DNA of 64,000 nt. Origin: Leeuwenhoekiella sp. MAR_2009_132 (GTDB lineage: Bacteria > Bacteroidota > Bacteroidia > Flavobacteriales > Flavobacteriaceae). Each line of letters starts with the position of its first letter. The first letter of the stretch is position 1. The notes below the pieces were generated by a model. That model made no database searches and was not told the DNA's origin. It saw only the letters and a list, made by a program, of their open reading frames with translations. Below, one piece after another: positions 1-64,000 of the stretch. Both the position numbers and the translations under genes were made by a program. The DNA is taken from contig NZ_JHZY01000004.1 of NCBI RefSeq assembly GCF_000687915.1, positions 1,994,001-2,058,000 of the forward strand. Direction: 5' to 3'.

Positions 1-378
1 AAGACTTATAATAATGGCATCTACCGAAACATCACAAAGCATATTAAGACTTTGTCTTTCTTTTTCAAGCGATTCGTTAGATATACACGTAACTAGATTA
101 TAACCATTTTTTCGGGCTTCTTCCTCCATACCCATAAGTACTTTGGCAAAAAAGGTATGTAGTATATTAGGAATAACCACCCCTAAAGTCCTCGTATGGC
201 TATTCTTTAATCCCCTGGCCATCGCATTAGGTCTATACTTTAATTGGCGTGCAGCATTTTTGACAACAATTTTTGTGGCCTCGCTAATTTCTTTACTATC
301 TGCCAGTGCTTTTGATACTGTAGAGATCGAAAGATTTAAATGTTCAGCGATTGCTTTTAAAGTTGTCTTTGTTGCCAT
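1..378 (-). CDS. LacI-family transcriptional regulator, N-terminal part
   Basis: The reading frame is open from an ATG at 378 down to the window edge, giving the first 126 residues. It opens with a helix-turn-helix typical of LacI regulators (TLKAIAEHLNLSISTVSKAL, about residues 6-25), then the hinge-like RPNAMARGLKNSHTRTLGVV and the start of the periplasmic-binding-like domain (VIPNILHTFFAKVLMGMEEEA). The gene begins 2 bases after the galT stop, so it is the third gene of a galK-galT-regulator operon and most likely senses galactose or a derivative. The inverted repeats in the region upstream of galK are candidate operators. The family is clear; the ligand is inferred from context. The C-terminus lies outside the window. 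Confidence 0.9.
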   Translation of the reverse strand, partial: MATKTTLKAIAEHLNLSISTVSKALADSKEISEATKIVVKNAARQLKYRPNAMARGLKNSHTRTLGVVIPNILHTFFAKVLMGMEEEARKNGYNLVTCISNESLEKERQSLNMLCDVSVDAIIISL

Positions 379-380
379 TG

Positions 381-1418
381 TTATAGGTTCGTATAATGTG
401 TGTCTGCTAATTTACGTAAAGTTTCTGCAGCCATCTCAGCAGTTATATCTCTTTGTGGAGTTGCAAACATTTCATAGCCTACCATAAATTTTTTAACCGT
501 TGCAGAGCGCAGTAACGGTGGATAGAAAGACATATGAAAATGCCAGGATTCCCAATCCTGACCATCTGTAGGGGCTTGATGTATACCAGAGCTGTATGGA
601 AATGATATTTTGAAAAGGTTATCGTATTTTATGGTAACAGCTTTAATAATTTTCGCATAATCTAAACGCTCCTCTGCATTAAGACTTAAAATATTACGAT
701 GTTGTTGCTTAGGAGCAATCATAACCTCATAAGGCCAAACTGCCCAATAGGGAACAAGTGCTATAAAATATTCGGTTTCAAAAATTATACGTTCTTTTAA
801 CTCAAGTTCTTCTTTGATATAATCTCCTAAAAGACTGGAGTTATTATTTTGCCAGTACTCGCGTTGTTGTTTGTTTTTCTTAACAACCTCTTGTGGTATT
901 GTGCGTTGTGCCCATATTTGACCGTGTGGGTGTGGATTACTACAGCCCATTATAGCACCTTTGTTTTCAAAAATTTGAACGTGATTGATATCTGTCTTTT
1001 CGCTAAGTTGTTTAAACTCGCGTTGCCATAATGCAATAACATCATCAATTGCTTCCACTTGCATAACGGGAAGTGTGAGTGAATGATCTGGTGAGAAACA
1101 TACCACTTTACAAATACCGCTTTCAGACTCAGCTTTTAAAAGACCCGATTTAAACTTTGCAGCCGGAACATCATTTTTTAATGCTCCAAAATCATTAACA
1201 AAAGACCAGGGCTCTGTATAGTTTTCATTTTTATGACCTCCTGCACGTTCGTTACCGGGGCATAAGTAACAATCAGGATCATAACTGGGTCGAACCTCGC
1301 TGGTTATTTCTTCTTCTTTTCCCTGCCAGGGGCGCTTTGTTCTATGCGGAGAAACAAGGACCCATTCTCCTGTAAGTATATTGTATCTTCTGTGTGAATT
1401 ATCATTAAAATCTACCAT
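381..1418 (-). CDS. galT: Galactose-1-phosphate uridylyltransferase
   Basis: Cytoplasmic Leloir-pathway enzyme that exchanges UMP between UDP-glucose and galactose-1-phosphate. The 345-residue length is normal for the family. Visible marks are the zinc-type pair CYLCPG (Cys50, Cys53), the RPWQG segment near the N-terminus, and the active-site NPHPHGQIW with the nucleophilic His at about 165. It lies 20 bases downstream of galK on the same strand and is followed after 2 bases by the LacI-type regulator, so the three form one operon. The start ATG gives MVDFNDNSHRRYN, which fits family N-termini. Confidence 0.97.
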   Translation of the reverse strand: MVDFNDNSHRRYNILTGEWVLVSPHRTKRPWQGKEEEITSEVRPSYDPDCYLCPGNERAGGHKNENYTEPWSFVNDFGALKNDVPAAKFKSGLLKAESESGICKVVCFSPDHSLTLPVMQVEAIDDVIALWQREFKQLSEKTDINHVQIFENKGAIMGCSNPHPHGQIWAQRTIPQEVVKKNKQQREYWQNNNSSLLGDYIKEELELKERIIFETEYFIALVPYWAVWPYEVMIAPKQQHRNILSLNAEERLDYAKIIKAVTIKYDNLFKISFPYSSGIHQAPTDGQDWESWHFHMSFYPPLLRSATVKKFMVGYEMFATPQRDITAEMAAETLRKLADTHYTNL

Positions 1419-1438
1419 GGGATTTATACTTTTTTATT

Positions 1439-2605
1439 TTAAACACGCTCTCCACCGTTTGAAGGCATTGCTGTGAAAGCAGTTAAATTAAGATTGTATT
1501 TTTTATAATATGCTTCTTTTGCTGATGCCACGTATTCTTCAACCGCATCTTGATGAATGAGGTTAATAGTGCAACCACCAAAACCACCGCCCATCATTCG
1601 GCAACCTAAAATTGCCTCATTATCTTTAGAAAATTCAGTTAAAAAATCAAGTTCTTTACAACTCACTTCATATTTATTTTGAAGCCCGTCGTGCGAAGCG
1701 TACATCAGTTTTCCAAAAGTACATAAATCATTGTTTTCTAATGCGGTAGCAGCTTGAGTTACTCGTAGATTTTCTTCAACTACATATTCGCATCGCGCAT
1801 AGATGGTAGAGTCAAATTCAGATTTATATTCTCTAAGTTGTTCTAGAGAAACATGGCGTAGCGAATCGATCTCGGGATACCATTTTTTAAGCAATGCAAC
1901 TCCTTTTTCACACTCTTCTCTGCGTACATTATATTCGCTAGTTGAGAGACTATGCGAGACATTTGTGTTTAATAAAAGAAGTTTATAGGGTTCTATAGCA
2001 AAAGGTAACATCTCATATTCTAAGCTTTCGCAGTCGAGTTTTATAACATGGTTTTCTACACTCATTACAGATGCAAATTGATCCATAATACCACATTTTG
2101 TACCTACGTAGTTATGCTCAGCTAATTGAGAAAGTTTGACGATTTCTAATTTAGTCAGCTTGAGGTCAAAAAGCTCGTTAATACCCATAGCGAGGCCACA
2201 CTCAAGTGCTGCAGAAGAACTTATGCCTGCTCCCATAGGTAGGTTACTTAACATTAAACAATCAAAACCTTCTAATGATTTGCCTAACTTTTTGATTTCT
2301 TCCACTACACCTATAATATAATGCGTCCACTCAGCATCATTAAGGTTAGTATTGTTTAAGTCAAAATTATAAGTCGTGTTATAGTTTAAACTGCTGATGC
2401 TACAAAGCGATTTTGAGCCATTTTTTCTTAAATGAAATTGAATCGTTTTATCTATTGCTGTAGGCATTACAAAACCATTATTATAGTCTGTATGCTCACC
2501 TATAAGATTCACTCTACCTGGAGAGTTAATCACAACATCTGCTTTAAATTGACCTATCTGGGCAAGGTATTCTGGAGATTGCGCCAGTGAATATTGATTT
2601 TGCAA
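1439..2605 (-). CDS. galK: Galactokinase
   Basis: Phosphorylates galactose at C1 with ATP, the first step of the Leloir pathway. It is a 388-residue GHMP kinase. The galactokinase signature GRVNLIGEHTDYNNGFVMP lies near residue 30-48, the GHMP ATP-binding loop LPMGAGISSSAALE near 122-136, and the C-terminal GGGFGGCT motif near residue 340. First gene of the minus-strand operon galK-galT-regulator. A Bacteroidota-type -7 box (TATCTTTG read on the minus strand, 2646-2639) lies just upstream of the ATG. The divergent gene is a sodium/sugar symporter, so uptake and catabolism share one control region. Confidence 0.97.
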   Translation of the reverse strand: MQNQYSLAQSPEYLAQIGQFKADVVINSPGRVNLIGEHTDYNNGFVMPTAIDKTIQFHLRKNGSKSLCSISSLNYNTTYNFDLNNTNLNDAEWTHYIIGVVEEIKKLGKSLEGFDCLMLSNLPMGAGISSSAALECGLAMGINELFDLKLTKLEIVKLSQLAEHNYVGTKCGIMDQFASVMSVENHVIKLDCESLEYEMLPFAIEPYKLLLLNTNVSHSLSTSEYNVRREECEKGVALLKKWYPEIDSLRHVSLEQLREYKSEFDSTIYARCEYVVEENLRVTQAATALENNDLCTFGKLMYASHDGLQNKYEVSCKELDFLTEFSKDNEAILGCRMMGGGFGGCTINLIHQDAVEEYVASAKEAYYKKYNLNLTAFTAMPSNGGERV

Positions 2606-2638
2606 AATATTTTTTATTAGAGTTAAATAGAGTCAGAA

Positions 2639-2646
2639 CAAAGATA
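2639..2646 (-). promoter_or_regulatory. Putative -7 box of galK
   Basis: On the minus strand this reads TATCTTTG, a full match to the Bacteroidota housekeeping -7 consensus TAnnTTTG. It lies about 34 bases upstream of the galK ATG. No clear TTTG -33 element is seen at the usual spacing; an inverted repeat occupies that place. Confidence 0.5.
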
Positions 2647-2647
2647 C

Positions 2648-2682
2648 ATAACTTTAAGCGTAGGTTGTACATTTAAAGTTAT
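2648..2682. repeat. Perfect 10-bp inverted repeat, candidate operator
   Basis: ATAACTTTAA (2648-2657) and its exact reverse complement TTAAAGTTAT (2673-2682) are separated by 15 bases. The repeat sits directly upstream of the galK -7 box and straddles the expected -33 region, where a bound regulator would block or recruit RNA polymerase. Confidence 0.5.
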
Positions 2683-2748
2683 TTCATACTATTTTATAGG
2701 AAATGGTGTAAAATAACGCTTAAGATACGTGATAGCGTATTTACTAAT

Positions 2749-2780
2749 GTTTTTAAGTTTTTAAATGAACACTTAAAAAC
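2749..2780. repeat. Perfect 10-bp inverted repeat in the gal/symporter region
   Basis: GTTTTTAAGT (2749-2758) and ACTTAAAAAC (2771-2780) are exact reverse complements with a 12-base spacer. It lies midway between the two divergent genes. It has no T-tract, so it is not a terminator. It could be a second operator or a looping partner of the 2648-2682 repeat. Confidence 0.45.
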
Positions 2781-2931
2781 GTGTAAATTTTATTATTCAA
2801 AGGGTCAATTTGTCACCTTAAATTCATGTAGCATTGCTCAAAATGCGTTACTTTACACCTCGATAAAATAATTACATCGTTTTCTTATAACTGTCTAAAA
2901 ATGTGCGAAAACGATTTTTTAAATTCTAACC

Positions 2932-4581
2932 ATGACTATAATTTCTTTTTTAGCATTTACAATTTTAGTGGCTCTGGTATCCTGGCTTGCGGTAAGAAAG
3001 CAAGACGAAAGTACTTCAGACGGATATTTTTTAGGCGGCAGAAGTTTAACTGCTGGTGTTATTGCGGGATCCTTATTACTTACAAACCTTTCGACAGAAC
3101 AAATCGTAGGTCTTAACGGAAGTGCCTATAAAGACGGATTGTCTGTAATGGCCTGGGAAACGCTTGCTGCAATATCAATTGTGGTTACCGCTATTTTCCT
3201 ACTTCCGCGGTATTTAAAAGGAGGTTTAACTACAGTTCCTCAATTTCTAGCGCAACGTTTTGACGTTTCTACAAAAACCATTACCTCTGTTTTGTTTCTA
3301 TCTGGTTATGTGGTAGTGCTACTTCCGGTAATTTTATACTCGGGATCTGTAGCTTTAAGCGGAATGTTTAATGTGCCAGAACGTTTAGGCGTGTCTGATA
3401 CCACGGCTTTAGTTATATGTATTTGGGGAATTGGAATTATTGGTTCTATTTATGCCGTTTTTGGAGGTTTAAAGGCAGTAGCCGTTTCTGATAGTATTAA
3501 TGCAGTAGGTTTAATTATAGGAGGGGTTTTAATACCTGTTTTTGGTTTGATGGCAATAGGTGACGGAAGCGTTATGAATGGTCTGACAGTATTAGTAGAT
3601 TCTGACCCTGGTCGATTTGACTCTACCGGTGAACCTGGCCAGGAAGTACCTTTTTCTACCATTTTTACAGGTATGATGCTTGTGCAATTATTTTACTGGG
3701 GTACAAACCAGCAAATCATTCAGCGAGGTCTGGGAGCAAAAAACCTTGCAGAAGGTCAAAAAGGACTTTTATTAGCTGCATTTTTAAAAATATTGGGTCC
3801 TATCATTTTAGTGTTGCCGGGTATGATTGCTTACTATTATTTTGAAGGAGGTCTTTCAAGTAGTGATTTAGCTTATCCTGAATTAGTGCGAGCGGTGTTG
3901 CCAAAACCATTAGTAGGTTTCTTTGCAGCCGTACTTTTTGGAGCGATATTAAGTTCATTTAACAGTGTGCTCAACAGTTCGGTTACCTTGTTTGGTATAG
4001 ATATTTATAAGCAACATGTTAATAAGGAGGCTCCTGAAGCAACGGTAGTTAAATACGGAAAAATATTTGGGGTGTGTCTTGCTTTAGCCGCGATGTTTAT
4101 CGCACCATTTATAGCAAATGCAGGAAGTTTGTTTAGCTATCTGCAAGAGATAAACGGTATTTACAGTATTCCTATTTTTACAATAATCGTAGTAGGTTAT
4201 TTAACGAAGAGAGTACCTGCAATAGCAGCAAAAATTGGAATTATTAGTGGGTCATTAATGTATATAATTAGTCAGTTTGTATTAAAACCTAAATTGATAA
4301 ATGATGCAGTCGAAGCAGCAAAGGCCAGCGGTATTACAGATGCAGAAGCTTTACATATGGTTGAGGTAGGTGCATACCCGCATTATCTACACGTAATGGC
4401 AATGCTATTTATAGCAAACATTGTGATTATGCTTATTATAGGTAAGTTATATCCACGGAAAGAACCGTTTGTGTTAGAATATACCAAGCAGGTTTCTATA
4501 GAACCTTACAAGTATGTAAAACAAGTAGGTGTTGCGATATGCTTAATTGTAGTAGGTATTTATATATACTTTGCGAAGTAA
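2932..4581 (+). CDS. Sodium/solute symporter (SSS family), probably sugar-specific
   Basis: Integral inner-membrane protein of 549 residues with about 13-14 hydrophobic segments. Family marks are the N-terminal SDGYFLGGRSLTAGVIAGSLLLTNLS, the TTVPQFLAQRFD loop, YAVFGGLKAVAVSD, and the FGAILSSFNSVLNSSVTLFGIDIY segment. These place it in the SGLT-like part of the SSS family, which couples sugar uptake to Na+. Divergence from galK-galT points to galactose or a related sugar; that substrate is inferred. A strong hairpin terminator follows at 4589-4633. Other in-frame Met codons exist, but MTIISFLAFTILVALVSW matches a normal first membrane segment. Confidence 0.9.
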   Translation: MTIISFLAFTILVALVSWLAVRKQDESTSDGYFLGGRSLTAGVIAGSLLLTNLSTEQIVGLNGSAYKDGLSVMAWETLAAISIVVTAIFLLPRYLKGGLTTVPQFLAQRFDVSTKTITSVLFLSGYVVVLLPVILYSGSVALSGMFNVPERLGVSDTTALVICIWGIGIIGSIYAVFGGLKAVAVSDSINAVGLIIGGVLIPVFGLMAIGDGSVMNGLTVLVDSDPGRFDSTGEPGQEVPFSTIFTGMMLVQLFYWGTNQQIIQRGLGAKNLAEGQKGLLLAAFLKILGPIILVLPGMIAYYYFEGGLSSSDLAYPELVRAVLPKPLVGFFAAVLFGAILSSFNSVLNSSVTLFGIDIYKQHVNKEAPEATVVKYGKIFGVCLALAAMFIAPFIANAGSLFSYLQEINGIYSIPIFTIIVVGYLTKRVPAIAAKIGIISGSLMYIISQFVLKPKLINDAVEAAKASGITDAEALHMVEVGAYPHYLHVMAMLFIANIVIMLIIGKLYPRKEPFVLEYTKQVSIEPYKYVKQVGVAICLIVVGIYIYFAK

Positions 4582-4588
4582 AGAAGCA

Positions 4589-4633
4589 AAAACCTATAAA
4601 AAAGCCCCACGTCGGGGCTTTTTTTATAGGTTT
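4589..4633 (+). terminator. Rho-independent terminator after the symporter
   Basis: A long hairpin with GC core GCCCC/GGGGC around a five-base ACGTC loop (4609-4613) is extended by A-tracts pairing with T-tracts and by CCTAT/ATAGG. One unpaired T interrupts the arms. It can serve both strands. Confidence 0.8.
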
Positions 4634-4666
4634 AAGTTATTTATTAGTAAAAAAACCAGAAATGTC

Positions 4667-5248
4667 ATGTTTAGAAAAGTATTCGTCATTCAGGCGGTAA
4701 TAGCCTTGTTTGCTTTTTCCACAAATGCACAAACTACCCAGAATGTTTCCGTAGAAAAGTCTATTTGGGGTGTTCAAACCGGGTTACTAGGAATATGGGG
4801 AAATAATGAATCAAGACTTTCAGAAACTATCGCATTGCGCTCAGAAATAGGTTTGAATGGAGGTTTTGCCGCGGGTACTTTTGTAGAAGATGGTTTTCAG
4901 TGGGTGTTAGCGCCTACTCTAAATATTGAACCCAGGTGGTACTACAATATGAGGAAGCGGGCTGCTAAAGGGAAAATAACAGAAAAAAACACAGCTAATT
5001 TTTTCGGTTTAAAAACTGCCTATAATCCTGATTGGTTTTTAATTAGTAGTTCAGCAAATAATTCTGTTATAGAATCGCTAACGATTACCGCTCAATGGGG
5101 AATTAAGAGAACGCTCTGGCAACATTTCACGTATGAAGTAGGCCTCGGTTTGGGTTATGGAGTTGAATTTTGGAAGCAAAAGGGTTTTTCTGAAAATGAA
5201 CACCTTATTGCAGGTAATTTACTTTTGCGCTTGGGATACACGTTTTAA
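4667..5248 (+). CDS. Small exported protein, probable outer-membrane beta-barrel
   Basis: 193 residues, of no family I recognise. The N-terminus MFRKVFVIQAVIALFAFSTNAQT is a clear Sec signal peptide with cleavage near Ala-Gln. The mature part alternates aromatic and polar residues (EPRWYYNMRKRA, FTYEVGLGLGYGVEFW) and ends in RLGYTF; a terminal Phe is typical of outer-membrane barrels. The frame is open upstream to 4571, but that extension runs through the terminator of the previous gene and would bury the signal peptide, so the ATG at 4667 is chosen. It stands alone between two terminators. Confidence 0.75.
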   Translation: MFRKVFVIQAVIALFAFSTNAQTTQNVSVEKSIWGVQTGLLGIWGNNESRLSETIALRSEIGLNGGFAAGTFVEDGFQWVLAPTLNIEPRWYYNMRKRAAKGKITEKNTANFFGLKTAYNPDWFLISSSANNSVIESLTITAQWGIKRTLWQHFTYEVGLGLGYGVEFWKQKGFSENEHLIAGNLLLRLGYTF

Positions 5249-5263
5249 AAACGCTTTTAAAAT

Positions 5264-5291
5264 AAAAAAGACCCGATAAAGGGTCTTTTTT
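5264..5291. terminator. Bidirectional terminator between convergent genes
   Basis: Perfect 11-bp stem AAAAAAGACCC / GGGTCTTTTTT with loop GATAAA. It serves the outer-membrane protein gene (plus) and the acyl-CoA dehydrogenase gene (minus). Confidence 0.9.
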
Positions 5292-5311
5292 AGTATTAAC
5301 TTATAAATCTA

Positions 5312-6460
5312 TTATGAATCGAGTAACCCTCGAGAGATTACAATTTTCTGAATCTCTGAAGTACCTTCGTAAATCTGTGTGATTTTTGCATCACGCATAA
5401 GACGTTCTACGTGGTATTCTTTTACAAAGCCATTACCACCATGAACCTGTACCGCTTCTACAGAAACATCCATAGCAACTTGAGAGGCATATAACTTTGC
5501 TCTGGCGCTTGAGATATCATAGTTATTGCCTTGATCTTTATCCCATGCAGCTTTCATAACCAGATGACGTGCAGCTTCAATAGAGACATCCATATCTGCA
5601 AGTTTAAATGCAATAGCCTGGTGGTTGCAGATTTCGGTACCAAAAGCTTTACGCACTTTAGAATAATCGCGTGCCAACTCATAAGCTCCTGCTGCGATAC
5701 CTAAAGCCTGTGCAGCAATACCTATGCGACCACCACTAAGCGTTTTCATGGCAAACTTAAAGCCAAAGCCATCTTCACCTATTCTATTTTCTTTAGGCAC
5801 TTTTACATCGTTAAAAATTAGGGAGTGTGTATCGCTACCTCTAATTCCTAATTTTTGCTCTTTAGGGCCTATTTCAAAACCTTCCCAGCCTTTTTCAACA
5901 ATAAAAGCATTTATTCCTCTGTGCTTTTTGTCTTTATCAGTTTGCGCTATTACCAGATAATAATCTGCAGAGCCGCCATTTGTGATCCAGTTTTTTGTAC
6001 CATTTAAAATATAATGGTCTCCTTTATCGATTGCGGTAGTTTTTTGAGAAGTAGCATCACTACCGGCTTCGGGTTCACTTAAACAGAATGCGCCTAGTTT
6101 TTCTCCTGTAGTAAGTTGAGATAGGTATTTTTCTTTTTGAGCCTGAGTTCCATATTGTGAAAGCCCATAATTAACAAGGCTGTTATTTACAGAAACAATC
6201 ACAGATGCAGAGGCATCTATTTTAGAAAGTTCTTCCATAACCAGGACATAAGAAATAGTATCCATACCGCCACCGCCAAACTCGGTAGGAGCCATCATAC
6301 CTAAAAATCCCATGTCGCCCATTTTTTTAATAAGTTCTTTAGGGAAATGTTGTTTTTCGTCGCGCTCTATTACGCCCGGTAACAATTCGTTTTGTGCAAA
6401 TTCACGAGCTGCATCTCGTATCATTACGTGTTCTTCACTCAAGCTAAAATCCATAACCAA
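5312..6460 (-). CDS. Acyl-CoA dehydrogenase (short/medium-chain type)
   Basis: FAD flavoenzyme of 382 residues that introduces the trans-2 double bond into acyl-CoAs in fatty-acid or branched-chain amino-acid breakdown. Domains run in the usual order: N-terminal helical domain, the GAFCLSEPEAGSDA flavin-binding segment, the beta-domain with KNWITNGG, and a helical C-domain. The catalytic base is Glu365 in IYEGTSEIQ, as in short/medium-chain enzymes. Two ATG codons (residues 1 and 3) are possible; MDFSLSEEH from the second matches family N-termini well. A near-perfect palindrome upstream (6516-6533) may control it. The chain-length preference cannot be read from sequence. Confidence 0.93.
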   Translation of the reverse strand: MVMDFSLSEEHVMIRDAAREFAQNELLPGVIERDEKQHFPKELIKKMGDMGFLGMMAPTEFGGGGMDTISYVLVMEELSKIDASASVIVSVNNSLVNYGLSQYGTQAQKEKYLSQLTTGEKLGAFCLSEPEAGSDATSQKTTAIDKGDHYILNGTKNWITNGGSADYYLVIAQTDKDKKHRGINAFIVEKGWEGFEIGPKEQKLGIRGSDTHSLIFNDVKVPKENRIGEDGFGFKFAMKTLSGGRIGIAAQALGIAAGAYELARDYSKVRKAFGTEICNHQAIAFKLADMDVSIEAARHLVMKAAWDKDQGNNYDISSARAKLYASQVAMDVSVEAVQVHGGNGFVKEYHVERLMRDAKITQIYEGTSEIQKIVISRGLLDS

Positions 6461-6515
6461 TTTTTGATTAATAACTAATTTTTCCTTTATACCTTAGTCT
6501 GCAAAATAGTCTATT

Positions 6516-6533
6516 TACTATGCTTGCATAGTA
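6516..6533. promoter_or_regulatory. 18-bp palindrome, candidate operator
   Basis: TACTATGC-TT-GCATAGTA, two perfect 8-bp arms around a 2-base centre, lies between the divergent acyl-CoA dehydrogenase and anmK genes. It is flanked by two copies of TGCAAAATA. The size and symmetry fit the site of a dimeric repressor of TetR or PadR type; the regulator is not identifiable here. Confidence 0.5.
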
Positions 6534-6652
6534 CTTTGCAAAATAAGTCAATTTTATTGTAGAAAATTCAATAAATAAAATTAAATATGGTGAAATTTAC
6601 GATTTTAATAGAAAATATCTAATATATTAAGAATAGTTATAGTTAAAGAGCC

Positions 6653-7729
6653 TTGAATAGTACAAGATATACAGTTTTAGGAGTTATGAGTGGTACCTCG
6701 CTTGATGGGGTTGACCTTGCGTATATACGATTTACAAAAAAAGATAATTGGGAATATGAGTTACTTGATTGTGAGACAATCGCCTACGAGTCTTCCTGGG
6801 TAGTGCGATTGCGTGATGCGGTAAGTCAATCTCGAGATGCGTTACAGGAGCTCGATTTGTTATACACAGAATATCTTGCAAGACTTATAAATGATTTTAG
6901 AAAACGACACCCATTAAAAGATCTTGACATTATTGCTTCTCATGGGCATACCATTTTACATCAGCCAGATCAAGGTTATACCTATCAGATAGGTAATTTG
7001 CCACAGCTTGCGATGCTCTGCAACACCCTAGTGGTTTGCGATTTTAGGGTTGAAGATGTTGCATTAGGCGGTCAGGGAGCTCCTTTGGTTCCTATAGGAG
7101 ATGTATTGCTTTTTAATAACTATGGAGCCTGTTTAAATATAGGTGGCTTTGCTAATATTTCGTTTTCAGAAAACGATACGCGTATCGCATATGATATTTG
7201 TGCAACAAATATTGTCCTAAATAGTTTAACTACTAAGTTGGGCTTTGATTTTGATAAAGATGGTGAGATTGCGGCATCGGGAACAATTGATCAAGCACTT
7301 TTACACAAATTAAATGAGCTTCCGTTTTATAAACAGAACTATCCAAAATCACTAGGACTAGAATGGGTAAAAGCTGTTGTCTTTCCTGTTTTGGAGCAAT
7401 CAGGATTAGCTATTGAAGATCGTATAGCAACTTATACAGAGCATATGGCTGTTCAACTTGCTCATGTTCTTAAAAACTGTAAAGCTATAACACCATCAAA
7501 CGGAGTTTTGGTTACCGGTGGTGGTGCCTACAATACGCATTTTATGCAGCGGCTCGAAGAATTATCAGGCTTAAAAATTACAAGGGCAGCTCCTAAAATG
7601 GTAGAATTTAAAGAAGCGCTCATCTTTGGTTTTATGGGAGTTTTGCGATTGCGTAACACTATCAACGTGTTGCGTAGTGTGACAGGAGCTTCTAAAGACC
7701 ACTGTGCAGGAAAGCTGTATTCACCTTAA
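6653..7729 (+). CDS. anmK: Anhydro-N-acetylmuramic acid kinase
   Basis: Cytoplasmic kinase of 358 residues that hydrolyses and phosphorylates 1,6-anhydro-MurNAc to MurNAc-6-phosphate in peptidoglycan recycling. The family signature VLGVMSGTSLDGVDLA is at residues 8-23. DFRVEDVALGGQGAPLVPIGD follows near 131-151, and the VTGGGAYN ATP-binding segment near 288. The start is TTG at 6653 (reads NSTRYTVLG), since no ATG lies before the conserved MSGTS motif and the N-terminus aligns. Divergent from the acyl-CoA dehydrogenase with which it shares a 192-base control region. Confidence 0.95.
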   Translation: MNSTRYTVLGVMSGTSLDGVDLAYIRFTKKDNWEYELLDCETIAYESSWVVRLRDAVSQSRDALQELDLLYTEYLARLINDFRKRHPLKDLDIIASHGHTILHQPDQGYTYQIGNLPQLAMLCNTLVVCDFRVEDVALGGQGAPLVPIGDVLLFNNYGACLNIGGFANISFSENDTRIAYDICATNIVLNSLTTKLGFDFDKDGEIAASGTIDQALLHKLNELPFYKQNYPKSLGLEWVKAVVFPVLEQSGLAIEDRIATYTEHMAVQLAHVLKNCKAITPSNGVLVTGGGAYNTHFMQRLEELSGLKITRAAPKMVEFKEALIFGFMGVLRLRNTINVLRSVTGASKDHCAGKLYSP

Positions 7730-7767
7730 TTTAATACGAAAACTATAGGGAAAACCGCCTAAGTAGT

Positions 7768-7775
7768 TATATTTG
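7768..7775 (+). promoter_or_regulatory. Putative -7 box of the amino-acid dehydrogenase gene
   Basis: TATATTTG, a full match to TAnnTTTG, lies 20 bases before the ATG at 7796. No strong -33 element is visible. Transcription would start near 7782. Confidence 0.5.
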
Positions 7776-7795
7776 TCAACCTTCTAAATTATTTA

Positions 7796-9022
7796 ATGAA
7801 AGAATTACTAAAACGTTACGAAACTAAAGAACCAGAGATCGTTTTTCACTGGAATGACCCCGAGACCGAAGCAGAAGGCTGGACGGTGATCAATTCGTTA
7901 CGCGGTGGTGCTGCCGGTGGTGGTACGCGCATGCGAAAAGGTCTTGACCGCAATGAAGTGCTTTCGCTTGCTAAAACTATGGAAGTTAAATTCACAGTTT
8001 CTGGCCCGGCAATAGGTGGTGCAAAAAGTGGAATTAACTTTGATCCTAACGACCCGCGTAAAAAAGGAGTTTTAGAGCGCTGGTACGCCGCAGTGTCGCC
8101 ATTACTTAAAAGTTATTACGGTACCGGTGGCGATCTTAATGTAGATGAGATTCATGAGGTTATTCCCATTACTGAAGAAAGTGGTGTTTGGCATCCGCAG
8201 GAAGGTGTATTTAATGGCCACTTTAGACCTACCGAGGCAGATAAAATTAACCGTATAGGTCAATTACGACAAGGTGTAATTAAAGTATTGGAGAATCAAA
8301 ACTTTTCTCCAGATGTATCCAGAAAATATACTGTTGCAGATATGATCACCGGATATGGTGTTGCTGAAGCGGCTAAACATTTTTACGATATTTATGGTGG
8401 AAATATCGAAGGGAAAAGAGCTGTAATACAGGGTTTTGGTAATGTAGGTTCTGCCGCAGCTTACTACCTGGCGCAGCAAGGCGCTAAAATTGTGGGAATT
8501 ATAGATGCCGCAGGCGGACTTATAAAAGAAGAAGGATTTTCTTTTGAGGAAATAAAAGAGCTTTTTCTAAATAAAAACGGAAATAAATTACACGCAGATA
8601 ATTTGATTCCCTTTGATGAGGTGAATGAAAAGATCTGGACTATTAAAACGGAGATATTTGCACCTTGCGCAGCATCACGCCTGGTTAAAAAAGAGCAGAT
8701 AGATGCGATGATCAAAGCTGGTCTTGAAGTGATTTCCTGTGGTGCAAACGTGCCATTTGCAGATAAAGAAATTTTCTTTGGTTCTATTATGGAACATACC
8801 GATGAGCAAGTTTCGGTTATACCAGATTTTATATCTAATTGTGGTATGGCACGTGTTTTTGCTTATTTTATGGAGCGTCGTGTACAAATGACCGATGAGG
8901 CAATTTTTAGCGATACCTCACAAACCATACGTGATGCCATTCAGAATACATACAATCACAATAGCAGTAATAAAAATATTAGCCGCACCGCATTTGAAAT
9001 AGCATTGCAGCAGCTTATTTAA
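7796..9022 (+). CDS. Glu/Leu/Phe/Val dehydrogenase family protein (leucine-dehydrogenase-like)
   Basis: NAD(P)-dependent oxidative deaminase of 408 residues. The catalytic region has GGAAGGGTRMRKGL, the lysine motif GPAIGGAKSGINFDP, and GTGGDLNVDE. The Rossmann part opens with GKRAVIQGFGNVGSAAAYYLAQ near residue 206. The short N-terminus and the overall size are closer to leucine/valine dehydrogenases than to 450-residue glutamate dehydrogenases. It may feed branched-chain amino-acid breakdown together with the nearby acyl-CoA dehydrogenase, but that link is inferred. Followed after 28 bases by nhaB. Confidence 0.88.
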   Translation: MKELLKRYETKEPEIVFHWNDPETEAEGWTVINSLRGGAAGGGTRMRKGLDRNEVLSLAKTMEVKFTVSGPAIGGAKSGINFDPNDPRKKGVLERWYAAVSPLLKSYYGTGGDLNVDEIHEVIPITEESGVWHPQEGVFNGHFRPTEADKINRIGQLRQGVIKVLENQNFSPDVSRKYTVADMITGYGVAEAAKHFYDIYGGNIEGKRAVIQGFGNVGSAAAYYLAQQGAKIVGIIDAAGGLIKEEGFSFEEIKELFLNKNGNKLHADNLIPFDEVNEKIWTIKTEIFAPCAASRLVKKEQIDAMIKAGLEVISCGANVPFADKEIFFGSIMEHTDEQVSVIPDFISNCGMARVFAYFMERRVQMTDEAIFSDTSQTIRDAIQNTYNHNSSNKNISRTAFEIALQQLI

Positions 9023-9050
9023 ATAATCATTAACCAACAACTAAACACAC

Positions 9051-10523
9051 ATGTTAAAATATTTTTTGGGTAACAGCCCACGCTGGTTTAAGTTAGCCAT
9101 GGTAGCTTTCTTAGTTTTCAATGTTTTTGCTTACTTCACACTGGGACCTATGGTAACAGCCTGGATTTTTATTGGTGAATTCATCTTTACACTTGCAATG
9201 GCTTTGAAGTGTTATCCGCTACAGTCTGGAGGTATACTTGCATTAGAGGCTTTAATATTAGGACTTACTACCCCTGATGCTGCTTATGCAGAAGTTGCTC
9301 AAAATCTAGAAGTGGTATTGCTTTTAGTGTTTATGGTAGCTGGTATTTATTTTATGAAGCCGATGCTGATGTTTATTTTCAGTAAGGTGTTTACTAAAAT
9401 AAAATCAAAAGCTGTTCTCTCTATGCTATTTGTTTTCTTAGCAGCTTTGCTTTCAGCCTTCTTAGATGCTTTAACTGTAACTGCTGTATTAATAAGTGTT
9501 GCGGTAGGTTTTTATGGGGTTTATCACAAAATACACTCTAGTGCAACTGCAGATTATGATGAAGATTCTGTATTAGATAGAAAAGCTTTGAGCGGGGAGA
9601 CTTTAGAGCAGTTTAGAAGTTTTTTACGTAGTTTGATTATGCATGGTGTTGTAGGTACTGCTCTAGGTGGTGTTTGTACACTGGTAGGGGAGCCTCAAAA
9701 CTTATTAATAGGTGAGAAATTAGGTTGGGAATTTGTTGAATTTTTTCAGCGTATGGCACCTATCACGATACCTGTATTAATTTGCGGTTTATTAACGACT
9801 CTTATTCTTGAAAAGACTAAAACCTTTGGTTTTGGAGCAAAACTTCCTGATGTTGCCCGTACTATTATAGAAAAATATACCGAAGAGGAAGATGAGAAAC
9901 GTACTCCAAAAGAAGCTTTTGGTCTATGGGTGCAAGGAGTTTCAGCGATACTTTTAATATTAAGTTTAGCATTACACTTAGCTCCTGTAGGTTTTATAGG
10001 TTTATTCTTAATCGTAGTACAAACTGCATTTATGGGTATTACAGATGAGCACAGTTTAGGTAAAGCTTTTGAAGAAGCATTACCATTTACAGGTCTTTTA
10101 GTAGTGTTCTTTGTAATTGTTGCAATGATTCACGATCAGCATCTATTTACACCTATTATAGATTATGTATTAAGCCTTCCTGTAGATGCCCAGCCCTCTA
10201 TGTTTTATTTAGCAAATGGGGTATTATCCATGATTAGTGATAACGTATTTGTTGCTACGGTTTACATTAATGAAGTTCAGGTTGCTTATGATGCAGGTAA
10301 TATAACCAGAGAACAGTTTAATCACCTGGCAGTAGCAATTAATACAGGAACGAACCTTCCTAGTGTTGCAACGCCTAATGGTCAGGCAGCATTCTTATTT
10401 CTTCTAACTTCTTCACTGGCACCGTTAATTAACTTGTCTTATGGTAAGATGGTGAAGATGGCATTGCCTTATACTATTGTTTTAGGAGGTGTAGGATTAG
10501 CAGGAGTTTATTTTCTACTTTAA
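9051..10523 (+). CDS. nhaB: Na+/H+ antiporter NhaB
   Basis: Inner-membrane antiporter of 490 residues, close to the roughly 510 of E. coli NhaB. I recognise the NhaB pattern: FLGNSPRWFKLAMVAF at the N-terminus, EFIFTLAMALKCYPLQSGG, NLEVVLLLVFMVAGIYFMK, and SAFLDALTVTAVLISVAVGFYG. A later SDNVFVATVYINEV and NTGTNLPSVATPNGQAAFLFLL complete it. It exports Na+ for H+, which supports pH and salt homeostasis and the Na+ gradient used by symporters such as the one at 2932. Confidence 0.95.
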   Translation: MLKYFLGNSPRWFKLAMVAFLVFNVFAYFTLGPMVTAWIFIGEFIFTLAMALKCYPLQSGGILALEALILGLTTPDAAYAEVAQNLEVVLLLVFMVAGIYFMKPMLMFIFSKVFTKIKSKAVLSMLFVFLAALLSAFLDALTVTAVLISVAVGFYGVYHKIHSSATADYDEDSVLDRKALSGETLEQFRSFLRSLIMHGVVGTALGGVCTLVGEPQNLLIGEKLGWEFVEFFQRMAPITIPVLICGLLTTLILEKTKTFGFGAKLPDVARTIIEKYTEEEDEKRTPKEAFGLWVQGVSAILLILSLALHLAPVGFIGLFLIVVQTAFMGITDEHSLGKAFEEALPFTGLLVVFFVIVAMIHDQHLFTPIIDYVLSLPVDAQPSMFYLANGVLSMISDNVFVATVYINEVQVAYDAGNITREQFNHLAVAINTGTNLPSVATPNGQAAFLFLLTSSLAPLINLSYGKMVKMALPYTIVLGGVGLAGVYFLL

Positions 10524-10578
10524 GCATATAATTAAAATCTAATTTACTCGTTAACCATATAACTAATTAATAAAAACT

Positions 10579-11283
10579 ATGCTTACACTCTTGTTGCAAG
10601 AAGGTGCAGATACGCTACCATCACTTGCTGCCGAAGAAGAACCGGTAGAAAAAACCCTTTCTCTTTTTGACTTGTTAATGAGCGGTGGCCTTCCCGGTCA
10701 GATCATTATCGTTGTTCTTTTTGTTTTACTTTTTGTAGCAATTTACATTTACTTTGAGCGTCTTTTTGCAATTAAAGCAGCTTCCCAGATGGATAGCAAC
10801 TTTATGAATCAAATTAAAGATAACGTTGCTAATGGTAACATAGAGGCAGCAAAAATTTTATGTGCACAGCAAAACAGTCCGGTTTCAAGATTAACAGCAA
10901 AGGGCATTAGTCGTATTGGTAGTCCGTTAGAAGATATTAATACCGCTATAGAAAACTCTGGTAAGCTTGAGGTTTACAGACTAGAAAAAAATGTGAGTGT
11001 TTTAGCCACAATTGCAGGAGTAGGACCTATGATAGGTTTCTTAGGTACTGTTATTGGTATGGTATTGGCATTTCACCAGTTAGCAACAAGCAGTGGTCAG
11101 GCAGAAATGGGTAACCTTGCAGAAGGTATTTACACAGCTATGACAACTACCGTCGCAGGTCTTATAGTTGGTATCATAGCATATATGGGATATAACCATC
11201 TAGTAGTGCGTACAGATAAAGTAGTACACCAGATGGAGGCTACAGCTGTTGACTTTTTAGACATGTTAAACGAGCCGGCATAA
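10579..11283 (+). CDS. exbB: MotA/TolQ/ExbB proton channel family protein
   Basis: 234 residues with three membrane segments: one near residues 38-60 (GQIIIVVLFVLLFVAIYIYF) and two in the C-terminal half (IAGVGPMIGFLGTVIGMVLAF and YTAMTTTVAGLIVGIIAYM). The GPMIGFLGTVIGM stretch is the family core. With ExbD it forms the inner-membrane proton channel that energises TonB. The exbD start lies one base after the stop, so the two are translated together. Confidence 0.92.
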   Translation: MLTLLLQEGADTLPSLAAEEEPVEKTLSLFDLLMSGGLPGQIIIVVLFVLLFVAIYIYFERLFAIKAASQMDSNFMNQIKDNVANGNIEAAKILCAQQNSPVSRLTAKGISRIGSPLEDINTAIENSGKLEVYRLEKNVSVLATIAGVGPMIGFLGTVIGMVLAFHQLATSSGQAEMGNLAEGIYTAMTTTVAGLIVGIIAYMGYNHLVVRTDKVVHQMEATAVDFLDMLNEPA

Positions 11284-11284
11284 T

Positions 11285-11677
11285 ATGAATCTACGCGGAA
11301 GAAATAAAGTAAGCCCTGAGTTTAGTATGAGCTCCATGACAGATATTGTATTTCTGTTACTGGTTTTCTTTCTGCTAACGTCACCAGCAATTACGCCAGA
11401 TGCATTAGATCTTATTTTACCAAAGGCTAAAGGAAAGACCAGTAACCAACAGAACCTATCGGTAAGTATTACTAAAGATCTTGATATTTATGTGAATAAG
11501 GAGCGTGTTACTCAAGCTAATCTTGAATCGTTTATTAATAGCGAATTAGTGGGGGTAGAAGATCCTACGATTATATTGAGGGCAGAAGAGGGAGTTCCTA
11601 TAGAAGAGGCTGTAACCGTTATGGATATTGCAAACCGTAACAAGTATAAGATTGTTTTAGCAGTAAGGCCTAACTAA
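11285..11677 (+). CDS. exbD: Biopolymer transport protein ExbD/TolR
   Basis: 130 residues with one N-terminal membrane helix and a periplasmic domain. The proton-relay Asp is visible at residue 20 in SMTDIVFLLLVFFLLTSPA. Partner of the upstream ExbB-like protein. A palindromic repeat (11683-11773) begins 5 bases after the stop codon and separates this gene from the tonB-like gene. Confidence 0.92.
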   Translation: MNLRGRNKVSPEFSMSSMTDIVFLLLVFFLLTSPAITPDALDLILPKAKGKTSNQQNLSVSITKDLDIYVNKERVTQANLESFINSELVGVEDPTIILRAEEGVPIEEAVTVMDIANRNKYKIVLAVRPN

Positions 11678-11682
11678 TTATA

Positions 11683-11773
11683 GGGCGTTACGGCTAAGGC
11701 CGTCAGGCTTTCGGCTGTATCTTTTTTAATCTTTTTAATGATAAAAAAAGGATGCCGCCTCTATCCTTAACGC
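11683..11773. repeat. REP-like imperfect palindromic element between exbD and tonB
   Basis: The outer ends GCGTTA (11685-11690) and TAACGC (11768-11773) are inverted. An inner imperfect stem pairs GGCTGTATCTTTTTT with AAAAAAAGGATGCCGCC. The base composition and GC-rich ends differ from the AT-rich spacers around it. The layout (GGGCGTTA, GGCTTTCGGCTGTATC, then AAAAAGGATGCCGCCTCTATC and TAACGC) resembles intergenic repeats that I recall from other flavobacterial genomes; that recollection was not checked. It may weaken read-through from exbB-exbD into tonB or stabilise the exbD mRNA end. Confidence 0.55.
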
Positions 11774-11824
11774 AAACAAGAGCAGCATTTATAACATAAA
11801 TAATACCCTTAATAAATCGCCATA

Positions 11825-12655
11825 TTGAGCTTTTTAAACACAAAATATAAACGTAAATCCTTTACCATAACAAGCATTTTGTATGCATTGTTATTGGTTG
11901 TTTTATTTTTTGCAGGATTAAAATATTTAGATCCACCACCAGAAAGTGGTATTGCTATTAATTTTGGCACTTCAGATGTAGGGTCTGGTACAATTCAGCC
12001 TACAGAGGCGATTCAATCTGCTCCTCGTAATGCAACGCCAGAACCTCAAACGCAGCAGTCTACAGAGCTTATTGAGGAAGTAGTTACCCAGGATGTTGAG
12101 GAAGCTCCCGTGATTAAAAACGAACCCAAAAAGGAAATAAAAAAACCGGTTACTGAGCAGCCTAAAAAGGTGGTGACAAAACCTGTTGAAGCTAAAAAAC
12201 CAGATCCTAAACCAGATAAATCTACTACAGATGCGCTTTCAAGCATTCTTAACGGACCAAAAAGTAATGGTACCGCAAGTGGTGGTGAAGGTGATGATAA
12301 TAAGGCAGGTGATAAGGGTGATCCTAACGGCGATCCTAATGCGTCGAGTTATTATGGTACAGGAAAAGGACTTGATGGTGATGGTAATTACCAATTGGGA
12401 GGGCGTAAAGCCTTAAGCAAACCTAAACGTGTGCAAGAATGTAATGAGGCCGGTATTGTGGTTGTGAGCATAGAGGTTGATCGTAATGGGAATGTTATTA
12501 AAGCAACTCCGGGAGTACGAGGTACAACAAATAATAGTAGATGTTTATTAGACCCTGCGCGAGCTGCTGCAATGGCAACAAAATTTAATGGAGATACAGA
12601 TGCTCCATCACGCCAAATAGGCAAAATCGTCTATAAGTTTAGCTTATCAGAATAA
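11825..12655 (+). CDS. TonB-like energy transducer
   Basis: 276 residues: a short cytoplasmic N-terminus, one membrane helix (about 16-34, TSILYALLLVVLFFAGLKYL), a Lys/Pro/Glu-rich periplasmic linker (about 85-140), a Gly/Asp-rich stretch (about 150-185), and a C-terminal domain with VVVSIEVDRNGNVIKA that fits the TonB fold. It follows exbB-exbD and most likely transmits their proton-driven energy to outer-membrane transporters. folC starts on the last base of its stop codon. Confidence 0.85.
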   Translation: MSFLNTKYKRKSFTITSILYALLLVVLFFAGLKYLDPPPESGIAINFGTSDVGSGTIQPTEAIQSAPRNATPEPQTQQSTELIEEVVTQDVEEAPVIKNEPKKEIKKPVTEQPKKVVTKPVEAKKPDPKPDKSTTDALSSILNGPKSNGTASGGEGDDNKAGDKGDPNGDPNASSYYGTGKGLDGDGNYQLGGRKALSKPKRVQECNEAGIVVVSIEVDRNGNVIKATPGVRGTTNNSRCLLDPARAAAMATKFNGDTDAPSRQIGKIVYKFSLSE

Positions 12656-13878
12656 TGAATTACGATGAAACGCTGCACTGGATGTTTGGGAGACTTCCCA
12701 TGTTTCAGCGTCAGGGCGCTGCAGCTTATAAAAATAATCTCGATAATATTTTACTTCTAAGTGAGCACTTAGGAAATCCTCACAAGCATTTTAAGAGTAT
12801 CCATATTGCCGGTACAAATGGCAAGGGCTCAACGAGTCATATGATTGCATCTGTATTGCAGGAAGCGGGCTATTCAACAGGGTTGTATACATCCCCTCAC
12901 TTAAAAGATTTTAGAGAACGCATTCGGGTTAATGGCGTGATGGCAGAAGAGTCATTTGTAATTCAGTTTATAGAAAAGCATAAGCAGTTTCTCGAAGCGA
13001 ATGAGCTGTCATTTTTTGAACTTACTGTAGGAATGGCTTTTCAATATTTTGCAGAAAGGCAGGTTGATATAGCTGTTGTAGAAGTAGGACTGGGTGGGCG
13101 GCTTGATGCAACTAATATTATAACGCCACTACTTTCGGTTATAACAAACATAGGCTTAGATCATACTGCCTTTTTGGGTACAACTTTATCGCAAATAGCC
13201 GGAGAAAAAGCAGGAATTATAAAAAATGGCATTCCGGTAGTTATAGGTGAGCGGCAAGACGATACAACAGCCGTTTTTAAATCTAAAGTCTTACAAAATG
13301 AAGCTCCTATATATTATACAGATGAGTCACATTATCCGGAATTAGAGAGTGAGTTAAAAGGTAGTTATCAGCAAAAGAATAAGCAAACTGTACAAAAAGC
13401 AATTGAAGTTTTAAATAACACCACAGATTTTAAAATTTCTCAAGTTGCATTAGAAACAGGTATAAAACGTGTAGTCACAAACACCGGTCTGTTAGGAAGA
13501 TGGCAGGTTCTGCAAGAGTTTGGTCCTAAAATTATTTGTGATACCGGTCATAACGCCGAAGGTTTGATGTATGTCACTGCGCAACTAAAAGAGGAGCAAT
13601 TTAATCAGCTTCATATTGTATTAGGAGTAGTGTCTGACAAAGAATTGAGTACTGTACTGACGTTATTTCCTAAACACGCGCACTATTATTTTAGCAAACC
13701 GGAAGGGCCTCGTGGTCTTGATGAGTCAATTCTACAAGAAAAAGCTGCGCATTTTGATTTGCAAGGAAATAAATATGAAAATATTTCAGAAGCTTTTAAA
13801 GCGGCAAAACTTACTTCAAAACCTGATGATCTGATATTTATAGGCGGAAGTACATTTGTAGTTGCAGAAGTGATTTAA
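12655..13878 (+). CDS. folC: Folylpolyglutamate synthase/dihydrofolate synthase
   Basis: Mur-ligase-family enzyme of 407 residues that adds glutamate to dihydropteroate and folates. The P-loop HIAGTNGKGSTSHMIA lies near residues 49-64, the SPHLKDFRERIRVNG motif near 81-95, and VEVGLGGRLDATNII near 142-156. The ATG overlaps the upstream stop by one base (TAATG), which indicates translational coupling to the tonB-like gene. It is followed by the tRNA-Val promoter. Confidence 0.95.
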   Translation: MNYDETLHWMFGRLPMFQRQGAAAYKNNLDNILLLSEHLGNPHKHFKSIHIAGTNGKGSTSHMIASVLQEAGYSTGLYTSPHLKDFRERIRVNGVMAEESFVIQFIEKHKQFLEANELSFFELTVGMAFQYFAERQVDIAVVEVGLGGRLDATNIITPLLSVITNIGLDHTAFLGTTLSQIAGEKAGIIKNGIPVVIGERQDDTTAVFKSKVLQNEAPIYYTDESHYPELESELKGSYQQKNKQTVQKAIEVLNNTTDFKISQVALETGIKRVVTNTGLLGRWQVLQEFGPKIICDTGHNAEGLMYVTAQLKEEQFNQLHIVLGVVSDKELSTVLTLFPKHAHYYFSKPEGPRGLDESILQEKAAHFDLQGNKYENISEAFKAAKLTSKPDDLIFIGGSTFVVAEVI

Positions 13879-13896
13879 TTATTTTTAGAAAAAGTG

Positions 13897-13927
13897 TTTG
13901 GTATATTTAAAAGTTGGTTTATATTTG
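13897..13927 (+). promoter_or_regulatory. Consensus promoter of the first tRNA-Val
   Basis: TTTG (13897-13900), 19 bases, then TATATTTG (13920-13927): a textbook Bacteroidota -33/-7 pair. The mature tRNA begins 12 bases downstream. Confidence 0.8.
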
Positions 13928-13938
13928 CACCCGCTAAA

Positions 13939-14013
13939 GGGCAATTAGCTCAGTTGGTTCAGAGCACCTCGTTTACACCGAGGGGGTCGGGGGTTCGAAT
14001 CCCTCATTGCCCA
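13939..14013 (+). tRNA. tRNA-Val (anticodon TAC), copy 1
   Basis: Full cloverleaf: acceptor GGGCAAT/ATTGCCC with discriminator A, D arm GCTC/GAGC, anticodon stem CCTCG/CGAGG around the loop TTTACAC (anticodon TAC, reads Val codons GTA/GTG), and T arm around TTCGAAT. The CCA end is not encoded. Own consensus promoter upstream and own terminator downstream. Confidence 0.97.
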
Positions 14014-14014
14014 C

Positions 14015-14044
14015 AAAGGTTTCCAGAATTGGGAACCTTTTTTT
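14015..14044 (+). terminator. Terminator of tRNA-Val copy 1
   Basis: AAAGGTTTCC / GGGAACCTTT stem (one G-T pair), 6-base loop, then a T-run. Confidence 0.88.
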
Positions 14045-14117
14045 ATCCCTTAGCAAGAAATAGCAACCAGGTACTGTTTGGTATTTTTAATAAGGTTTTA
14101 CAATTACGCCTCTATTA

Positions 14118-14192
14118 GGGCAATTAGCTCAGTTGGTTCAGAGCACCTCGTTTACACCGAGGGGGTCGGGGGTTCGAATCCCTCATTGCCCA
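14118..14192 (+). tRNA. tRNA-Val (anticodon TAC), copy 2
   Basis: The 75 bases are identical to copy 1 (13939-14013). Upstream, the TTTGGTAT and TTTAA blocks of the first promoter are also recognisable, so the duplicated unit included the promoter. Here the -7 region reads TACAATTA instead of TATATTTG and looks weak. Confidence 0.97.
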
Positions 14193-14194
14193 CA

Positions 14195-14226
14195 AAAGGC
14201 TTCACAGAAATGTGAAGCCTTTTTTT
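14195..14226 (+). terminator. Terminator of tRNA-Val copy 2
   Basis: Perfect 12-bp stem AAAGGCTTCACA / TGTGAAGCCTTT with a GAAA tetraloop, followed by T residues. Its sequence differs from the terminator of copy 1. Confidence 0.9.
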
Positions 14227-14317
14227 ATTGAATAAATTTAGGATAAGAATTTGCCGAACCATCAGGACTTCTTTTCATGCCAATTATATAATATAAAATA
14301 ATTGAGTTCTCAACTAA

Positions 14318-14344
14318 AAAGGCTTCCGTTTTTAGGAAGCCTTT
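14318..14344 (-). terminator. Terminator of the peptidase operon
   Basis: Perfect 10-bp stem AAAGGCTTCC / GGAAGCCTTT; read on the minus strand it is followed by TTTTTAG. It lies 17 bases beyond the end of the DPP IV gene. Confidence 0.85.
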
Positions 14345-14360
14345 CTGCTGTGATTTTCTG

Positions 14361-16616
14361 TTATTTTTTATTGTGTTCCATTAAATAGTTAGTGAGAAGC
14401 GTGTATAAATGCCTTCTGGTATTTTTGCCTTCGTAAATGCCGTGAGATCGGTTAGGATAGGCCATCATCGTAAATTGCTTATTGTTTTTGATGAGTTCAT
14501 TTACAAGATACTCCATATTCTGATAATGCACATTGTCATCGCCGGTGCCGTGTACGATAAGTAAATTACCTTCTAGATTTTTTGCAAAAGTAGCGGGCGA
14601 ACCATTTACAAAATCTTCTTTATTTTCCTGCGGAAGTCCCATATAACGTTCTTGATAAACATTGTCATAAAATAGCTGATTGGCCACAGCTGCAATAGCC
14701 ATTCCTGTTTTATAAATCTCAGGATATTTAAACATTAAATTGAGCGTCATAGAGCCACCACCGCTCCATCCCCAAACTGAAACACGGTCAGCATCCAGGT
14801 AATTCCATTTTTTCAGGAGCTCTTTAGTCGCCATAGCCTGATCGCGGGCATTGATAATACCTACCTTGCGGTAGATAGATTTGCGCCAAGCGCTTCCTTT
14901 TAGCGATGGTGTACCTCTATTATCTAAATTGACGATGACGTATCCTTTTTGGGCTAAGAATATATCGTAGGTGCCTATCCACATATCTGTGGCCATTTGT
15001 CCCCAGGGTTCCCCATACACGTGAAAAAGAACCGGATATTTTTTTGAAGCGTCAAAATTTACAGGTTTAGTAATTCTGCCTTCTACAACGACACCATCTT
15101 CTGTTGCAACCTGAAAAAAGCTAGTTTCCGGAAGCTTCAGATTTGCTAAATGTTTTTTTAATGGTGCGTTATCTACGAGGGTTTTTATGGTTTTATGACT
15201 GGGCAAATGAATTAAACGAACTGTAGTAGGTGTATTAGCATCTGTATGACTGTGAATAGCAAAATTTCCGTTTGGGGCAATTTGATAAGTATTTACCCCA
15301 CTATATTCTTTTGGTGTTAGGCGTTTTGGAGTTTCTTTTCCGTTTAGAGATGTGTTGTATAAATAGCGTTGCGCAGTATTTTCCGGCGAAGCCGAAAAGT
15401 AAACAGCTGTATCTGTTGCGGTGTAAAATGCAGCAACATCATATTCTCCCGGAGTAAGTAGCGTTTTTGCTCCGGTTTTAAAATTCACTTTGTAAATATG
15501 ACGCCACGCATCATTTTCAGTCATACGTAAGAAGGCCGATTTGTCTGGTGTAAGTAACAGGTCGTTTTTGCCCCATTGATTTGCAGAAATATCCGGATAA
15601 TCTAAATCAACCCAGGTTTCTTCAGTTTCAGTGTAGACGGTTTTTAATTCTTCCGTAGCAGGAGCATAGGTGTAAATAACAAGCTTATTTTGTTTACGGT
15701 TTAATTGCTGAATTAAAAGCAAATCATTGCTTATCCATTGTATTGCCGGTAAATAATGTTGAACAGGATCTCCCGGAATGGGAATCCATTTAGTTTCCTG
15801 AGTGCCTGTATTTACCAATCCCAGCCGGGCAGATGATGGGTTATAACCTACCTTAGGATATTGTAATGGTATAGGTTGTGAATACACTGAGTCTGTAGTG
15901 TTAATCATGTAAAAGGTTTCAATCTCTGAAGCATCGAGTTGCCAGTAGGCAATTTGAGAAGCGTCTGGGCTCCATCTAAAACCGTCGCGGGCACCAAATT
16001 CTTCCTCATACACCCAGTCAAATGTGCCGTTTATGATATCACCGGTGCCATCTTGAGTGAGTTGTAATACCTCGCCGGTTTTAAAGTTTTCTTTGTAAAT
16101 ATTAAAGCCAGAAACATAGGCGACATACCTGTTGTCTTCAGAGAACTTCGCAAACATTAAAGAAGATGCCTGAAGCTGTGTTCCCAATTGTTTGAGTTTG
16201 TTAGTGTCAAAGTCGTAAACCCAATAGTCACCTTTGGTGTTAGAGCGCCATACGCGGCTTGTATTTGTAAAAATGAGTACTTTGCTTTCATCTTTAGAAA
16301 GACTAAAATCTGCAATAGACAGGCTTTTTGAAGCTAAAGCAGGTGTTAGTGTAGCTGCATTTAAATAGGTGGCTTGCCCGTTAGTTTTACTGCTGTATTT
16401 TATAAGTTCATCTGCGCCAGATGCATTTTGTTCAACCGTTATAAAAGCAGCTCCGTTATTGATCCAGAATATAGGTCGGGCACTTTCTGAATTAAATTCA
16501 TTTGAGGTGTAAATACGATCTAGAGATAACAGGCTCAAATCATTTTCCTGAGCTATAAGCTGAACGTTGAATAGCATTGCAAGTGCTAAAGCAAACCAGG
16601 TGAATTTATTCTTCAT
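14361..16616 (-). CDS. Dipeptidyl peptidase IV (S9B family), exported
   Basis: Serine peptidase of 751 residues that releases X-Pro or X-Ala dipeptides from N-termini. It has a Sec signal peptide (MKNKFTWFALALAMLFNVQLIAQ), a beta-propeller, and an alpha/beta-hydrolase domain. The substrate-anchoring double Glu is in FDWVYEEEFGAR. The catalytic Ser is at residue 618 in VWGWSGGGSM, followed by Asp in HGTGDDNVHYQ and His in RSHGIYEG. The length fits bacterial DPP IV. The gene lies 3 bases downstream of an aminopeptidase-P-like gene, so both act on proline-containing peptides from one transcript. A terminator follows. Confidence 0.95.
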   Translation of the reverse strand: MKNKFTWFALALAMLFNVQLIAQENDLSLLSLDRIYTSNEFNSESARPIFWINNGAAFITVEQNASGADELIKYSSKTNGQATYLNAATLTPALASKSLSIADFSLSKDESKVLIFTNTSRVWRSNTKGDYWVYDFDTNKLKQLGTQLQASSLMFAKFSEDNRYVAYVSGFNIYKENFKTGEVLQLTQDGTGDIINGTFDWVYEEEFGARDGFRWSPDASQIAYWQLDASEIETFYMINTTDSVYSQPIPLQYPKVGYNPSSARLGLVNTGTQETKWIPIPGDPVQHYLPAIQWISNDLLLIQQLNRKQNKLVIYTYAPATEELKTVYTETEETWVDLDYPDISANQWGKNDLLLTPDKSAFLRMTENDAWRHIYKVNFKTGAKTLLTPGEYDVAAFYTATDTAVYFSASPENTAQRYLYNTSLNGKETPKRLTPKEYSGVNTYQIAPNGNFAIHSHTDANTPTTVRLIHLPSHKTIKTLVDNAPLKKHLANLKLPETSFFQVATEDGVVVEGRITKPVNFDASKKYPVLFHVYGEPWGQMATDMWIGTYDIFLAQKGYVIVNLDNRGTPSLKGSAWRKSIYRKVGIINARDQAMATKELLKKWNYLDADRVSVWGWSGGGSMTLNLMFKYPEIYKTGMAIAAVANQLFYDNVYQERYMGLPQENKEDFVNGSPATFAKNLEGNLLIVHGTGDDNVHYQNMEYLVNELIKNNKQFTMMAYPNRSHGIYEGKNTRRHLYTLLTNYLMEHNKK

Positions 16617-16619
16617 AGA

Positions 16620-18011
16620 TTAAAAGTTTCTAAGATTTTCAATTGCTTCTGCAGTTTTTGCTAGAGGTTCTCCCAAAATTGTACTTCCGGTAGCTGTAAT
16701 GACAAGGTCTTCTTCAACCCGTACACCACCAAATGTTTTAAACTTTTCTACCGCATCATAGTTTACAAAATCAGTATACATTCCTTGGGCTCTGCGCTCA
16801 TCAATTAAAAAAGGATTAAAATACAAACCAGGTTCAACGGTAAGTACGAAGTCTTTTTTTAATTCTTTACCTAAACGCAACGACTTTAGACCAAAGGCTG
16901 TGCTTTTTTTAAGTTCAGGAGTATAACCTACATATTCTTCGCCCAGATTTTCCATATCGTGTGTATCCAGACCCATCATATGACCTAAACCACATTGAAA
17001 AAACAACGTGTGAGCGCCTGCGACAACCGCATCATCTGCATTTCCTTTCATAAGTTTTAGATCAATGAGTCCTTCAACTAATTTTTTTGAAGCCAGAAGA
17101 TGCACATCAAGAAATTTAATTCCCGGTTTTAGGGCGGCTATTGCTGTATTGTGTGCGTGAAGCACCACATTGTAAATATCTTTTTGAATCGGACTAAAAC
17201 GCTTTCCTGCCGGAAAGGTACGTGTCATATCACCTGCATAACCCATCACATTCTCTGCGCCACAATCACATAAAACCAGATCACCATCCTTAAGAATTGT
17301 TGTAGAAGCGTGGTTGTGCAAGTACTGCCCGTCTTTAGTTAAAATTATAGGAAACGAGGTATTGCCGCCTCCTGCGATAGCAATTGCCTGTAGCTTACCG
17401 GCAATCTCCATCTCACTCATACCAGGTCTGGTATGTTGCATCGCAAATTTATGCATAGCTGCGGTCGTGTTAACAGCCTGCTCAATCTCTATAAGTTCTT
17501 CTGGGGTTTTCAACTCGCGGAGCGCAACAATAGCTCTTATAAGTGCAACAGATTTTCTGGTTTCTAGTTCGCCTAACGGAATATTTAAGAGTTGACTAAG
17601 TTCTATTTTTTGAGCAGCACGATAGGGTGGAAGGTAATGTACGTTTTGACCTTTCTTTATTTGAGAACTGATGTACTTTGAAAGTTCAGATTTTGATTTG
17701 ACTGTGCTGAAACCAGATTTTTGAGCAAATGACTCTAAGGGTTCTTTTGCTCCCGTCCATACCATTTCTTCGGCAGTAGGATTGTCGCCAAATAGAATCT
17801 CATCATTATCATCTATGTTTATTACAAAGTATAAATCTGGAATTTGAGTGATTCCTGTAAAATAGCTAAAAGTGCTGTCTTGTTTAAACGCATACCAGTT
17901 GTCTTTGTAGTTCATTGAACTTTCACCATTACCCGGAAAAATTATTAAGCCAGAGCCCAGTGATTTTTTTAAAACAGAACGACGCTGTTTGTAGGTGTCT
18001 TTAGAAAACAT
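16620..18011 (-). CDS. Xaa-Pro aminopeptidase (aminopeptidase P family, M24B)
   Basis: 463 residues with the N-terminal creatinase-like domain and the pita-bread metallopeptidase domain. Metal ligands are visible: two Asp in LVLCDCGAENVMGYAGDMTR, His in GLGHMMGLDTHD, and two Glu in TVEPGLYF and VRVEEDLVI. It removes an N-terminal residue that precedes proline. There is no signal peptide, so it is cytoplasmic and complements the exported DPP IV encoded just downstream. The start is an ATG at 18011; a hairpin lies 18-36 bases upstream. Confidence 0.93.
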   Translation of the reverse strand: MFSKDTYKQRRSVLKKSLGSGLIIFPGNGESSMNYKDNWYAFKQDSTFSYFTGITQIPDLYFVINIDDNDEILFGDNPTAEEMVWTGAKEPLESFAQKSGFSTVKSKSELSKYISSQIKKGQNVHYLPPYRAAQKIELSQLLNIPLGELETRKSVALIRAIVALRELKTPEELIEIEQAVNTTAAMHKFAMQHTRPGMSEMEIAGKLQAIAIAGGGNTSFPIILTKDGQYLHNHASTTILKDGDLVLCDCGAENVMGYAGDMTRTFPAGKRFSPIQKDIYNVVLHAHNTAIAALKPGIKFLDVHLLASKKLVEGLIDLKLMKGNADDAVVAGAHTLFFQCGLGHMMGLDTHDMENLGEEYVGYTPELKKSTAFGLKSLRLGKELKKDFVLTVEPGLYFNPFLIDERRAQGMYTDFVNYDAVEKFKTFGGVRVEEDLVITATGSTILGEPLAKTAEAIENLRNF

Positions 18012-18478
18012 AAAGCTGTATAGTTTGTAAGGAGTTACAAACTCCTTTGTGATTTAAAATGAAAGGTGATTTAAAGCGTCAAATTATCAAATAGATACTG
18101 AAGTTCTTCGTATATATTGACTAATTCTTGTCTTTTATTAGCTAATTCGTGTAGCTGTTTATTAAATCTTAAAATTTAATAGCACTTTGTATCTCGTGAA
18201 TTTTAAAGGAAACTCGATATGTTTATATAAAGACCACATACTAAATGATCTTGAAATAAGTTCTCTATGAAAGTGAATATTTCTAAAAAGGCTAAATGAA
18301 ACAAAAAAGTTAGTTCATTCTAAATGAAAAGGAGTTTTTATAGCGCTGTATTTGTTTTGTTTTAGCTGTTTTATACGAATGTTGAATTTTATCTAAATTA
18401 CTTAAATTGCATTTTAGCGATATAATTTGTTTTTTAACCTAAATTTGATTGCATTAAATAGCATAACCCCAACTTATA
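18012..18478. other. 467-base intergenic region between divergent genes
   Basis: AT-rich and without a supportable gene. An 8-bp inverted repeat AAGGAGTT-ACA-AACTCCTT (18029-18047) lies in the leader of the minus-strand peptidase gene. A candidate -7 box TAAATTTG for the plus-strand serine hydrolase is at 18440-18447. I see nothing else. Confidence 0.6.
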
Positions 18479-19771
18479 ATGATTAATAAAAAGTTTCTCT
18501 TTTGGAGTACATTTTTAATACTCCTAATTTCTTTGTCATTATCTACCCATAACTTTGATTCTCAAAATAGGGTAAAATCACCTACTGCAGTTAATGTGAC
18601 CGGTGCAGTTGCCGGAGTGACTAAGCAAGAGAAAGAGCTTTTTAAAATGCGTAAAAATGCTATTAATATAGCTCTAGCAAATTATTTTAAAAAAGCCATT
18701 GATCAACAGCTAATTGTAGGAGCAGGCGTAAGTGTAGTCTCAGGTGATTCTATATTGTTTAATGGAGGGTTTGGGATGCGTAGCTTTTCTAAATTAGATT
18801 CAGTAAATGCACAGACGGTTTTTAGATTGGGTTCGTTATCAAAAGGATTCACAGGGGTTCTAGCCGGTATAGAAGTAGCAGAAGGTAACTTAAGTTGGGA
18901 CGACAAACTTGCAACGGCATTGCCGCAATTTCATTTAAAAAATAAATTGAATGAGCAGGCTATAACCCTATCTAATGTTTTGTCTCATACAACGGGAGTT
19001 CCTTATCACTGCTATACTAATCTTGTAGAGGCAGGACTTGCAATGTCTCAAATTGCTGAAAAGTTTAAGGTTATAAACACCATTTCAAAACCGGGAGATC
19101 TGTATAGCTATCAAAATGCAATGTTTGCTCTCAGTGGTGAGATGATGCAGGCCGCTACCGGGCAGAGTATTCAGCATTTGCTTAAGAATAAAATTTTCAG
19201 CCCCTTAAATATGAAAACGGCATCTACAGATTATGATGCGATGATTAATACAGATAATTATGCGTTTCCTCACAAAAACACAGCAAAAGGGTGGATGCAA
19301 ATCCCGGTAAATAAAAAGTATTACAATGCGGTGCCTGCAGGTGGTATAAATGCGAGCGCAGAAGACATGGCAAAGTGGATGCACTTTTTGCTGGGACACG
19401 AAGAGTCTGTTTTGACCAAATCTGACTTACAATCGGTATTTACTCCACAAATAGAAATGCTTGAGGGTCGAAAGTATTATCAGCGTTGGAAAGGGCATTT
19501 GAAGTCATCTTACGCTTATGGGTGGAGAATACACGACTTTATAAATGCAGAAACCGGGGTTGAAACCAGTATGATTCATCACGGGGGCTCTGTAAGTAAT
19601 TTTAGAAATGAAATCGCCCTTTATCCTTCAGAAGATTTTGGTGTTTGCGTACTTTTTAATAGTATGACTCCTTTAGCTACTTCGGTAATCCCAGACCTAC
19701 ACGATATTGTTCAAAATATAATGAATATGCCGGCTAGTCAATTTGGCTTGTCAGAACTCGTAAGCCTATAG
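18479..19771 (+). CDS. Serine hydrolase of the beta-lactamase class C / PBP4* family
   Basis: 430 residues. The N-terminal hydrophobic stretch (MINKKFLFWSTFLILLISLSLS) is a signal peptide or anchor, so the protein is exported. Catalytic motifs are SxxK at Ser119-Lys122 (GSLSKGF), YxN in YSYQNAMFAL, and HGG near the C-terminus (MIHHGGSVSNFRNEIALYP). Members include D-aminopeptidases, esterases and carboxypeptidases; the substrate cannot be read from sequence, and nothing points to antibiotic hydrolysis in particular. It stands alone between two intergenic regions. Confidence 0.88.
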   Translation: MINKKFLFWSTFLILLISLSLSTHNFDSQNRVKSPTAVNVTGAVAGVTKQEKELFKMRKNAINIALANYFKKAIDQQLIVGAGVSVVSGDSILFNGGFGMRSFSKLDSVNAQTVFRLGSLSKGFTGVLAGIEVAEGNLSWDDKLATALPQFHLKNKLNEQAITLSNVLSHTTGVPYHCYTNLVEAGLAMSQIAEKFKVINTISKPGDLYSYQNAMFALSGEMMQAATGQSIQHLLKNKIFSPLNMKTASTDYDAMINTDNYAFPHKNTAKGWMQIPVNKKYYNAVPAGGINASAEDMAKWMHFLLGHEESVLTKSDLQSVFTPQIEMLEGRKYYQRWKGHLKSSYAYGWRIHDFINAETGVETSMIHHGGSVSNFRNEIALYPSEDFGVCVLFNSMTPLATSVIPDLHDIVQNIMNMPASQFGLSELVSL

Positions 19772-20063
19772 TTTGAGGGCAAATTCTGCTAATTTTAGAG
19801 CATTCTATCTACTTAAATTAAGTTCGTAAAATCTTCTTTTCCGTAAATCGCTTTAACATTTTTCAAGTGCTTATCAATCCATAAATAGCACATTCAAATA
19901 AAATTCGTAGAATTTTTGCTGTTCATTTAATGATTTACAGTTTTTTTTAAGTGATTCTTCTTCGGGTATAATTAAAGTTAATCTGTAATTAGGGGTGTAG
20001 TATATAACGTAAATTAGGCGAGTTATATATGATTTTTGTATTTTAAAATCGAAATTAAAAGTT

Positions 20064-20882
20064 ATGCAAAAACCCAACGAGCGATTAAAGGGACAGACAG
20101 CTATAGTTACAGGGTCAAGTTCTGGAATTGGAGCTGCAGTAGCAATTGCATTAGGCAGGGACGGAGCTAATGTTGTAGTTAATTACAACTCTTCAGATAA
20201 GGGAGCAAAAGAAGTTGCTAAACAAATTAATGAAGATAGCACTTGTGGTGAAGCTATTGTTGTACAATGTGATGTTAGCAAAGAAGATGAGGTGCAGCAG
20301 ATGTTTAAGGAAACCATTAGTAAATTTGGTACCGTAGATATTTTAGTTGCCAATGCAGGCTTACAAAAAGATGCTCCGCTACACGAGATGACGCTTGAAG
20401 ACTGGCAGCTAGTTATAGATGTAAATCTCACCGGGCAGTTCTTATGTGCTCGAGAAGCGTTACGCGAATTTATGCGCAGAGGTATGCGACCCGAAGTCTC
20501 AAAATCTTTAGGTAAAATTATACATATGAGCTCTGTTCATCAAATAATTCCCTGGGCAGGACATACTAACTATGCAGCTTCTAAAGGTGGGCTAGTTATG
20601 CTAATGGAGAGTATTTGTCAGGAATATGCCCCTTTAAAAGTAAGGTGTAACAGCATTGCGCCGGGTGCTATTAAAACGCCTATTAACAAAGAAGCCTGGC
20701 AAACACCAGAGGCTTTGCAAGAATTAAATAAATTAATACCGTATAAACGCATAGGCGTACCTGATGATATAGGAAGCGCAGCCGCCTGGCTGGCTTCAGA
20801 TGAATCAGAATATATTAATGGCACTACTCTTTTTGTAGATGGGGGAATGACGTGCTATCCAGGATTTACAACAAATGGCTAA
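20064..20882 (+). CDS. Short-chain dehydrogenase/reductase (glucose 1-dehydrogenase-like)
   Basis: Classical SDR of 272 residues: cofactor motif TGSSSGIGAAVA near 16-27, NAG near 94-96, catalytic Ser in HMSSVHQI, and Tyr/Lys in NYAASKGG. DGGMT at the C-terminus is usual. It overlaps the following GH63-type gene by 8 bases, so the two are co-translated. Together they suggest release and oxidation of a sugar; the substrate is unknown. Confidence 0.9.
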   Translation: MQKPNERLKGQTAIVTGSSSGIGAAVAIALGRDGANVVVNYNSSDKGAKEVAKQINEDSTCGEAIVVQCDVSKEDEVQQMFKETISKFGTVDILVANAGLQKDAPLHEMTLEDWQLVIDVNLTGQFLCAREALREFMRRGMRPEVSKSLGKIIHMSSVHQIIPWAGHTNYAASKGGLVMLMESICQEYAPLKVRCNSIAPGAIKTPINKEAWQTPEALQELNKLIPYKRIGVPDDIGSAAAWLASDESEYINGTTLFVDGGMTCYPGFTTNG

Positions 20883-23511
20883 GAAAAATACAGAAGAACA
20901 AAAGCGCCTTGATGCGCACTATTCAGATAAAGAAGACTGGTTACACTGGGGGCCTTACCTAAGTGAGCGACAATGGGGTACCGTAAGAGAGGATTACAGT
21001 CCCGGAGGTGATGCCTGGGGTTATTTTACACACGATCAGGCTCGTAGTCGGGTTTATCGTTGGGGAGAAGATGGTTTAGCAGGTTTTACAGATCGCTATT
21101 GTAACATTTGTTTTGGTCTTTCTTTATGGAATGGGAAAGATAAAATCTTAAAAGAGCGTCTATTTGGTCTTACAGGTCCTGAGGGTAATCACGGCGAAGA
21201 TGTGAAAGAGTTGTATTATTATTTAGAGAATACGCCCACGCACTCTTATATGAAGCATTTGTATAAGTATCCTCAGAAAGAATTTCCGTATGGAGAGTTA
21301 GTAAAATCTAATAAAAACAGAACACGGCAAGAACTTGAATATGAACTTCTAGACACCGGCCTGTTTAATAAGAATGAATATTTTGATGTAGTTACCGAGT
21401 ATGCAAAAGCAGGGCCAGATGATATTTGCATAAAAATTTCGGTAACAAATCGCAATTCTAAAGAAGCAGAATTACACGTGTTGCCTACACTGTGGGTGCG
21501 TAATTTTTGGGATTTTAGAGAAATGCCCTTTAAGCCTTCAATTCAAAAAAGTAAAGCAAGAAAAAATCCTTCAGTCCAAATAAAACACCCCTATACAGGA
21601 GAATATAATTTTTTCTTTCAGAAGCCAGATCATTTGCTGTTTACTGAAAATGAAACCAATGAAGAGAAGCTGTATTTACAGCCTAATGATCACCCGTATA
21701 AGAAAGATTTTTTTCACAATACTGTAGTTAAAAACGATTATCGTTTAGCGAAAAAAAAACAAGAAGGAACCAAGTTTGCACCGCATTATAGCCGTAAATT
21801 AAAGGGAGGTGAAACTGTAGTTTTTAAATTGAGATTAACCTCTGGCGAACCCAAAGATGCTTTTGACAAAAATTTTGATCAGTTATTTGTAACCAGGGCG
21901 CAGGAGTGTGCAGACTTTTATGAGGGTATTAAATCTGTAGCTAATCCTGAAGCTAAAAATATTCAGCGACAGGCATTTGCCGGATTATTGTGGTCAAAAC
22001 AATATTACAATTACGAAGTAGAGCAGTGGTTAAAAGGAGATCCTAAAGTGTCTACACCACCTAAAGAGCGTCAACATGGGCGCAATAGTACCTGGAAAAC
22101 ATTACGTAATCACGATATTCATTTAATGCCAGATGCCTGGGAATATCCCTGGTATGCCGCCTGGGATAGTGCGTTTCATTGCATTACAATGGCCTATATT
22201 GATCCTGATTTTGCTAAAAAGCAATTGCTGCTGTTTACAAAAGAATGGTATATGGCGCCTAATGGCCAAATTCCCGCTTATGAGTGGAACTTTAGTGATG
22301 TGAATCCGCCTACTCAAGCATTTGCAGCTTTGCAGATTTTTAAAATAGAACGGGACAGCGCGGGAAAATCTGATATAGATTTTCTGAAACGAATCTTCAA
22401 TAAACTCTCGTTGAATTTTACCTGGTGGGTAAATCAGGAAGATCGAAAGCAAAATAATGTCTTTCAGGGTGGATTTTTAGGTTTAGATAATATTGGGGTA
22501 TTTGACCGAAGCAGTGGTATTCCCGGCAATGCACATTTAGAGCAGGTAGATGGTACCTCGTGGATGGCGTTGTATTGCTTAAATATGTTAGAGATAAGTA
22601 TTAAAATAGCTCTAGAAGACAGCTCATACGAGGAGATGTGTACTAAGTTTTTTGGGCATTTTATCTTTATAGCTGAAGCACTTAATAAACGTAGTGAGAA
22701 ATATGTGGGGACCTGGGATGAAGAAGAAGGATTTTTCTATGATAAGTTGGTATTTCAAGACGGGACCTATCAACCCATAAAAGTGCGATCTATTGTAGGG
22801 ATGATGTCATTAGTAGCAGTACTGCATATTAGTAAAGCAACGCTAGATAGATTACCTAATTTTAAATACAGCGTTGACTGGTTTAGAAAATACCGAATGA
22901 AAAACCTGAAGTATATGGTTATTCAGGAATTTTCTGATGAATCTGATCTATTGCTGGCACTGGTTCCTAAAGACCGACTACAGATTCTATTAAAAACTAT
23001 GTTTGATGAAAAGGAGTTTTTAAGTAATCAGGGAATACGATCCCTTTCAAAAATACACGAGACAACCTATTCGATAGATATAGCAAATACGAGTTATGAT
23101 ATAAAATATGAACCTGCAGAGTCAGAATCTTCTATGTTTGGGGGCAATTCTAATTGGCGTGGACCTGTATGGATGCCGTTTAATTATCTTTTTACAACCG
23201 CTCTAAAAGAGTTTAGAGATTACTATGGTAGTGATTTAGAGTTAGAATATCCTACCGGAAGCGGTAACATAATGGGATTAGAAGCGATAAGAAAAGATTT
23301 AATGAGGCGCTTAATTAGTATTTTTCAGGAAGATGAGCACGGCGACAGGCCTGTAAATGCTTTACATAAGGAAACGTATAGAGATCCTAATTTTAAAGAC
23401 CTTATTTTATTTTACGAGTATTTTCACGGAGATACCGGTAGGGGTATAGGAGCTTCTCATCAAACGGGATGGACTGCCCTTGTCGCAAATATGATAGACG
23501 AGATTTATTAA
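20875..23511 (+). CDS. GH63-type glucosidase/mannosylglycerate-hydrolase-like protein
   Basis: 878 residues with no signal peptide, so cytoplasmic. The C-terminal two-thirds is an (alpha/alpha)6 barrel: WEYPWYAAWDSAFHCITMAYIDP contains the likely acidic catalytic residue, and FGGNSNWRGPVWMPFNYLF and a terminal GASHQTGWTALVANMI are characteristic of GH63 relatives. Known bacterial members act on glucosyl- or mannosylglycerate and on alpha-glucosides. The overlap with the SDR gene suggests a two-step pathway, perhaps turnover of a compatible solute; that is inference. Confidence 0.85.
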   Translation: MAKKNTEEQKRLDAHYSDKEDWLHWGPYLSERQWGTVREDYSPGGDAWGYFTHDQARSRVYRWGEDGLAGFTDRYCNICFGLSLWNGKDKILKERLFGLTGPEGNHGEDVKELYYYLENTPTHSYMKHLYKYPQKEFPYGELVKSNKNRTRQELEYELLDTGLFNKNEYFDVVTEYAKAGPDDICIKISVTNRNSKEAELHVLPTLWVRNFWDFREMPFKPSIQKSKARKNPSVQIKHPYTGEYNFFFQKPDHLLFTENETNEEKLYLQPNDHPYKKDFFHNTVVKNDYRLAKKKQEGTKFAPHYSRKLKGGETVVFKLRLTSGEPKDAFDKNFDQLFVTRAQECADFYEGIKSVANPEAKNIQRQAFAGLLWSKQYYNYEVEQWLKGDPKVSTPPKERQHGRNSTWKTLRNHDIHLMPDAWEYPWYAAWDSAFHCITMAYIDPDFAKKQLLLFTKEWYMAPNGQIPAYEWNFSDVNPPTQAFAALQIFKIERDSAGKSDIDFLKRIFNKLSLNFTWWVNQEDRKQNNVFQGGFLGLDNIGVFDRSSGIPGNAHLEQVDGTSWMALYCLNMLEISIKIALEDSSYEEMCTKFFGHFIFIAEALNKRSEKYVGTWDEEEGFFYDKLVFQDGTYQPIKVRSIVGMMSLVAVLHISKATLDRLPNFKYSVDWFRKYRMKNLKYMVIQEFSDESDLLLALVPKDRLQILLKTMFDEKEFLSNQGIRSLSKIHETTYSIDIANTSYDIKYEPAESESSMFGGNSNWRGPVWMPFNYLFTTALKEFRDYYGSDLELEYPTGSGNIMGLEAIRKDLMRRLISIFQEDEHGDRPVNALHKETYRDPNFKDLILFYEYFHGDTGRGIGASHQTGWTALVANMIDEIY

Positions 23512-23526
23512 TTTAATTGGTATACA

Positions 23527-23970
23527 ATGAAAACTGCTTGGTACCTAATACTAGTACTTTTTACAATGAATTTAGCTTCAGCACAAAATTTTGAATTTAA
23601 TAAAGATCACGATGCCCTATTGGTAAAAGACCTTGATAAGGCAGCTTCATTTTACCGGGATATACTGGGTTTAAAGGAAATTGACAATGCAGGTCTTGGT
23701 CCTAAATTCAAATGGTTTGAATTAGAAAACAAAGTGCAAATACATCTAATTGAAAGCGAAGAATTATTTAAACCACATAAAGGTGTGCATCTAGCTCTTA
23801 ACGTAAATGACCTTGATGGTTTTATGGCTTTCTTAATTGAAAAGAAGGTTCATTTTGAAAATTGGCCCGGAGAAAAAAAGGTAACTAATACCCGCCCAGA
23901 CGGTGTGCGGCAAATTTATTTTACAGACCCTGACGGATACTGGATAGAAGTAAATACTAATAAATTATAG
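23527..23970 (+). CDS. Exported VOC-family (glyoxalase/dioxygenase fold) protein
   Basis: 147 residues. Residues 1-19 (MKTAWYLILVLFTMNLASA) form a signal peptide, which is unusual for VOC proteins. The rest is one VOC module: DHDALLVKDLDKAASFYRDILGL, VQIHLIE, GVHLALNVNDL, RQIYFTDPDGYWIEV. Candidate metal ligands His (DHDALL), His (GVHLAL) and Glu (WIEV) are kept. It lies 15 bases after the GH63-type gene, so it probably belongs to that operon. The activity is unknown. Confidence 0.82.
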   Translation: MKTAWYLILVLFTMNLASAQNFEFNKDHDALLVKDLDKAASFYRDILGLKEIDNAGLGPKFKWFELENKVQIHLIESEELFKPHKGVHLALNVNDLDGFMAFLIEKKVHFENWPGEKKVTNTRPDGVRQIYFTDPDGYWIEVNTNKL

Positions 23971-23993
23971 AATAAAAATACGCTACCTAAATT

Positions 23994-25250
23994 ATGGATT
24001 ATTTTCTTATCGTAACTATTCTGGTAGTTCTTGCAGCAGTTTTTGGTTACATCAATGTTCGGTTTTTAAAATTGCCTAATACCATAGGTTTGATGTTGAT
24101 TACACTACTGTTTACGGTAGCGGTTGTTATTCTAGGTACGGTAAACGATACATTGCTAAATGCAGAGAGAGCTATAATTAAAAGTATAGATTTTGAAAGT
24201 GTTTTGCTAGATGGTATGCTGAGTTTTCTGCTTTTTGCAGGAGCATTGCATACTAATTTTGAACAACTTAGAGTACAACGTTGGCCAGTTTTAGTATTTT
24301 CAACAATAGGTGTTTTAACTTCCACATTTCTGGTAGGGGTCGCTCTTTACGGGGTGACTGCATTATTGAGTTTACAGATTGATTTTATATACTGTTTACT
24401 TTTTGGAGCTTTAATTTCTCCTACAGACCCTATCGCAGTTTTGGGAATACTTAAAAAGGCAGGAGCACCTAAAAATTTAGAAACTAAAATTGTCGGCGAA
24501 TCTCTTTTCAATGATGGCGTAGGAGTTGTTGTGTTTCTTACGCTATTTAAAATTGCGGGTTCTACTGAATCTGTTTCCGCAGGTGAAATAGTTAAACTGT
24601 TTGGGCTGGAAGTTTTAGGAGGTATAGGTTTAGGTCTTGCTATTGGCTGGGTTACCTACAGGCTTTTAAAGTCTATAGACGATTATGATATTGAAGTTAT
24701 AATCACGCTTGCCGCCGTAATGGGTGGTACTGTTCTAGCTCAGCAACTACATATGTCTGCGCCTTTAGCGATGGTTACTGCAGGTCTACTTGTGGGTAAT
24801 GACACAGCACGCAAACATACAATGTCAGAGCTTACACAGACTTATGTAGATAAATTTTGGGAGCTAATAGATATATTACTCAATACCATCCTATTTGTTC
24901 TCATAGGTATGGAAATGCTCGTGCTCACTCTAGATTTTAGTGCAATAGTTGCCGGTCTTATAGCAATACCCGTAGTTCTTATATGTAGATATCTATCATT
25001 ACTGCTGCCTATAACGTTTTTTGAGAAGCATCTCAATTTTGCGCCAAAAACTAATTTAGTAATGACGTGGGGTGGTTTGCGAGGAGGAATATCTATAGCA
25101 CTTGCACTCGGTTTAACAGCAGATATGCACCGCGACTTATTTCTAATCATCACTTATGTGATTGTCATATTTTCCATATTAATTCAAGGTCTAACTGTAG
25201 GAAAAGTGATTGAAAAATTAGGGTTGAGTACACTTGAAAAATCAAATTAA
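23994..25250 (+). CDS. Na+/H+ antiporter, CPA1 family
   Basis: Inner-membrane protein of 418 residues with about 12 membrane segments. CPA1 signatures are [18 protein letters not shown], the ion-binding [16 protein letters not shown], and [14 protein letters not shown]. It exchanges cytoplasmic Na+ for H+. It lies 23 bases after the VOC gene on the same strand and may be co-transcribed. The long soluble C-terminus of some family members is absent. Confidence 0.92.
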
Positions 25251-25764
25251 AATGATTTTTTTGTAATCTTAAACTTACATCATAATCATTTTATTTATTT
25301 TAATACCGATTACATGTAAATATATCAGCCAATATGATATATTTGAGATGTATAATACTGTAGGGCTATGAGCGCCATTTTTAAATCGTGGCAAAATAAT
25401 GCTCATAAAGTAAAACGGAATATGCATTTCATTTTTCAACGGAAAAAGGCTTGCTAATAATCTTATTGTAAATCTATAAGAAGATACTTTCTGAATGCTT
25501 AGAATACCCTTTATCTGTAAGTTCAAATGTTTAAGTATAAATGAAGTAATTAGTGATAATTATAAATTGAGTTATCTCATACAAGAAATTTGTGAGATTC
25601 AATCAAACTTGTAAACTAAACATAAGTTGGTTGTTTCAATTTGAAAGCTAATGTTTTGCTTAAGCACTTATAAATAAAGAGGTGATTGACGTTAAATTAT
25701 TTTTAGTGATTTAATGTTATTAAAACACTTTTAAATATTTTAATAATTATTAATTATAATTTTA
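25251..25764. other. AT-rich non-coding stretch
   Basis: About 500 bases of very AT-rich sequence. A minus-strand ORF of 83 codons here has no recognisable features, atypical composition for a protein and no start context, so I leave it out. No repeats stand out. Confidence 0.5.
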
Positions 25765-25772
25765 TACTTTTG
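25765..25772 (+). promoter_or_regulatory. Putative -7 box of the candidate small RNA
   Basis: TACTTTTG, a full match to TAnnTTTG, with no clear -33 partner. A transcript from here would start near 25779 and end at the hairpin at 25869-25884. Confidence 0.45.
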
Positions 25773-25778
25773 TACAAG

Positions 25779-25893
25779 TATTTTACATCAATTTGTGTGA
25801 ATAAATAGTAATGTCAGGATTGGGTTTAGGGACTCGTTCAGAGATGAACATAATTTTCTGGCAATCAGGCCCCCGAAAGGGGGCTTTCTAGTT
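25779..25893 (+). ncRNA. Candidate small RNA or short-peptide transcript
   Basis: A -7 box precedes a stretch of about 115 bases with two hairpins. GTTCA-GAGA-TGAAC (25836-25849) and GCCCCC-GAAA-GGGGGC (25869-25884) both carry GNRA tetraloops, and the second is followed by TTTC and further T residues on the plus strand. The next gene is on the other strand, so this is not a leader of it. A 26-codon ORF (25811-25891, ATG to TAG) runs through both hairpins and includes NIIFWQSGP; whether it is translated is unknown. No RNA family was recognised. Confidence 0.4.
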
Positions 25894-25895
25894 TC

Positions 25896-26945
25896 TTATT
25901 CTGCGCTTTCAAGTCCTTCGTTTATACGCTCTTCTATTTCTTCATTAGTCTCTTCATCTAATTCGGGTTTTTCTATGATTTCTTCGGTTTCAAGCCAGAA
26001 AGTAAAGAACATAGGGTAATGGTCTGAACCCACGTGCGGTAAACGTTTCATCTTATCTACCACAACATCTTCAGAATGAAATAAGTGATCTATAGGAAAT
26101 CTTAAATACCAGTGATCTGCATGAAAGGTAGGGAAGAGTCCTCGGCCTATTCTAGGATCAATTAAACCGGTCATTTTAGCAAATAGTCTACTTACTCTAG
26201 ACCATACTACATCATTTAAATCGCCACAAACAATCACAGGACTCTCTAATTCCCGCACTGCTTTTCCTATTATTAGAAGTTCAGCATCGCGTTCTTCTGA
26301 TGTTTCATTTTCGGTAGGACTGGGAGGAGCAGGGTGTACGCAAATAAGATTTATAAACGATTCATGATTATAATAAACCTTTGTAAATATAGATGGGATA
26401 TCTTTTTCGACAAGATAATTTACTTGAGTGTCCCCTAACTCATACTTGCTATAAAGGTGCATACCGTAAAAATTATCTAGTGGTACAGGTACAATATGCG
26501 GGTAGTTTTCTTCAAGAGATTTTAATCCGGTTTCCCAGTTTTTATCGGTTTCCATCACCAGTAACAAATCTGGTTGATGTTCTTCAACTTGCTTTATAAG
26601 TTTATCGTAATCTGTATTGGTTTGTAAAACATTAGATGTGAGTAGGCTTATTTGTTGAAGTTTTTCAGGATTTTCAGGCTTTTTGTCACGTATAGGGTAA
26701 TAGTGCGAGTATGGGAATACTTTATAAACTTGAAATAAAAGCGTTGCGATTAGACAAGCCGCTACAATATACTCCCAGGTTGCTTCAGGAAAAGCAAATA
26801 CAGCAATTAATATAATAACTAAAAGTTGTAAAAAACTGGTTTGAACCCGTATAAAATCCCAGCCGCGTATTACCCAGTGTGTTCCCTGCGTTAGGGGCAG
26901 TAGGGCAATGAGAATTAGAAAAAGGGCAAAAGCATAAAATACCAT
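25896..26945 (-). CDS. Endonuclease/exonuclease/phosphatase family protein, membrane-anchored
   Basis: 349 residues. Two or three N-terminal hydrophobic segments (FYAFALFLILIALLPL; FLQLLVIILIAVFAFP; YIVAACLIATLLF) precede an EEP domain. Catalytic motifs are LLVMETDKNW (metal-binding Glu), VCGDLNDVVWS (Asp/Asn) and VGSDHYPMFF (Asp-His). A Glu-rich tail follows. Members hydrolyse phosphodiesters in nucleic acids or lipids; the substrate is unknown, but the membrane anchor suggests an extracytoplasmic role. It is 9 bases downstream of gldA and probably co-transcribed. Confidence 0.87.
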   Translation of the reverse strand: MVFYAFALFLILIALLPLTQGTHWVIRGWDFIRVQTSFLQLLVIILIAVFAFPEATWEYIVAACLIATLLFQVYKVFPYSHYYPIRDKKPENPEKLQQISLLTSNVLQTNTDYDKLIKQVEEHQPDLLLVMETDKNWETGLKSLEENYPHIVPVPLDNFYGMHLYSKYELGDTQVNYLVEKDIPSIFTKVYYNHESFINLICVHPAPPSPTENETSEERDAELLIIGKAVRELESPVIVCGDLNDVVWSRVSRLFAKMTGLIDPRIGRGLFPTFHADHWYLRFPIDHLFHSEDVVVDKMKRLPHVGSDHYPMFFTFWLETEEIIEKPELDEETNEEIEERINEGLESAE

Positions 26946-26954
26946 AGTGTGTTG

Positions 26955-27848
26955 TTAGCTGGTGAGTTCTTGAAAAAGTTGTTCTAATGAACGATTCTTT
27001 TTGGTAAGCTGTAAGGTTTTAAGACCATTGTCGTGTGCAAAATCAAAAATTACCGGTCGCATATCTGTTATTGTTTCAAAAGTAATTTCATAAACAAATC
27101 CTTTTGTGTTTTTAACCAATATTACTTTAGGGAGTTGTAGTAAAGCCACTTCTTCTATACGATAATCAAATTCTACTTCTATAACCTGCTCCTTATCATC
27201 TTTAAGATTATCAAGTTTTTTATCTGCTACAATATGTCCCTTATTAATTATTATCACACGATCGCAAATCGCTTCAACCTCTTGCATAATATGTGTAGAT
27301 AGTAAAACGGTTTTAGTTTTACCAATAGTTCTTATTAGCGATCGTATTTCTTTTAACTGATTGGGGTCTAAACCTGTTGTAGGCTCGTCTAAAATTAAAA
27401 CTTCGGGATCATTTATTAGTGCGGCAGCAAGACCCACACGTTGTCTGTAACCTTTACTTAGCTGTTTGATTTTTTTAGTGATTTCGGGAGTTAAACCGGT
27501 AAGCGTTATAACTTCCTCAATGCGCTCTTTTGGGGCATTATTAAGATCTGCCTGAAACTTTAAATATTCTCTAATATACATTTCAGGATATAACGGATTA
27601 TTTTCCGCCAGGTAACCTATACTTTTTTGAACTTCAAGCTGTTGTGTTTTCGTAGAATAGTCATTTACTAATGCATCACCTGAAGTGGGCTTTAGATAGG
27701 TGGTAAGTATTTTCATCATCGTGCTCTTACCGGCTCCATTAGGTCCTAAAAACCCGGTAATCTCTCCTTTCTGTATGTTAAAGGAGATCGCATCAAGCGC
27801 TTTTTGCGTTCCATAATTTTTTGAGATGGCATTTACCACAATAGACAT
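26955..27848 (-). CDS. gldA: Gliding motility ABC transporter ATPase GldA
   Basis: ABC ATPase of 297 residues. Walker A GPNGAGKST is at 35-43, the signature is LSKGYRQRVG, Walker B is VLILDEPTTGLDP, and the H-loop is STHIM. The sequence, including the C-terminal extension ending LTKKNRSLEQLFQELTS, matches GldA of Bacteroidota, which works with GldF and GldG, needed for gliding in some flavobacteria. gldF and gldG are not in this window; in many flavobacteria gldA also lies apart from them. Confidence 0.88.
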   Translation of the reverse strand: MSIVVNAISKNYGTQKALDAISFNIQKGEITGFLGPNGAGKSTMMKILTTYLKPTSGDALVNDYSTKTQQLEVQKSIGYLAENNPLYPEMYIREYLKFQADLNNAPKERIEEVITLTGLTPEITKKIKQLSKGYRQRVGLAAALINDPEVLILDEPTTGLDPNQLKEIRSLIRTIGKTKTVLLSTHIMQEVEAICDRVIIINKGHIVADKKLDNLKDDKEQVIEVEFDYRIEEVALLQLPKVILVKNTKGFVYEITFETITDMRPVIFDFAHDNGLKTLQLTKKNRSLEQLFQELTS

Positions 27849-28096
27849 AAGCTGCGCATTTTATTTTTGGTTGGGTGGCTAAAATTAAGCAAATAGGCAA
27901 CAGCCTTATCTTTCTAAATACTTAAAATACGTAATGATTTACTTAATAATTTGGAGAGTTTGATTTAACAAAAGCTTTATCACTAAAAAAAGGATGTTTT
28001 TTAAAGGTCTAATTTGATTTAGTCTAATAAAATGAGCTATTTAATTGATTATCTGTAAAAGTTAGTCGCATTTTAAAAGATTCCTAATTATTTAAT

Positions 28097-28104
28097 TACT
28101 TTAG
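28097..28104 (+). promoter_or_regulatory. Putative -7 box of the Phe/Tyr operon
   Basis: TACTTTAG, one mismatch to TAnnTTTG, lies 22 bases before the leader-peptide ATG. The other 250 bases back to gldA contain no gene. Confidence 0.4.
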
Positions 28105-28126
28105 CACCGTAAAACAGAAACAACAC

Positions 28127-28198
28127 ATGTTCAACGTACCTTACTTTTATAACCGTTATTATTTCTTTTTCTTTCTGAGAGAAACGGGACCGCTATAA
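28127..28198 (+). CDS. Phe/Tyr-rich attenuator leader peptide
   Basis: A 23-codon ORF (ATG to TAA) with six Phe and four Tyr codons. It begins MFNVPYFYNRYY, then has four consecutive Phe codons (28163-28174), then LRETGPL. It lies directly upstream of a terminator hairpin and of pheA, an aminotransferase, tyrA and a DAHP synthase. This is the classic layout of a transcription-attenuation leader that senses charged tRNA-Phe and tRNA-Tyr. The last codons (ACG GGA CCG) contain the antiterminator strand. I found no conventional ribosome-binding site; that is normal in Bacteroidota. Confidence 0.85.
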   Translation: MFNVPYFYNRYYFFFFLRETGPL

Positions 28199-28254
28199 TC
28201 GTATAGTATTGATATATCATATAGGTCCCGATTTAAAAAATCGGGACTTTTTTT
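28185..28254 (+). promoter_or_regulatory. Phe/Tyr operon attenuator (antiterminator and terminator)
   Basis: Terminator: GTCCCGATTT (28225-28234) pairs with AAATCGGGAC (28238-28247), followed by seven T. Antiterminator: CGGGACC (28185-28191, inside the leader ORF) pairs with GGTCCCG (28224-28230), which removes the left arm of the terminator. A ribosome stalled on the Phe/Tyr codons leaves 28185-28191 free, so the operon is read. A ribosome that reaches the stop codon covers it and the terminator forms. Confidence 0.85.
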
Positions 28255-28290
28255 GTTTTAAACTGAAACTTAAAAACTAAATACGCATCT

Positions 28291-29112
28291 GTGAAACATA
28301 AGGTAGCCATACAGGGAATTGAAGGATCCTTTCACCATAAGGTAGCTCAGGATTTTTTTAGCGAAGATGTTGAGGTTGTGGCTTGCCGCAATTTTCAGGA
28401 TGTGGTTAATAGTCTTTTAAAAGGTGAAAGTACAGATGCAGTAATGGCAATAGAAAACTCTATAGCCGGAAGCATCATACCTAATTATGCACTAATAGAC
28501 TATCACCAGTTAAATATTGAAGGTGAGCATTATTTGCCTATAAGTCAAAATTTAATGGCGATGCCCGGGCAGACTCTCGAAAATATTAAAGAAGTATGGT
28601 CTCACCCCATGGCTTTATTACAATGTAAAGATTTTTTTAAAGATAAAAGTAACATACGCCTTGTTGAAGATGATGATACAGCAGGAGCGGCAAAACGCAT
28701 CGCCGAGGGTCAATTGACAAATGTAGCAGCAATAGCCAGTGTCACTGCAGCAAAAATTTATGGTTTAGAGATTTTAGCAGAAAACATGCAAACCATTAAA
28801 GACAATTCAACACGCTTTTTTATTCTGAATAATAATGGGCGTACAGATACTGATGTACCTGATAAAGCTTCGGTTAAATTTTTGACAGATCATAAAAGAG
28901 GCAGTCTGGCAGCGGTACTTAACGTGATGAGTGATTGCAAATTAAACCTTACAAAAATACAGTCGTTACCAGTTATTGAAACGCCCTGGGTGTATTCTTT
29001 TTTTGTTGATGTGACTTTTAAAGAGTATAAAGATTTTGATAAGGCAAAAAAATTATTGGCTATAATGGCTGCAGAGTTTAAAGTTCTCGGAGAATATAAA
29101 AATCGGAAATAA
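28291..29112 (+). CDS. pheA: Prephenate dehydratase with ACT domain
   Basis: 273 residues; converts prephenate to phenylpyruvate. The catalytic domain (about 1-180) has IQGIEGSFHHKVAQ, AIENSIAGSI and the active-site motif NSTRFFIL. An ACT domain (about 195-270, RGSLAAVLNVMSDCKLNLTKIQSLP) binds Phe for feedback inhibition. There is no chorismate mutase domain; that activity is fused to the DAHP synthase at the end of the operon. The start is GTG at 28291. The next gene starts on the last base of its stop codon. Confidence 0.95.
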   Translation: MKHKVAIQGIEGSFHHKVAQDFFSEDVEVVACRNFQDVVNSLLKGESTDAVMAIENSIAGSIIPNYALIDYHQLNIEGEHYLPISQNLMAMPGQTLENIKEVWSHPMALLQCKDFFKDKSNIRLVEDDDTAGAAKRIAEGQLTNVAAIASVTAAKIYGLEILAENMQTIKDNSTRFFILNNNGRTDTDVPDKASVKFLTDHKRGSLAAVLNVMSDCKLNLTKIQSLPVIETPWVYSFFVDVTFKEYKDFDKAKKLLAIMAAEFKVLGEYKNRK

Positions 29113-30260
29113 TGATTATAGAATCGGCTAAACGTTTACAGCAGACTTCAGAATATTACTTTTCGCGTAAGCTTAAAGAGGTAAGAGCGCTTGCAGCGGC
29201 AGGTAAACCTATCATAAATATGGGTGTAGGTAGTCCAGATTTGCCACCTCCGCCTCACGTTATAGATGCGCTCACACAATCTTTACTAGATGCGCCTGCA
29301 CACCAGTATCAGAGTTATAAGGGTTTGCCTCAACTTACAAAAGCGATGAGCGACTTTTATGTGAGTAAGTATGCAGTAACCTTAGATTCTGAAACAGAGA
29401 TTTTACCCTTAATGGGGTCTAAAGAAGGCATTATGCACATAAGCATGGCATTTCTTAATCAGGGTGATCAGGTTTTAATACCTAATCCCGGTTATCCTAC
29501 CTATTCTTCGGTAACTAATTTGCTTGAGGCTGAGCCTGTGTATTACAATCTTGATGCGGCAAATAACTGGATGCCTAATTACGAAGAGCTTGCTAAGTTA
29601 GATTTGAGTAAGGTTAAGTTGATGTGGGTTAATTATCCTCATATGCCAACAGGGGCTAAGGCTACTACAGCAGATTTTGAAAAATTAATTGCCTTCGCAA
29701 AAGCTCAAAATATTCTTTTGATTAATGATAACCCGTACAGCTTTATTTTAAATGATAATCCTGAGAGTATTCTAAGTATTCAAGGAGCAAAAGAAGTGGC
29801 GCTTGAGCTTAATTCTTTGAGTAAGTCATTTAACATGTCTGGCTGGCGCGTGGGTATGTTACTGGGTGCAGAAGATTATATAAACGCAGTACTAACCGTA
29901 AAAAGTAATATGGATAGCGGTATGTTCTACGGAATTCAAAAAGGTGCAGCAGCGGTTTTAACTGAAGGGGAGCGCTGGTTTAATGAACTTAATTCGGTTT
30001 ATAAATCAAGGCGAGAGCTTATGTGGCAACTTGCAGATGTTCTGGGATGTACGTATGATAAAGAGGCAGCGGGTATGTTTATCTGGGCAAAACTGCCGGA
30101 AGGAGCATCAGATGCAGAATCTTTTATAGATGACATTCTTTTAGAGAAAAGCATATTTATAACCCCGGGAACCATATTTGGCTCACAGGGAGCAGGATAT
30201 ATACGTTTTTCGCTTTGCGTAACAGAAGATAAAATTAGAGAAGCGATTAGCAGGTTTTAA
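29112..30260 (+). CDS. Class I/II aminotransferase (aromatic pathway)
   Basis: PLP enzyme of 382 residues. The cofactor lysine is in ELNSLSKSFNMSGWRVG; other fold-I marks are GVGSPDLPPPPHV, PNPGYPTYSS and a final YIRFSLC. Between prephenate dehydratase and prephenate dehydrogenase it most likely transaminates phenylpyruvate and 4-hydroxyphenylpyruvate (or prephenate). The sequence class also includes LL-diaminopimelate and aspartate aminotransferases, so substrate breadth is open. Translationally coupled to pheA (TAATG). Confidence 0.88.
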   Translation: MIIESAKRLQQTSEYYFSRKLKEVRALAAAGKPIINMGVGSPDLPPPPHVIDALTQSLLDAPAHQYQSYKGLPQLTKAMSDFYVSKYAVTLDSETEILPLMGSKEGIMHISMAFLNQGDQVLIPNPGYPTYSSVTNLLEAEPVYYNLDAANNWMPNYEELAKLDLSKVKLMWVNYPHMPTGAKATTADFEKLIAFAKAQNILLINDNPYSFILNDNPESILSIQGAKEVALELNSLSKSFNMSGWRVGMLLGAEDYINAVLTVKSNMDSGMFYGIQKGAAAVLTEGERWFNELNSVYKSRRELMWQLADVLGCTYDKEAAGMFIWAKLPEGASDAESFIDDILLEKSIFITPGTIFGSQGAGYIRFSLCVTEDKIREAISRF

Positions 30261-30308
30261 GCTTGCGGGGTATCAAAGAAGTTAAGAATAGCAATAAAAC
30301 AAGTCAAC

Positions 30309-31169
30309 TTGGAAGATTTTAAAAACATATTTGTTTTAGGTATAGGGCTTATAGGCGGTTCTATTGCGCGCGATTTAAAGCGCATATTACCAGAGAGTAC
30401 AATTTATGGTATAGACAGTAGCGATAATCATTTAACAGAAGCAGTAGGTCTTGGTGTGATTGATCATTCCTCAAGATTTGAAGCATTGAGCCAGGCAGAC
30501 CTTGTTATTCTTGCAATACCGGTAGATCAGGCTAATTTGTTTTTACCGCCTGTTCTTGATGCAGTAGCAGACAAAGCGCTTGTTATAGATGTAGGCTCTA
30601 CTAAAGGAAGCGTTTGCGATGCCGTACGCAACCATCCTAAACGCGCTAATTTTTTAGCAGCACATCCTATCGCAGGTACAGAATTTTCTGGACCTTCTGC
30701 AGCAATAGAAAATTTGTTTAAAGAAAAAACAATGATTCTTTGTGAGATAGAAGAGACAGACGAAGTATTGCTGGCTAAGGCAATGCAGTTGTTTCAAGTT
30801 TTAGAAATGCGTATTCGCTATATGAATCCGCATTCACACGATAAACATATTGCATACGTATCACATTTGTCGCACATAAGCAGTTTTATGCTGGGCAAAA
30901 CCGTTATTGAAAAAGAGAAAAACGAAAAAGATATTTTTGATATGGCGGGTAGTGGTTTTGCTTCTACAGTACGACTAGCAAAAAGTAATCCGGCAACCTG
31001 GACCCCTATTTTTAAAGAGAATAAGGCTAATGTTTTAGAAAGCCTTACCGAATACATAAACAATTTAACACATTTCAAAAACGTTCTTGAAGCCGGCGAC
31101 TATGAGGAGGTTTATAACGAAATGGAAAATACAAACCACATAAAATCAATACTTAAAGGATTATCGTAA
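30309..31169 (+). CDS. tyrA: Prephenate dehydrogenase
   Basis: 286 residues; oxidative decarboxylation of prephenate to 4-hydroxyphenylpyruvate. Rossmann motif FVLGIGLIGGSIARDLK lies near 8-24, HPIAGTEFSGP near 117-127, and the catalytic-site stretch KHIAYVSHLSHISSF near 179-193. The C-terminal helical domain ends without an ACT domain. The start is TTG at 30309; no ATG fits before the nucleotide-binding motif. Confidence 0.93.
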   Translation: MEDFKNIFVLGIGLIGGSIARDLKRILPESTIYGIDSSDNHLTEAVGLGVIDHSSRFEALSQADLVILAIPVDQANLFLPPVLDAVADKALVIDVGSTKGSVCDAVRNHPKRANFLAAHPIAGTEFSGPSAAIENLFKEKTMILCEIEETDEVLLAKAMQLFQVLEMRIRYMNPHSHDKHIAYVSHLSHISSFMLGKTVIEKEKNEKDIFDMAGSGFASTVRLAKSNPATWTPIFKENKANVLESLTEYINNLTHFKNVLEAGDYEEVYNEMENTNHIKSILKGLS

Positions 31170-31197
31170 TTGGCAAAATGCCGTAAATTTGTAGGAT

Positions 31198-32289
31198 ATG
31201 GAAAACAAGAAAGAACTTAGAAACTGGTTAGATGCATTCAATCTGGATCATCCTCTGGTAATTGCAGGACCTTGTAGTGCAGAGACCGAAGAACAAGTGC
31301 TAAAAATAGCACATGAATTAAAAGATACAGACGCAACTGTATTTAGAGCAGGAATCTGGAAACCGCGTACGCGCCCGGGAATGTTTGAAGGAGTAGGAGC
31401 TTTAGGTTTAAAGTGGCTTCAGAAAGCAAAAGAAGAAACCGGTATGCTTACAACTACAGAAGTAGCAAACCCAAACCATGTTGAACTAGCTCTTAAGCAT
31501 GATGTAGATATCTTATGGATAGGTGCACGTACTACTGTTTCTCCATTCAACATTCAGGAAATTGCAGAAGCTTTAAAAGGCACAGATAAAGTCGTACTTA
31601 TTAAAAACCCGGTAAACCCAGATTTAGCATTGTGGTTAGGAGCTGTTGAGCGCTTTTATACGCAAGATGTTAAAAATTTAGGCGTAATACACAGAGGGTT
31701 CTCTACGTATGAGAAAACCCGTTACCGTAACAACCCTGAGTGGCAGGTTGCAGTAGATTTACAAGATAAATTTCCTGATTTACCTCTAATCTTAGACCCT
31801 TCTCACATTGCAGGTCGTCGTGATATTATATTTGATTTGTGTCAAACAGGTCTTGATCTTAATTACGATGGTATTATGGTTGAAACGCATTACGATCCTG
31901 ATAATGCATGGAGTGATGCTGCACAACAAATAACCCCTTCTACACTGGTTCAAATTATGAAAGATTTGAAAATACGTAAGGAAGAAGGTACTGCTGCAGA
32001 ATTTAATAATAAATTAAATACATTACGTACACAAATAGATGTTGTAGATCATCAACTTATTGAAAGTCTGGGTAAGCGTATGAAAATTGCAGATTCTATA
32101 GGGGAGCTTAAAACGCAAAATAACGTAGCGATACTTCAATCTAAACGATGGAATGAGATTTTGGGAGCAATGATCTTAGAAGGAGAGAAAAATAACTTAA
32201 GTGAAGAGTTTATTTTACGCGTGTTTAAAGCGATTCACCAGGAATCTATTAATCACCAAAAGAAAATTTCGAGAATGGAAGAGGCATAA
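31198..32289 (+). CDS. Bifunctional DAHP synthase/chorismate mutase
   Basis: 363 residues. Residues 1-270 are a KDO8P-like (type I beta) DAHP synthase: VIAGPCSAETEEQ, AGIWKPRTRPGMFEGVG, and LILDPSHIAGRRD. Residues about 275-360 are an AroQ chorismate mutase (LNTLRTQIDVVDHQLIESLGKR). It starts the shikimate pathway and also makes prephenate for the upstream enzymes. Feedback control through the mutase domain is known for related fusions. A TAAATTTG box at 31184-31191 lies just before the ATG and could be a secondary promoter. A strong terminator ends the operon. Confidence 0.95.
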   Translation: MENKKELRNWLDAFNLDHPLVIAGPCSAETEEQVLKIAHELKDTDATVFRAGIWKPRTRPGMFEGVGALGLKWLQKAKEETGMLTTTEVANPNHVELALKHDVDILWIGARTTVSPFNIQEIAEALKGTDKVVLIKNPVNPDLALWLGAVERFYTQDVKNLGVIHRGFSTYEKTRYRNNPEWQVAVDLQDKFPDLPLILDPSHIAGRRDIIFDLCQTGLDLNYDGIMVETHYDPDNAWSDAAQQITPSTLVQIMKDLKIRKEEGTAAEFNNKLNTLRTQIDVVDHQLIESLGKRMKIADSIGELKTQNNVAILQSKRWNEILGAMILEGEKNNLSEEFILRVFKAIHQESINHQKKISRMEEA

Positions 32290-32303
32290 TCTTCATATGA
32301 TTG

Positions 32304-32346
32304 AAATAATAAAAAAGGCGCTCAATGAGCGCCTTTTTTATTATTT
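32304..32346. terminator. Bidirectional terminator after the aromatic operon
   Basis: A perfect 21-bp stem with GC core GGCGCTC/GAGCGCC flanked by A- and T-tracts, between convergent genes. Both strands end in a T-run. Confidence 0.95.
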
Positions 32347-32359
32347 CTAAATTTAGAGA

Positions 32360-33007
32360 CTATTTTGTGTATGCCAGTCTTCTAGAGGCTTTACGCATTA
32401 AAACATTTATGAGATCGTCAGAATTGCTTCCAAAGCTTCCGGAAACTTTCTTATTGTAATTCCATAGTAACTCGCCATCTGCTGCATTGTTAATATTCAT
32501 ATTTACAATCGCAGAATTTGTACTTCCCCAGAAGCCTATTAAAAGGCCTAATGCAATAGAAGCCCCCTCAGACATAGGTTTGTTAGTGTCGTAAGTGCCA
32601 GATATGATGGCGTCAACTTCCAGAATTTGAGCAAGTTCTTCTGGAGTATAGGTTTCTATATTTTCTGCATTGATGTTTTGCTTCAATAATAAAGCCTTTG
32701 TACGTGATGGTTGTTGTACCTCTATTGCGAGGGTTCCTCTTTTTTTACGTTTAAGAAACCAGGAATACATAGCGTCCTGGAGGCTTTCAGCTTCGCTTAA
32801 TTGCATCTCTTCCAGTTGACCGGGCTCTAACTTTTCCATCTGCTTGGGGCGTAATTCTATTTTTGTTTTAAAAGGTAGAATAGCAATGTTTTTATGGTCT
32901 TTGGCTAGCTCGTCAAACTTTGGATTTTCATATAAATGCGTTTGAGACTGGGCGATAAATCCGCTTAAAAAAGTAACTAGAAAAAGGAATTGTGTAATTT
33001 TTTTCAT
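32360..33007 (-). CDS. Exported protein with CsgG-like features
   Basis: 215 residues. The ATG at 33007 gives the signal peptide MKKITQFLFLVTFLSGFIAQSQ; the frame is open 11 codons further, but that would hide the signal. The mature part has HKNIAILPFKTKIELRP, then AESLQDAMYSWFLKRK, VDAIISGTYD and a C-terminal ADGELLWNYNKKVSGS. The pattern IAILPF ... DAIISG.Y ... G.LLW is that of CsgG- or GNA1162-like periplasmic domains, an assignment I make with moderate confidence. No lipobox Cys is present. It stands alone. Confidence 0.7.
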   Translation of the reverse strand: MKKITQFLFLVTFLSGFIAQSQTHLYENPKFDELAKDHKNIAILPFKTKIELRPKQMEKLEPGQLEEMQLSEAESLQDAMYSWFLKRKKRGTLAIEVQQPSRTKALLLKQNINAENIETYTPEELAQILEVDAIISGTYDTNKPMSEGASIALGLLIGFWGSTNSAIVNMNINNAADGELLWNYNKKVSGSFGSNSDDLINVLMRKASRRLAYTK

Positions 33008-33224
33008 ATTTGAGGTTATTGTTTGGTTCGCAATAACCACAAAACTAATGACTTTTCAAATTAGTATTATTCAAAATTATTTTATAAAGGCGTTTTATGA
33101 CTTTGACTCAATCTCTTTTATTTTTTTAATCTAAAGCGCTTTACCGCTAATGTATTTTACGCTTTAACTATTTGAGTTCTTTAAAATAAAGTAGTTTTAC
33201 AAACTCATTATTTAAAAATAATTT

Positions 33225-34181
33225 TTGAAAGGAACGGTTTACAAATCTACCGGAAGTTGGTACAGCGTTAAAACAAAAGACGGCACATTTTACGATTGCC
33301 GTATTAAGGGCCGCTTTAGAATGCAGGGTATAAAAAGTACAAATCCTGTGGCGGTAGGCGATACGGTTGTGTTTGAGTTAGAGCAGACCAGTGATGCTGT
33401 AACGGGAGTTATTAAAGATATAGACAAACGAGAAAATTACATCATACGTAAATCTGTAAATTTGTCAAAGCAGACGCATATTATTGCTGCAAATATAGAT
33501 CTGTGTTTTTTAGTTGTTACGCTTAACAATCCACCTACATTTACTGCATTTATAGATCGATTTTTAGTTACGTGTGAGGCTTATCATATCAAAGCTGTTT
33601 TGCTTTTTAATAAAGTAGATACGTTAAATGATGAAGAATTTGGCGAGGTTAAATATCTGGCCGAAATGTACCGTGAAATAGGGTATACCTGTATTGGTGT
33701 TTCTGCAAAAACCGGTAAAAATGTAGATCAGGTCAAAGAATTAATGCTGGGTAAAACCAGTATGTTCTCGGGGCATAGTGGTGTGGGTAAATCTACGCTG
33801 GTCAATGCACTAGAGCCTTCATTAGATTTAAAAACTAAAGAAATAAGCGGTCAGCATATGCAAGGTCAACATACAACTACTTTTGCAGAGATGTATGATC
33901 TTACGTTTGACGCCCGTATAATAGATACTCCAGGAATAAAAGGTTTTGGAGTTGTTGATATTGAAAAGGAAGAGTTAGGTAATTATTTCCCTGAGTTTTT
34001 TGCGTTAAAAGATCAATGCAAATTCAATAATTGCTTACACCTTGAAGAACCTAAATGCGCAATAAAAGAAGCTCTTGAAGATGACCAATTAAGCTGGTCA
34101 CGTTATCAAAGCTACAAACAGATTATTGAAGGAGATGAGGAAAATTACCGGCGTAATGTTTATGATCAACCTCAGCCCTAA
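33225..34181 (+). CDS. rsgA: Ribosome small-subunit GTPase RsgA
   Basis: Circularly permuted GTPase of 318 residues for late 30S maturation. An OB-fold N-terminus is followed by NKVD (G4), SAKTG (G5), then GHSGVGKSTLVNAL (G1) and DTPGIKGFG (G3). The C-terminal zinc motif CKFNNCLHLEEPKC is intact. The start is TTG at 33225 (reads KGTVYKSTG), chosen because the OB fold begins there. The dtd gene follows after 23 bases. Confidence 0.95.
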   Translation: MKGTVYKSTGSWYSVKTKDGTFYDCRIKGRFRMQGIKSTNPVAVGDTVVFELEQTSDAVTGVIKDIDKRENYIIRKSVNLSKQTHIIAANIDLCFLVVTLNNPPTFTAFIDRFLVTCEAYHIKAVLLFNKVDTLNDEEFGEVKYLAEMYREIGYTCIGVSAKTGKNVDQVKELMLGKTSMFSGHSGVGKSTLVNALEPSLDLKTKEISGQHMQGQHTTTFAEMYDLTFDARIIDTPGIKGFGVVDIEKEELGNYFPEFFALKDQCKFNNCLHLEEPKCAIKEALEDDQLSWSRYQSYKQIIEGDEENYRRNVYDQPQP

Positions 34182-34204
34182 GTTACATTCCCTAAATTTA
34201 AAAT

Positions 34205-34657
34205 ATGCGAGTAGTTATTCAGCGGGTAAGCGAAGCTTCAGTAATTATAGATAATGTTATCAAAGGAGAAATAGCTTCTGGCTTTATGATACTTCTTGGT
34301 ATTGAGCCTAATGACAATGAGTCTGATATTGACTGGCTAACTTCAAAGATATGTGGCCTTCGCGTTTTTAGTGATGCCGAGGGTTTAATGAATGAAAGTA
34401 TTATTGATCAAAATGGCGAAATACTTTTAATAAGTCAGTTTACTTTATTTGCATCTACAAAAAAGGGAAATCGACCTTCATTTTTAAATGCTGCGAAACC
34501 CGAAATTGCAATTCCACTGTATGAAAATTTTGTAGGAGTACTTTCTCAGAAGCTTGGCAAACAGGTTAAAACAGGCGAATTTGGCGCCGATATGAAAGTT
34601 TCCATCATCAACGATGGGCCAGTAACTATTACAATTGATTCTAAAAACAGAGAGTAG
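34205..34657 (+). CDS. dtd: D-aminoacyl-tRNA deacylase
   Basis: 150 residues; removes D-amino acids from tRNA. Family marks are MRVVIQRVSEASV at the start, SQFTLFASTKKGNRPSF (catalytic-site Thr), and the Gly-cisPro motif NDGPVTITI near the end. The full gene is intact. Its last 204 bases are repeated at 36611-36815 with about 95% identity, so the 3' end of dtd was the site of a past insertion or recombination. Confidence 0.95.
   Translation: MRVVIQRVSEASVIIDNVIKGEIASGFMILLGIEPNDNESDIDWLTSKICGLRVFSDAEGLMNESIIDQNGEILLISQFTLFASTKKGNRPSFLNAAKPEIAIPLYENFVGVLSQKLGKQVKTGEFGADMKVSIINDGPVTITIDSKNRE
34454..34657 (+). repeat. Direct repeat copy 1: 3' end of intact dtd
   Basis: This segment matches 36611-36815 base for base over long stretches. 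In the clearly alignable 180 bases I count nine substitutions, six of them silent. The two copies bracket an accessory segment of about 2 kb. Confidence 0.9.
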
Positions 34658-34673
34658 TCCTGATCTAAATGTT

Positions 34674-35432
34674 TTAAAGCCAGTATTCGCTATAGAAATT
34701 GATGCTTTCAAGAAGTTGATCATGATTGCCAGAAGCTTGAATTGTACCGTTTTCTAGTACATAGATCGTATCGGCTATTTTTGGCAAATTGTGAAGACGA
34801 TGTGAAATAAATAACACAGCACAATCGCTTTTTATTTTACCCAAAATCTTGAGGATAAAATTTTCTGTATTCCTATCCATTGCCGCAGTAGCTTCATCAA
34901 GGGTAAGTAAATCTGGATTTTTATAAAGTGCGCGTGCAAATGCCACGAGTTGTTTTTGTCCACCAGAGAGGTTGATGCCTTCTTCACCTAAAATTGTAGC
35001 TACACCTTGTGGGAATTTGGCAAAAAGTTGATCAAAACTATATTCCTTAAGAAAGGCATTTAACCTGTCAAAATTTACGTCGCTCCCGAGAAGGATATTG
35101 TCAATTACGGTACCCGGAAAAATGTGGATGTCTTGTGGTACAACCCCTATATAATCTCGGTAGCTTTCTAGGGAAACCGCTTCTAAGTCTTGATTACCAT
35201 TTAATAGAACAGTTCCACTTTCTATTTTATAAAAACCTTGAAGAATTTGCCCAATAGTACTTTTGCCATTACCGCTTTCTCCAACTAAAGCGGCCAGTTT
35301 ACCCTTTTCCAATTCTATAGATACATTTGAAAACAACTGTTTTTTACCAGCAAATCGAAGAAAAATAAACTCGGCTAAGCTTATTATTTTAAGAAGAGCT
35401 TTAAATTTTATAGATACATTTATGAAAAAAAG
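34674..35432 (-). pseudogene. ABC exporter remnant: nucleotide-binding domain fused to a membrane-protein fragment
   Basis: From about 35390 down, the frame encodes a complete ABC nucleotide-binding domain. Walker A is VGESGNGKST, the Q-loop VPQDIHIFPG, the signature LSGGQKQL, Walker B LLTLDEATAAMD and the H-loop ISHRLH. These resemble peptidase-containing bacteriocin exporters. The peptidase and membrane domains are missing. Upstream in the same frame is a short hydrophobic stretch (KALLKIISLAEFIFL) that seems to belong to another membrane protein, then a stop at 35433-35435. A deletion therefore seems to have joined two broken genes. Function is unlikely, although the ATPase motifs are all intact. 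Confidence 0.75.
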
Positions 35433-35665
35433 TCAAGTATTAATGATTGCAGCTAAGATAAAGACTTTTATAAAAAGAAATACGGGGATCTATAAATTAC
35501 CTACCCATTGCCATTTAGAAGTCGATGCAACTACATCATTTAATTGATCAGTAGTTAGAGTATCGGCCAGATTAGATAAAATAAGTGCTTCTGTGTGTAA
35601 TAGTTTTTTGGAAACCAACTTAGGGCTAATGTTAGAATAACCAACAATATAAAATTATACTTCAT
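35433..35665 (-). pseudogene. Remnant of a small membrane protein
   Basis: An ATG at 35665 opens a signal-like or membrane stretch (MKYNFILLVILTLALSWFP) that ends at a stop after 36 codons. In the next frame the sequence continues sensibly (LILSNLADTLTTDQLNDVV, then STSKWQWVGNL), meets a TAG, and goes on with a hydrophobic segment (IPVFLFIKVFILAAIINT) up to the TGA at 35433. One frameshift and two stops thus break a single membrane-protein gene, which runs into the ABC remnant. I do not recognise the family. Confidence 0.65.
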
Positions 35666-35670
35666 ATTAC

Positions 35671-35722
35671 TAAATTTCAAAAACACTTATTTGGGATTTC
35701 AAATAAGTGTTTTTGAAATTTA
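35671..35722. terminator. Perfect 23-bp hairpin, bidirectional terminator
   Basis: Arms 35671-35693 and 35700-35722 are exact reverse complements around a 6-base loop (GGATTT). It lies just beyond the small membrane-protein gene and would separate that and the peptide gene from the decayed export cassette. Confidence 0.75.
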
Positions 35723-35731
35723 TTACTAAAA

Positions 35732-35911
35732 TCAATTAGACTTGTTCTTAAAATAAAATCTTATACCAGTAAGTAAAGAGATAACCAGAGCAAAAATAAT
35801 TAATAGCATGCTGTCAAAACTAGTTCCTTGAGCATAGGTAAAAGTATATGTCAATGATGCAATTAATATAATTCCAATCAACGTTAAAAGTATCGGGAGG
35901 TTTTTATTCAT
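35732..35911 (-). CDS. 59-residue membrane protein next to the bacteriocin-like peptide
   Basis: ATG at 35911 to TGA at 35732-35734. Two hydrophobic segments: about residues 6-20 (PILLTLIGIILIASL) and about 35-49 (MLLIIFALVISLLTG), joined by a polar loop with AQGTSFDS, and ending in basic KNKSN. It starts 22 bases after the stop of the double-glycine peptide gene, on the same strand. Size, topology and position fit an immunity protein for the peptide; that is inference. No family recognised. Confidence 0.65.
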   Translation of the reverse strand: MNKNLPILLTLIGIILIASLTYTFTYAQGTSFDSMLLIIFALVISLLTGIRFYFKNKSN

Positions 35912-35933
35912 GATTATTTTGTTCCTATATTAT

Positions 35934-36143
35934 TTACCCAATCATATCACTCAACCAACCATTATGACAGTTTGCTAATGAACCCGTAGCAATTGCAACC
36001 CCAATTAAACAGCCAGCACCCATAGCAAGAACAGTTACTGCAGTACCGGCAATTAAGCCAGCTATTATAATGGAATTACTAGCATTATCACAACGATTAC
36101 CTCCATTTAAATTTTCCATTTCGTGTAATTTTAAACTTTTCAT
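35934..36143 (-). CDS. Double-glycine leader peptide, bacteriocin-like
   Basis: 69 residues. The leader MKSLKLHEMENLNGG is a typical double-glycine export signal, cleaved after Gly15 by peptidase-containing ABC exporters. The 54-residue core is rich in small and hydrophobic residues, has GxxxG-type spacings (Gly29/Gly33, Gly44/Gly48) and three Cys (18, 45, 59), as in class IIb bacteriocins. Followed by a 59-residue membrane protein, a strong hairpin and a decayed exporter. If still expressed, it would need an exporter encoded elsewhere. The target is unknown. Confidence 0.75.
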   Translation of the reverse strand: MKSLKLHEMENLNGGNRCDNASNSIIIAGLIAGTAVTVLAMGAGCLIGVAIATGSLANCHNGWLSDMIG

Positions 36144-36252
36144 AAAATGAAATTTTTAAGTTAAAGATAGTTAATTTATTGTTGTGAGTTATAAAAAATG
36201 TCGTTAAATATGATAATTATAAAAAAAGGATAAAAATAATTTGTCTCAATAA
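36144..36252. other. AT-rich spacer upstream of the bacteriocin-like gene
   Basis: Non-coding; probably holds the promoter of the minus-strand peptide gene, but no clear -7 box was found. The later non-coding part of this accessory stretch, 36558-36610, shows nothing. Confidence 0.4.
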
Positions 36253-36557
36253 TACCTTGCTGAGCGCGTACTAATCGCCCAAGCCACCTTAAGTAATATT
36301 GAGAGTAGCAAATCTGTACTACACATTCAACTTTTAGAACGATTAGCTACGGAGCTAGAGACCGATATCTATGAATTAATATCTTCTCAAAAGATTGTAG
36401 CGAAGGATAAAAACAACATTGCAGCACTGATAATAGTACCAATGTTATATACCAACTTTCAGAAAAGCTTATAGCGCAATACGAATTACGCATAAAAGAG
36501 AAAGATGAACAAATAACTGAGTTAAAAGCCCGGTTAAAGCGGTTTGAAAACCTTTAA
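36253..36557 (+). pseudogene. XRE-family regulator remnant
   Basis: The frame starting at 36253 without a start codon reads YLAERVLIAQATLSNIESSK and then HIQLLERLATELETDIYEL, the second half of an XRE helix-turn-helix domain. After a frameshift near 36420-36440 it continues as a coiled-coil tail (SEKLIAQYELRIKEKDEQITE) ending at a TAA at 36555. The first helices and the start are missing. Probably a former regulator of the accessory segment. Confidence 0.75.
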
Positions 36558-36610
36558 TAGCGTTCTAATTCTTGATTTAAAATGTTTAGTCTCAAAATAT
36601 AGATTTAATT

Positions 36611-36815
36611 TCTACCAAAAAAAGGAAATACACCTTCATTTTTAAATGCCGCGAAACCCGAAATTGCAATTCCACTGTATGAAAATTTTGTAGGAGCACT
36701 TTCTCAGAAGCTTGGTAAACGGATTAAAACAGGTGAATTTGGCGCCGATATGAAAGTTTCCATCATCAACGACGGGCCGGTAACTATTACAATTGATTCT
36801 AAAAACAGAGAATAG
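36611..36815 (+). repeat. Direct repeat copy 2: detached 3' end of dtd
   Basis: A second copy of the last 67 or so codons of dtd including the stop. Relative to copy 1 it has GCT to GCC, GGC to GGT (twice), GAT to GAC, CCA to CCG and GAG to GAA (silent), and three conservative amino-acid changes (V to A, Q to R, V to I). The mostly silent pattern means both copies spent time under selection as part of working dtd genes. It cannot be expressed as a protein here. Confidence 0.9.
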
Positions 36816-36843
36816 TTTAGGAAAATATTAAGATTTTAGTATA

Positions 36844-38763
36844 TTGCTAAACAATATACATATTATCAAAAAGTTATTATTCCTCCTAATTGTTTGCCCC
36901 CTACTTACATTTAGTCAAGAAGTAAACTTCTCAGCATTAAATGTCGACTCTGCCCTTTCTCAGGGAGCAGACAGTGTAATTATACACGAAGAAATCACCT
37001 TAGACCTTTCAGAAGAAGGCACGTTAAAAACTTCAGTTTATAGAGTTGTTACCGTTTATAATAAGGCTGGTTTATCTGATGTGAAAGCCTATGCTAGTTA
37101 CAATAACAATTCTAAAGTTTCTAAAATAGAAGCAGTTATCTACGACTTACTGGGCAATGAAAAGCAAAAAATAAAAAAGCGAGATTTTAAAGATGTGAGT
37201 GCAGTAAGCGGCGGAACGTTGTATGCAGATAGTCGCATCATGTATTTAGATTATACGGCAACTTCATATCCCTATACGGTAAGTTTTGTTTCAGAAACCG
37301 AATCTAAAACCACTGCTTTTCTCAGAGAATGGATGCCCGTCTCCCGGTATGAAAGTGGAACTCAATTCTCACAATTTACTGTAATACATAATCCGGAAAA
37401 TATCCTAAGATCAAAATCTACACACCTAGAGGAGTATGATGTTACGGTAGAAGAAACAGCAGTTAAAACCGTTTGGACGGCACGTAATATTACCCCGATA
37501 TCACAAGAATATAATTCTCCTGCTCTCGATAAAAGAATGCCACGTGTAAAGTGCTTTTTTGATACGTTTTATTTAGAAGGAGTACCTGGTATTGCCGGCA
37601 ATTGGAAAGATTTTGGTAAATGGATGTATGATGAATTGGTTATAGATACACAAGATCTCGATGCAGCGACTATAGCGCAAGTGCAAGAACTTGTTAAAGA
37701 TCTACCAGATGAGGAGGCTAAGGCAAGAGCTATTTATCAACTTGTACAGGATAAGGTAAGGTACATTAGTGTGCAGGTAGAAATAGGTGGTTGGAAACCT
37801 ATGAATGCTTCAGATGTACAGCGATTAAGTTATGGCGACTGTAAGGCTTTAAGTAGCTATACACAAAGTTTGCTTAAAGCGGCGGGTATAAAATCCTATT
37901 ATACCATTTTATACGGTGATACCGGCAAAGAGTCATTAGAGACAGATGTTGTTGCTATGCAGGGTAATCACGCAATTTTGGGTGTACAGCTTGGAGATTC
38001 TATTAAATTTTTAGAATGTACCAGTCAGGAGACTCCATTTGGTTATATGGGTTTGTTTACAGATGACAGAGACGTTTTATTAGTAACCGAAGAAGGTGGT
38101 AAGCTGGCACGAACTACAAAATACGAGCAGGAAGATAATCTCAATAAAGTCTCAGCAAAATTTATATTAGACGCCGCAGGCGATTTATCGGGTTCTATAT
38201 CCAGAACTTCCGAGGGAATTTATTATTCGGCCCGAATGCAGTTAGACACTAAGAATGATAAAGATCTCAAAGATTACTATTACAACACTTTTGACGGTAT
38301 AAAGAATCTATCGGTATCAGATATTAGTTTGCAAAATGATAAGCTGGCAATTAACTATAAAGAAGACATGAATATTGAAGCATCTGGATATGCTTCAAAA
38401 ATAAATGAGAATTTTTTAATTGAAGTAAATCCCTTTGCGCTTACAAGAGATGCAATACCGCCACGTTATGTTGATCGAAAATCGAATTTTATAATTCTAA
38501 GAGGCACGGTGCAAAAACAGGAAGTTGAAATTGCGCTTCCTCAAAATTTCACAGTAAATAGTCTTCCTGAAGATATCGAAATTACTGAAGAATTTGCCTC
38601 CTACAAGGCAACCTACAAAATCAAAGAGGGTATGCTATACTATACCCGCATTTTAAAATTAAACGAAGGAGAATATTCGGTAGGTGTTTATAATGCGTAT
38701 CGTGATTTTTATAAAAACTGTGTGCGTTTAGATGGTCAAAAATTACTAATTGAAAAAAAATAA
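36844..38763 (+). CDS. DUF3857/transglutaminase-like exported protein, catalytic triad kept
   Basis: 639 residues with a signal peptide (LLFLLIVCPLLTFSQ; TTG start at 36844). An N-terminal DUF3857 beta-domain (about 35-270) is followed by a transglutaminase-like domain. The likely nucleophile is Cys333 in SYGDCKALSSY, with His in QGNHAILGV and an acidic residue in KFLECTS. A beta-rich C-terminal region (about 440-639) follows. First of three tandem paralogs separated by 3-base gaps, so one operon. Periplasmic or surface location; activity (peptidase, transglutaminase or a structural role) unknown. Confidence 0.83.
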   Translation: MLNNIHIIKKLLFLLIVCPLLTFSQEVNFSALNVDSALSQGADSVIIHEEITLDLSEEGTLKTSVYRVVTVYNKAGLSDVKAYASYNNNSKVSKIEAVIYDLLGNEKQKIKKRDFKDVSAVSGGTLYADSRIMYLDYTATSYPYTVSFVSETESKTTAFLREWMPVSRYESGTQFSQFTVIHNPENILRSKSTHLEEYDVTVEETAVKTVWTARNITPISQEYNSPALDKRMPRVKCFFDTFYLEGVPGIAGNWKDFGKWMYDELVIDTQDLDAATIAQVQELVKDLPDEEAKARAIYQLVQDKVRYISVQVEIGGWKPMNASDVQRLSYGDCKALSSYTQSLLKAAGIKSYYTILYGDTGKESLETDVVAMQGNHAILGVQLGDSIKFLECTSQETPFGYMGLFTDDRDVLLVTEEGGKLARTTKYEQEDNLNKVSAKFILDAAGDLSGSISRTSEGIYYSARMQLDTKNDKDLKDYYYNTFDGIKNLSVSDISLQNDKLAINYKEDMNIEASGYASKINENFLIEVNPFALTRDAIPPRYVDRKSNFIILRGTVQKQEVEIALPQNFTVNSLPEDIEITEEFASYKATYKIKEGMLYYTRILKLNEGEYSVGVYNAYRDFYKNCVRLDGQKLLIEKK

Positions 38764-38766
38764 AAT

Positions 38767-40800
38767 ATGCATAAAACTACATTATTCCTGTTTTTTCTAA
38801 TTACAACAGTAAATTTTGGTCAGGACTTTAGATTTGGAAAAGTTTCTGTTGAAGAACTCAAAGAAGAATCTCACGCGCTTGATTCTGATGCTGATGCAGC
38901 TATTTTATTTAGAGAGCAATATTCTCACATTGATTACAGTCAGAATAACGGTTTTACACTCACGACAGAAATATATGAGCGTATTAAAATTTACAACGCT
39001 GAAGGTTTTGAATGGGGTACTCATGTGATTCCAATATATCAGGGAGGAGGTGATAATGAAGAAGACATTAATAGTCTTAAAGCAGTAACCTATACGCTTG
39101 AAAATGGAAAAGTAGTTGAAACTAAATTACAGAATGACGGTATTTTTAAAGAAGTACGTAATAAGTTTTACAACGTAGAAAAGTTTACAATGCCTAATCT
39201 TCAGGCGGGTTGTATTATAGAATTTAAGTATAAGCTAGTATCCCCGTTTCTATCAAATATTGATGAAATACGTCTTCAGGAAGATATCCCTTTAAACAAG
39301 GCAGATATTCGTTTTTACAGTCCAGAGTGGTTGGTGTATCAGATGCATCGTAAAGGATTACAACCTTTTAAAGTAGAGGAGTCGAGTAAAGCTGCAAAAT
39401 TAAATTATGTAGTACGTGTTGATCGCAATGCCGGCTTTGCAACCCTAAGTGGCAGTCAATTACAAAAGAGAAATACCACGCAGAATCAAACTATAGATTA
39501 TCAAGCTAATAGTTATTCAATTAATGTTGAAAATGTACCCGCAATGAAAGATGAGGTATTTTCTTCTAATATTGATAACTACAGGTCTGCAATAACCTTT
39601 GAACTGGCCTATACTAAATACCCCAACGAACCTTTTGAGACGATTACCAGTACATGGGAGGCTGTATCAAAAACGATTTATGATTCTGAAAATTTTGGAG
39701 GTCAGTTAAAAAACGACCGGTTTTATGCTGATGATGTAGATGCGGTTATATCGGGCTCAACAACTTCTGAAGAAAAAGCAACGCGAATCTATGAGTTTGT
39801 TAAACAAAAAATGAATTGGAATAAATACATAGGTATTTATGCAGATGAGGGTGTGAAAGATGCTTATAAAACCGGAGTAGGTAACACGGCAGATATAAAC
39901 TTATTATTAGTAAGTATGTTGCGTTATGTGGGACTTGATGCAAACCCTATTATATTAAGTACACGCGATAATGGAATTCCTCTTTTTCCTACCCGTAATG
40001 GTTTTAACGACGTAATTGCCGGAGTTAAACTTGATGAGAACGTAATGCTGATGGACGCTACTCATAAAATGGGAGCTGCAAATTTGCTTGAGGAAAAGCT
40101 TTTAAACTGGAATGGTAGATTAATACGTGAAGATGGTACGTCAGAATGGGTGAGTTTAAACCCTACAAAACATGCATTAGAAAATACCATGCTCAATTTA
40201 GAAATAACAGAAGATTTAGCCATTTCTTGTAGAGCGCGTAGCCAATACACGGGTAATTACGGTTTGTCTTACAGAAGAAATTATAGTGGAAAAAGTGACC
40301 AGGAAAGTCTGGAAACACTTGAAGAACGGTATTCGGGGATTGAAATTAATGAATTAGAAATTAAAAATATAGAAGAAGTTTACGAGCCTGTAGAATTGAA
40401 TTATAGTTTTGAAATGCTAGATGGTATAGAAGAAATAGGAGGTAAACTCTACATATTGCCATTTCTACATTTAGCAACACAAGAAAATCCCTTCAAGTCT
40501 GAAGAGCGCAAACATCCTGTAGATTTTATGTACCCGTGGAAAGATAGATTTATTATAAACATTAAACTTCCTCAAGGCTATGTGGTAGAAAGTCTTCCTC
40601 AAAATGAAATTGTGAATCTTGCTGAAGATTTAGGGGTGTTCAAATATTTAATATCTAATACAAATGGGTATGTGCAGGTTTCTTGTGAAATGGCATTAAA
40701 CTCATCTATAATTACCCCGCAATATTATCAGGATTTAAAGAAGTTCTATGAACTTATCGTTTCTAAGCAAAACAATAAGATTGTTTTATCTAAAGTATAA
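38767..40800 (+). CDS. DUF3857/transglutaminase-like exported protein, active site lost
   Basis: 677 residues with signal peptide MHKTTLFLFFLITTVNFG. Same domain order as its upstream neighbour. At the nucleophile position the sequence is TGVGNTADINLLLVSML, with Thr374 where Cys is expected, and the His position reads GFNDVIAGV. The LMDATHK segment keeps its Asp. It should be catalytically inactive and may bind ligands or form a complex with the active paralog. Function unknown. Confidence 0.8.
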   Translation: MHKTTLFLFFLITTVNFGQDFRFGKVSVEELKEESHALDSDADAAILFREQYSHIDYSQNNGFTLTTEIYERIKIYNAEGFEWGTHVIPIYQGGGDNEEDINSLKAVTYTLENGKVVETKLQNDGIFKEVRNKFYNVEKFTMPNLQAGCIIEFKYKLVSPFLSNIDEIRLQEDIPLNKADIRFYSPEWLVYQMHRKGLQPFKVEESSKAAKLNYVVRVDRNAGFATLSGSQLQKRNTTQNQTIDYQANSYSINVENVPAMKDEVFSSNIDNYRSAITFELAYTKYPNEPFETITSTWEAVSKTIYDSENFGGQLKNDRFYADDVDAVISGSTTSEEKATRIYEFVKQKMNWNKYIGIYADEGVKDAYKTGVGNTADINLLLVSMLRYVGLDANPIILSTRDNGIPLFPTRNGFNDVIAGVKLDENVMLMDATHKMGAANLLEEKLLNWNGRLIREDGTSEWVSLNPTKHALENTMLNLEITEDLAISCRARSQYTGNYGLSYRRNYSGKSDQESLETLEERYSGIEINELEIKNIEEVYEPVELNYSFEMLDGIEEIGGKLYILPFLHLATQENPFKSEERKHPVDFMYPWKDRFIINIKLPQGYVVESLPQNEIVNLAEDLGVFKYLISNTNGYVQVSCEMALNSSIITPQYYQDLKKFYELIVSKQNNKIVLSKV

Positions 40801-40803
40801 GAT

Positions 40804-42816
40804 GTGAGATTACACAAATTTAAGTTTTGCCTGGCAGCTATTATTTTTTTAAATACGCTTTGTACGCAAGAGTACAAGCTTGATAAAATTTCTGAAGAAG
40901 ACCTAAGTTCTAGAATCTATGAGAATGATTCTACAGCACCCGCAGTTTATATTGACAAAATAAGAGAGACTTATCTTGATTACGATTCTACACTTAAAAA
41001 TTGGGTTTTTATAAATGAAATTACAGAGCGTATTAAAATTCTAAATACCAGCGGTCTTGATTATGCCACAAAACGAATCAAATTATATAAAAAAGAAAAA
41101 AATGAAGAAGAAGTAGAAGATGTGAGCGGTTTTACATATAATTTAGATGATGGGCAGATTAAAAAACACAAGCTTACAAAAGAGGCAATTTTTGAACAGG
41201 AAGTAAGCGAAAATTTTAACGAGACCAGTTTTACGCTTCCAGATGCACGTGTAGGCAGTATTGTAGAATGGAGTTATAAGACGATATCTCCTTTTTATAA
41301 AATTGACGATTTAATACTTCAGGAGAATATACCGGTGTTAAATTATTATGCTAAAGTGCGTACACCGGGTATGTTTTCATTTAGAAGAATTAAAAAAGGA
41401 TATTTTACTATTGATCCTCAAGAATCTGTAAAGAAAAGAACTCTGGGGGTTAGTTATAATCCTAAAGGAGCTTATGGTTCCAGCCTTTCTACTACAAGAA
41501 ATATGAATATAACATTTAGTGAAATCACCGCTGAATTTTCAAAACAAAATATCCCAGCTTTAAAGAAAGAGGTGTTTATGAACAACCCTGAAAACTACAG
41601 AATGTCTGTAGTCTATGAGTTGGTTTCAACAGAATTTGATAAAGGAAATAAAAGGGCGTATGCCACCACCTGGGAAGAGGTTGCAAAATCAATTTTTAAG
41701 TCGGTTAACTTTGGAGGGCAATTAGAGCGTGCGATTTACCTTAATGATTTAGGAAAAACAATTACTGTCTCTAATACAAGTACCGAAGATAAAATCACAG
41801 CATCTTTAGAAGCCATCAAAGGTAAAATGACGTGGAATGGGGATTACGGGAAATATACAGATCAGGGTTTAAAAAAAGCCTTCACTTTAGGTTCTGGTAA
41901 TGTTGCAGAAATTAATCTTATGCTTGTAGCTCTTCTTCGGGAAGTAGGAGTGAATGCAAACCCTGTTTTAGTAAGTACAAAGCAATACGGTATTCCTAAC
42001 TTTCCCACCTTAGAAGGGTTTAATTATGTCCTGGCAGGTGTGCGGGAGGGTGGTAAAACGATTCTGCTTGATGCTACAGATAAATTAAGCGCGCCTAATA
42101 TCCTGCCCACGCGTGTTTACAACTGGTATGGTAGAATGATTAATAAAAATGGTATTTCTCAGGAAATAGATCTTTTTGAAGATTTAAATTCAGCGACGCA
42201 TATCTTTTTAAATGCTACATTATCTGAAGAAGGCTCATTAAGTGGAGAGCTTATCAAACGGTATATAGGTATTGAAGCTTTAGATTTTAGAGCTAAATAT
42301 CGCGATACCGATGTGAATAACTATGCTGATAAGCATCAGGAAAAACTAGGCTTAGATGCAATTAGCAATTATAATCTAAATAATCTTAAAGAATTGTCAG
42401 AGCCCATAGTAGAGACTTTCGACTTTGAGAGAGAAGCTGCTGTAGATATTATAGGAGATAAAATTCTCATAAGTCCTTTATTATTTTTTACGGAAACTGA
42501 ATCACCTTTTAAATCTGATGAACGCCAATATCCCATAGATTTTGAATATCCTTTTTTACGAGATATTCGTATTAATATTAAAATCCCTGAAGGTTATGAG
42601 GTAAACAGTTTGCCTGAAGCAATGCGTATAAGTTTGCCTAATGAAATGGGAGATTTCTTTTATTCTATAGTACATACATCGGGGACATTGCAAATTATGG
42701 CACGTTTTAATGTAAAAAAGCATTTTATAGATAGTGCATATTATTTTTCTTTAAAAGAATTTTTCAAATTAAAAGTAGCTAAAGAAAATGAACGTGTGAT
42801 TCTTCAAAAAATCTGA
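40804..42816 (+). CDS. DUF3857/transglutaminase-like exported protein, active site lost (second)
   Basis: 670 residues, GTG start at 40804; an N-terminal hydrophobic stretch (FKFCLAAIIFLNTLC) acts as signal peptide. LGSGNVAEINLMLVALL has Val at the Cys position, and GFNYVLAGV has Tyr at the His position. It is closer in layout to the preceding gene than to the first one, so the dead form arose before the last duplication. Function unknown. Confidence 0.8.
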   Translation: MRLHKFKFCLAAIIFLNTLCTQEYKLDKISEEDLSSRIYENDSTAPAVYIDKIRETYLDYDSTLKNWVFINEITERIKILNTSGLDYATKRIKLYKKEKNEEEVEDVSGFTYNLDDGQIKKHKLTKEAIFEQEVSENFNETSFTLPDARVGSIVEWSYKTISPFYKIDDLILQENIPVLNYYAKVRTPGMFSFRRIKKGYFTIDPQESVKKRTLGVSYNPKGAYGSSLSTTRNMNITFSEITAEFSKQNIPALKKEVFMNNPENYRMSVVYELVSTEFDKGNKRAYATTWEEVAKSIFKSVNFGGQLERAIYLNDLGKTITVSNTSTEDKITASLEAIKGKMTWNGDYGKYTDQGLKKAFTLGSGNVAEINLMLVALLREVGVNANPVLVSTKQYGIPNFPTLEGFNYVLAGVREGGKTILLDATDKLSAPNILPTRVYNWYGRMINKNGISQEIDLFEDLNSATHIFLNATLSEEGSLSGELIKRYIGIEALDFRAKYRDTDVNNYADKHQEKLGLDAISNYNLNNLKELSEPIVETFDFEREAAVDIIGDKILISPLLFFTETESPFKSDERQYPIDFEYPFLRDIRINIKIPEGYEVNSLPEAMRISLPNEMGDFFYSIVHTSGTLQIMARFNVKKHFIDSAYYFSLKEFFKLKVAKENERVILQKI

Positions 42817-42912
42817 CCTGTTTCTATTGCTTTGTTAGGCTTTTTTGATTCTTTAAGTGATTAGTTTTTTACTTTACCTTATTTTAGCGTCTTAAGTAAG
42901 AACAACCCAATC

Positions 42913-43239
42913 ATGAAAATCGATAATGCTCAGTTAGCTGTTGACGAGTGGATAAAAACTCACGGAGTTCGCTATTTTAATGAACTTACTAATATGGCTC
43001 AGCTCACCGAAGAAGTAGGTGAAGTTGCGCGTATAATCGCACGCCGTTATGGTGAACAAAGCGAGAAAGAGAGCGACAAAAATAAAGATCTGGGAGAAGA
43101 ACTGGCAGATGTTCTATTTGTAGTGCTTTGTTTGGCAAATCAAACCGGAATAAATCTGCAGGACGCTTTTGATAAAAAGCTTGATTTAAAGACAAAGCGA
43201 GATCACGATCGTCACCATAATAATGATAAACTGAAGTAA
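42913..43239 (+). CDS. MazG-like nucleotide pyrophosphohydrolase
   Basis: 108 residues, a single MazG domain. Metal-binding acidic residues are visible in LTEEVGEVARII and in LGEELADVLFVVLCL (the ExxE ... ExxD pattern). Such small forms hydrolyse (d)NTPs, often damaged ones, as housecleaning enzymes. It lies 26 bases upstream of aroA; no functional link to it is evident. Confidence 0.88.
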   Translation: MKIDNAQLAVDEWIKTHGVRYFNELTNMAQLTEEVGEVARIIARRYGEQSEKESDKNKDLGEELADVLFVVLCLANQTGINLQDAFDKKLDLKTKRDHDRHHNNDKLK

Positions 43240-43265
43240 TCGCACTTTCTTAATACACTACAATT

Positions 43266-44489
43266 TTGATACTTAAATTAGAACAAAAAAGTCCGCATTT
43301 ATCGGGTGAGGTACGCATAACAGGTTCAAAAAGTGAGAGCAATAGATTGTTATTGCTTCAGGCACTTTATGGCAATTTTGAGATTAATAATCTTTCAAAT
43401 AGCGACGATAGCGAGGTGATGCAAAAAGCTTTAGCTTCCACAGAAAAAACAATAGATATTCATCATGCGGGCACGGCTATGCGATTTCTAACCGCCTATT
43501 TTGCAGCTTACGAAGGTAGAGAAACTTTACTTACAGGTAGCCAGCGTATGAAGGAGCGTCCTATAGGGCTTCTGGTAGAAGCGCTTAGAAGTTTAGGTGC
43601 AGATATTACTTATGTAGATGCAGAGGGTTTTGCGCCTTTATTAATTAAAGGTAAAAGACTTACTAAAAATAAAGTATCATTAGCCGCTAACGTGAGTAGC
43701 CAATATATATCTGCGCTTATGATGGTGGGTGCTTCATTTGAAAACGGTCTGGAGATAGAATTACTGGGTAAAATAACTTCGGTACCTTATATAGAAATGA
43801 CGCGTTCTTTATTAACCCAACTTGAAATAGAAAGCAGTTTTGAAGATCAACTTATACGTATAGCACCGGCTCAAAATGTGACTGTTGCGCAAATGACAGT
43901 AGAGTCTGACTGGAGTAGTGTTTCCTATTACTACGGCCTGGTTGCACTTTCAGAAACTGCAAAACTTACCTTATCAAGTTATAAAAAGGAAAGTTTACAG
44001 GGCGATGCTGTTTTAGCAGAACTTTATACAAAACTTGGTGTAAAAACTACTTTTCTAGAGCATTCGATTATTCTGGAAAAAGAAAAAGATGCTCAACTGA
44101 AGCACATATCTTTTGATCTTGCAAACAGCCCCGATATCGCTCAGACAATTGCAGTAACATGTTTTGGTCTGGGGATTTCTTGTGATTTAACGGGACTTCA
44201 CACCCTAAAAATTAAAGAGACAGATCGCCTTGAGGCCTTAAAAGCAGAACTCAGTAAATTAGGTGCAACTATTGAAGTGACTGATAAATCTCTTCATTTG
44301 AACGCTGGTGGAACTTGTGTCGAAAATGTTACCATAAAAACCTATCAGGACCATCGAATGGCGATGGCTTTTGCACCTTTAGCACTAAAAGTTCCAATTA
44401 TTTTTGAAGATGCTGAGGTTGTAAACAAATCATATCCTGATTTTTGGGCTGATTTTAGGGGGCTGGGCTTCAAAATAGATCAAGTTTAG
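43266..44489 (+). CDS. aroA: 3-phosphoshikimate 1-carboxyvinyltransferase (EPSP synthase)
   Basis: 407 residues; condenses shikimate-3-phosphate with PEP. Motifs: ITGSKSESNRLLLLQAL near 17-33, HHAGTAMRFLTAYFA, SQRMKERPIG, VESDWSSVSYYYG, and LKIKETDRLEALKAEL near the C-terminus. The start is TTG at 43266 (reads ILKLEQKSPHLSG). It supplies chorismate to the aromatic operon at 28291-32289 but sits apart from it. Somewhat shorter than the E. coli enzyme (427). Confidence 0.95.
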   Translation: MILKLEQKSPHLSGEVRITGSKSESNRLLLLQALYGNFEINNLSNSDDSEVMQKALASTEKTIDIHHAGTAMRFLTAYFAAYEGRETLLTGSQRMKERPIGLLVEALRSLGADITYVDAEGFAPLLIKGKRLTKNKVSLAANVSSQYISALMMVGASFENGLEIELLGKITSVPYIEMTRSLLTQLEIESSFEDQLIRIAPAQNVTVAQMTVESDWSSVSYYYGLVALSETAKLTLSSYKKESLQGDAVLAELYTKLGVKTTFLEHSIILEKEKDAQLKHISFDLANSPDIAQTIAVTCFGLGISCDLTGLHTLKIKETDRLEALKAELSKLGATIEVTDKSLHLNAGGTCVENVTIKTYQDHRMAMAFAPLALKVPIIFEDAEVVNKSYPDFWADFRGLGFKIDQV

Positions 44490-44517
44490 ACTTATACTAA
44501 ATTAAACCGTGATTTAC

Positions 44518-44549
44518 TTGACAACCCCTACCTTGAGGTTGTATATTTG
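44518..44549 (+). promoter_or_regulatory. Promoter of queA
   Basis: TTG (44518-44520) and TATATTTG (44542-44549) with a 21-base gap, close to the Bacteroidota -33/-7 arrangement. Transcription would start about 25-30 bases before the ATG at 44583. Confidence 0.6.
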
Positions 44550-44582
44550 CACGCTATTTTAAATACCTAAAAAAGACATCCC

Positions 44583-45638
44583 ATGGGAATGAAACTTTCG
44601 CATTTTAATTTTGATTTGCCAGACGAGCTGTTAGCTGAATATCCTGCCGAAAATAGGGATGAAGCACGCTTGATGGTTCTTAATCGTAAAACTAAGACTA
44701 TAGAGCATAAGCTCTTTAAAGATATTATAGATTATTTTGAGCCTAATGATATCATGGTTCTAAATAATACAAAGGTTTTTCCTGCACGTCTTTATGGAAA
44801 TAAAGAAAAAACCGGTGCTCGTATTGAGGTTTTCTTATTAAGAGAACTTAATTCAGAAACGCGCTTGTGGGATGTACTTGTAGATCCTGCACGTAAAATA
44901 CGTATCGGTAATAAACTTTATTTTGGTGATGATGAGAGTCTTGTTGCTGAAGTAATAGACAATACAACTTCTAGAGGTAGAACTTTACGTTTTTTATATG
45001 ATGGTTCTTATCAGGAGTTTAGAAATAAACTTACAGAATTAGGAGAGACACCACTTCCTAAATACATTAAGCGTGAAGTAGAGCCTGAAGATGCAGAGCG
45101 TTATCAGACTATTTTTGCAAAAGAAGAAGGTGCTGTTGCTGCGCCTACCGCTGGTTTGCACTTTAGCAAGCACCTATTAAAACGTCTTGAAATTAAAGGT
45201 CTAAATTTTGCTGAAGTTACACTTCACGTAGGTTTGGGTACCTTTAGTGCTGTTGAAGTTGAAGATCTTTCTAAGCATAAGATGGATAGTGAAGAAGCTT
45301 ACATCAAGTCGGAAGCTGTAGAAGTTATCAATAAGGCGATAAGTGAAAAAAGAAAAATTTGCGCAGTAGGTACTACCGTAATGCGTACTTTGGAAAGTGC
45401 TGTAAGTTCTAATCGTACACTAAACGAATTTGGTGGGTGGACTAATAAATTTATTTTCCCTCCTTATGACTTTAGTATAGCAAATTGCATGGTGACTAAC
45501 TTTCATACGCCAAGATCTACGCTAATGATGATGGTGTCTGCTTTCGCTGGTCACGATTTCATGAAACAAGCATATGAAGAAGCAGTAAAAGAGAAATATA
45601 AATTCTATACTTACGGGGATGCGATGTTAATCATCTAA
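44583..45638 (+). CDS. queA: tRNA preQ1(34) S-adenosylmethionine ribosyltransferase-isomerase
   Basis: 351 residues; makes epoxyqueuosine in tRNA. Family marks: [46 protein letters not shown] and the THVGLGTF-like [13 protein letters not shown]. The terminal [18 protein letters not shown] is characteristic. It has its own consensus promoter upstream and a terminator downstream, so it is monocistronic. Two Met codons (1 and 3) are possible starts. Confidence 0.96.
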
Positions 45639-45660
45639 TTCTAGTTCTAGTTATAATTTT

Positions 45661-45692
45661 AAAATCCCCGGCAGTAGTGTCGGGGATTTTTT
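45661..45692 (+). terminator. Terminator of queA
   Basis: Perfect 10-bp stem AAAATCCCCG / CGGGGATTTT with a 10-base loop and a T-run. Confidence 0.9.
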
Positions 45693-45751
45693 AGTATAAA
45701 ACTTAAGGCTTAGGCTATAGAAAGCAGCTTGTTAATTGGTAACTTTACAAT

Positions 45752-46795
45752 GTGATACAAACTAAAAAAGATATTCGAGCATTATCCCGTGATGAATTGA
45801 GGGATTATTTTGTGGCTCAGGGCGAGAAAGCTTTTAGAGGTAACCAGGTTTATGAATGGTTGTGGAGTAAAGGAGCACATTCTTTTGATGATATGACAAA
45901 CCTGTCTAAAGAAACCCGTAGTTTCTTAGATACGCACTTTGTGATTAACCACATCAAGGTAGATCAGATGCAGCGCAGTAATGATGGTACGATTAAAAAT
46001 GCTGTAAAACTTCATGATAATCTTACTGTTGAATCTGTATTAATACCTACAGCCAGTAGAACTACAGCTTGTGTATCTTCACAGGTGGGATGTAGTTTAA
46101 ATTGTAAATTTTGTGCTACAGCACGTTTAAAACGTATGCGTAATTTAAATCCTGATGAAATATTTGATCAGGTAGTGGCGATAGATCAGCAAAGTAAACT
46201 GTATTTTGGAAGGCCGCTTTCTAATATCGTATTTATGGGTATGGGAGAGCCGTTAATGAACTACAATAATGTCATTAAGTCTATAGAGAAAATAACATCT
46301 CCAGATGGCTTAGGAATGTCTCCAAAGCGTATTACGGTTTCTACTTCTGGTGTTCCAAAGATTATAAAGAAGATGGCAGATGACGCCGTTAAATTTAATC
46401 TTGCTGTTTCGTTGCATTCTGCTTTAGATGAGGTGCGTACAGAAATTATGCCTTTTAATGAGCAAATGCCTTTAATAGAACTTAAAGAAGCGCTCCAATA
46501 TTGGTATATTAAAACAAAGAAGTTTATAACCTATGAGTATATTGTCTGGGGAGGTATAAATGATCGGGATAAAGATATAGAGGCGTTAATCGAATTTTGC
46601 CTGGCAGTGCCAAGTAAAGTAAATTTGATCGAATACAATCCTATAGACGACGGCCAATTTCAACAGGCAGATCCTGAAACCATAAATCGTTATGTTGCAA
46701 AACTTGAGGATAGAGGAATTACGGTAACTGTAAGACGTTCGCGTGGTAAAGATATTGATGCTGCCTGCGGACAACTCGCAAACAAAAACGGATAA
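45752..46795 (+). CDS. rlmN: Dual-specificity 23S rRNA/tRNA adenine-C2 methyltransferase
   Basis: Radical-SAM enzyme of 347 residues. The cluster motif is SLNCKFCATA within VGCSLNCKFC (C-x3-C-x2-C). GNQVYEWLWSKGAHSFDDMTNLSK is the N-terminal substrate-binding helix bundle, and FMGMGEPLMNYNNV a core motif. The second catalytic Cys is near the C-terminus in IDAACGQL. The start is GTG at 45752. It modifies A2503 in 23S rRNA and A37 in some tRNAs. Confidence 0.95.
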   Translation: MIQTKKDIRALSRDELRDYFVAQGEKAFRGNQVYEWLWSKGAHSFDDMTNLSKETRSFLDTHFVINHIKVDQMQRSNDGTIKNAVKLHDNLTVESVLIPTASRTTACVSSQVGCSLNCKFCATARLKRMRNLNPDEIFDQVVAIDQQSKLYFGRPLSNIVFMGMGEPLMNYNNVIKSIEKITSPDGLGMSPKRITVSTSGVPKIIKKMADDAVKFNLAVSLHSALDEVRTEIMPFNEQMPLIELKEALQYWYIKTKKFITYEYIVWGGINDRDKDIEALIEFCLAVPSKVNLIEYNPIDDGQFQQADPETINRYVAKLEDRGITVTVRRSRGKDIDAACGQLANKNG

Positions 46796-46868
46796 ACAAT
46801 TAGATCTTTGGTACCATTTATAGGTTTTACTGAAGATTTTTTAAAGTATATAATAACATAAAAAACGA

Positions 46869-47846
46869 GTGAAAGTAGTCGAACAGATTAAGCAACCTAT
46901 TGCTCACGAGATGGAACTCTTTGAGCAGAAGTTTTCGCTTTCGATGAAATCAAAAGTGCCGCTTCTCAATCGCATCACCCATTATATTGTTAACCGTAAA
47001 GGGAAACAAATGCGACCTATGTTTGTATTTCTGGTAGCCAAAATGCTGGGAGATGAGCGTCTAAACGATCGTACCTATCGGGGTGCTTCTGTCATAGAAT
47101 TGATACATACAGCTACATTAGTGCACGATGACGTGGTTGATGATAGTTACCGCCGGCGCGGTTTTTTTAGTCTTAACGCACTGTGGAAAAATAAGATTGC
47201 TGTTTTAGTAGGTGACTTTCTGCTTTCAAAAGGCTTACTACTTTCTATAGATAATGAAGATTTTGATCTTTTGCAGATTATTTCGGTTGCAGTACGCGAG
47301 ATGAGCGAAGGTGAATTACTTCAGATTGAAAAAGCACGCAACCTTGATATTACTGAAGAAATTTACTTTGAAATCATACGTCAAAAAACAGCAACATTAA
47401 TAGCTGCTTGTTGTGCAATGGGTGCTTGCGCCGTGCACGCAGGTAAAAAAGATGTAGAGGCTATGCGTAAATTTGGAGAGCTAATAGGTCTTGCGTTTCA
47501 GATTAAAGATGATTTGTTTGATTATGGAACACAGCAAATAGGAAAGCCTACCGGTATAGATATCAAAGAGCAAAAAATGACCCTTCCGTTAATTTATGCT
47601 GTAAACAATAGTGATAAGAAACAACGTAAATGGCTTATCAACTCGGTTAAGAATCACAATAAAGACAAAAACCGCGTAAACGAGGTGATTGATTACGTGA
47701 AAAAATCTGGAGGTTTAGATTATGCCGTTGATAAAATGGTCTCCCTTCAACAACAGGCATTAAGAATGCTTGATAAATATCCCGAATCTCAATATAAAGA
47801 TTCACTTATTCTTATGGTGAATTATGTAATTGAACGTAAAAAGTAA
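46869..47846 (+). CDS. Polyprenyl (octaprenyl-type) diphosphate synthase
   Basis: 325 residues, GTG start at 46869. Both Asp-rich motifs are present: LVHDDVVDD near 90 and QIKDDLFDYG near 214. KGKQMRPMFVFLVAKM carries the isopentenyl-diphosphate site. It makes the long isoprenoid side chain, probably of menaquinone, as in other Bacteroidota; the chain length cannot be read directly. A 229-base spacer without recognisable features follows. Confidence 0.9.
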   Translation: MKVVEQIKQPIAHEMELFEQKFSLSMKSKVPLLNRITHYIVNRKGKQMRPMFVFLVAKMLGDERLNDRTYRGASVIELIHTATLVHDDVVDDSYRRRGFFSLNALWKNKIAVLVGDFLLSKGLLLSIDNEDFDLLQIISVAVREMSEGELLQIEKARNLDITEEIYFEIIRQKTATLIAACCAMGACAVHAGKKDVEAMRKFGELIGLAFQIKDDLFDYGTQQIGKPTGIDIKEQKMTLPLIYAVNNSDKKQRKWLINSVKNHNKDKNRVNEVIDYVKKSGGLDYAVDKMVSLQQQALRMLDKYPESQYKDSLILMVNYVIERKK

Positions 47847-48075
47847 CACGTTTAGTTTAAAAAGGTAGTAGCACTATAAATCTTCAAAGTGCTTATATAA
47901 AGTCGCAGGTCAATTTAAAAATGTCTTTATCTGCAAAGACTTATTTTCAATTCTTTTATTGTGTACTTCATTATATTTTATTTTACTATTGGTTGTTGAT
48001 AATGAGCAATCTAAAATTAAATTCATTTTTTTTTAATCTCAGGCAACCATTTTATTAAATGCTGCGTCTATATAA

Positions 48076-48672
48076 GTGAAGGCAGTTTTAAAACCCTCTT
48101 TTGTGAAAGTCATTTCATTTTTTAATAACGAGAAACAGCTTATAAAGAAAGCAGCTAACGGAAATCGTGATGCGCAGCGAACACTTTATAATTTGCACGC
48201 GCCAAAAATGCTTGGGGTATGCAGGCGGTATTTAAAAGATATTATGCAGGCAGAAGAAGCAATGTGTAATGGGTTTTTAAAAGTATTTAAAAATCTGGAA
48301 TCCTTTAGAGATGAAGGCAGTTTTGAAGGTTGGATGCGCCGAATAATGGTAAATGAGTCAATTTCCTATTTGCGTAAAGAGCAAAAAATTGTTTTTACTG
48401 AATATTCTGAAGAGATTAATGACGCGACGTATAGCCCGCAAGACAGTGACCTTGAAGTTGAGCATATTCAGGCTTTGATAGATGAATTACCAGAGGGCTA
48501 TCGCGCTGTTTTTGTGTTGTATGCCGTTGAAGGTTTTAAGCATCAGGAAATAGCAAAAATGTTGAGTATTTCAGAAAGTACTTCTAAAACTCAATTGTTT
48601 AAAGCCCGAAAATTACTTCAGTACAAATTAAAAGAATCTAATTTATACCTGTATGGCACCGATGAAATTTGA
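48076..48672 (+). CDS. RNA polymerase sigma-70 factor, ECF type
   Basis: 198 residues. Region 2 (AANGNRDAQRTLYNLHAPKMLGVC; AMCNGFLKVFKNLESF; FEGWMRRIMVNESISYLR) and region 4 (LPEGYRAVFVLYAVEGFKHQEIAKML) are clear, joined by a short linker, as in ECF sigma factors. The start is GTG at 48076; a Met after the first 30 residues would cut into region 2. The next gene overlaps by up to 20 bases and encodes a single-span protein, a typical sigma/anti-sigma arrangement. Confidence 0.9.
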   Translation: MKAVLKPSFVKVISFFNNEKQLIKKAANGNRDAQRTLYNLHAPKMLGVCRRYLKDIMQAEEAMCNGFLKVFKNLESFRDEGSFEGWMRRIMVNESISYLRKEQKIVFTEYSEEINDATYSPQDSDLEVEHIQALIDELPEGYRAVFVLYAVEGFKHQEIAKMLSISESTSKTQLFKARKLLQYKLKESNLYLYGTDEI

Positions 48673-49399
48673 AGAAAACATACGCGAGAAGCTTGAAAAA
48701 CGGGAGATTAAACCTTCGCCTCTTGCCTGGAAGCGTATTGAAAATGAACTTAATCATTCCGCGAAGCGGAAAAATAAAAGAAGCTACGGTTGGTTAGTTA
48801 TGGCAGCTAGTTTCGTAGGAATATTAATACTGGCAGGAACGTTATTTTTTAAAAGTGAGATTCCACAAAATCAACAGGTAGTAGAAATTCCCGTAGAAAA
48901 AACTACAACCGAAGATAACTTGCCAGAAAACAAGCTTACTGAAAAGCAATTGCCTCATACAGCTAAGGAGGTAGTTGCTGAAGTAGAAAGAGAAGATGCA
49001 GTTAAAAAGGTTGCTATACTTCCTGAAAATTCAGTTGTAGTTAAAAAGAATACTGAGGCTGTAGCTTTGTCTCAAAAGACTACAAAAGAGACTAGTTTAG
49101 ATGCTCCTATTCAGAATTATATTAATGAAGAAGTAGATCAGCTGCTTTTAAAAGTACAGCAGCAGCAAAACACGGGTGTAGCTTATTCTGATGTAGAAAT
49201 CGATATGCTATTACGCGAAGCGCAACGTGATATAATTACCGAAAAACTATTTAAAAATGCTCAAAATGAAGTAAATGCACAGGCTTTACTTTATGAAGTG
49301 GAAGAAGAGTTAGATCCCTCCTTTAGAGACCGCATATTTGAAGCACTTAAAGATGGTTTTTTAAAAGCTAGAGAGGCTGTTGTATCTCGCAATAATTAA
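48653..49399 (+). CDS. Single-span membrane protein, probable anti-sigma factor
   Basis: 248 residues from the first ATG; an ATG three codons later (48662, MKFEENIREKLEKRE) is equally possible. Cytoplasmic N-terminus (about 45 residues), one membrane helix (GWLVMAASFVGILILAGTLFF), then a long Lys/Glu/Val-rich, low-complexity periplasmic part and a helical C-terminus. The overlap with the upstream sigma gene and the N-in topology suggest it binds that sigma factor. No family motif is recognised. Confidence 0.7.
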   Translation: MAPMKFEENIREKLEKREIKPSPLAWKRIENELNHSAKRKNKRSYGWLVMAASFVGILILAGTLFFKSEIPQNQQVVEIPVEKTTTEDNLPENKLTEKQLPHTAKEVVAEVEREDAVKKVAILPENSVVVKKNTEAVALSQKTTKETSLDAPIQNYINEEVDQLLLKVQQQQNTGVAYSDVEIDMLLREAQRDIITEKLFKNAQNEVNAQALLYEVEEELDPSFRDRIFEALKDGFLKAREAVVSRNN

Positions 49400-49434
49400 T
49401 ATAAATATTCATTCATCAATCTTTGGGAAGCTAA

Positions 49435-49453
49435 TCTCCGTCTATGACGGAGA
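49435..49453 (+). other. Inverted repeat in the leader of the outer-membrane protein gene
   Basis: TCTCCGTC (49435-49442), TAT, GACGGAGA (49446-49453): a perfect 8-bp GC-rich stem with no T-run, 29 bases before the ATG of the next gene. Either an mRNA hairpin that affects translation or a protein-binding site. Confidence 0.45.
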
Positions 49454-49481
49454 GCGGTGACCTGAAACTAAATCAAAAATT

Positions 49482-50516
49482 ATGAGAATTTTACTTTTAC
49501 TTTTTATCGTTGGGCTAAGTTTTGTACCGCAGCTAACATTCGCACAATCTGAAGAAAATACAGAGACTGTAAAACAACTTCAAATTAAAAAAGAAGAGGT
49601 TGTAAATCAAGAAAAAGAAGCTTTAAAAACCGAAGTGCTGGCCATTAATAAACGCCTTGCAAATAATGAAATTACAGAAGCCCAAGCAAGCGAATTGAAA
49701 AAAGAAGCCGCTAAAAAGCACGCCCGTAATATAGAAGATAAGCTTGCTATTATAGAAAGTCAAATAGATCTGTTAGAGCGTAACGAGGGTGTTGATGACG
49801 TTAGCGTTTTCGGTATTTTTATAGGCAAAGACAAGCTCAAATTAGGTGATTCTAGTGAGAAAGAGGTAGTTTATGATCGTCGCACCACTTCAGATCTGGT
49901 TCTTGCAATAGGCTTTAATAATGCGATTATTGACGGTCAGGGATTAAACGATTCTCCATATAAAATAGGGGGTAGCCGCTTTTTTGAATTGGGAATTGCC
50001 TGGAAAACACGCGTGTTTGATAACTCTAACTTTTTAAGATTGAAATACGGGTTTAGTTTTCAGTTTAATGGGTTGAAGATTGATGACAATCAATATTTAG
50101 TGGAGCAGGGAGATCAAACCGTTTTAGAAGCGTACCCTATAAATCTTGACAAAGCTAAATTTAGAATGGATAACCTGGTATTTCCGGTTCATTTTGAATT
50201 TGGGCCTTCAACTAAAAGAGAAGGTGATGATTACTTCAGATATTCTACAAAAGATAAATTTAAATTGGGATTAGGTGGTTATGCCGGCTTTAATTTATTG
50301 ACTATTCAAAAGCTGAAATATGAAGAAAACGGCGAAGATCGTAAGGATAAGTTTAAGCAGAATTTCAACACTAATAATTTCATATATGGTTTGAGTGGTT
50401 ATGTCGCTTTGGGAGATGTAGCGCTTTATGTGAAATATGATTTGAATACCATTTTTAAAGACAACCCGATTGAGCAACGCAATATTTCCGTGGGTTTACG
50501 ATTTGATATGGACTAG
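49482..50516 (+). CDS. Exported protein with coiled coil and probable outer-membrane barrel
   Basis: 344 residues. Signal peptide MRILLLLFIVGLSFVPQLTFAQ, then a Glu/Lys-rich coiled coil (about 30-105), then a beta-rich region with repeated aromatic-polar alternation, ending ISVGLRFDMD. This layout suggests an outer-membrane beta-barrel with a periplasmic helical stalk. It follows the sigma/anti-sigma-like pair and may be its regulon member or partner; that is inferred from position only. Confidence 0.7.
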   Translation: MRILLLLFIVGLSFVPQLTFAQSEENTETVKQLQIKKEEVVNQEKEALKTEVLAINKRLANNEITEAQASELKKEAAKKHARNIEDKLAIIESQIDLLERNEGVDDVSVFGIFIGKDKLKLGDSSEKEVVYDRRTTSDLVLAIGFNNAIIDGQGLNDSPYKIGGSRFFELGIAWKTRVFDNSNFLRLKYGFSFQFNGLKIDDNQYLVEQGDQTVLEAYPINLDKAKFRMDNLVFPVHFEFGPSTKREGDDYFRYSTKDKFKLGLGGYAGFNLLTIQKLKYEENGEDRKDKFKQNFNTNNFIYGLSGYVALGDVALYVKYDLNTIFKDNPIEQRNISVGLRFDMD

Positions 50517-50548
50517 TGCCTGCAGCACTTGCAAAAAAGATTAATAAG

Positions 50549-50579
50549 ACCTGTACGATAAACTTCGTACAGGTTTTTT
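50549..50579 (+). terminator. Terminator after the outer-membrane protein gene
   Basis: ACCTGTACGA / TCGTACAGGT stem (10 bp), 6-base loop, six T. Confidence 0.88.
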
Positions 50580-50642
50580 ATTGTGTAAATTTGTAGGCTT
50601 TATTTAATTATAGTACGCGTTAAATTATATAAAATAACTTCT

Positions 50643-52598
50643 TTGATCTCAAAAACCACCATAGATAATGTATTCGAAACTGCTCGTGTAGAGGAGGTCA
50701 TAGGTGATTTTGTAAATCTCAAAAAATCGGGTAGTAACTATAAGGGTTTGAGTCCGTTTACAGATGAGCGCTCTCCTAGTTTTATGGTATCGCCGGTAAA
50801 ACAAATCTGGAAAGATTTTTCGAGTGGAAAGGGAGGTAATGCAGTTGCTTTTCTAATGGAGCACGAGCATTTTACCTATCCTGAAGCCATTAAATACCTG
50901 GCTAAAAAGTACAATATTGAGATTGAAGAAACCGAGCAAACAGATGAGCAAAAAGAGCAGGCAGATGAGCGGGAGAGCATGTATGTGGTTTCAGAATACG
51001 CAAAAGATTATTTTCACAAAACACTTTTAAATACCGAAGCCGGCAAAGCCATTGGTCTCACTTATTTTAAAGAACGTGGTTTCACTTCAGAGACAATAGA
51101 AAAATTTCAGTTAGGATATTCACCAGATGCCTGGGATGCCTTTACCAGTGAAGCGATACGCAAAGGCTATAAGCTAGAGTACTTAGAAAAAACCGGACTT
51201 TCTATAGTTAAAGAAGAAAAGCAATTTGACCGTTTTAAAGGTCGCGTGATGTTTCCCATTCAGTCTTTAAGCGGAAGAATTTTAGGTTTTGGAGGGCGTA
51301 TCTTAACAAATGATAAGAAAGCAGCAAAATACCTAAACAGTCCTGAGAGTGATATTTATCATAAGAGTAAGGTGCTTTATGGTATTTATCACGCAAAGCA
51401 AGCTATTGCTAAAGAAGATACCTGTTATCTAGTTGAAGGGTATACAGATGTGATACAAATGCATCAGCTAGGTATTGAGAATGTAGTTTCTTCATCAGGA
51501 ACTGCACTTACACCAGAGCAAATACGCCTTATAAATCGGCTAACGCCAAATATTACGGTGCTTTTTGATGGAGATGCGGCCGGTCAACGTGCATCGCTAA
51601 GAGGAATAGATTTGATCCTTGAGCAGGGGATGAATGTTAAGGTATGCAGTTTTCCTGAAGGAGAAGATCCTGATAGTTTTTCGCGTAAAAATACCTTAAC
51701 CGAAGTTCAGGATTTTTTAAAGGATAATGCTAAAGATTTTATACAGTACAAAGCCTCTCTCTTAATGGAAGAGGCGCAGGGTGACCCTATAAAAAAGGCT
51801 GGCCTTGTTCGGGATATGGTAGAGAGCATTGGTAAAATTCCAGATGTAATTAAACGGGAAATCTACATTCAGGAATGTGCCCGTATTATGGATATTAAAG
51901 AAGATGTGCTTTTTAATACGCTGGCGCAAATTCTAACTAAGGGACAAAAAGAAGCTCCTGCTCCTACTAAGCCTAGTGCAGGGCAAATGCAGGTTGTTGA
52001 AAAAAAGAAAGCCGAAACAGTTGATCGCCAATTTATTTTAGAGCGTAAGCTTATAGAACTTTTACTGCTCTACGGAAATCAAAAAATTAAGTTTGATGAT
52101 GTTATTGTAAAAGAAAATGAAGATGGAGATCCTGTTGAGGAGCCGGTTGTATTAGAGCTTGATGTGTATGAGAAAATTTATCTTGATCTTCAGGAAGATG
52201 AGACTGAGTTTGCAAATGAGCAGTTTAGAAATCTCTATGTTAAGTTGATTGAAGCGTTGACGCAACAGCGGGAAAATTTTAAAATTGAAACATTTATCAA
52301 TACCGTAAACCCAGATGAGGGGTCATTAATTTCTGATATCATCTTAAATGAAGATAAGTATGTTTTACACAGGTGGGATACTCAGGAAATCTATGTAAAG
52401 CTTAAAAAAGAAACAGTTGCACAAGTAGTTTCTCAAACTGTTCTTTATTTAAGACGTTTTTACGTTTCTCAAAAAATAGAACAACTTGCAGAAGTTGTGA
52501 AAACACCCGAAAATTCTTCTATGGAAGTCCTGATGGATATCAAAGATTATCAGGAGCTGAATAAATTTATAGCCCTAAAATTAAATAGGGTAGTTTAG
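50643..52598 (+). CDS. dnaG: DNA primase, zinc-binding ligands lost
   Basis: 651 residues; makes RNA primers at the replication fork. The N-terminal CHC2 fold is recognisable (YKGLSPFTDERSPSF, then QIWKDFSSGKGGNAVAFL), but the four zinc ligands C-H-C-C are Ser37, Thr40, Asp58 and Ser61. The catalytic TOPRIM part is normal: YLVEGYTDVIQMHQLG and ITVLFDGDAAGQRASLRGID. A C-terminal helicase-binding region follows. The start is TTG at 50643. I recall similar ligand loss in other flavobacterial primases, but did not check it. Confidence 0.93.
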   Translation: MISKTTIDNVFETARVEEVIGDFVNLKKSGSNYKGLSPFTDERSPSFMVSPVKQIWKDFSSGKGGNAVAFLMEHEHFTYPEAIKYLAKKYNIEIEETEQTDEQKEQADERESMYVVSEYAKDYFHKTLLNTEAGKAIGLTYFKERGFTSETIEKFQLGYSPDAWDAFTSEAIRKGYKLEYLEKTGLSIVKEEKQFDRFKGRVMFPIQSLSGRILGFGGRILTNDKKAAKYLNSPESDIYHKSKVLYGIYHAKQAIAKEDTCYLVEGYTDVIQMHQLGIENVVSSSGTALTPEQIRLINRLTPNITVLFDGDAAGQRASLRGIDLILEQGMNVKVCSFPEGEDPDSFSRKNTLTEVQDFLKDNAKDFIQYKASLLMEEAQGDPIKKAGLVRDMVESIGKIPDVIKREIYIQECARIMDIKEDVLFNTLAQILTKGQKEAPAPTKPSAGQMQVVEKKKAETVDRQFILERKLIELLLLYGNQKIKFDDVIVKENEDGDPVEEPVVLELDVYEKIYLDLQEDETEFANEQFRNLYVKLIEALTQQRENFKIETFINTVNPDEGSLISDIILNEDKYVLHRWDTQEIYVKLKKETVAQVVSQTVLYLRRFYVSQKIEQLAEVVKTPENSSMEVLMDIKDYQELNKFIALKLNRVV

Positions 52599-52600
52599 AA

Positions 52601-53239
52601 TTAAAGATCTGAAGTTTGAAGTAAACGTGCTTGTTGAATAAGTTCTGCAAGACTGCTGGCATCTAATTTTTTAAGCAAACGAGTTTTATAGGTGCTTACC
52701 GTCTTTTCATTAATATCTAAAGATTCTGCAATGTCTTTATTGCGTTTTCCTGAAGATAATAGATTAAGAACTTCGGTCTCCCGTGTAGAAAGTTTTTTGT
52801 AACGATATGCAAGCGAATTGTTTTTAGAAGGGTCTGTATTTGACAACATTTCTACCAGTGCATTGTTTAAGTAAATACCGCCACGAGCCACTTGTATTAC
52901 GGCTTTTAAAACTGTAGCAGAATCTACAGTTTTGCCTACATAACCCATTGCGCCCGCCTTAATAGCGCTAAGTGCATACATTTCTTCGGGGTGTGTGCTA
53001 AAAATCATAATTTTTAATCCCGGAAAATTTCTACGCAATTCTTTAATGGCTGATAAACCTTGTAGATTAGGTAAATCAATCTCCATAATAACGAGATCAG
53101 GAACTTGATTTTCTAATGAGGCTGCCAGGTTGTTTCCATCAACAATTACATCTAAAATCTGGTGTTCTGTATTGCGTAAAATATGAGATAAACCATCTGT
53201 TATTATGGGATGGTGATCTGCTATTGTAAGTGTAATCAT
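52601..53239 (-). CDS. LuxR/NarL-type response regulator with Glu at the phospho-acceptor site
   Basis: 212 residues: receiver domain (about 1-120) and LuxR DNA-binding domain (about 145-207, LSTRETEVLNLLSSGKRNKDIAESL). In the receiver, the acceptor position four residues before the conserved Pro is Glu53 (VIMEIDLPNLQG), not Asp. The acidic pair at the N-terminus reads Asp8-His9. Lys102 in YVGKTVD is present. No histidine kinase is adjacent. The protein may be always active or controlled in another way. Convergent with dnaG, separated by 2 bases. Confidence 0.9.
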   Translation of the reverse strand: MITLTIADHHPIITDGLSHILRNTEHQILDVIVDGNNLAASLENQVPDLVIMEIDLPNLQGLSAIKELRRNFPGLKIMIFSTHPEEMYALSAIKAGAMGYVGKTVDSATVLKAVIQVARGGIYLNNALVEMLSNTDPSKNNSLAYRYKKLSTRETEVLNLLSSGKRNKDIAESLDINEKTVSTYKTRLLKKLDASSLAELIQQARLLQTSDL

Positions 53240-53335
53240 AAGATGGAAAAATTCTTCTAAACAGCTAAAATAGTATGATTTAATTGATCTGCAAATGCTT
53301 TTCGGTGTAAGAATAAATTTACAGGTTTAACGTCA

Positions 53336-54127
53336 TTATTCTTTCAAATTAGCCGGAATTTCACAAACAGGAATGGGTTCCATTTTATGTTTGTTAGCAT
53401 TATTATAGCGCTTATAAATCTCAAAAGCCTCTCTTTGACGTCCTTCAAAATCTGAAGCTGTATGCCCTTTCTCATCTTCAAGCATAGCCCACTCGAGCTC
53501 GTCATAACTTGCGCCTATTTGATCTTCATCACTACGATCATCTTGCCATAGCCCATCTGTAGGTTTAGCAACTTGTATGCTTTGAGGCACACCCAGAGCT
53601 TTAGCAAGTTCATATACTTCACTTTTCATAAGATTAGCAATAGGACTAAGATCTACTCCGCCATCGCCGTATTTTGTATAAAAGCCCACACCAAAATCTT
53701 CTACTTTATTACCAGTACCGGCAACCAGATATTTGTGAATACCTGCAAAGTAATATAACGTGCTCATACGCAAACGTGCTCTTGTATTTGCAAGGCTCAA
53801 TTCTAATTCTGGACTGGCTGAGATTTCAGGAAGTGCAGCTTTAAAAACTTCAAAAGTTTCGGTTAAATCTGTATTAACATCACTTACGTTTGCAAATCGC
53901 TTTTTTAATTGTGCAATATGCTCCTTACCTCGAGTTACATGAGCCGGTGGTTGATGTATAGGCATTTCAACACATAATGTACGTAATCCCGTTCTTGCGC
54001 AAAGTGAAGAAGTCACAGCACTATCAATACCGCCGCTAATACCTACTACAAATCCATTAATATTGGCATTAATGGCATACTCTTTTAGCCAGTTTACGAT
54101 GTGATCAATTACTTTTTCAGTTTGCAT
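53336..54127 (-). CDS. nadE: NH3-dependent NAD+ synthetase
   Basis: 263 residues; converts nicotinate adenine dinucleotide to NAD+. P-loop pyrophosphatase motif VVGISGGIDSAVTSSL at about 27-42; the acceptor-binding region GTGNKVEDFGVGFYTKYGDGGVDLSPI and KPTDGLWQDDRSDEDQIG are intact. No glutaminase domain, so it uses ammonia. Divergent from gldB with a 53-base gap. Confidence 0.95.
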   Translation of the reverse strand: MQTEKVIDHIVNWLKEYAINANINGFVVGISGGIDSAVTSSLCARTGLRTLCVEMPIHQPPAHVTRGKEHIAQLKKRFANVSDVNTDLTETFEVFKAALPEISASPELELSLANTRARLRMSTLYYFAGIHKYLVAGTGNKVEDFGVGFYTKYGDGGVDLSPIANLMKSEVYELAKALGVPQSIQVAKPTDGLWQDDRSDEDQIGASYDELEWAMLEDEKGHTASDFEGRQREAFEIYKRYNNANKHKMEPIPVCEIPANLKE

Positions 54128-54155
54128 AAGAAACAGATTTATTAGATGTAAATAC

Positions 54156-54163
54156 TACCTTTG
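54156..54163 (+). promoter_or_regulatory. Putative -7 box of gldB
   Basis: TACCTTTG matches TAnnTTTG, 17 bases before the gldB ATG. The -33 element is unclear. Confidence 0.5.
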
Positions 54164-54180
54164 CGGCGCAATTTTTTGTT

Positions 54181-55194
54181 ATGGTGAAATTACTAAATTT
54201 TAAAAAGTTTATTGGAGCGAAGGGGGCTATACTTGGTAGATTTAGCATTTTTTTAGGGCTTTTATTATTTTTAATTACCGCTTGTAAGAAAGATGCAAAA
54301 TTACCGGATGAAATTTCTAAAATAGCAATAGATGTCCAGGTAGATAGGTTTGATACCAGGTTTGCCAGTGTAGATTCTGCCGGTTTAAAAAACTTAATTG
54401 CTGAGTATCCCTATCTGTTTCCCACAGATTATCCTGATGGTTTTTGGGTGGCTAAAATTAAAGATACGATTCAACTTGAGCTAAATACAGAGGTTGCCAA
54501 AGCATTTCCTGACGTAGATACTTTAGAGCTTGAGTTAGAAAATCTTTTTAAACACATTAAATACTATTATCCAAAATTTACAGCTCCTGAAGTTGTCACC
54601 ATAACTTCAGATGTGTCTTATAAGATGCCGGTTATTTTAACAGATAGCTTGTTGCTTATAGGTCTAGATAATTATTTAGGTGCAGAACATCCTTTCTATA
54701 ATGGAATACAGCGTTTCTATACTCAAAATTTTAGAAAAGAGCAGATAGATGTAAACGTTGCAGATGCATTCGTATTAAAACTAATAAAGCATAAAGGTAA
54801 TCACAGGTTTCTTGATGAAATGATTTATCACGGAAAGCGACTGTATATGATTCAAGAGCTTTTGACCCTAAAACCGAAACACGAGATTATAGGTTATACT
54901 CAAGATCAGTATAACTGGGCTGAGGCAAATGAAGTTGATATCTGGAAATATTTTGTAGAAAATCAATTGCTTTTTGATACAGATAGTAAATTGTTAAGCC
55001 GCTTTATAAACCCTGCTCCATTTTCAAAGTTTTATCTTGATTTTGATAATGATAGTCCGCCTAGATTAGGGCGTTATATTGGCTGGCAAATAGTAAAGCG
55101 CTATATGGAGCGCAATACAATACCTTTGCAAATGCTTCCCGAAAAAAATACAGATGAGATTTTTGAGAAAGCAAATTATAAACCCCGTAATTAA
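54181..55194 (+). CDS. gldB: Gliding motility lipoprotein GldB
   Basis: 337 residues. Lipoprotein signal with lipobox LITAC, lipidated Cys near residue 35, then KKDAKLPDEISKIAIDVQVDRFD, a start I recognise from GldB proteins. GldB is needed for gliding in flavobacteria; its biochemical role is not known. gldC follows after 9 bases, as in other Bacteroidota. Confidence 0.92.
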   Translation: MVKLLNFKKFIGAKGAILGRFSIFLGLLLFLITACKKDAKLPDEISKIAIDVQVDRFDTRFASVDSAGLKNLIAEYPYLFPTDYPDGFWVAKIKDTIQLELNTEVAKAFPDVDTLELELENLFKHIKYYYPKFTAPEVVTITSDVSYKMPVILTDSLLLIGLDNYLGAEHPFYNGIQRFYTQNFRKEQIDVNVADAFVLKLIKHKGNHRFLDEMIYHGKRLYMIQELLTLKPKHEIIGYTQDQYNWAEANEVDIWKYFVENQLLFDTDSKLLSRFINPAPFSKFYLDFDNDSPPRLGRYIGWQIVKRYMERNTIPLQMLPEKNTDEIFEKANYKPRN

Positions 55195-55203
55195 TAACGG
55201 TTC

Positions 55204-55527
55204 ATGAAAACTGAAATTAGAATAAACGTAGAACTAGACGCAAATCGAGTACCTGAAAAAATATCGTGGAATGCTCCTGATGGTGGTGTTGCAAACGAAC
55301 CTGCTAAGGCTTTAATGCTTGCCTTGTGGGATGCAAAAACACAGGAGGCAGCTCGTATTGATTTATGGACAAAAGATATGCCTGTAGATGAGATGAAGGT
55401 ATTTTTTCATCAAACATTAGTGAGTATGGCTAAAACTTTTCAGCGTGCAACAGATGATGAGAAAATGTCTGCAACGATGATGGATTTCTGTGATTACTTC
55501 GCAGAAAAATTAGAATTGAAAAAATAA
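55204..55527 (+). CDS. gldC: Gliding motility protein GldC
   Basis: 107 residues, soluble, cytoplasmic. MKTEIRINVELDANRVPEKI and WNAPDGG are typical GldC. Its place directly after gldB confirms it. The next gene starts 2 bases beyond the stop. Confidence 0.92.
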   Translation: MKTEIRINVELDANRVPEKISWNAPDGGVANEPAKALMLALWDAKTQEAARIDLWTKDMPVDEMKVFFHQTLVSMAKTFQRATDDEKMSATMMDFCDYFAEKLELKK

Positions 55528-55529
55528 AT

Positions 55530-55895
55530 GTGAAACTCATATTTGTTTACAATGCCAACTCCGGGAAGCTAGATGGTTATTTGGATAGTCTGCATAAAGT
55601 ATTAAGTCCTAAAACTTATCCTTGTAGTCTTTGTGATATCACGTATGGAGTTTTAAAAATAAAACCGGAGTGGCAATCTTTTAAGGAGAATACAGATTTA
55701 GATTTAGAATTTTATCATTTAGATGAGTTCAAAAATAAATTTGGGCCCGAGGTATTTGCACGGTATGAGTATCCTCTAATTCTCGAAGAAAATAAGAGAA
55801 CATTGAGGGAGTTTATCTCAAAGGGTGAATTAGATAAATTAAAGAGCGAGAAAGAGCTTATAAGGTTAATTAATTTAAAGACTACTGGTCTTTAA
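55530..55895 (+). CDS. Uncharacterised 121-residue protein downstream of gldC
   Basis: GTG start at 55530, 2 bases after the gldC stop, so part of the gldBC operon. No membrane segment or signal. The N-terminus reads KLIFVYNANSGKLDGYLDSLH, followed by SPKTYPCSLCDITYG with a Cys-x2-Cys pair. I do not recognise the family. Its last 14 bases overlap the end of engB on the opposite strand. Confidence 0.75.
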   Translation: MKLIFVYNANSGKLDGYLDSLHKVLSPKTYPCSLCDITYGVLKIKPEWQSFKENTDLDLEFYHLDEFKNKFGPEVFARYEYPLILEENKRTLREFISKGELDKLKSEKELIRLINLKTTGL

Positions 55896-56490
55896 GCTGC
55901 TCGTTTATAGATCCTATATATTCTAGAATTTCTTCTTTACCTTCAGAATTAGAGGCGCTGCTTACAAAATAGTTGGGCATTTCTAACCAGGCACCCTCTA
56001 GTAAAGCCTGTTTGTAGTTTTCAATATTACGCTCCAGTGCTTTTGGTTTTAATTTGTCTGCTTTGGTAAATATAATAGAGAATGGTATCTGTTTTTCACC
56101 CATATACTCCATAAACTCTTTGTCTATAGGCTGAGGATCGTGTCTGCAATCTATAAGTACAAAAGCCGAAACTAACTGTTCACGTTCTTCAAAGTACTGC
56201 GTGATAAATTTCTGGAATTCTTTTTTAGCTTTTTTAGATACACGCGCATAACCATAACCGGGTAAATCAACTAAGTACCAGGAATCATTAATAACAAAAT
56301 GATTTATAAGCTGGGTTTTACCGGGTCTTCCAGACGTCTTTGCTAAATTTTTACGATCGGTAAGCATATTTATTAAGCTAGACTTACCTACGTTTGACCT
56401 ACCTATAAAAGCATACTCTGGCATTTTATTTTGTGGACATTTTGCCACGTTAGAGTTGCTTACAAGAAATTCAGCAGATTTAATTCGCAT
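55882..56490 (-). CDS. engB: Ribosome biogenesis GTP-binding protein EngB (YsxC/YihA)
   Basis: 202 residues, essential-type GTPase for 50S assembly. G1 GRSNVGKSSLIN near 30-41, G3 DLPGYGYARVSK, G4 TKADKL. It starts 9 bases downstream of the alpha/beta-hydrolase gene and shares its transcript. Its 3' end overlaps the convergent small gene by 14 bases. Confidence 0.95.
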   Translation of the reverse strand: MRIKSAEFLVSNSNVAKCPQNKMPEYAFIGRSNVGKSSLINMLTDRKNLAKTSGRPGKTQLINHFVINDSWYLVDLPGYGYARVSKKAKKEFQKFITQYFEEREQLVSAFVLIDCRHDPQPIDKEFMEYMGEKQIPFSIIFTKADKLKPKALERNIENYKQALLEGAWLEMPNYFVSSASNSEGKEEILEYIGSINEQLKDQ

Positions 56491-56499
56491 GGTCTGTTT

Positions 56500-57264
56500 T
56501 TAGTAATTGCGGTCTTTAAGCCACTGAGATAAAATCTCATTAAATTCAATTGGGCGCTCCATCATCGCTGCATGGCCACATTTATCTATCCAAAATAAAT
56601 CAGAATCTGGCAGTAGTTTATTAAAATCTTCTGCAACCTCTGGTGGTGTAACATTGTCATTACGACCCCATATTATACATGTAGGCGTGGTCATATGTGG
56701 TAAATCCTGAGCCATATTGTGACGTATTGCACTTTTTGCAATAGCTAAGGTTTTGATAAGCTTATTGCGATCATTTACAGTCTCGTAAACTTCATCTACA
56801 ATTTCTTTAGTAGCGACAGCGGGATCGTAAAATACATCTTCAGCTTTCTTCTTTATATATTCGTAATCTCCACGTTTAGGATAACTTTCTCCCATCGCAC
56901 TTTCATACAAACCAGAGCTGCCCGTAATTACTAATGCTTTAGTAGCTTCAGGATAAAGCTTTGTGTGTATAAGTCCTATATGACCACCTAAAGAATTACC
57001 TAGTAAGATAGGATCTTCATACCCTCTAAGTTTAATAAATTCATTTAAGTAGTTTGCAAATGTTTTAACCCCAGTCTTAATGAGGGGCATCGAGTATAAG
57101 GGCAATTCTGGAATTACAATTTTGTAACCAAGCTTTGAAAAATGTTCAGTGACTTCATCAAAATTGCTTAGCCCGCCCATTAGTCCGTGAAGAATAATTA
57201 TAGGGGTTCCTTCGCCTGCTTCTAGGTAGGTGAATTTTCCCTCGGTTTTTAATTGGTGCTTCAT
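56500..57264 (-). CDS. Alpha/beta hydrolase
   Basis: 254 residues from the ATG at 57264. The frame is open to 57366, but a -7 box at 57290-57297 lies inside that extension. Family marks: IIILHGLMGGLSNFDE (oxyanion region), nucleophile in LLGNSLGGHIGL, acid in IIWGRNDNVTPPEV, and His in CGHAAMMERP. No signal peptide. Substrate unknown. engB follows after 9 bases. Confidence 0.9.
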   Translation of the reverse strand: MKHQLKTEGKFTYLEAGEGTPIIILHGLMGGLSNFDEVTEHFSKLGYKIVIPELPLYSMPLIKTGVKTFANYLNEFIKLRGYEDPILLGNSLGGHIGLIHTKLYPEATKALVITGSSGLYESAMGESYPKRGDYEYIKKKAEDVFYDPAVATKEIVDEVYETVNDRNKLIKTLAIAKSAIRHNMAQDLPHMTTPTCIIWGRNDNVTPPEVAEDFNKLLPDSDLFWIDKCGHAAMMERPIEFNEILSQWLKDRNY

Positions 57265-57289
57265 AATTGGTCGGCAAGAGGCTTTCGCA

Positions 57290-57297
57290 CAAATATA
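57290..57297 (-). promoter_or_regulatory. Putative -7 box of the hydrolase-engB operon
   Basis: Read on the minus strand this is TATATTTG, a full consensus match, with a TTTG at 57318-57315 (17-base gap). It fixes the ATG at 57264 as the hydrolase start. Confidence 0.6.
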
Positions 57298-57422
57298 GAC
57301 AATTAGACTAAAATCAAAATTTAAAAATAAAGGGATTGTAGAAGTATGTCTAGTGTTTATCAACAATGAGTTTGCTAACAGGGATATAGCCTACTGTTAA
57401 GATTTTAGCAATAGTCAACAAG

Positions 57423-57468
57423 TGGGTAGACTTATTAACAAAGTGGTAGATTGTGGGAGATTGTGGTA
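57423..57468 (+). promoter_or_regulatory. MraZ-box direct repeats
   Basis: TGGTA (57444), TGGGA (57454) and TGGTA (57464) recur every 10 bases, with an extra TGGGT at 57423. MraZ is known to bind TGGGN repeats spaced by 5 bases upstream of its own operon. They lie just upstream of the -7 box at 57479, where bound MraZ would repress. Confidence 0.75.
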
Positions 57469-57478
57469 ATAAATTCTA

Positions 57479-57486
57479 TATATTTG
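57479..57486 (+). promoter_or_regulatory. -7 box of the mraZ operon
   Basis: TATATTTG, a full match, 31 bases before the mraZ start. The MraZ boxes overlap the expected -33 position. Confidence 0.65.
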
Positions 57487-57516
57487 AAGTTGTAACAATT
57501 AAAACCTACAGTATTA

Positions 57517-57990
57517 GTGCTCAGCCTAATAGGGACATATGAATGTAAAGTTGATGCTAAAGGACGTCTTATGATGCCTTCTGCGTTAAAAAAACAGCTT
57601 GCAAAAGAGTTGCAGGAGGGCTTTGTAATAAAGCGTTCGGTTTTTAACTCATGTCTCGAGTTGTGGCCTATGTCTGAATGGGAAGTAATGATGAAAAAGC
57701 TTAACGGTCTTAATCGTTTTGTTAAAAAGAATGTAGAGTTTATAAGAAGATTTACTGCGGGAGTAAAGCTTATTGAAGCAGATGCCGCGGGTAGATTGCT
57801 TATTCCTAAAGACTTGATTTCGTTTGCTTCAATTTCAAAAGATATTGTGTTAACCTCAGGAGGTAATATAATTGAGATTTGGGATTTAGTAGCTTATGAA
57901 GTGGCTGTAAGTGATAATGATGGTGATTTTGCCATGCTTGCAGAACAAGTCATGGGAGATCAAAATGATATAGTAGATGAGTTATCATAA
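57517..57990 (+). CDS. mraZ: Transcriptional regulator MraZ
   Basis: 157 residues, two SpoVT/AbrB-like halves: IGTYECKVDAKGRLMMPSALK at 5-25 and GVKLIEADAAGRLLIPKDL near 87-105. Each contains the DxxGR motif. Represses the division and cell-wall operon it heads. GTG start at 57517. It overlaps rsmH by 14 bases. Confidence 0.95.
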   Translation: MLSLIGTYECKVDAKGRLMMPSALKKQLAKELQEGFVIKRSVFNSCLELWPMSEWEVMMKKLNGLNRFVKKNVEFIRRFTAGVKLIEADAAGRLLIPKDLISFASISKDIVLTSGGNIIEIWDLVAYEVAVSDNDGDFAMLAEQVMGDQNDIVDELS

Positions 57991-58873
57991 TCCAGTATTA
58001 TTAAAAGAGACAGTAGATGGCCTGGCTATAAAGCCAGATGGTATCTATGTCGATGTGACATTTGGTGGTGGTGGTCACTCAAAAGAGATTTTAAGTCGTC
58101 TTGGTGAAAACGGGAAATTATTTGCTTTTGATCAGGATGTTGACGCTCTAGAGAATAAAATAGAAGATCCAAGATTTACTTTAATTCACGAAAATTTTCG
58201 ATTTGCAAAACGCTTTTTAAGATTTTACGGTGCGGCTAAGGTAGATGGTATATTGGGTGATTTTGGTGTTTCTTCTCACCAATTTGATGTTGCAGAGCGT
58301 GGTTTTTCAACGCGTTTTGATGCTGAGTTGGATATGAGAATGAACCAGAAGAGTAAGCTCTCTGCTTATCATGTGGTAAATGAATATGCTGAAGAGGATT
58401 TGAGTAGAGTTTTATTGCAGTATGGTGAGTTAAGAAGTGCTCCTAAAATAGCACGTACACTTAGTTCTGCGCGTAAAGATGCACCTATTAAAACTACGGA
58501 AGCTTTAAAGAGTGCGTTAAAACCATATTTGCCACTTAATAGAGAGAATAAGGTTTTGGCTCAGGTGTATCAGGCAATTCGTATAGAAGTAAATCAGGAA
58601 ATCGAAGCGTTAAAAGAGTTTTTAAGTCAGACTGAAGAGCTTCTTAAGCCTGGCGGAAGACTTAGTCTTATTTCGTATCACTCTTTAGAAGACAGGTTGG
58701 TGAAGCGTTACATTCGTAATGGATTGTTTGAGGGTGAGCCCGAGAAAGACATGTTTGGCAATTTTACAGTGCCTTTTAAAAAAGTAGGAGGTCTTATTGT
58801 TCCTGGTAAAGCTGAGATTAAAGAAAATAATAGAGCACGTAGTGCGAAGTTGCGTATAGCTGAAAAAGTATAG
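57977..58873 (+). CDS. rsmH: 16S rRNA (cytosine(1402)-N4)-methyltransferase
   Basis: 298 residues. SAM-binding motif DVTFGGGGHSKEILSRL near 26-42, DGILGDFGVSSHQFD, GGRLSLISYHSLEDRLVK and NNRARSAKLRIAEKV at the end. Second gene of the cluster, translationally coupled to mraZ. Confidence 0.96.
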   Translation: MSYHNPVLLKETVDGLAIKPDGIYVDVTFGGGGHSKEILSRLGENGKLFAFDQDVDALENKIEDPRFTLIHENFRFAKRFLRFYGAAKVDGILGDFGVSSHQFDVAERGFSTRFDAELDMRMNQKSKLSAYHVVNEYAEEDLSRVLLQYGELRSAPKIARTLSSARKDAPIKTTEALKSALKPYLPLNRENKVLAQVYQAIRIEVNQEIEALKEFLSQTEELLKPGGRLSLISYHSLEDRLVKRYIRNGLFEGEPEKDMFGNFTVPFKKVGGLIVPGKAEIKENNRARSAKLRIAEKV

Positions 58874-58879
58874 AGCATT

Positions 58880-59197
58880 TTGAAGCAAGGTATTTACAAC
58901 ATATTAAAAGGTAAGTTTCTTTTTAGCGATGATGCGATGAAGAACTGGCGTATGATCATATTCCTGTCATTTCTGGCAATTATTATGATTGGCAGTTCGC
59001 ATCGTGCAGATAAAAAAGTACACGAGATATCACGCCTGAGTGCAGAGGTAAAAGAATTGCATAGTGAGTTTGTAGATGCTCGATTAGAAGCGCGCAGATC
59101 TAAAATGGAAAGTGTGGTGACACGTAAAGTGTCTGATAGAGGGCTGGCACCATCAATGACGCCGCCTAAAAAAATTAATGTAACAAAAGCACCTTAA
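58880..59197 (+). CDS. ftsL: FtsL-like division protein
   Basis: 105 residues, TTG start at 58880. Short cytoplasmic N-terminus, one membrane segment (MIIFLSFLAIIMIGSSH), then a heptad-like periplasmic part (EISRLSAEVKELHSEF). The sequence is poorly conserved; identity rests on size, topology and place between rsmH and ftsI. Confidence 0.82.
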   Translation: MKQGIYNILKGKFLFSDDAMKNWRMIIFLSFLAIIMIGSSHRADKKVHEISRLSAEVKELHSEFVDARLEARRSKMESVVTRKVSDRGLAPSMTPPKKINVTKAP

Positions 59198-59203
59198 GTT
59201 CTA

Positions 59204-61195
59204 ATGGCGACTAGCGAAAAGAACATATTAAACCGGATGTATTTAGTGGCAGGAGCTATGTTTCTCTTTGCCTTTTTTGTTGCGTTTAAACTTATTAATA
59301 TTCAAGTTTCTGAAGGTGATAAGTACAAAGCTTTAGCTGAAGCTCGTACAGAGCGCATGTTTACTATTCCTGCAAATAGAGGTAACCTGTACGCTGGTGA
59401 TGGTAGTTTGTTGGCAACTTCGGTTCCTAAGTATGATATCCGTTTTGATGCATTGGCACCCACGCAGGCAGATTTTGAAGAACATGTACAGGGTCTTGCA
59501 AAAGGCTTGTCTGCAGAATTGGGTAAACCGGTTGAGCATTATATAAGCACGTTACGTAAAGCGCGTGTTAATAAAAACAGATACTTATTATTAGCGAGAA
59601 ACCTGGGATATTCAAAATATTTAGCAGTAAAAAAATTGCCGTTGTTTAACAAGGGTCCTTATAAAGGCGGTATCATAACTGAGCAGCGTACTGTAAGAGA
59701 ACATCCATTAGATAAAATTGCCGAGCGTACTATAGGCTACGATCGTTTAACCGAATATGGCAGATACAGTGAAGCAGGTCTTGAAGGTGCTTTTGGGACA
59801 TATTTAAGAGGGAAAGAGGGTAAGCGTTTAAAGCAGCGTATTGCTAAAGGACAATGGAAACCTATAGGTGATGATAACATTGTAGAGCCACAAGATGGTT
59901 ATGATGTAATCTCTACAATAGATGTAAACATTCAGGATATTGCACATCATGCTTTGCTAGAATCTTTAGAGAAGTTTCAGGCAGATCACGGTTGTGTTGT
60001 AGTAATGGAAACGAAGACGGGAGAGGTGAAGGCGATTTCTAATCTGGGTCGTATGGAACATGGCGGCTATTATGAAGATCGTAATTATGCGGTGTACGAG
60101 TCTGCAGAACCGGGATCGACTTTTAAGTTGATGTCTATGGTGGCTGCTTTAGAAGATAAAGTAATAGATAGTAGCGATGTAGTAGATACTGAGAATGGTC
60201 GCGTTAAATTTTACAACCGTACGGTTTATGATTCGCATTGGGGAGGTTATGGTAAAATAAGTGCCGCTAAAGCATTTGAACTTTCTTCAAATACAGCATT
60301 TGCAAAAATGATTAATGAAAATTATAAAGACGACCCTAAGCGTTTTCTTAAGCGTCTTTATAATATGGGTCTTAATGATAAATTAGGATTAGAGATAAAA
60401 GGAGAAGGAGCGCCACGGTTCCCATATCCGGGTGATGCAAACTGGTACGGGACAACATTACCCTGGATGGCTTTTGGTTATGGAGTTTCATTAACGCCGC
60501 TTCAAACACTTACATTTTATAATGCCATTGCTAATAATGGTGAGATGGTAAAACCCCGTTTTATTAAAGAGATAAAAAAATGGGATGTTTCAGTAGAGAA
60601 ATTTGAAAAACAGGTAATTAATCCGGCGATTTGTTCACAGACCACTATTAATAAGGTAAAAGATATGATGCTGCACGTGGTAGAGCGCGGTACAGCAAGT
60701 AACATCTATTCTAAAGATTTTTCTATGGCCGGCAAAACAGGAACGTGCCAGACAGAATACTGGTTAGAAGAGGGTAAATACATAGCTTCATTTGCAGGTT
60801 ATTTCCCGGCAGATGATCCTAAGTACTCCTGTATTGTGGTTATTCACAAACCTAAAAAGAGTTTAGGGTATTACGGAAATATTGTTTCGGCACCTGTATT
60901 TAGAAAAATCGCTCAAAAGATTTATAGTGATACCCCCATAAGTGATGAGGTGAGATTAGCCGAAACAAATACAAAACCTGTAGTTTCTGATTATGAAGGA
61001 TATTACAAAATGTCGCAAAACAAAGCGCAAACCATACCTAATGTTAAAGGTATGAGCGGGATGGATGCAGTATCTATTCTTGAGAATCTAGGATTGCAAG
61101 TAGAATATAGAGGTAACGGTAAAGTGAGAGAACAATCTTTAAAAGCCGGACAAAAACTGAGTAAGAACCAAAAAATCATTTTACAGCTGTCGTGA
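59204..61195 (+). CDS. ftsI: Penicillin-binding protein (FtsI/PBP2x-type transpeptidase) with PASTA domain
   Basis: 663 residues, 6 bases after ftsL. Membrane anchor at about 11-32, dimerisation domain, then the transpeptidase domain with SxxK in EPGSTFKLMS, SxN in ELSSNTAFAK, and KTG in AGKTGTCQTEYW. One C-terminal PASTA domain (about 610-663, NVKGMSGMDAVSILENLGL). Makes septal peptidoglycan. murE overlaps its stop by 4 bases. Confidence 0.94.
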   Translation: MATSEKNILNRMYLVAGAMFLFAFFVAFKLINIQVSEGDKYKALAEARTERMFTIPANRGNLYAGDGSLLATSVPKYDIRFDALAPTQADFEEHVQGLAKGLSAELGKPVEHYISTLRKARVNKNRYLLLARNLGYSKYLAVKKLPLFNKGPYKGGIITEQRTVREHPLDKIAERTIGYDRLTEYGRYSEAGLEGAFGTYLRGKEGKRLKQRIAKGQWKPIGDDNIVEPQDGYDVISTIDVNIQDIAHHALLESLEKFQADHGCVVVMETKTGEVKAISNLGRMEHGGYYEDRNYAVYESAEPGSTFKLMSMVAALEDKVIDSSDVVDTENGRVKFYNRTVYDSHWGGYGKISAAKAFELSSNTAFAKMINENYKDDPKRFLKRLYNMGLNDKLGLEIKGEGAPRFPYPGDANWYGTTLPWMAFGYGVSLTPLQTLTFYNAIANNGEMVKPRFIKEIKKWDVSVEKFEKQVINPAICSQTTINKVKDMMLHVVERGTASNIYSKDFSMAGKTGTCQTEYWLEEGKYIASFAGYFPADDPKYSCIVVIHKPKKSLGYYGNIVSAPVFRKIAQKIYSDTPISDEVRLAETNTKPVVSDYEGYYKMSQNKAQTIPNVKGMSGMDAVSILENLGLQVEYRGNGKVREQSLKAGQKLSKNQKIILQLS

Positions 61196-62655
61196 TTTTA
61201 TTAAAAGACATATTGTATAAAGTGACCTTAGAGTCTGTAACGGGCAATCCTAATGTGCCTGTGAATGAGGTGCATTTTGATTCACGTAAAGTGGGCTTAA
61301 ATGATGTTTTTGTGGCTGTAAAAGGTACGCAAAGCAATGGTCATGAGTATATAACAAAAGCAGAAGAGCAAGGTGCAATTGCAATTATTTGTGAGGATAT
61401 GCCTTCTAAATTTGTAAATGGAATAACGTATGTGCAGACTTCAGACTCTGCTAAGGCTCTTGCTATTATCGCTTCTAATTATTACAACAATCCGTCAGAA
61501 AATTTAAAGTTAGTGGGGATTACCGGTACTAACGGTAAGACTACTATAGCCACATTATTATATCAGCTCTTTACAAAAGCAGGTTTTAAAACCGGTTTAC
61601 TTTCTACAGTGCGTGTTATGGTTGCAGATCAAGAATATGCTGCCACTCATACCACGCCAGACTCACTTACAATCAATAAATATTTAGCAGAAATGAATGC
61701 TGAAGGTATTGAGTACTGCTTTATGGAAGTTAGCTCTCACGGTATTCATCAAATGCGCACTGAAGGCTTGCGTTTTGAAGGAGGAATTTTTACAAACCTT
61801 ACGCACGACCATCTTGATTACCACAACAGTTTTGCAGAATATAGAGATGTAAAGAAATCATTTTTTGACAAGTTACCTAAAGATGCGTTTGCGCTTGTAA
61901 ATATAGATGATCGCAATGGGCAGATTATGCTTCAAAATACGCAGGCAAAAAAAATAACCTACGCTCTTAAATCGTATGCTGACTATAGAGCACAAATTTT
62001 AGAAAATCAGTTTACAGGTTTATTACTTAAGGTAAATGAGACTGAAGTGTGGGTAAAACTCATTGGTTCTTTCAATGCTTATAACGTACTGGCTATTTAT
62101 GCCGCAGCAGAGTTACTGGGTTTAACGCAGATTGAAGCACTTCAGTATTTGTCTGAATTAACTAGTGTAAGCGGAAGATTTCAGTATTTAATTTCAGCAA
62201 AAAAAATTACAGCGATTGTAGATTATGCACATACACCAGATGCATTAAAAAACGTGCTTGAGACGATTAATGACATCCGTACAAAAAATGAAAACCTGAT
62301 CACGGTTGTAGGCTGTGGTGGTGACCGAGATCGCACTAAGCGTCCTGTTATGGGCAAGATTGCGGCAGCTTTAAGTACAAAGGTAATTTTCACGAGTGAC
62401 AACCCACGTAGTGAAGATCCTGAGGCTATAATTGAAGAAATAGAAAAAGGTGTAGAACCTCTAGATTATAAAAAGACACTTTCAATTACGTCACGAAAAC
62501 AAGCTATTAAAACGGCTTGTCAAATGGCAGAAGAGAATGATATCATCTTAATCGCCGGGAAAGGTCATGAAACCTACCAGGAGATAAAAGGAGAGCGAAC
62601 CGATTTTGATGATTTCAAAATTGTGCAAGAACTGTTAACTGAACTGAATAAATAA
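61192..62655 (+). CDS. murE: UDP-MurNAc-tripeptide ligase MurE
   Basis: 487 residues, GTG start at 61192. ATP motif GITGTNGKTTIATLL near 107-121; FMEVSSHGIHQMR; the diamino-acid selector SDNPRSEDPEAII near 400 is the DNPR form typical of enzymes that add meso-diaminopimelate. The stem peptide thus probably has meso-DAP. Confidence 0.96.
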   Translation: MILLKDILYKVTLESVTGNPNVPVNEVHFDSRKVGLNDVFVAVKGTQSNGHEYITKAEEQGAIAIICEDMPSKFVNGITYVQTSDSAKALAIIASNYYNNPSENLKLVGITGTNGKTTIATLLYQLFTKAGFKTGLLSTVRVMVADQEYAATHTTPDSLTINKYLAEMNAEGIEYCFMEVSSHGIHQMRTEGLRFEGGIFTNLTHDHLDYHNSFAEYRDVKKSFFDKLPKDAFALVNIDDRNGQIMLQNTQAKKITYALKSYADYRAQILENQFTGLLLKVNETEVWVKLIGSFNAYNVLAIYAAAELLGLTQIEALQYLSELTSVSGRFQYLISAKKITAIVDYAHTPDALKNVLETINDIRTKNENLITVVGCGGDRDRTKRPVMGKIAAALSTKVIFTSDNPRSEDPEAIIEEIEKGVEPLDYKKTLSITSRKQAIKTACQMAEENDIILIAGKGHETYQEIKGERTDFDDFKIVQELLTELNK

Positions 62656-62693
62656 GTCAAAAACGCACATCGCGTAATTGAATTTTTAAAAAT

Positions 62694-63926
62694 ATGCTGT
62701 TTTACTTTTTTGAATATTTAGAGCGTACATACAACTTCCCGGGAGCAAGTCTCTTTGGGTTCATTACGTTTAGGGCGGCTATTGCGATTTTAATGTCGTT
62801 AGCAATCTCGACAATTTGGGGAAAGCGCATCATTGTTTATTTACAACGTAAACAATTGGGTGAATCTATACGAGATCTTGGTTTAGAAGGTCAGGTAGAA
62901 AAGGCAGGTACTCCTACAATGGGAGGTTTAATTATAATTCTTGCAACGTTAATACCGGTTTTATTGCTTGCTAAACTCGAGAATATTTATGTCATTCTTT
63001 TAATTGTAACCACCCTGTGGATGGGGGCCATTGGTTTTATGGATGACTACCTAAAAATTAAAAAGAAAAACAAAGAAGGACTTCAGGGAAAGTTTAAAAT
63101 ATTTGGTCAGATAGGACTGGGTGTTATTGTAGGGGCAACCATGTTTTTTCACCCGGGAATTACAGTAAAAAAAGAATTAGCAAATAACCCGGTTCAACAA
63201 GAAGAGTTAGTTGATAGCAGCGCGCGTGAATTTTCTTCGGAAGAAAAAGCATTGACAACAACTATCCCGTTTGTCAAAAACAATGAGATAGACTACAGTA
63301 TTCTGGTAAGTTGGTTAGGTCCAGATTATTTAAAATACTCGTGGTTGCTGTTTATACCTATTGTGATTTTTATTGTGACAGCAGTTTCTAATGGTGCAAA
63401 TCTCACCGATGGTATAGATGGACTCGCAGCGGGTTCTTCGGCTATAATTGTGTTGACCCTGGGGATTTTTGCATGGGTTTCTGGTAACATCATATTTAGT
63501 GATTATTTAGATGTTATGTATATCCCGAGATCTGGGGAGATGGTAATTTTTATAACCGCTTTTGTGGGAGCCTTAGTTGGTTTTCTTTGGTACAACACCT
63601 ATCCGGCTCAAGTGTTTATGGGAGATACTGGGAGTTTAACTATTGGAGGGATTATCGCAGTGATCGCAATTGCGATTCGTAAAGAATTACTAATACCTAT
63701 ACTTTGCGGAATTTTCTTTATGGAAACCCTGTCAGTAATGTTGCAAGTGAGCTGGTTTAAATACACCAAGAAAAAATCTGGTGAAGGGCGTCGTATATTT
63801 TTAATGTCACCCTTGCATCATCATTACCAGAAGAAAGGGATTCATGAGAGTAAGATTGTTACCCGTTTTTGGATTATTGGCATTTTACTAGCCATTATCA
63901 CGATTGTAACCTTAAAAGTTAGGTAG
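62694..63926 (+). CDS. mraY: Phospho-MurNAc-pentapeptide transferase MraY
   Basis: 410 residues with about ten membrane segments. Motifs: [55 protein letters not shown] and [18 protein letters not shown]. It is some 50 residues longer than E. coli MraY because of an extra loop at about 155-210, which I recall as usual in Bacteroidota. Makes lipid I. murD starts on the next base. Confidence 0.96.
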
Positions 63927-64000
63927 ATGAAACGGTTAGTGGTTTTAGGAGGTGGAGAGAGCGGAGTAGGGACCGCGATTTTAGGTAAAAAGCAAGGGTT
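63927..64000 (+). CDS. murD: UDP-MurNAc-alanine-D-glutamate ligase MurD, N-terminal part
   Basis: Only the first 24 codons are in the window: MKRLVVLGGGESGVGTAILG, the MurD N-terminal nucleotide-binding motif. Directly abuts mraY, as expected in the division and cell-wall cluster. Confidence 0.88.
   Translation, partial: MKRLVVLGGGESGVGTAILGKKQG

Follow-up and report, generated by a model that had tools for sequence, protein, structure and literature searches.

The window analyzed is a 64-kb stretch of DNA from Leeuwenhoekiella sp. MAR_2009_132 in which the dtd gene is full length and open, encoding 150 amino acids on the forward strand (34205..34657; Pfam Tyr_Deacylase, E = 5e-57). Upstream of it lies a conserved neighbour, rsgA (33225..34181, forward strand; Pfam RsgA_GTPase, E = 3e-54), and beyond an insert lies a DUF3857/transglutaminase-like gene (36844..38763, forward strand; Pfam), the native downstream neighbour that adjoins dtd in congeners. 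The final 200 nucleotides of dtd belong to copy 1 of a direct repeat (34458..34658, forward strand), and copy 2 (36616..36816, forward strand), which has the same orientation and lacks the first 84 codons, closes the insert on its far side with a fragment of the anchor gene. An earlier note had reported that the dtd end recurs about 2.15 kb downstream at about 95% identity; this is borne out by an ungapped repeat of 201 nt, 94% identical, with the copies 2158 bases apart (with one gap, 34454..34658 and 36611..36816, 206 columns, 93.7%). A repeat search recovered no other direct repeat of at least 45 nt in the window besides a tRNA-Val pair. The copies differ at 12 nucleotides in 11 codons, and the description of these differences as mostly silent holds loosely, with 7 of the 11 codons silent and 4 replacing (R90T, V112A, Q120R and V121I, from copy 1 to copy 2). 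At the far joint the similarity stops at 36611, with TCTAC in common and one additional base.

The cargo between the two copies looks like a decayed peptide-export cluster and contains the genes listed in the earlier note. A 220-aa open reading frame on the reverse strand (34674..35336; ABC_tran, E = 3e-29) represents a truncated, putative peptide-export ABC transporter of which the ATPase end alone remains. It matches, at 57%, the C-terminus of the 716-aa exporter encoded by the genome G015; the best NCBIfam match of that exporter is bacteriocin_ABC, under the cut-off of that model. PADLOC returned six matches for this exporter end, the best being mad3 (4e-25), which we attribute to the common ATPase fold. 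A possible remnant of a 211-aa membrane protein follows (35490..35618, reverse strand), based on a weak, collinear tblastx match to G015 (25% over 85 columns), where the gene lies between the peptide gene and the exporter. After the peptide genes there is a hairpin with 29-nt arms, probably a terminator (35665..35728; z = -8.9, with 0 of 200 shuffles equally stable). Two intact reading frames on the reverse strand encode a 59-aa membrane protein (p59, 35732..35911), whose position makes it a candidate immunity protein, and a 69-aa bacteriocin-like peptide (p69, 35934..36143), in which we take a motif recognised by eye to be a double-glycine leader. Neither protein has a match in PADLOC. A protein identical to p59 forms a database cluster drawn from 2 contigs, of which the longer measures 1871 bases. 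For p69 there is no Pfam or NCBIfam match, the G015 peptide is not significantly similar, and no relative besides itself was found among 5.8 billion proteins or in 298 other genomes of the family. The last cargo gene is a frame-broken remnant of an XRE/HTH_3 regulator (36256..36474, forward strand; HTH_3, E = 2e-4, 21.8 bits against a cut-off of 23, with weak PHROGs regulator matches). The earlier note had stated that no integrase remains, and neither an integrase nor a transposase was recognised in the open reading frames of the insert by Pfam (5 and 9 frames) or PHROGs (9 frames). Rfam gave nothing at gathering score within 33000-38500. The order of the cargo resembles that of a fuller, peptidase-type bacteriocin export cluster in G015 (locus L138), where the genes for the peptide, the small membrane protein and the exporter share order and strand with those of the insert. 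The present cargo lacks the partner genes as well as the peptidase and membrane domains of its exporter.

The comparison of the region downstream of dtd in relatives, proposed in the earlier note, revealed the uninterrupted site. In all 12 Leeuwenhoekiella congeners rsgA is found upstream of dtd (gap 13-1046 bases) and there is a single dtd match per genome; in 11 of the 12 dtd is followed directly by DUF3857, the twelfth having mazG in that place. In ungapped comparisons over 40 positions, the spacer that follows copy 2 is matched at 28-33 positions in six congeners and at 13-16 in the other six, no better than shuffles; for the spacer that follows copy 1, the agreement with the 12 congeners is just 9-15 positions. 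On this similarity we regard the spacer behind copy 2 as the native dtd-DUF3857 spacer; because it is native, copy 2 would be the old dtd end, and the preceding 2.16 kb would be the intruder.

We consider it probable that the segment is the footprint of a gene capture by general recombination, anchored in dtd and joined at its other end without clear homology. Under this scenario, the donor would be a very closely related bacterium whose dtd stood tail-to-tail with a bacteriocin-type peptide-export cluster. Its DNA would have paired with the recipient dtd, and one crossover in or upstream of dtd would have attached the dtd end of the donor, along with the adjacent cluster, to the recipient chromosome, making copy 1 an incoming or hybrid allele. 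The other end of the incoming piece would have joined the middle of the recipient's old dtd without real homology, either directly, through homology-facilitated illegitimate recombination, or after the piece had been circularised and then integrated by one crossover. The displaced dtd end would persist as the 201-nt scrap beside the native DUF3857 spacer, and later decay of the cargo would have broken the regulator and eliminated the partner genes along with the larger part of the exporter, leaving the genes for the peptide and the membrane protein. The native spacer and the dtd-DUF3857 order in congeners support the earlier proposal of an entry by recombination in which the incoming DNA brought its own dtd end and left the old one behind, and further backing comes from an independent case in another genus and from a database protein that matches copy 2 at two residues. 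As for uptake, comEC is present in the genome, and a comEC family match is also found in 10 of 14 control genomes. A 46-base stretch common to both copies revealed no conspecific or donor DNA in viral_contigs, and no donor with dtd beside this peptide-export cargo was found.

The second case is the genome G173, which carries dtd, an inserted ydjM whose ATG overlaps the dtd stop, a 119-nt dtd end (90% identical), the native spacer and DUF3857, in that order; in its two congeners, G360 and G430, DUF3857 immediately follows dtd. By eye, the spacer behind the G173 scrap is homologous to the G360 spacer. The duplicated stretch begins at codon 112 in G173 and at codon 85 in Leeuwenhoekiella. Half of the differing codons in the G173 scrap are replacements, and decay therefore explains much of the divergence in that genome. 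Among the genomes with both coordinates listed, dtd and ydjM are adjacent in 16 of 22 (4 with the same one-base overlap), suggesting that the two form an ordinary gene pair elsewhere.

The origin of the two alleles bears on the best surviving alternative, namely that the dtd end was duplicated within the genome, with or before the insertion of the cargo, and that copy 2 then decayed freely. The earlier note had argued that the silent bias demonstrates a working dtd as donor, and we reject this as proof of import: 7 silent codons of 11 are not unusual if copy 1 is constrained and only copy 2 is free (P = 0.095-0.168, not significant), a result that is also compatible with an internal duplication. 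The data reject a model that leaves both copies free (P = 0.008-0.029), and under that model the silent codons are too many for a duplication in which copy 2 took nearly all of the changes; the share of silent and replacing codons is best fitted by partial constraint on copy 2. Duplication would also agree with R90T in copy 2, which alters a residue kept in 12 of 12 congeners, and with the tree, in which the copies group together against the 12 congeners (support 99/96) and nearly all change falls on copy 2 (branch length 0.067 vs 0.005 for copy 1). The long branch of copy 2 also suits a decaying copy; the 7 silent codons among the 11 that differ do not. According to the earlier note, a grouping of the two copies to the exclusion of all other dtd genes would speak against import, and formally they do group against the congeners, but these are only 67-79% alike over the repeat region; the tree thus cannot identify the donor, and congeners this divergent leave room for a conspecific one. 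A complete Dtd from a protein database, P0003, whose contig is 5939 bases long, is 98% identical to the Dtd encoded here (residues 1-95 are identical), a value that points to the same species, and it carries A112 and R120, as copy 2 does, against copy 1. Of the four replacements, this leaves R90T and V121I as peculiar to copy 2. This match would be stronger support for an outside allele than the silent bias, yet it involves two residues only. V112A and Q120R, two of the four replacing changes, are shared with a complete Dtd elsewhere and so probably do not stem from decay. Duplication within the genome, which also leaves the dtd-ydjM unit of G173 unexplained, appears unlikely.

The earlier note had offered as its other option a site-specific integrative element at the dtd 3' end that carried a replacement end and has since lost its integrase. 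Such an element would account for an insert that starts right after the stop codon and leaves dtd whole, and for the same gene end being struck in two genera. We regard it as improbable, however, since Pfam and PHROGs recognised no integrase, the repeats are long and diverged (201 nt at 94%, 119 nt at 90%) rather than a short near-identical core, their different starting codons leave the far side without a common core, and the cargo in G173 is one gene that is an ordinary neighbour of dtd elsewhere. An assembly or strain-mixture artefact has nothing specific in its favour and is scarcely credible, as both copies lie within one 2.3-Mb contig of a genome in 5 contigs (99.97% complete, 0.36% contamination) and the identical p59 occurs on other contigs, which supports the cargo though not the joints.

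Capture by recombination anchored in dtd can be compared with several known systems. The minimal mobile elements of Neisseria are sets of varying genes, frequently lacking mobility genes, that sit between conserved ones. The same arrangement, also seen here, is described in PMC5635113 for hotspots exchanged via flanking core genes; in both of these systems double recombination at the two flanks would leave no gene-end scrap. The mechanism proposed in PMC5361080 for the T6SS loci of Vibrio cholerae is the same as ours: in the immunity-gene arrays, as here, there is an upstream homology anchor and a downstream illegitimate joint, and the old downstream gene is displaced behind the new module, in one case together with the old effector 3' end. 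Those arrays differ in having a weapon gene as anchor and stacked events, whereas here the anchor is a housekeeping gene, the events are single and the cargo has decayed. PMC3240628 describes, for laboratory crosses, homology-facilitated illegitimate recombination, with one end joined by homology and the other without, and the single crossover of circularised DNA; either would be expected to yield the map of gene, cargo and partial gene; here the process is deduced from natural sequence, in which the two variants are indistinguishable. One-sided, homology-anchored capture events have already been described, and this locus is a clear natural example.

Among 382 genomes of the family with a Dtd match, scraps of dtd were detected in 2, one of them being the genome studied here; very short scraps would escape this search. 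What looked like several dtd copies in G314 was interpreted as a single gene divided between the ends of two contigs, and G409 contains three full-length dtd genes, each on its own contig, and a further piece at a contig end. No dtd-end scrap was found at 109 other loci, some from the same genomes, when flanks of 1.5 or about 6 kb (less at contig ends) were compared, and 12 of these loci gave short matches of 16-41 nt. A similar gene-end scrap occurs at argS, another core gene, in the same genome, where rhodopsin is absent within the compared flanks of congeners. The suggestion that the dtd 3' end is a hotspot for exchange is weakly supported: the gene after dtd does vary across the family, but scraps are rare and a similar one lies at argS. 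Searches of a limited open-access literature collection turned up no title or opening of an abstract on a dtd slot or on dtd-end scraps.

The scar at dtd can be read with unusual clarity, and a second genus offers a comparable one. Element-free gene gains are mostly difficult to date or to polarise, because a double crossover leaves hardly any trace, whereas a scrap of the old gene end preserves the resident allele, the incoming allele and the positions of the joints. We tentatively raise the possibility that scraps of core-gene ends are a countable fossil record of one-sided, element-free capture in marine Flavobacteriaceae and that such capture is a real contributor to their variable slots. 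If so, an incoming core-gene end would bring along the donor's normal neighbour, so that donor gene order would be transplanted together with the cargo, and that record would open with the two dtd cases, from different genera, and the argS case from this genome. A survey of such scraps would allow the one-sided share of natural gene gain to be measured instead of assumed.

The genome of Leeuwenhoekiella sp. MAR_2009_132 (G000; 4.28 Mb, 5 contigs) carries the window within contig C4, and the closest relatives of its Dtd in our comparison are those of Leeuwenhoekiella species. On the plus strand the order is rsgA, dtd (34205-34657), an insert, a dtd end piece and two DUF3857-type genes. The end of dtd (copy 1) and the downstream piece (copy 2) form a direct repeat at 34458-34658 and 36616-36816 (201 nt, 94%, spacing 2158), which blastn extends into a gapped 206-column alignment (93.7%); copy 2 is without the first 84 codons of the gene. 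At a length of 45 nt or more, the only further direct repeat that the repeat search found in the whole window is a tRNA-Val pair.

To assess which copy is resident, we compared the locus with those of 12 congeners, each of which has just one dtd match. In 11 of them, about 22-41 bases separate the dtd stop from the start of the DUF3857 gene; in G008 (locus L113) mazG follows directly, about 60 bases on, and a DUF3857 protein query, in a search without its own positive control, had no match in that genome. The 40 bases behind copy 2 agree with G005, G002, G009, G011, G010 and G006 at 33, 31, 30, 33, 33 and 28 positions, respectively, with 0 of 2000 shuffles equally good in each case, and with the remaining six congeners at 13-16 positions, a level that 5-63% of shuffles reach. 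Behind copy 1, 9-15 of 40 positions agree with any of the 12. Because the agreement lies behind copy 2 and not behind copy 1, and because dtd precedes DUF3857 in 11 of the 12 congeners, we read copy 2 and its spacer as the resident dtd end, and the DNA from just past dtd up to copy 2 as the likely intruder.

In codons wholly within the repeat, 12 nucleotides (10 transitions, 2 transversions) are changed in 11 of 65 codons, 7 of them silent and 4 replacing (R90T, V112A, Q120R, V121I). The earlier note took this silent bias as proof that one copy came from a working dtd of another strain, an argument that is weakened by simulations of 12 changes under differing constraint on the two copies. At least 7 silent codons arise with P = 0.008-0.029 if both copies are free and with P = 0.095-0.168 if copy 1 is constrained and copy 2 free, and partial constraint on copy 2 (omega 0.3) fits well, so the silent share by itself is indecisive; with both copies strongly constrained, at least 4 replacements have P = 0.029-0.053. 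Separate evidence on the divergence comes from P0003, a complete database Dtd 98% identical to that of the window (in a 4-member cluster with one contig, longest 5939 bases). Its residues 1-95 are identical to the window's Dtd, and it carries A112 and R120 as in copy 2, V121 and R90 as in copy 1, and T96 of its own; two of the four copy 2 replacements thus also occur in a complete Dtd that belongs to the same species or a sister one. R90T and V121I are private to copy 2, and R90 is kept in all 12 congeners. This pattern, which rests on two residues, is what a once-working resident allele that then underwent some decay should look like. In the phylogeny of the two copies that had been proposed as a check, run with the 12 congeners, the copies group together at 99/96 and almost all of the change is assigned to copy 2 (branch lengths 0.067 vs 0.005 for copy 1); since identity to the congeners across the repeat is only 67-79%, the tree neither shows a conspecific donor nor excludes one.

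Dtd matches occur in 382 of 397 genomes of the family, with more than one in G000, G173, G314 and G409. We read G314 as one dtd split in two, both pieces at contig ends; G409 (L150, L151, L152, L153) has a full dtd gene on each of three contigs, two of which share 96% over 1.9 kb with differing flanks, and may be a strain mixture or a real multiplication. In G173, from another genus (L149), dtd (3915-4367) is followed by a YdjM-family gene (from 4367; its ATG overlapping the dtd stop), a dtd end scrap (4975-5093; 119 nt, 89.9%) and DUF3857 (from 5157). In its congeners G360 and G430, DUF3857 comes directly after dtd, and the spacer of G360 is homologous, as judged by eye, to that behind the scrap. 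Among 22 genomes other than G173 for which the positions of both genes were listed, dtd and ydjM are adjacent in 16 (4 with the same one-base overlap), 0.8-4 kb apart in 4 and elsewhere in 2. As dtd followed directly by ydjM is common in other genomes, the best reading of the incoming unit in G173 is that a donor dtd end arrived together with the gene that normally follows it. Half of the differing codons in the scrap are replacing (6 of 12, the others silent), which points to decay as a large part of its divergence.

The insert of the window has a GC content of 32.1% (window, 36.5%). Its minus strand encodes, in order, a 69-aa peptide (p69) with a putative leader ending in Gly-Gly, a 59-aa membrane protein (p59), a 42-aa remnant and an exporter's ATPase end. 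Just past the peptide genes, before the remnant, lies a hairpin (35665-35728; z -8.9; near-perfect 29-nt inverted repeat, 6-nt loop), probably a two-way terminator. A frame-broken HTH_3 remnant (36256-36474, plus strand) lies between p69 and copy 2. In 60 genomes the exporter end finds its best relatives in the C-terminal ends of longer exporters from G015, G014 and G027 (54-57%; that of G027 is cut by its contig). On one strand G015 encodes, in order, a double-glycine peptide, a 49-aa membrane protein, a 211-aa protein, a short ORF, a weakly thioredoxin-like 107-aa protein and a 716-aa exporter that aligns over its full length to bacteriocin_ABC, below the model's cut-off score. The cargo runs in like order, its 42-aa remnant aligning weakly but in order (25%) to the 211-aa protein; p69 has no significant match to the G015 double-glycine peptide. 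Given this order, the weak alignment and an exporter of which only the ATPase end is left, we read the cargo as a putative G015-type cluster that lost, by deletion, the DNA between the 211-aa gene and the ATPase end. No relatives of p69 were found in 298 other family genomes, and none beyond itself in 5.8 billion proteins. A protein identical to p59 occurs in a database cluster with two contigs (at most 1871 bases), which suggests that the cargo also exists outside the G000 assembly.

Across 73 loci (60 family genomes taken from high in the Dtd match list, together with the 12 congeners and G173), dtd is followed first by DUF3857 in 42, by mazG in 16, by ydjM in 6 and by another or unclassed gene in 9; in two of these 9, a weak DUF3857-type match comes first. 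The gene in this slot varies across the family, and the counts, from a non-random draw, give no rate. In Dokdonia (L058, L060) and Nonlabens (L095), a dtd stretch at about nt 326-359 recurs on both strands of the flanking DNA, as if a palindromic repeat lay inside dtd.

A further scan covered 40 spaced stretches of C4, each of 20 kb and one with 2500 bases masked, and sought same-strand repeats of at least 60 nt and 80% identity, 300-15000 bases apart. Matches fell in 8 stretches: tandem arrays (L250, L265, L291), a 3.9-kb repeat (L249), a further repeat (L289), a whole-gene repeat (L261), cassette-like repeats (L263) and one gene-end scrap (L253). The L261 repeat (193-3738 in C4 1320001-1340000) is direct, 1051 nt at 96.8%, and includes a whole 165-aa lipoprotein-like gene, with two other genes between; in L263 (4172-12871 in C4 1540001-1560000), repeats of about 119-209 nt (75-93%) lie between small unrelated genes, resembling a cassette array. 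The scrap in L253 (11573-17017 in C4 440001-460000) is a 78-nt argS 3' end (94.9%). It lies 5.4 kb from argS and adjoins a rhodopsin gene; the DNA between argS and the scrap carries ECF sigma, FecR, TonB-receptor and lipoprotein-like genes. As in G000, 4 of the 12 congeners have argS and a TonB receptor gene tail-to-tail, only a few bases apart, and a fifth has a partial match 1.2 kb away; no rhodopsin lies near argS in any of the 12 (1.5-kb flank, less at one contig end). This scrap is a probable scar of the same kind, and dtd is probably not unique as a site of such scars.

A site-specific element rebuilding the dtd 3' end, one of two routes in the earlier note, is disfavoured, as Pfam and PHROGs scans of the insert ORFs found no integrase or transposase. 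In both dtd cases the event would involve one homologous joint and one without clear homology, made by direct one-sided joining or by integration of a circularised piece, which would yield identical maps; both processes are among those described in PMC3240628. The closest natural analogue we found is the V. cholerae T6SS, where, in cases given in PMC5361080, an inserted module pushes old immunity genes, and once an old effector 3' end, downstream. Among the reports in PMC7965970, natural competence is recorded for two Riemerella species and was not seen in F. johnsoniae; comEC is present in G000, but its family also matches in 10 of 14 control genomes and so is little proof. The other route, entry by recombination of DNA with its own dtd end and the old end left behind, is right in outline, given the native spacer at copy 2, G173 and P0003. 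There is good support for reading the segment as the trace of a known kind of event, of which dtd in another genus provides a second instance.
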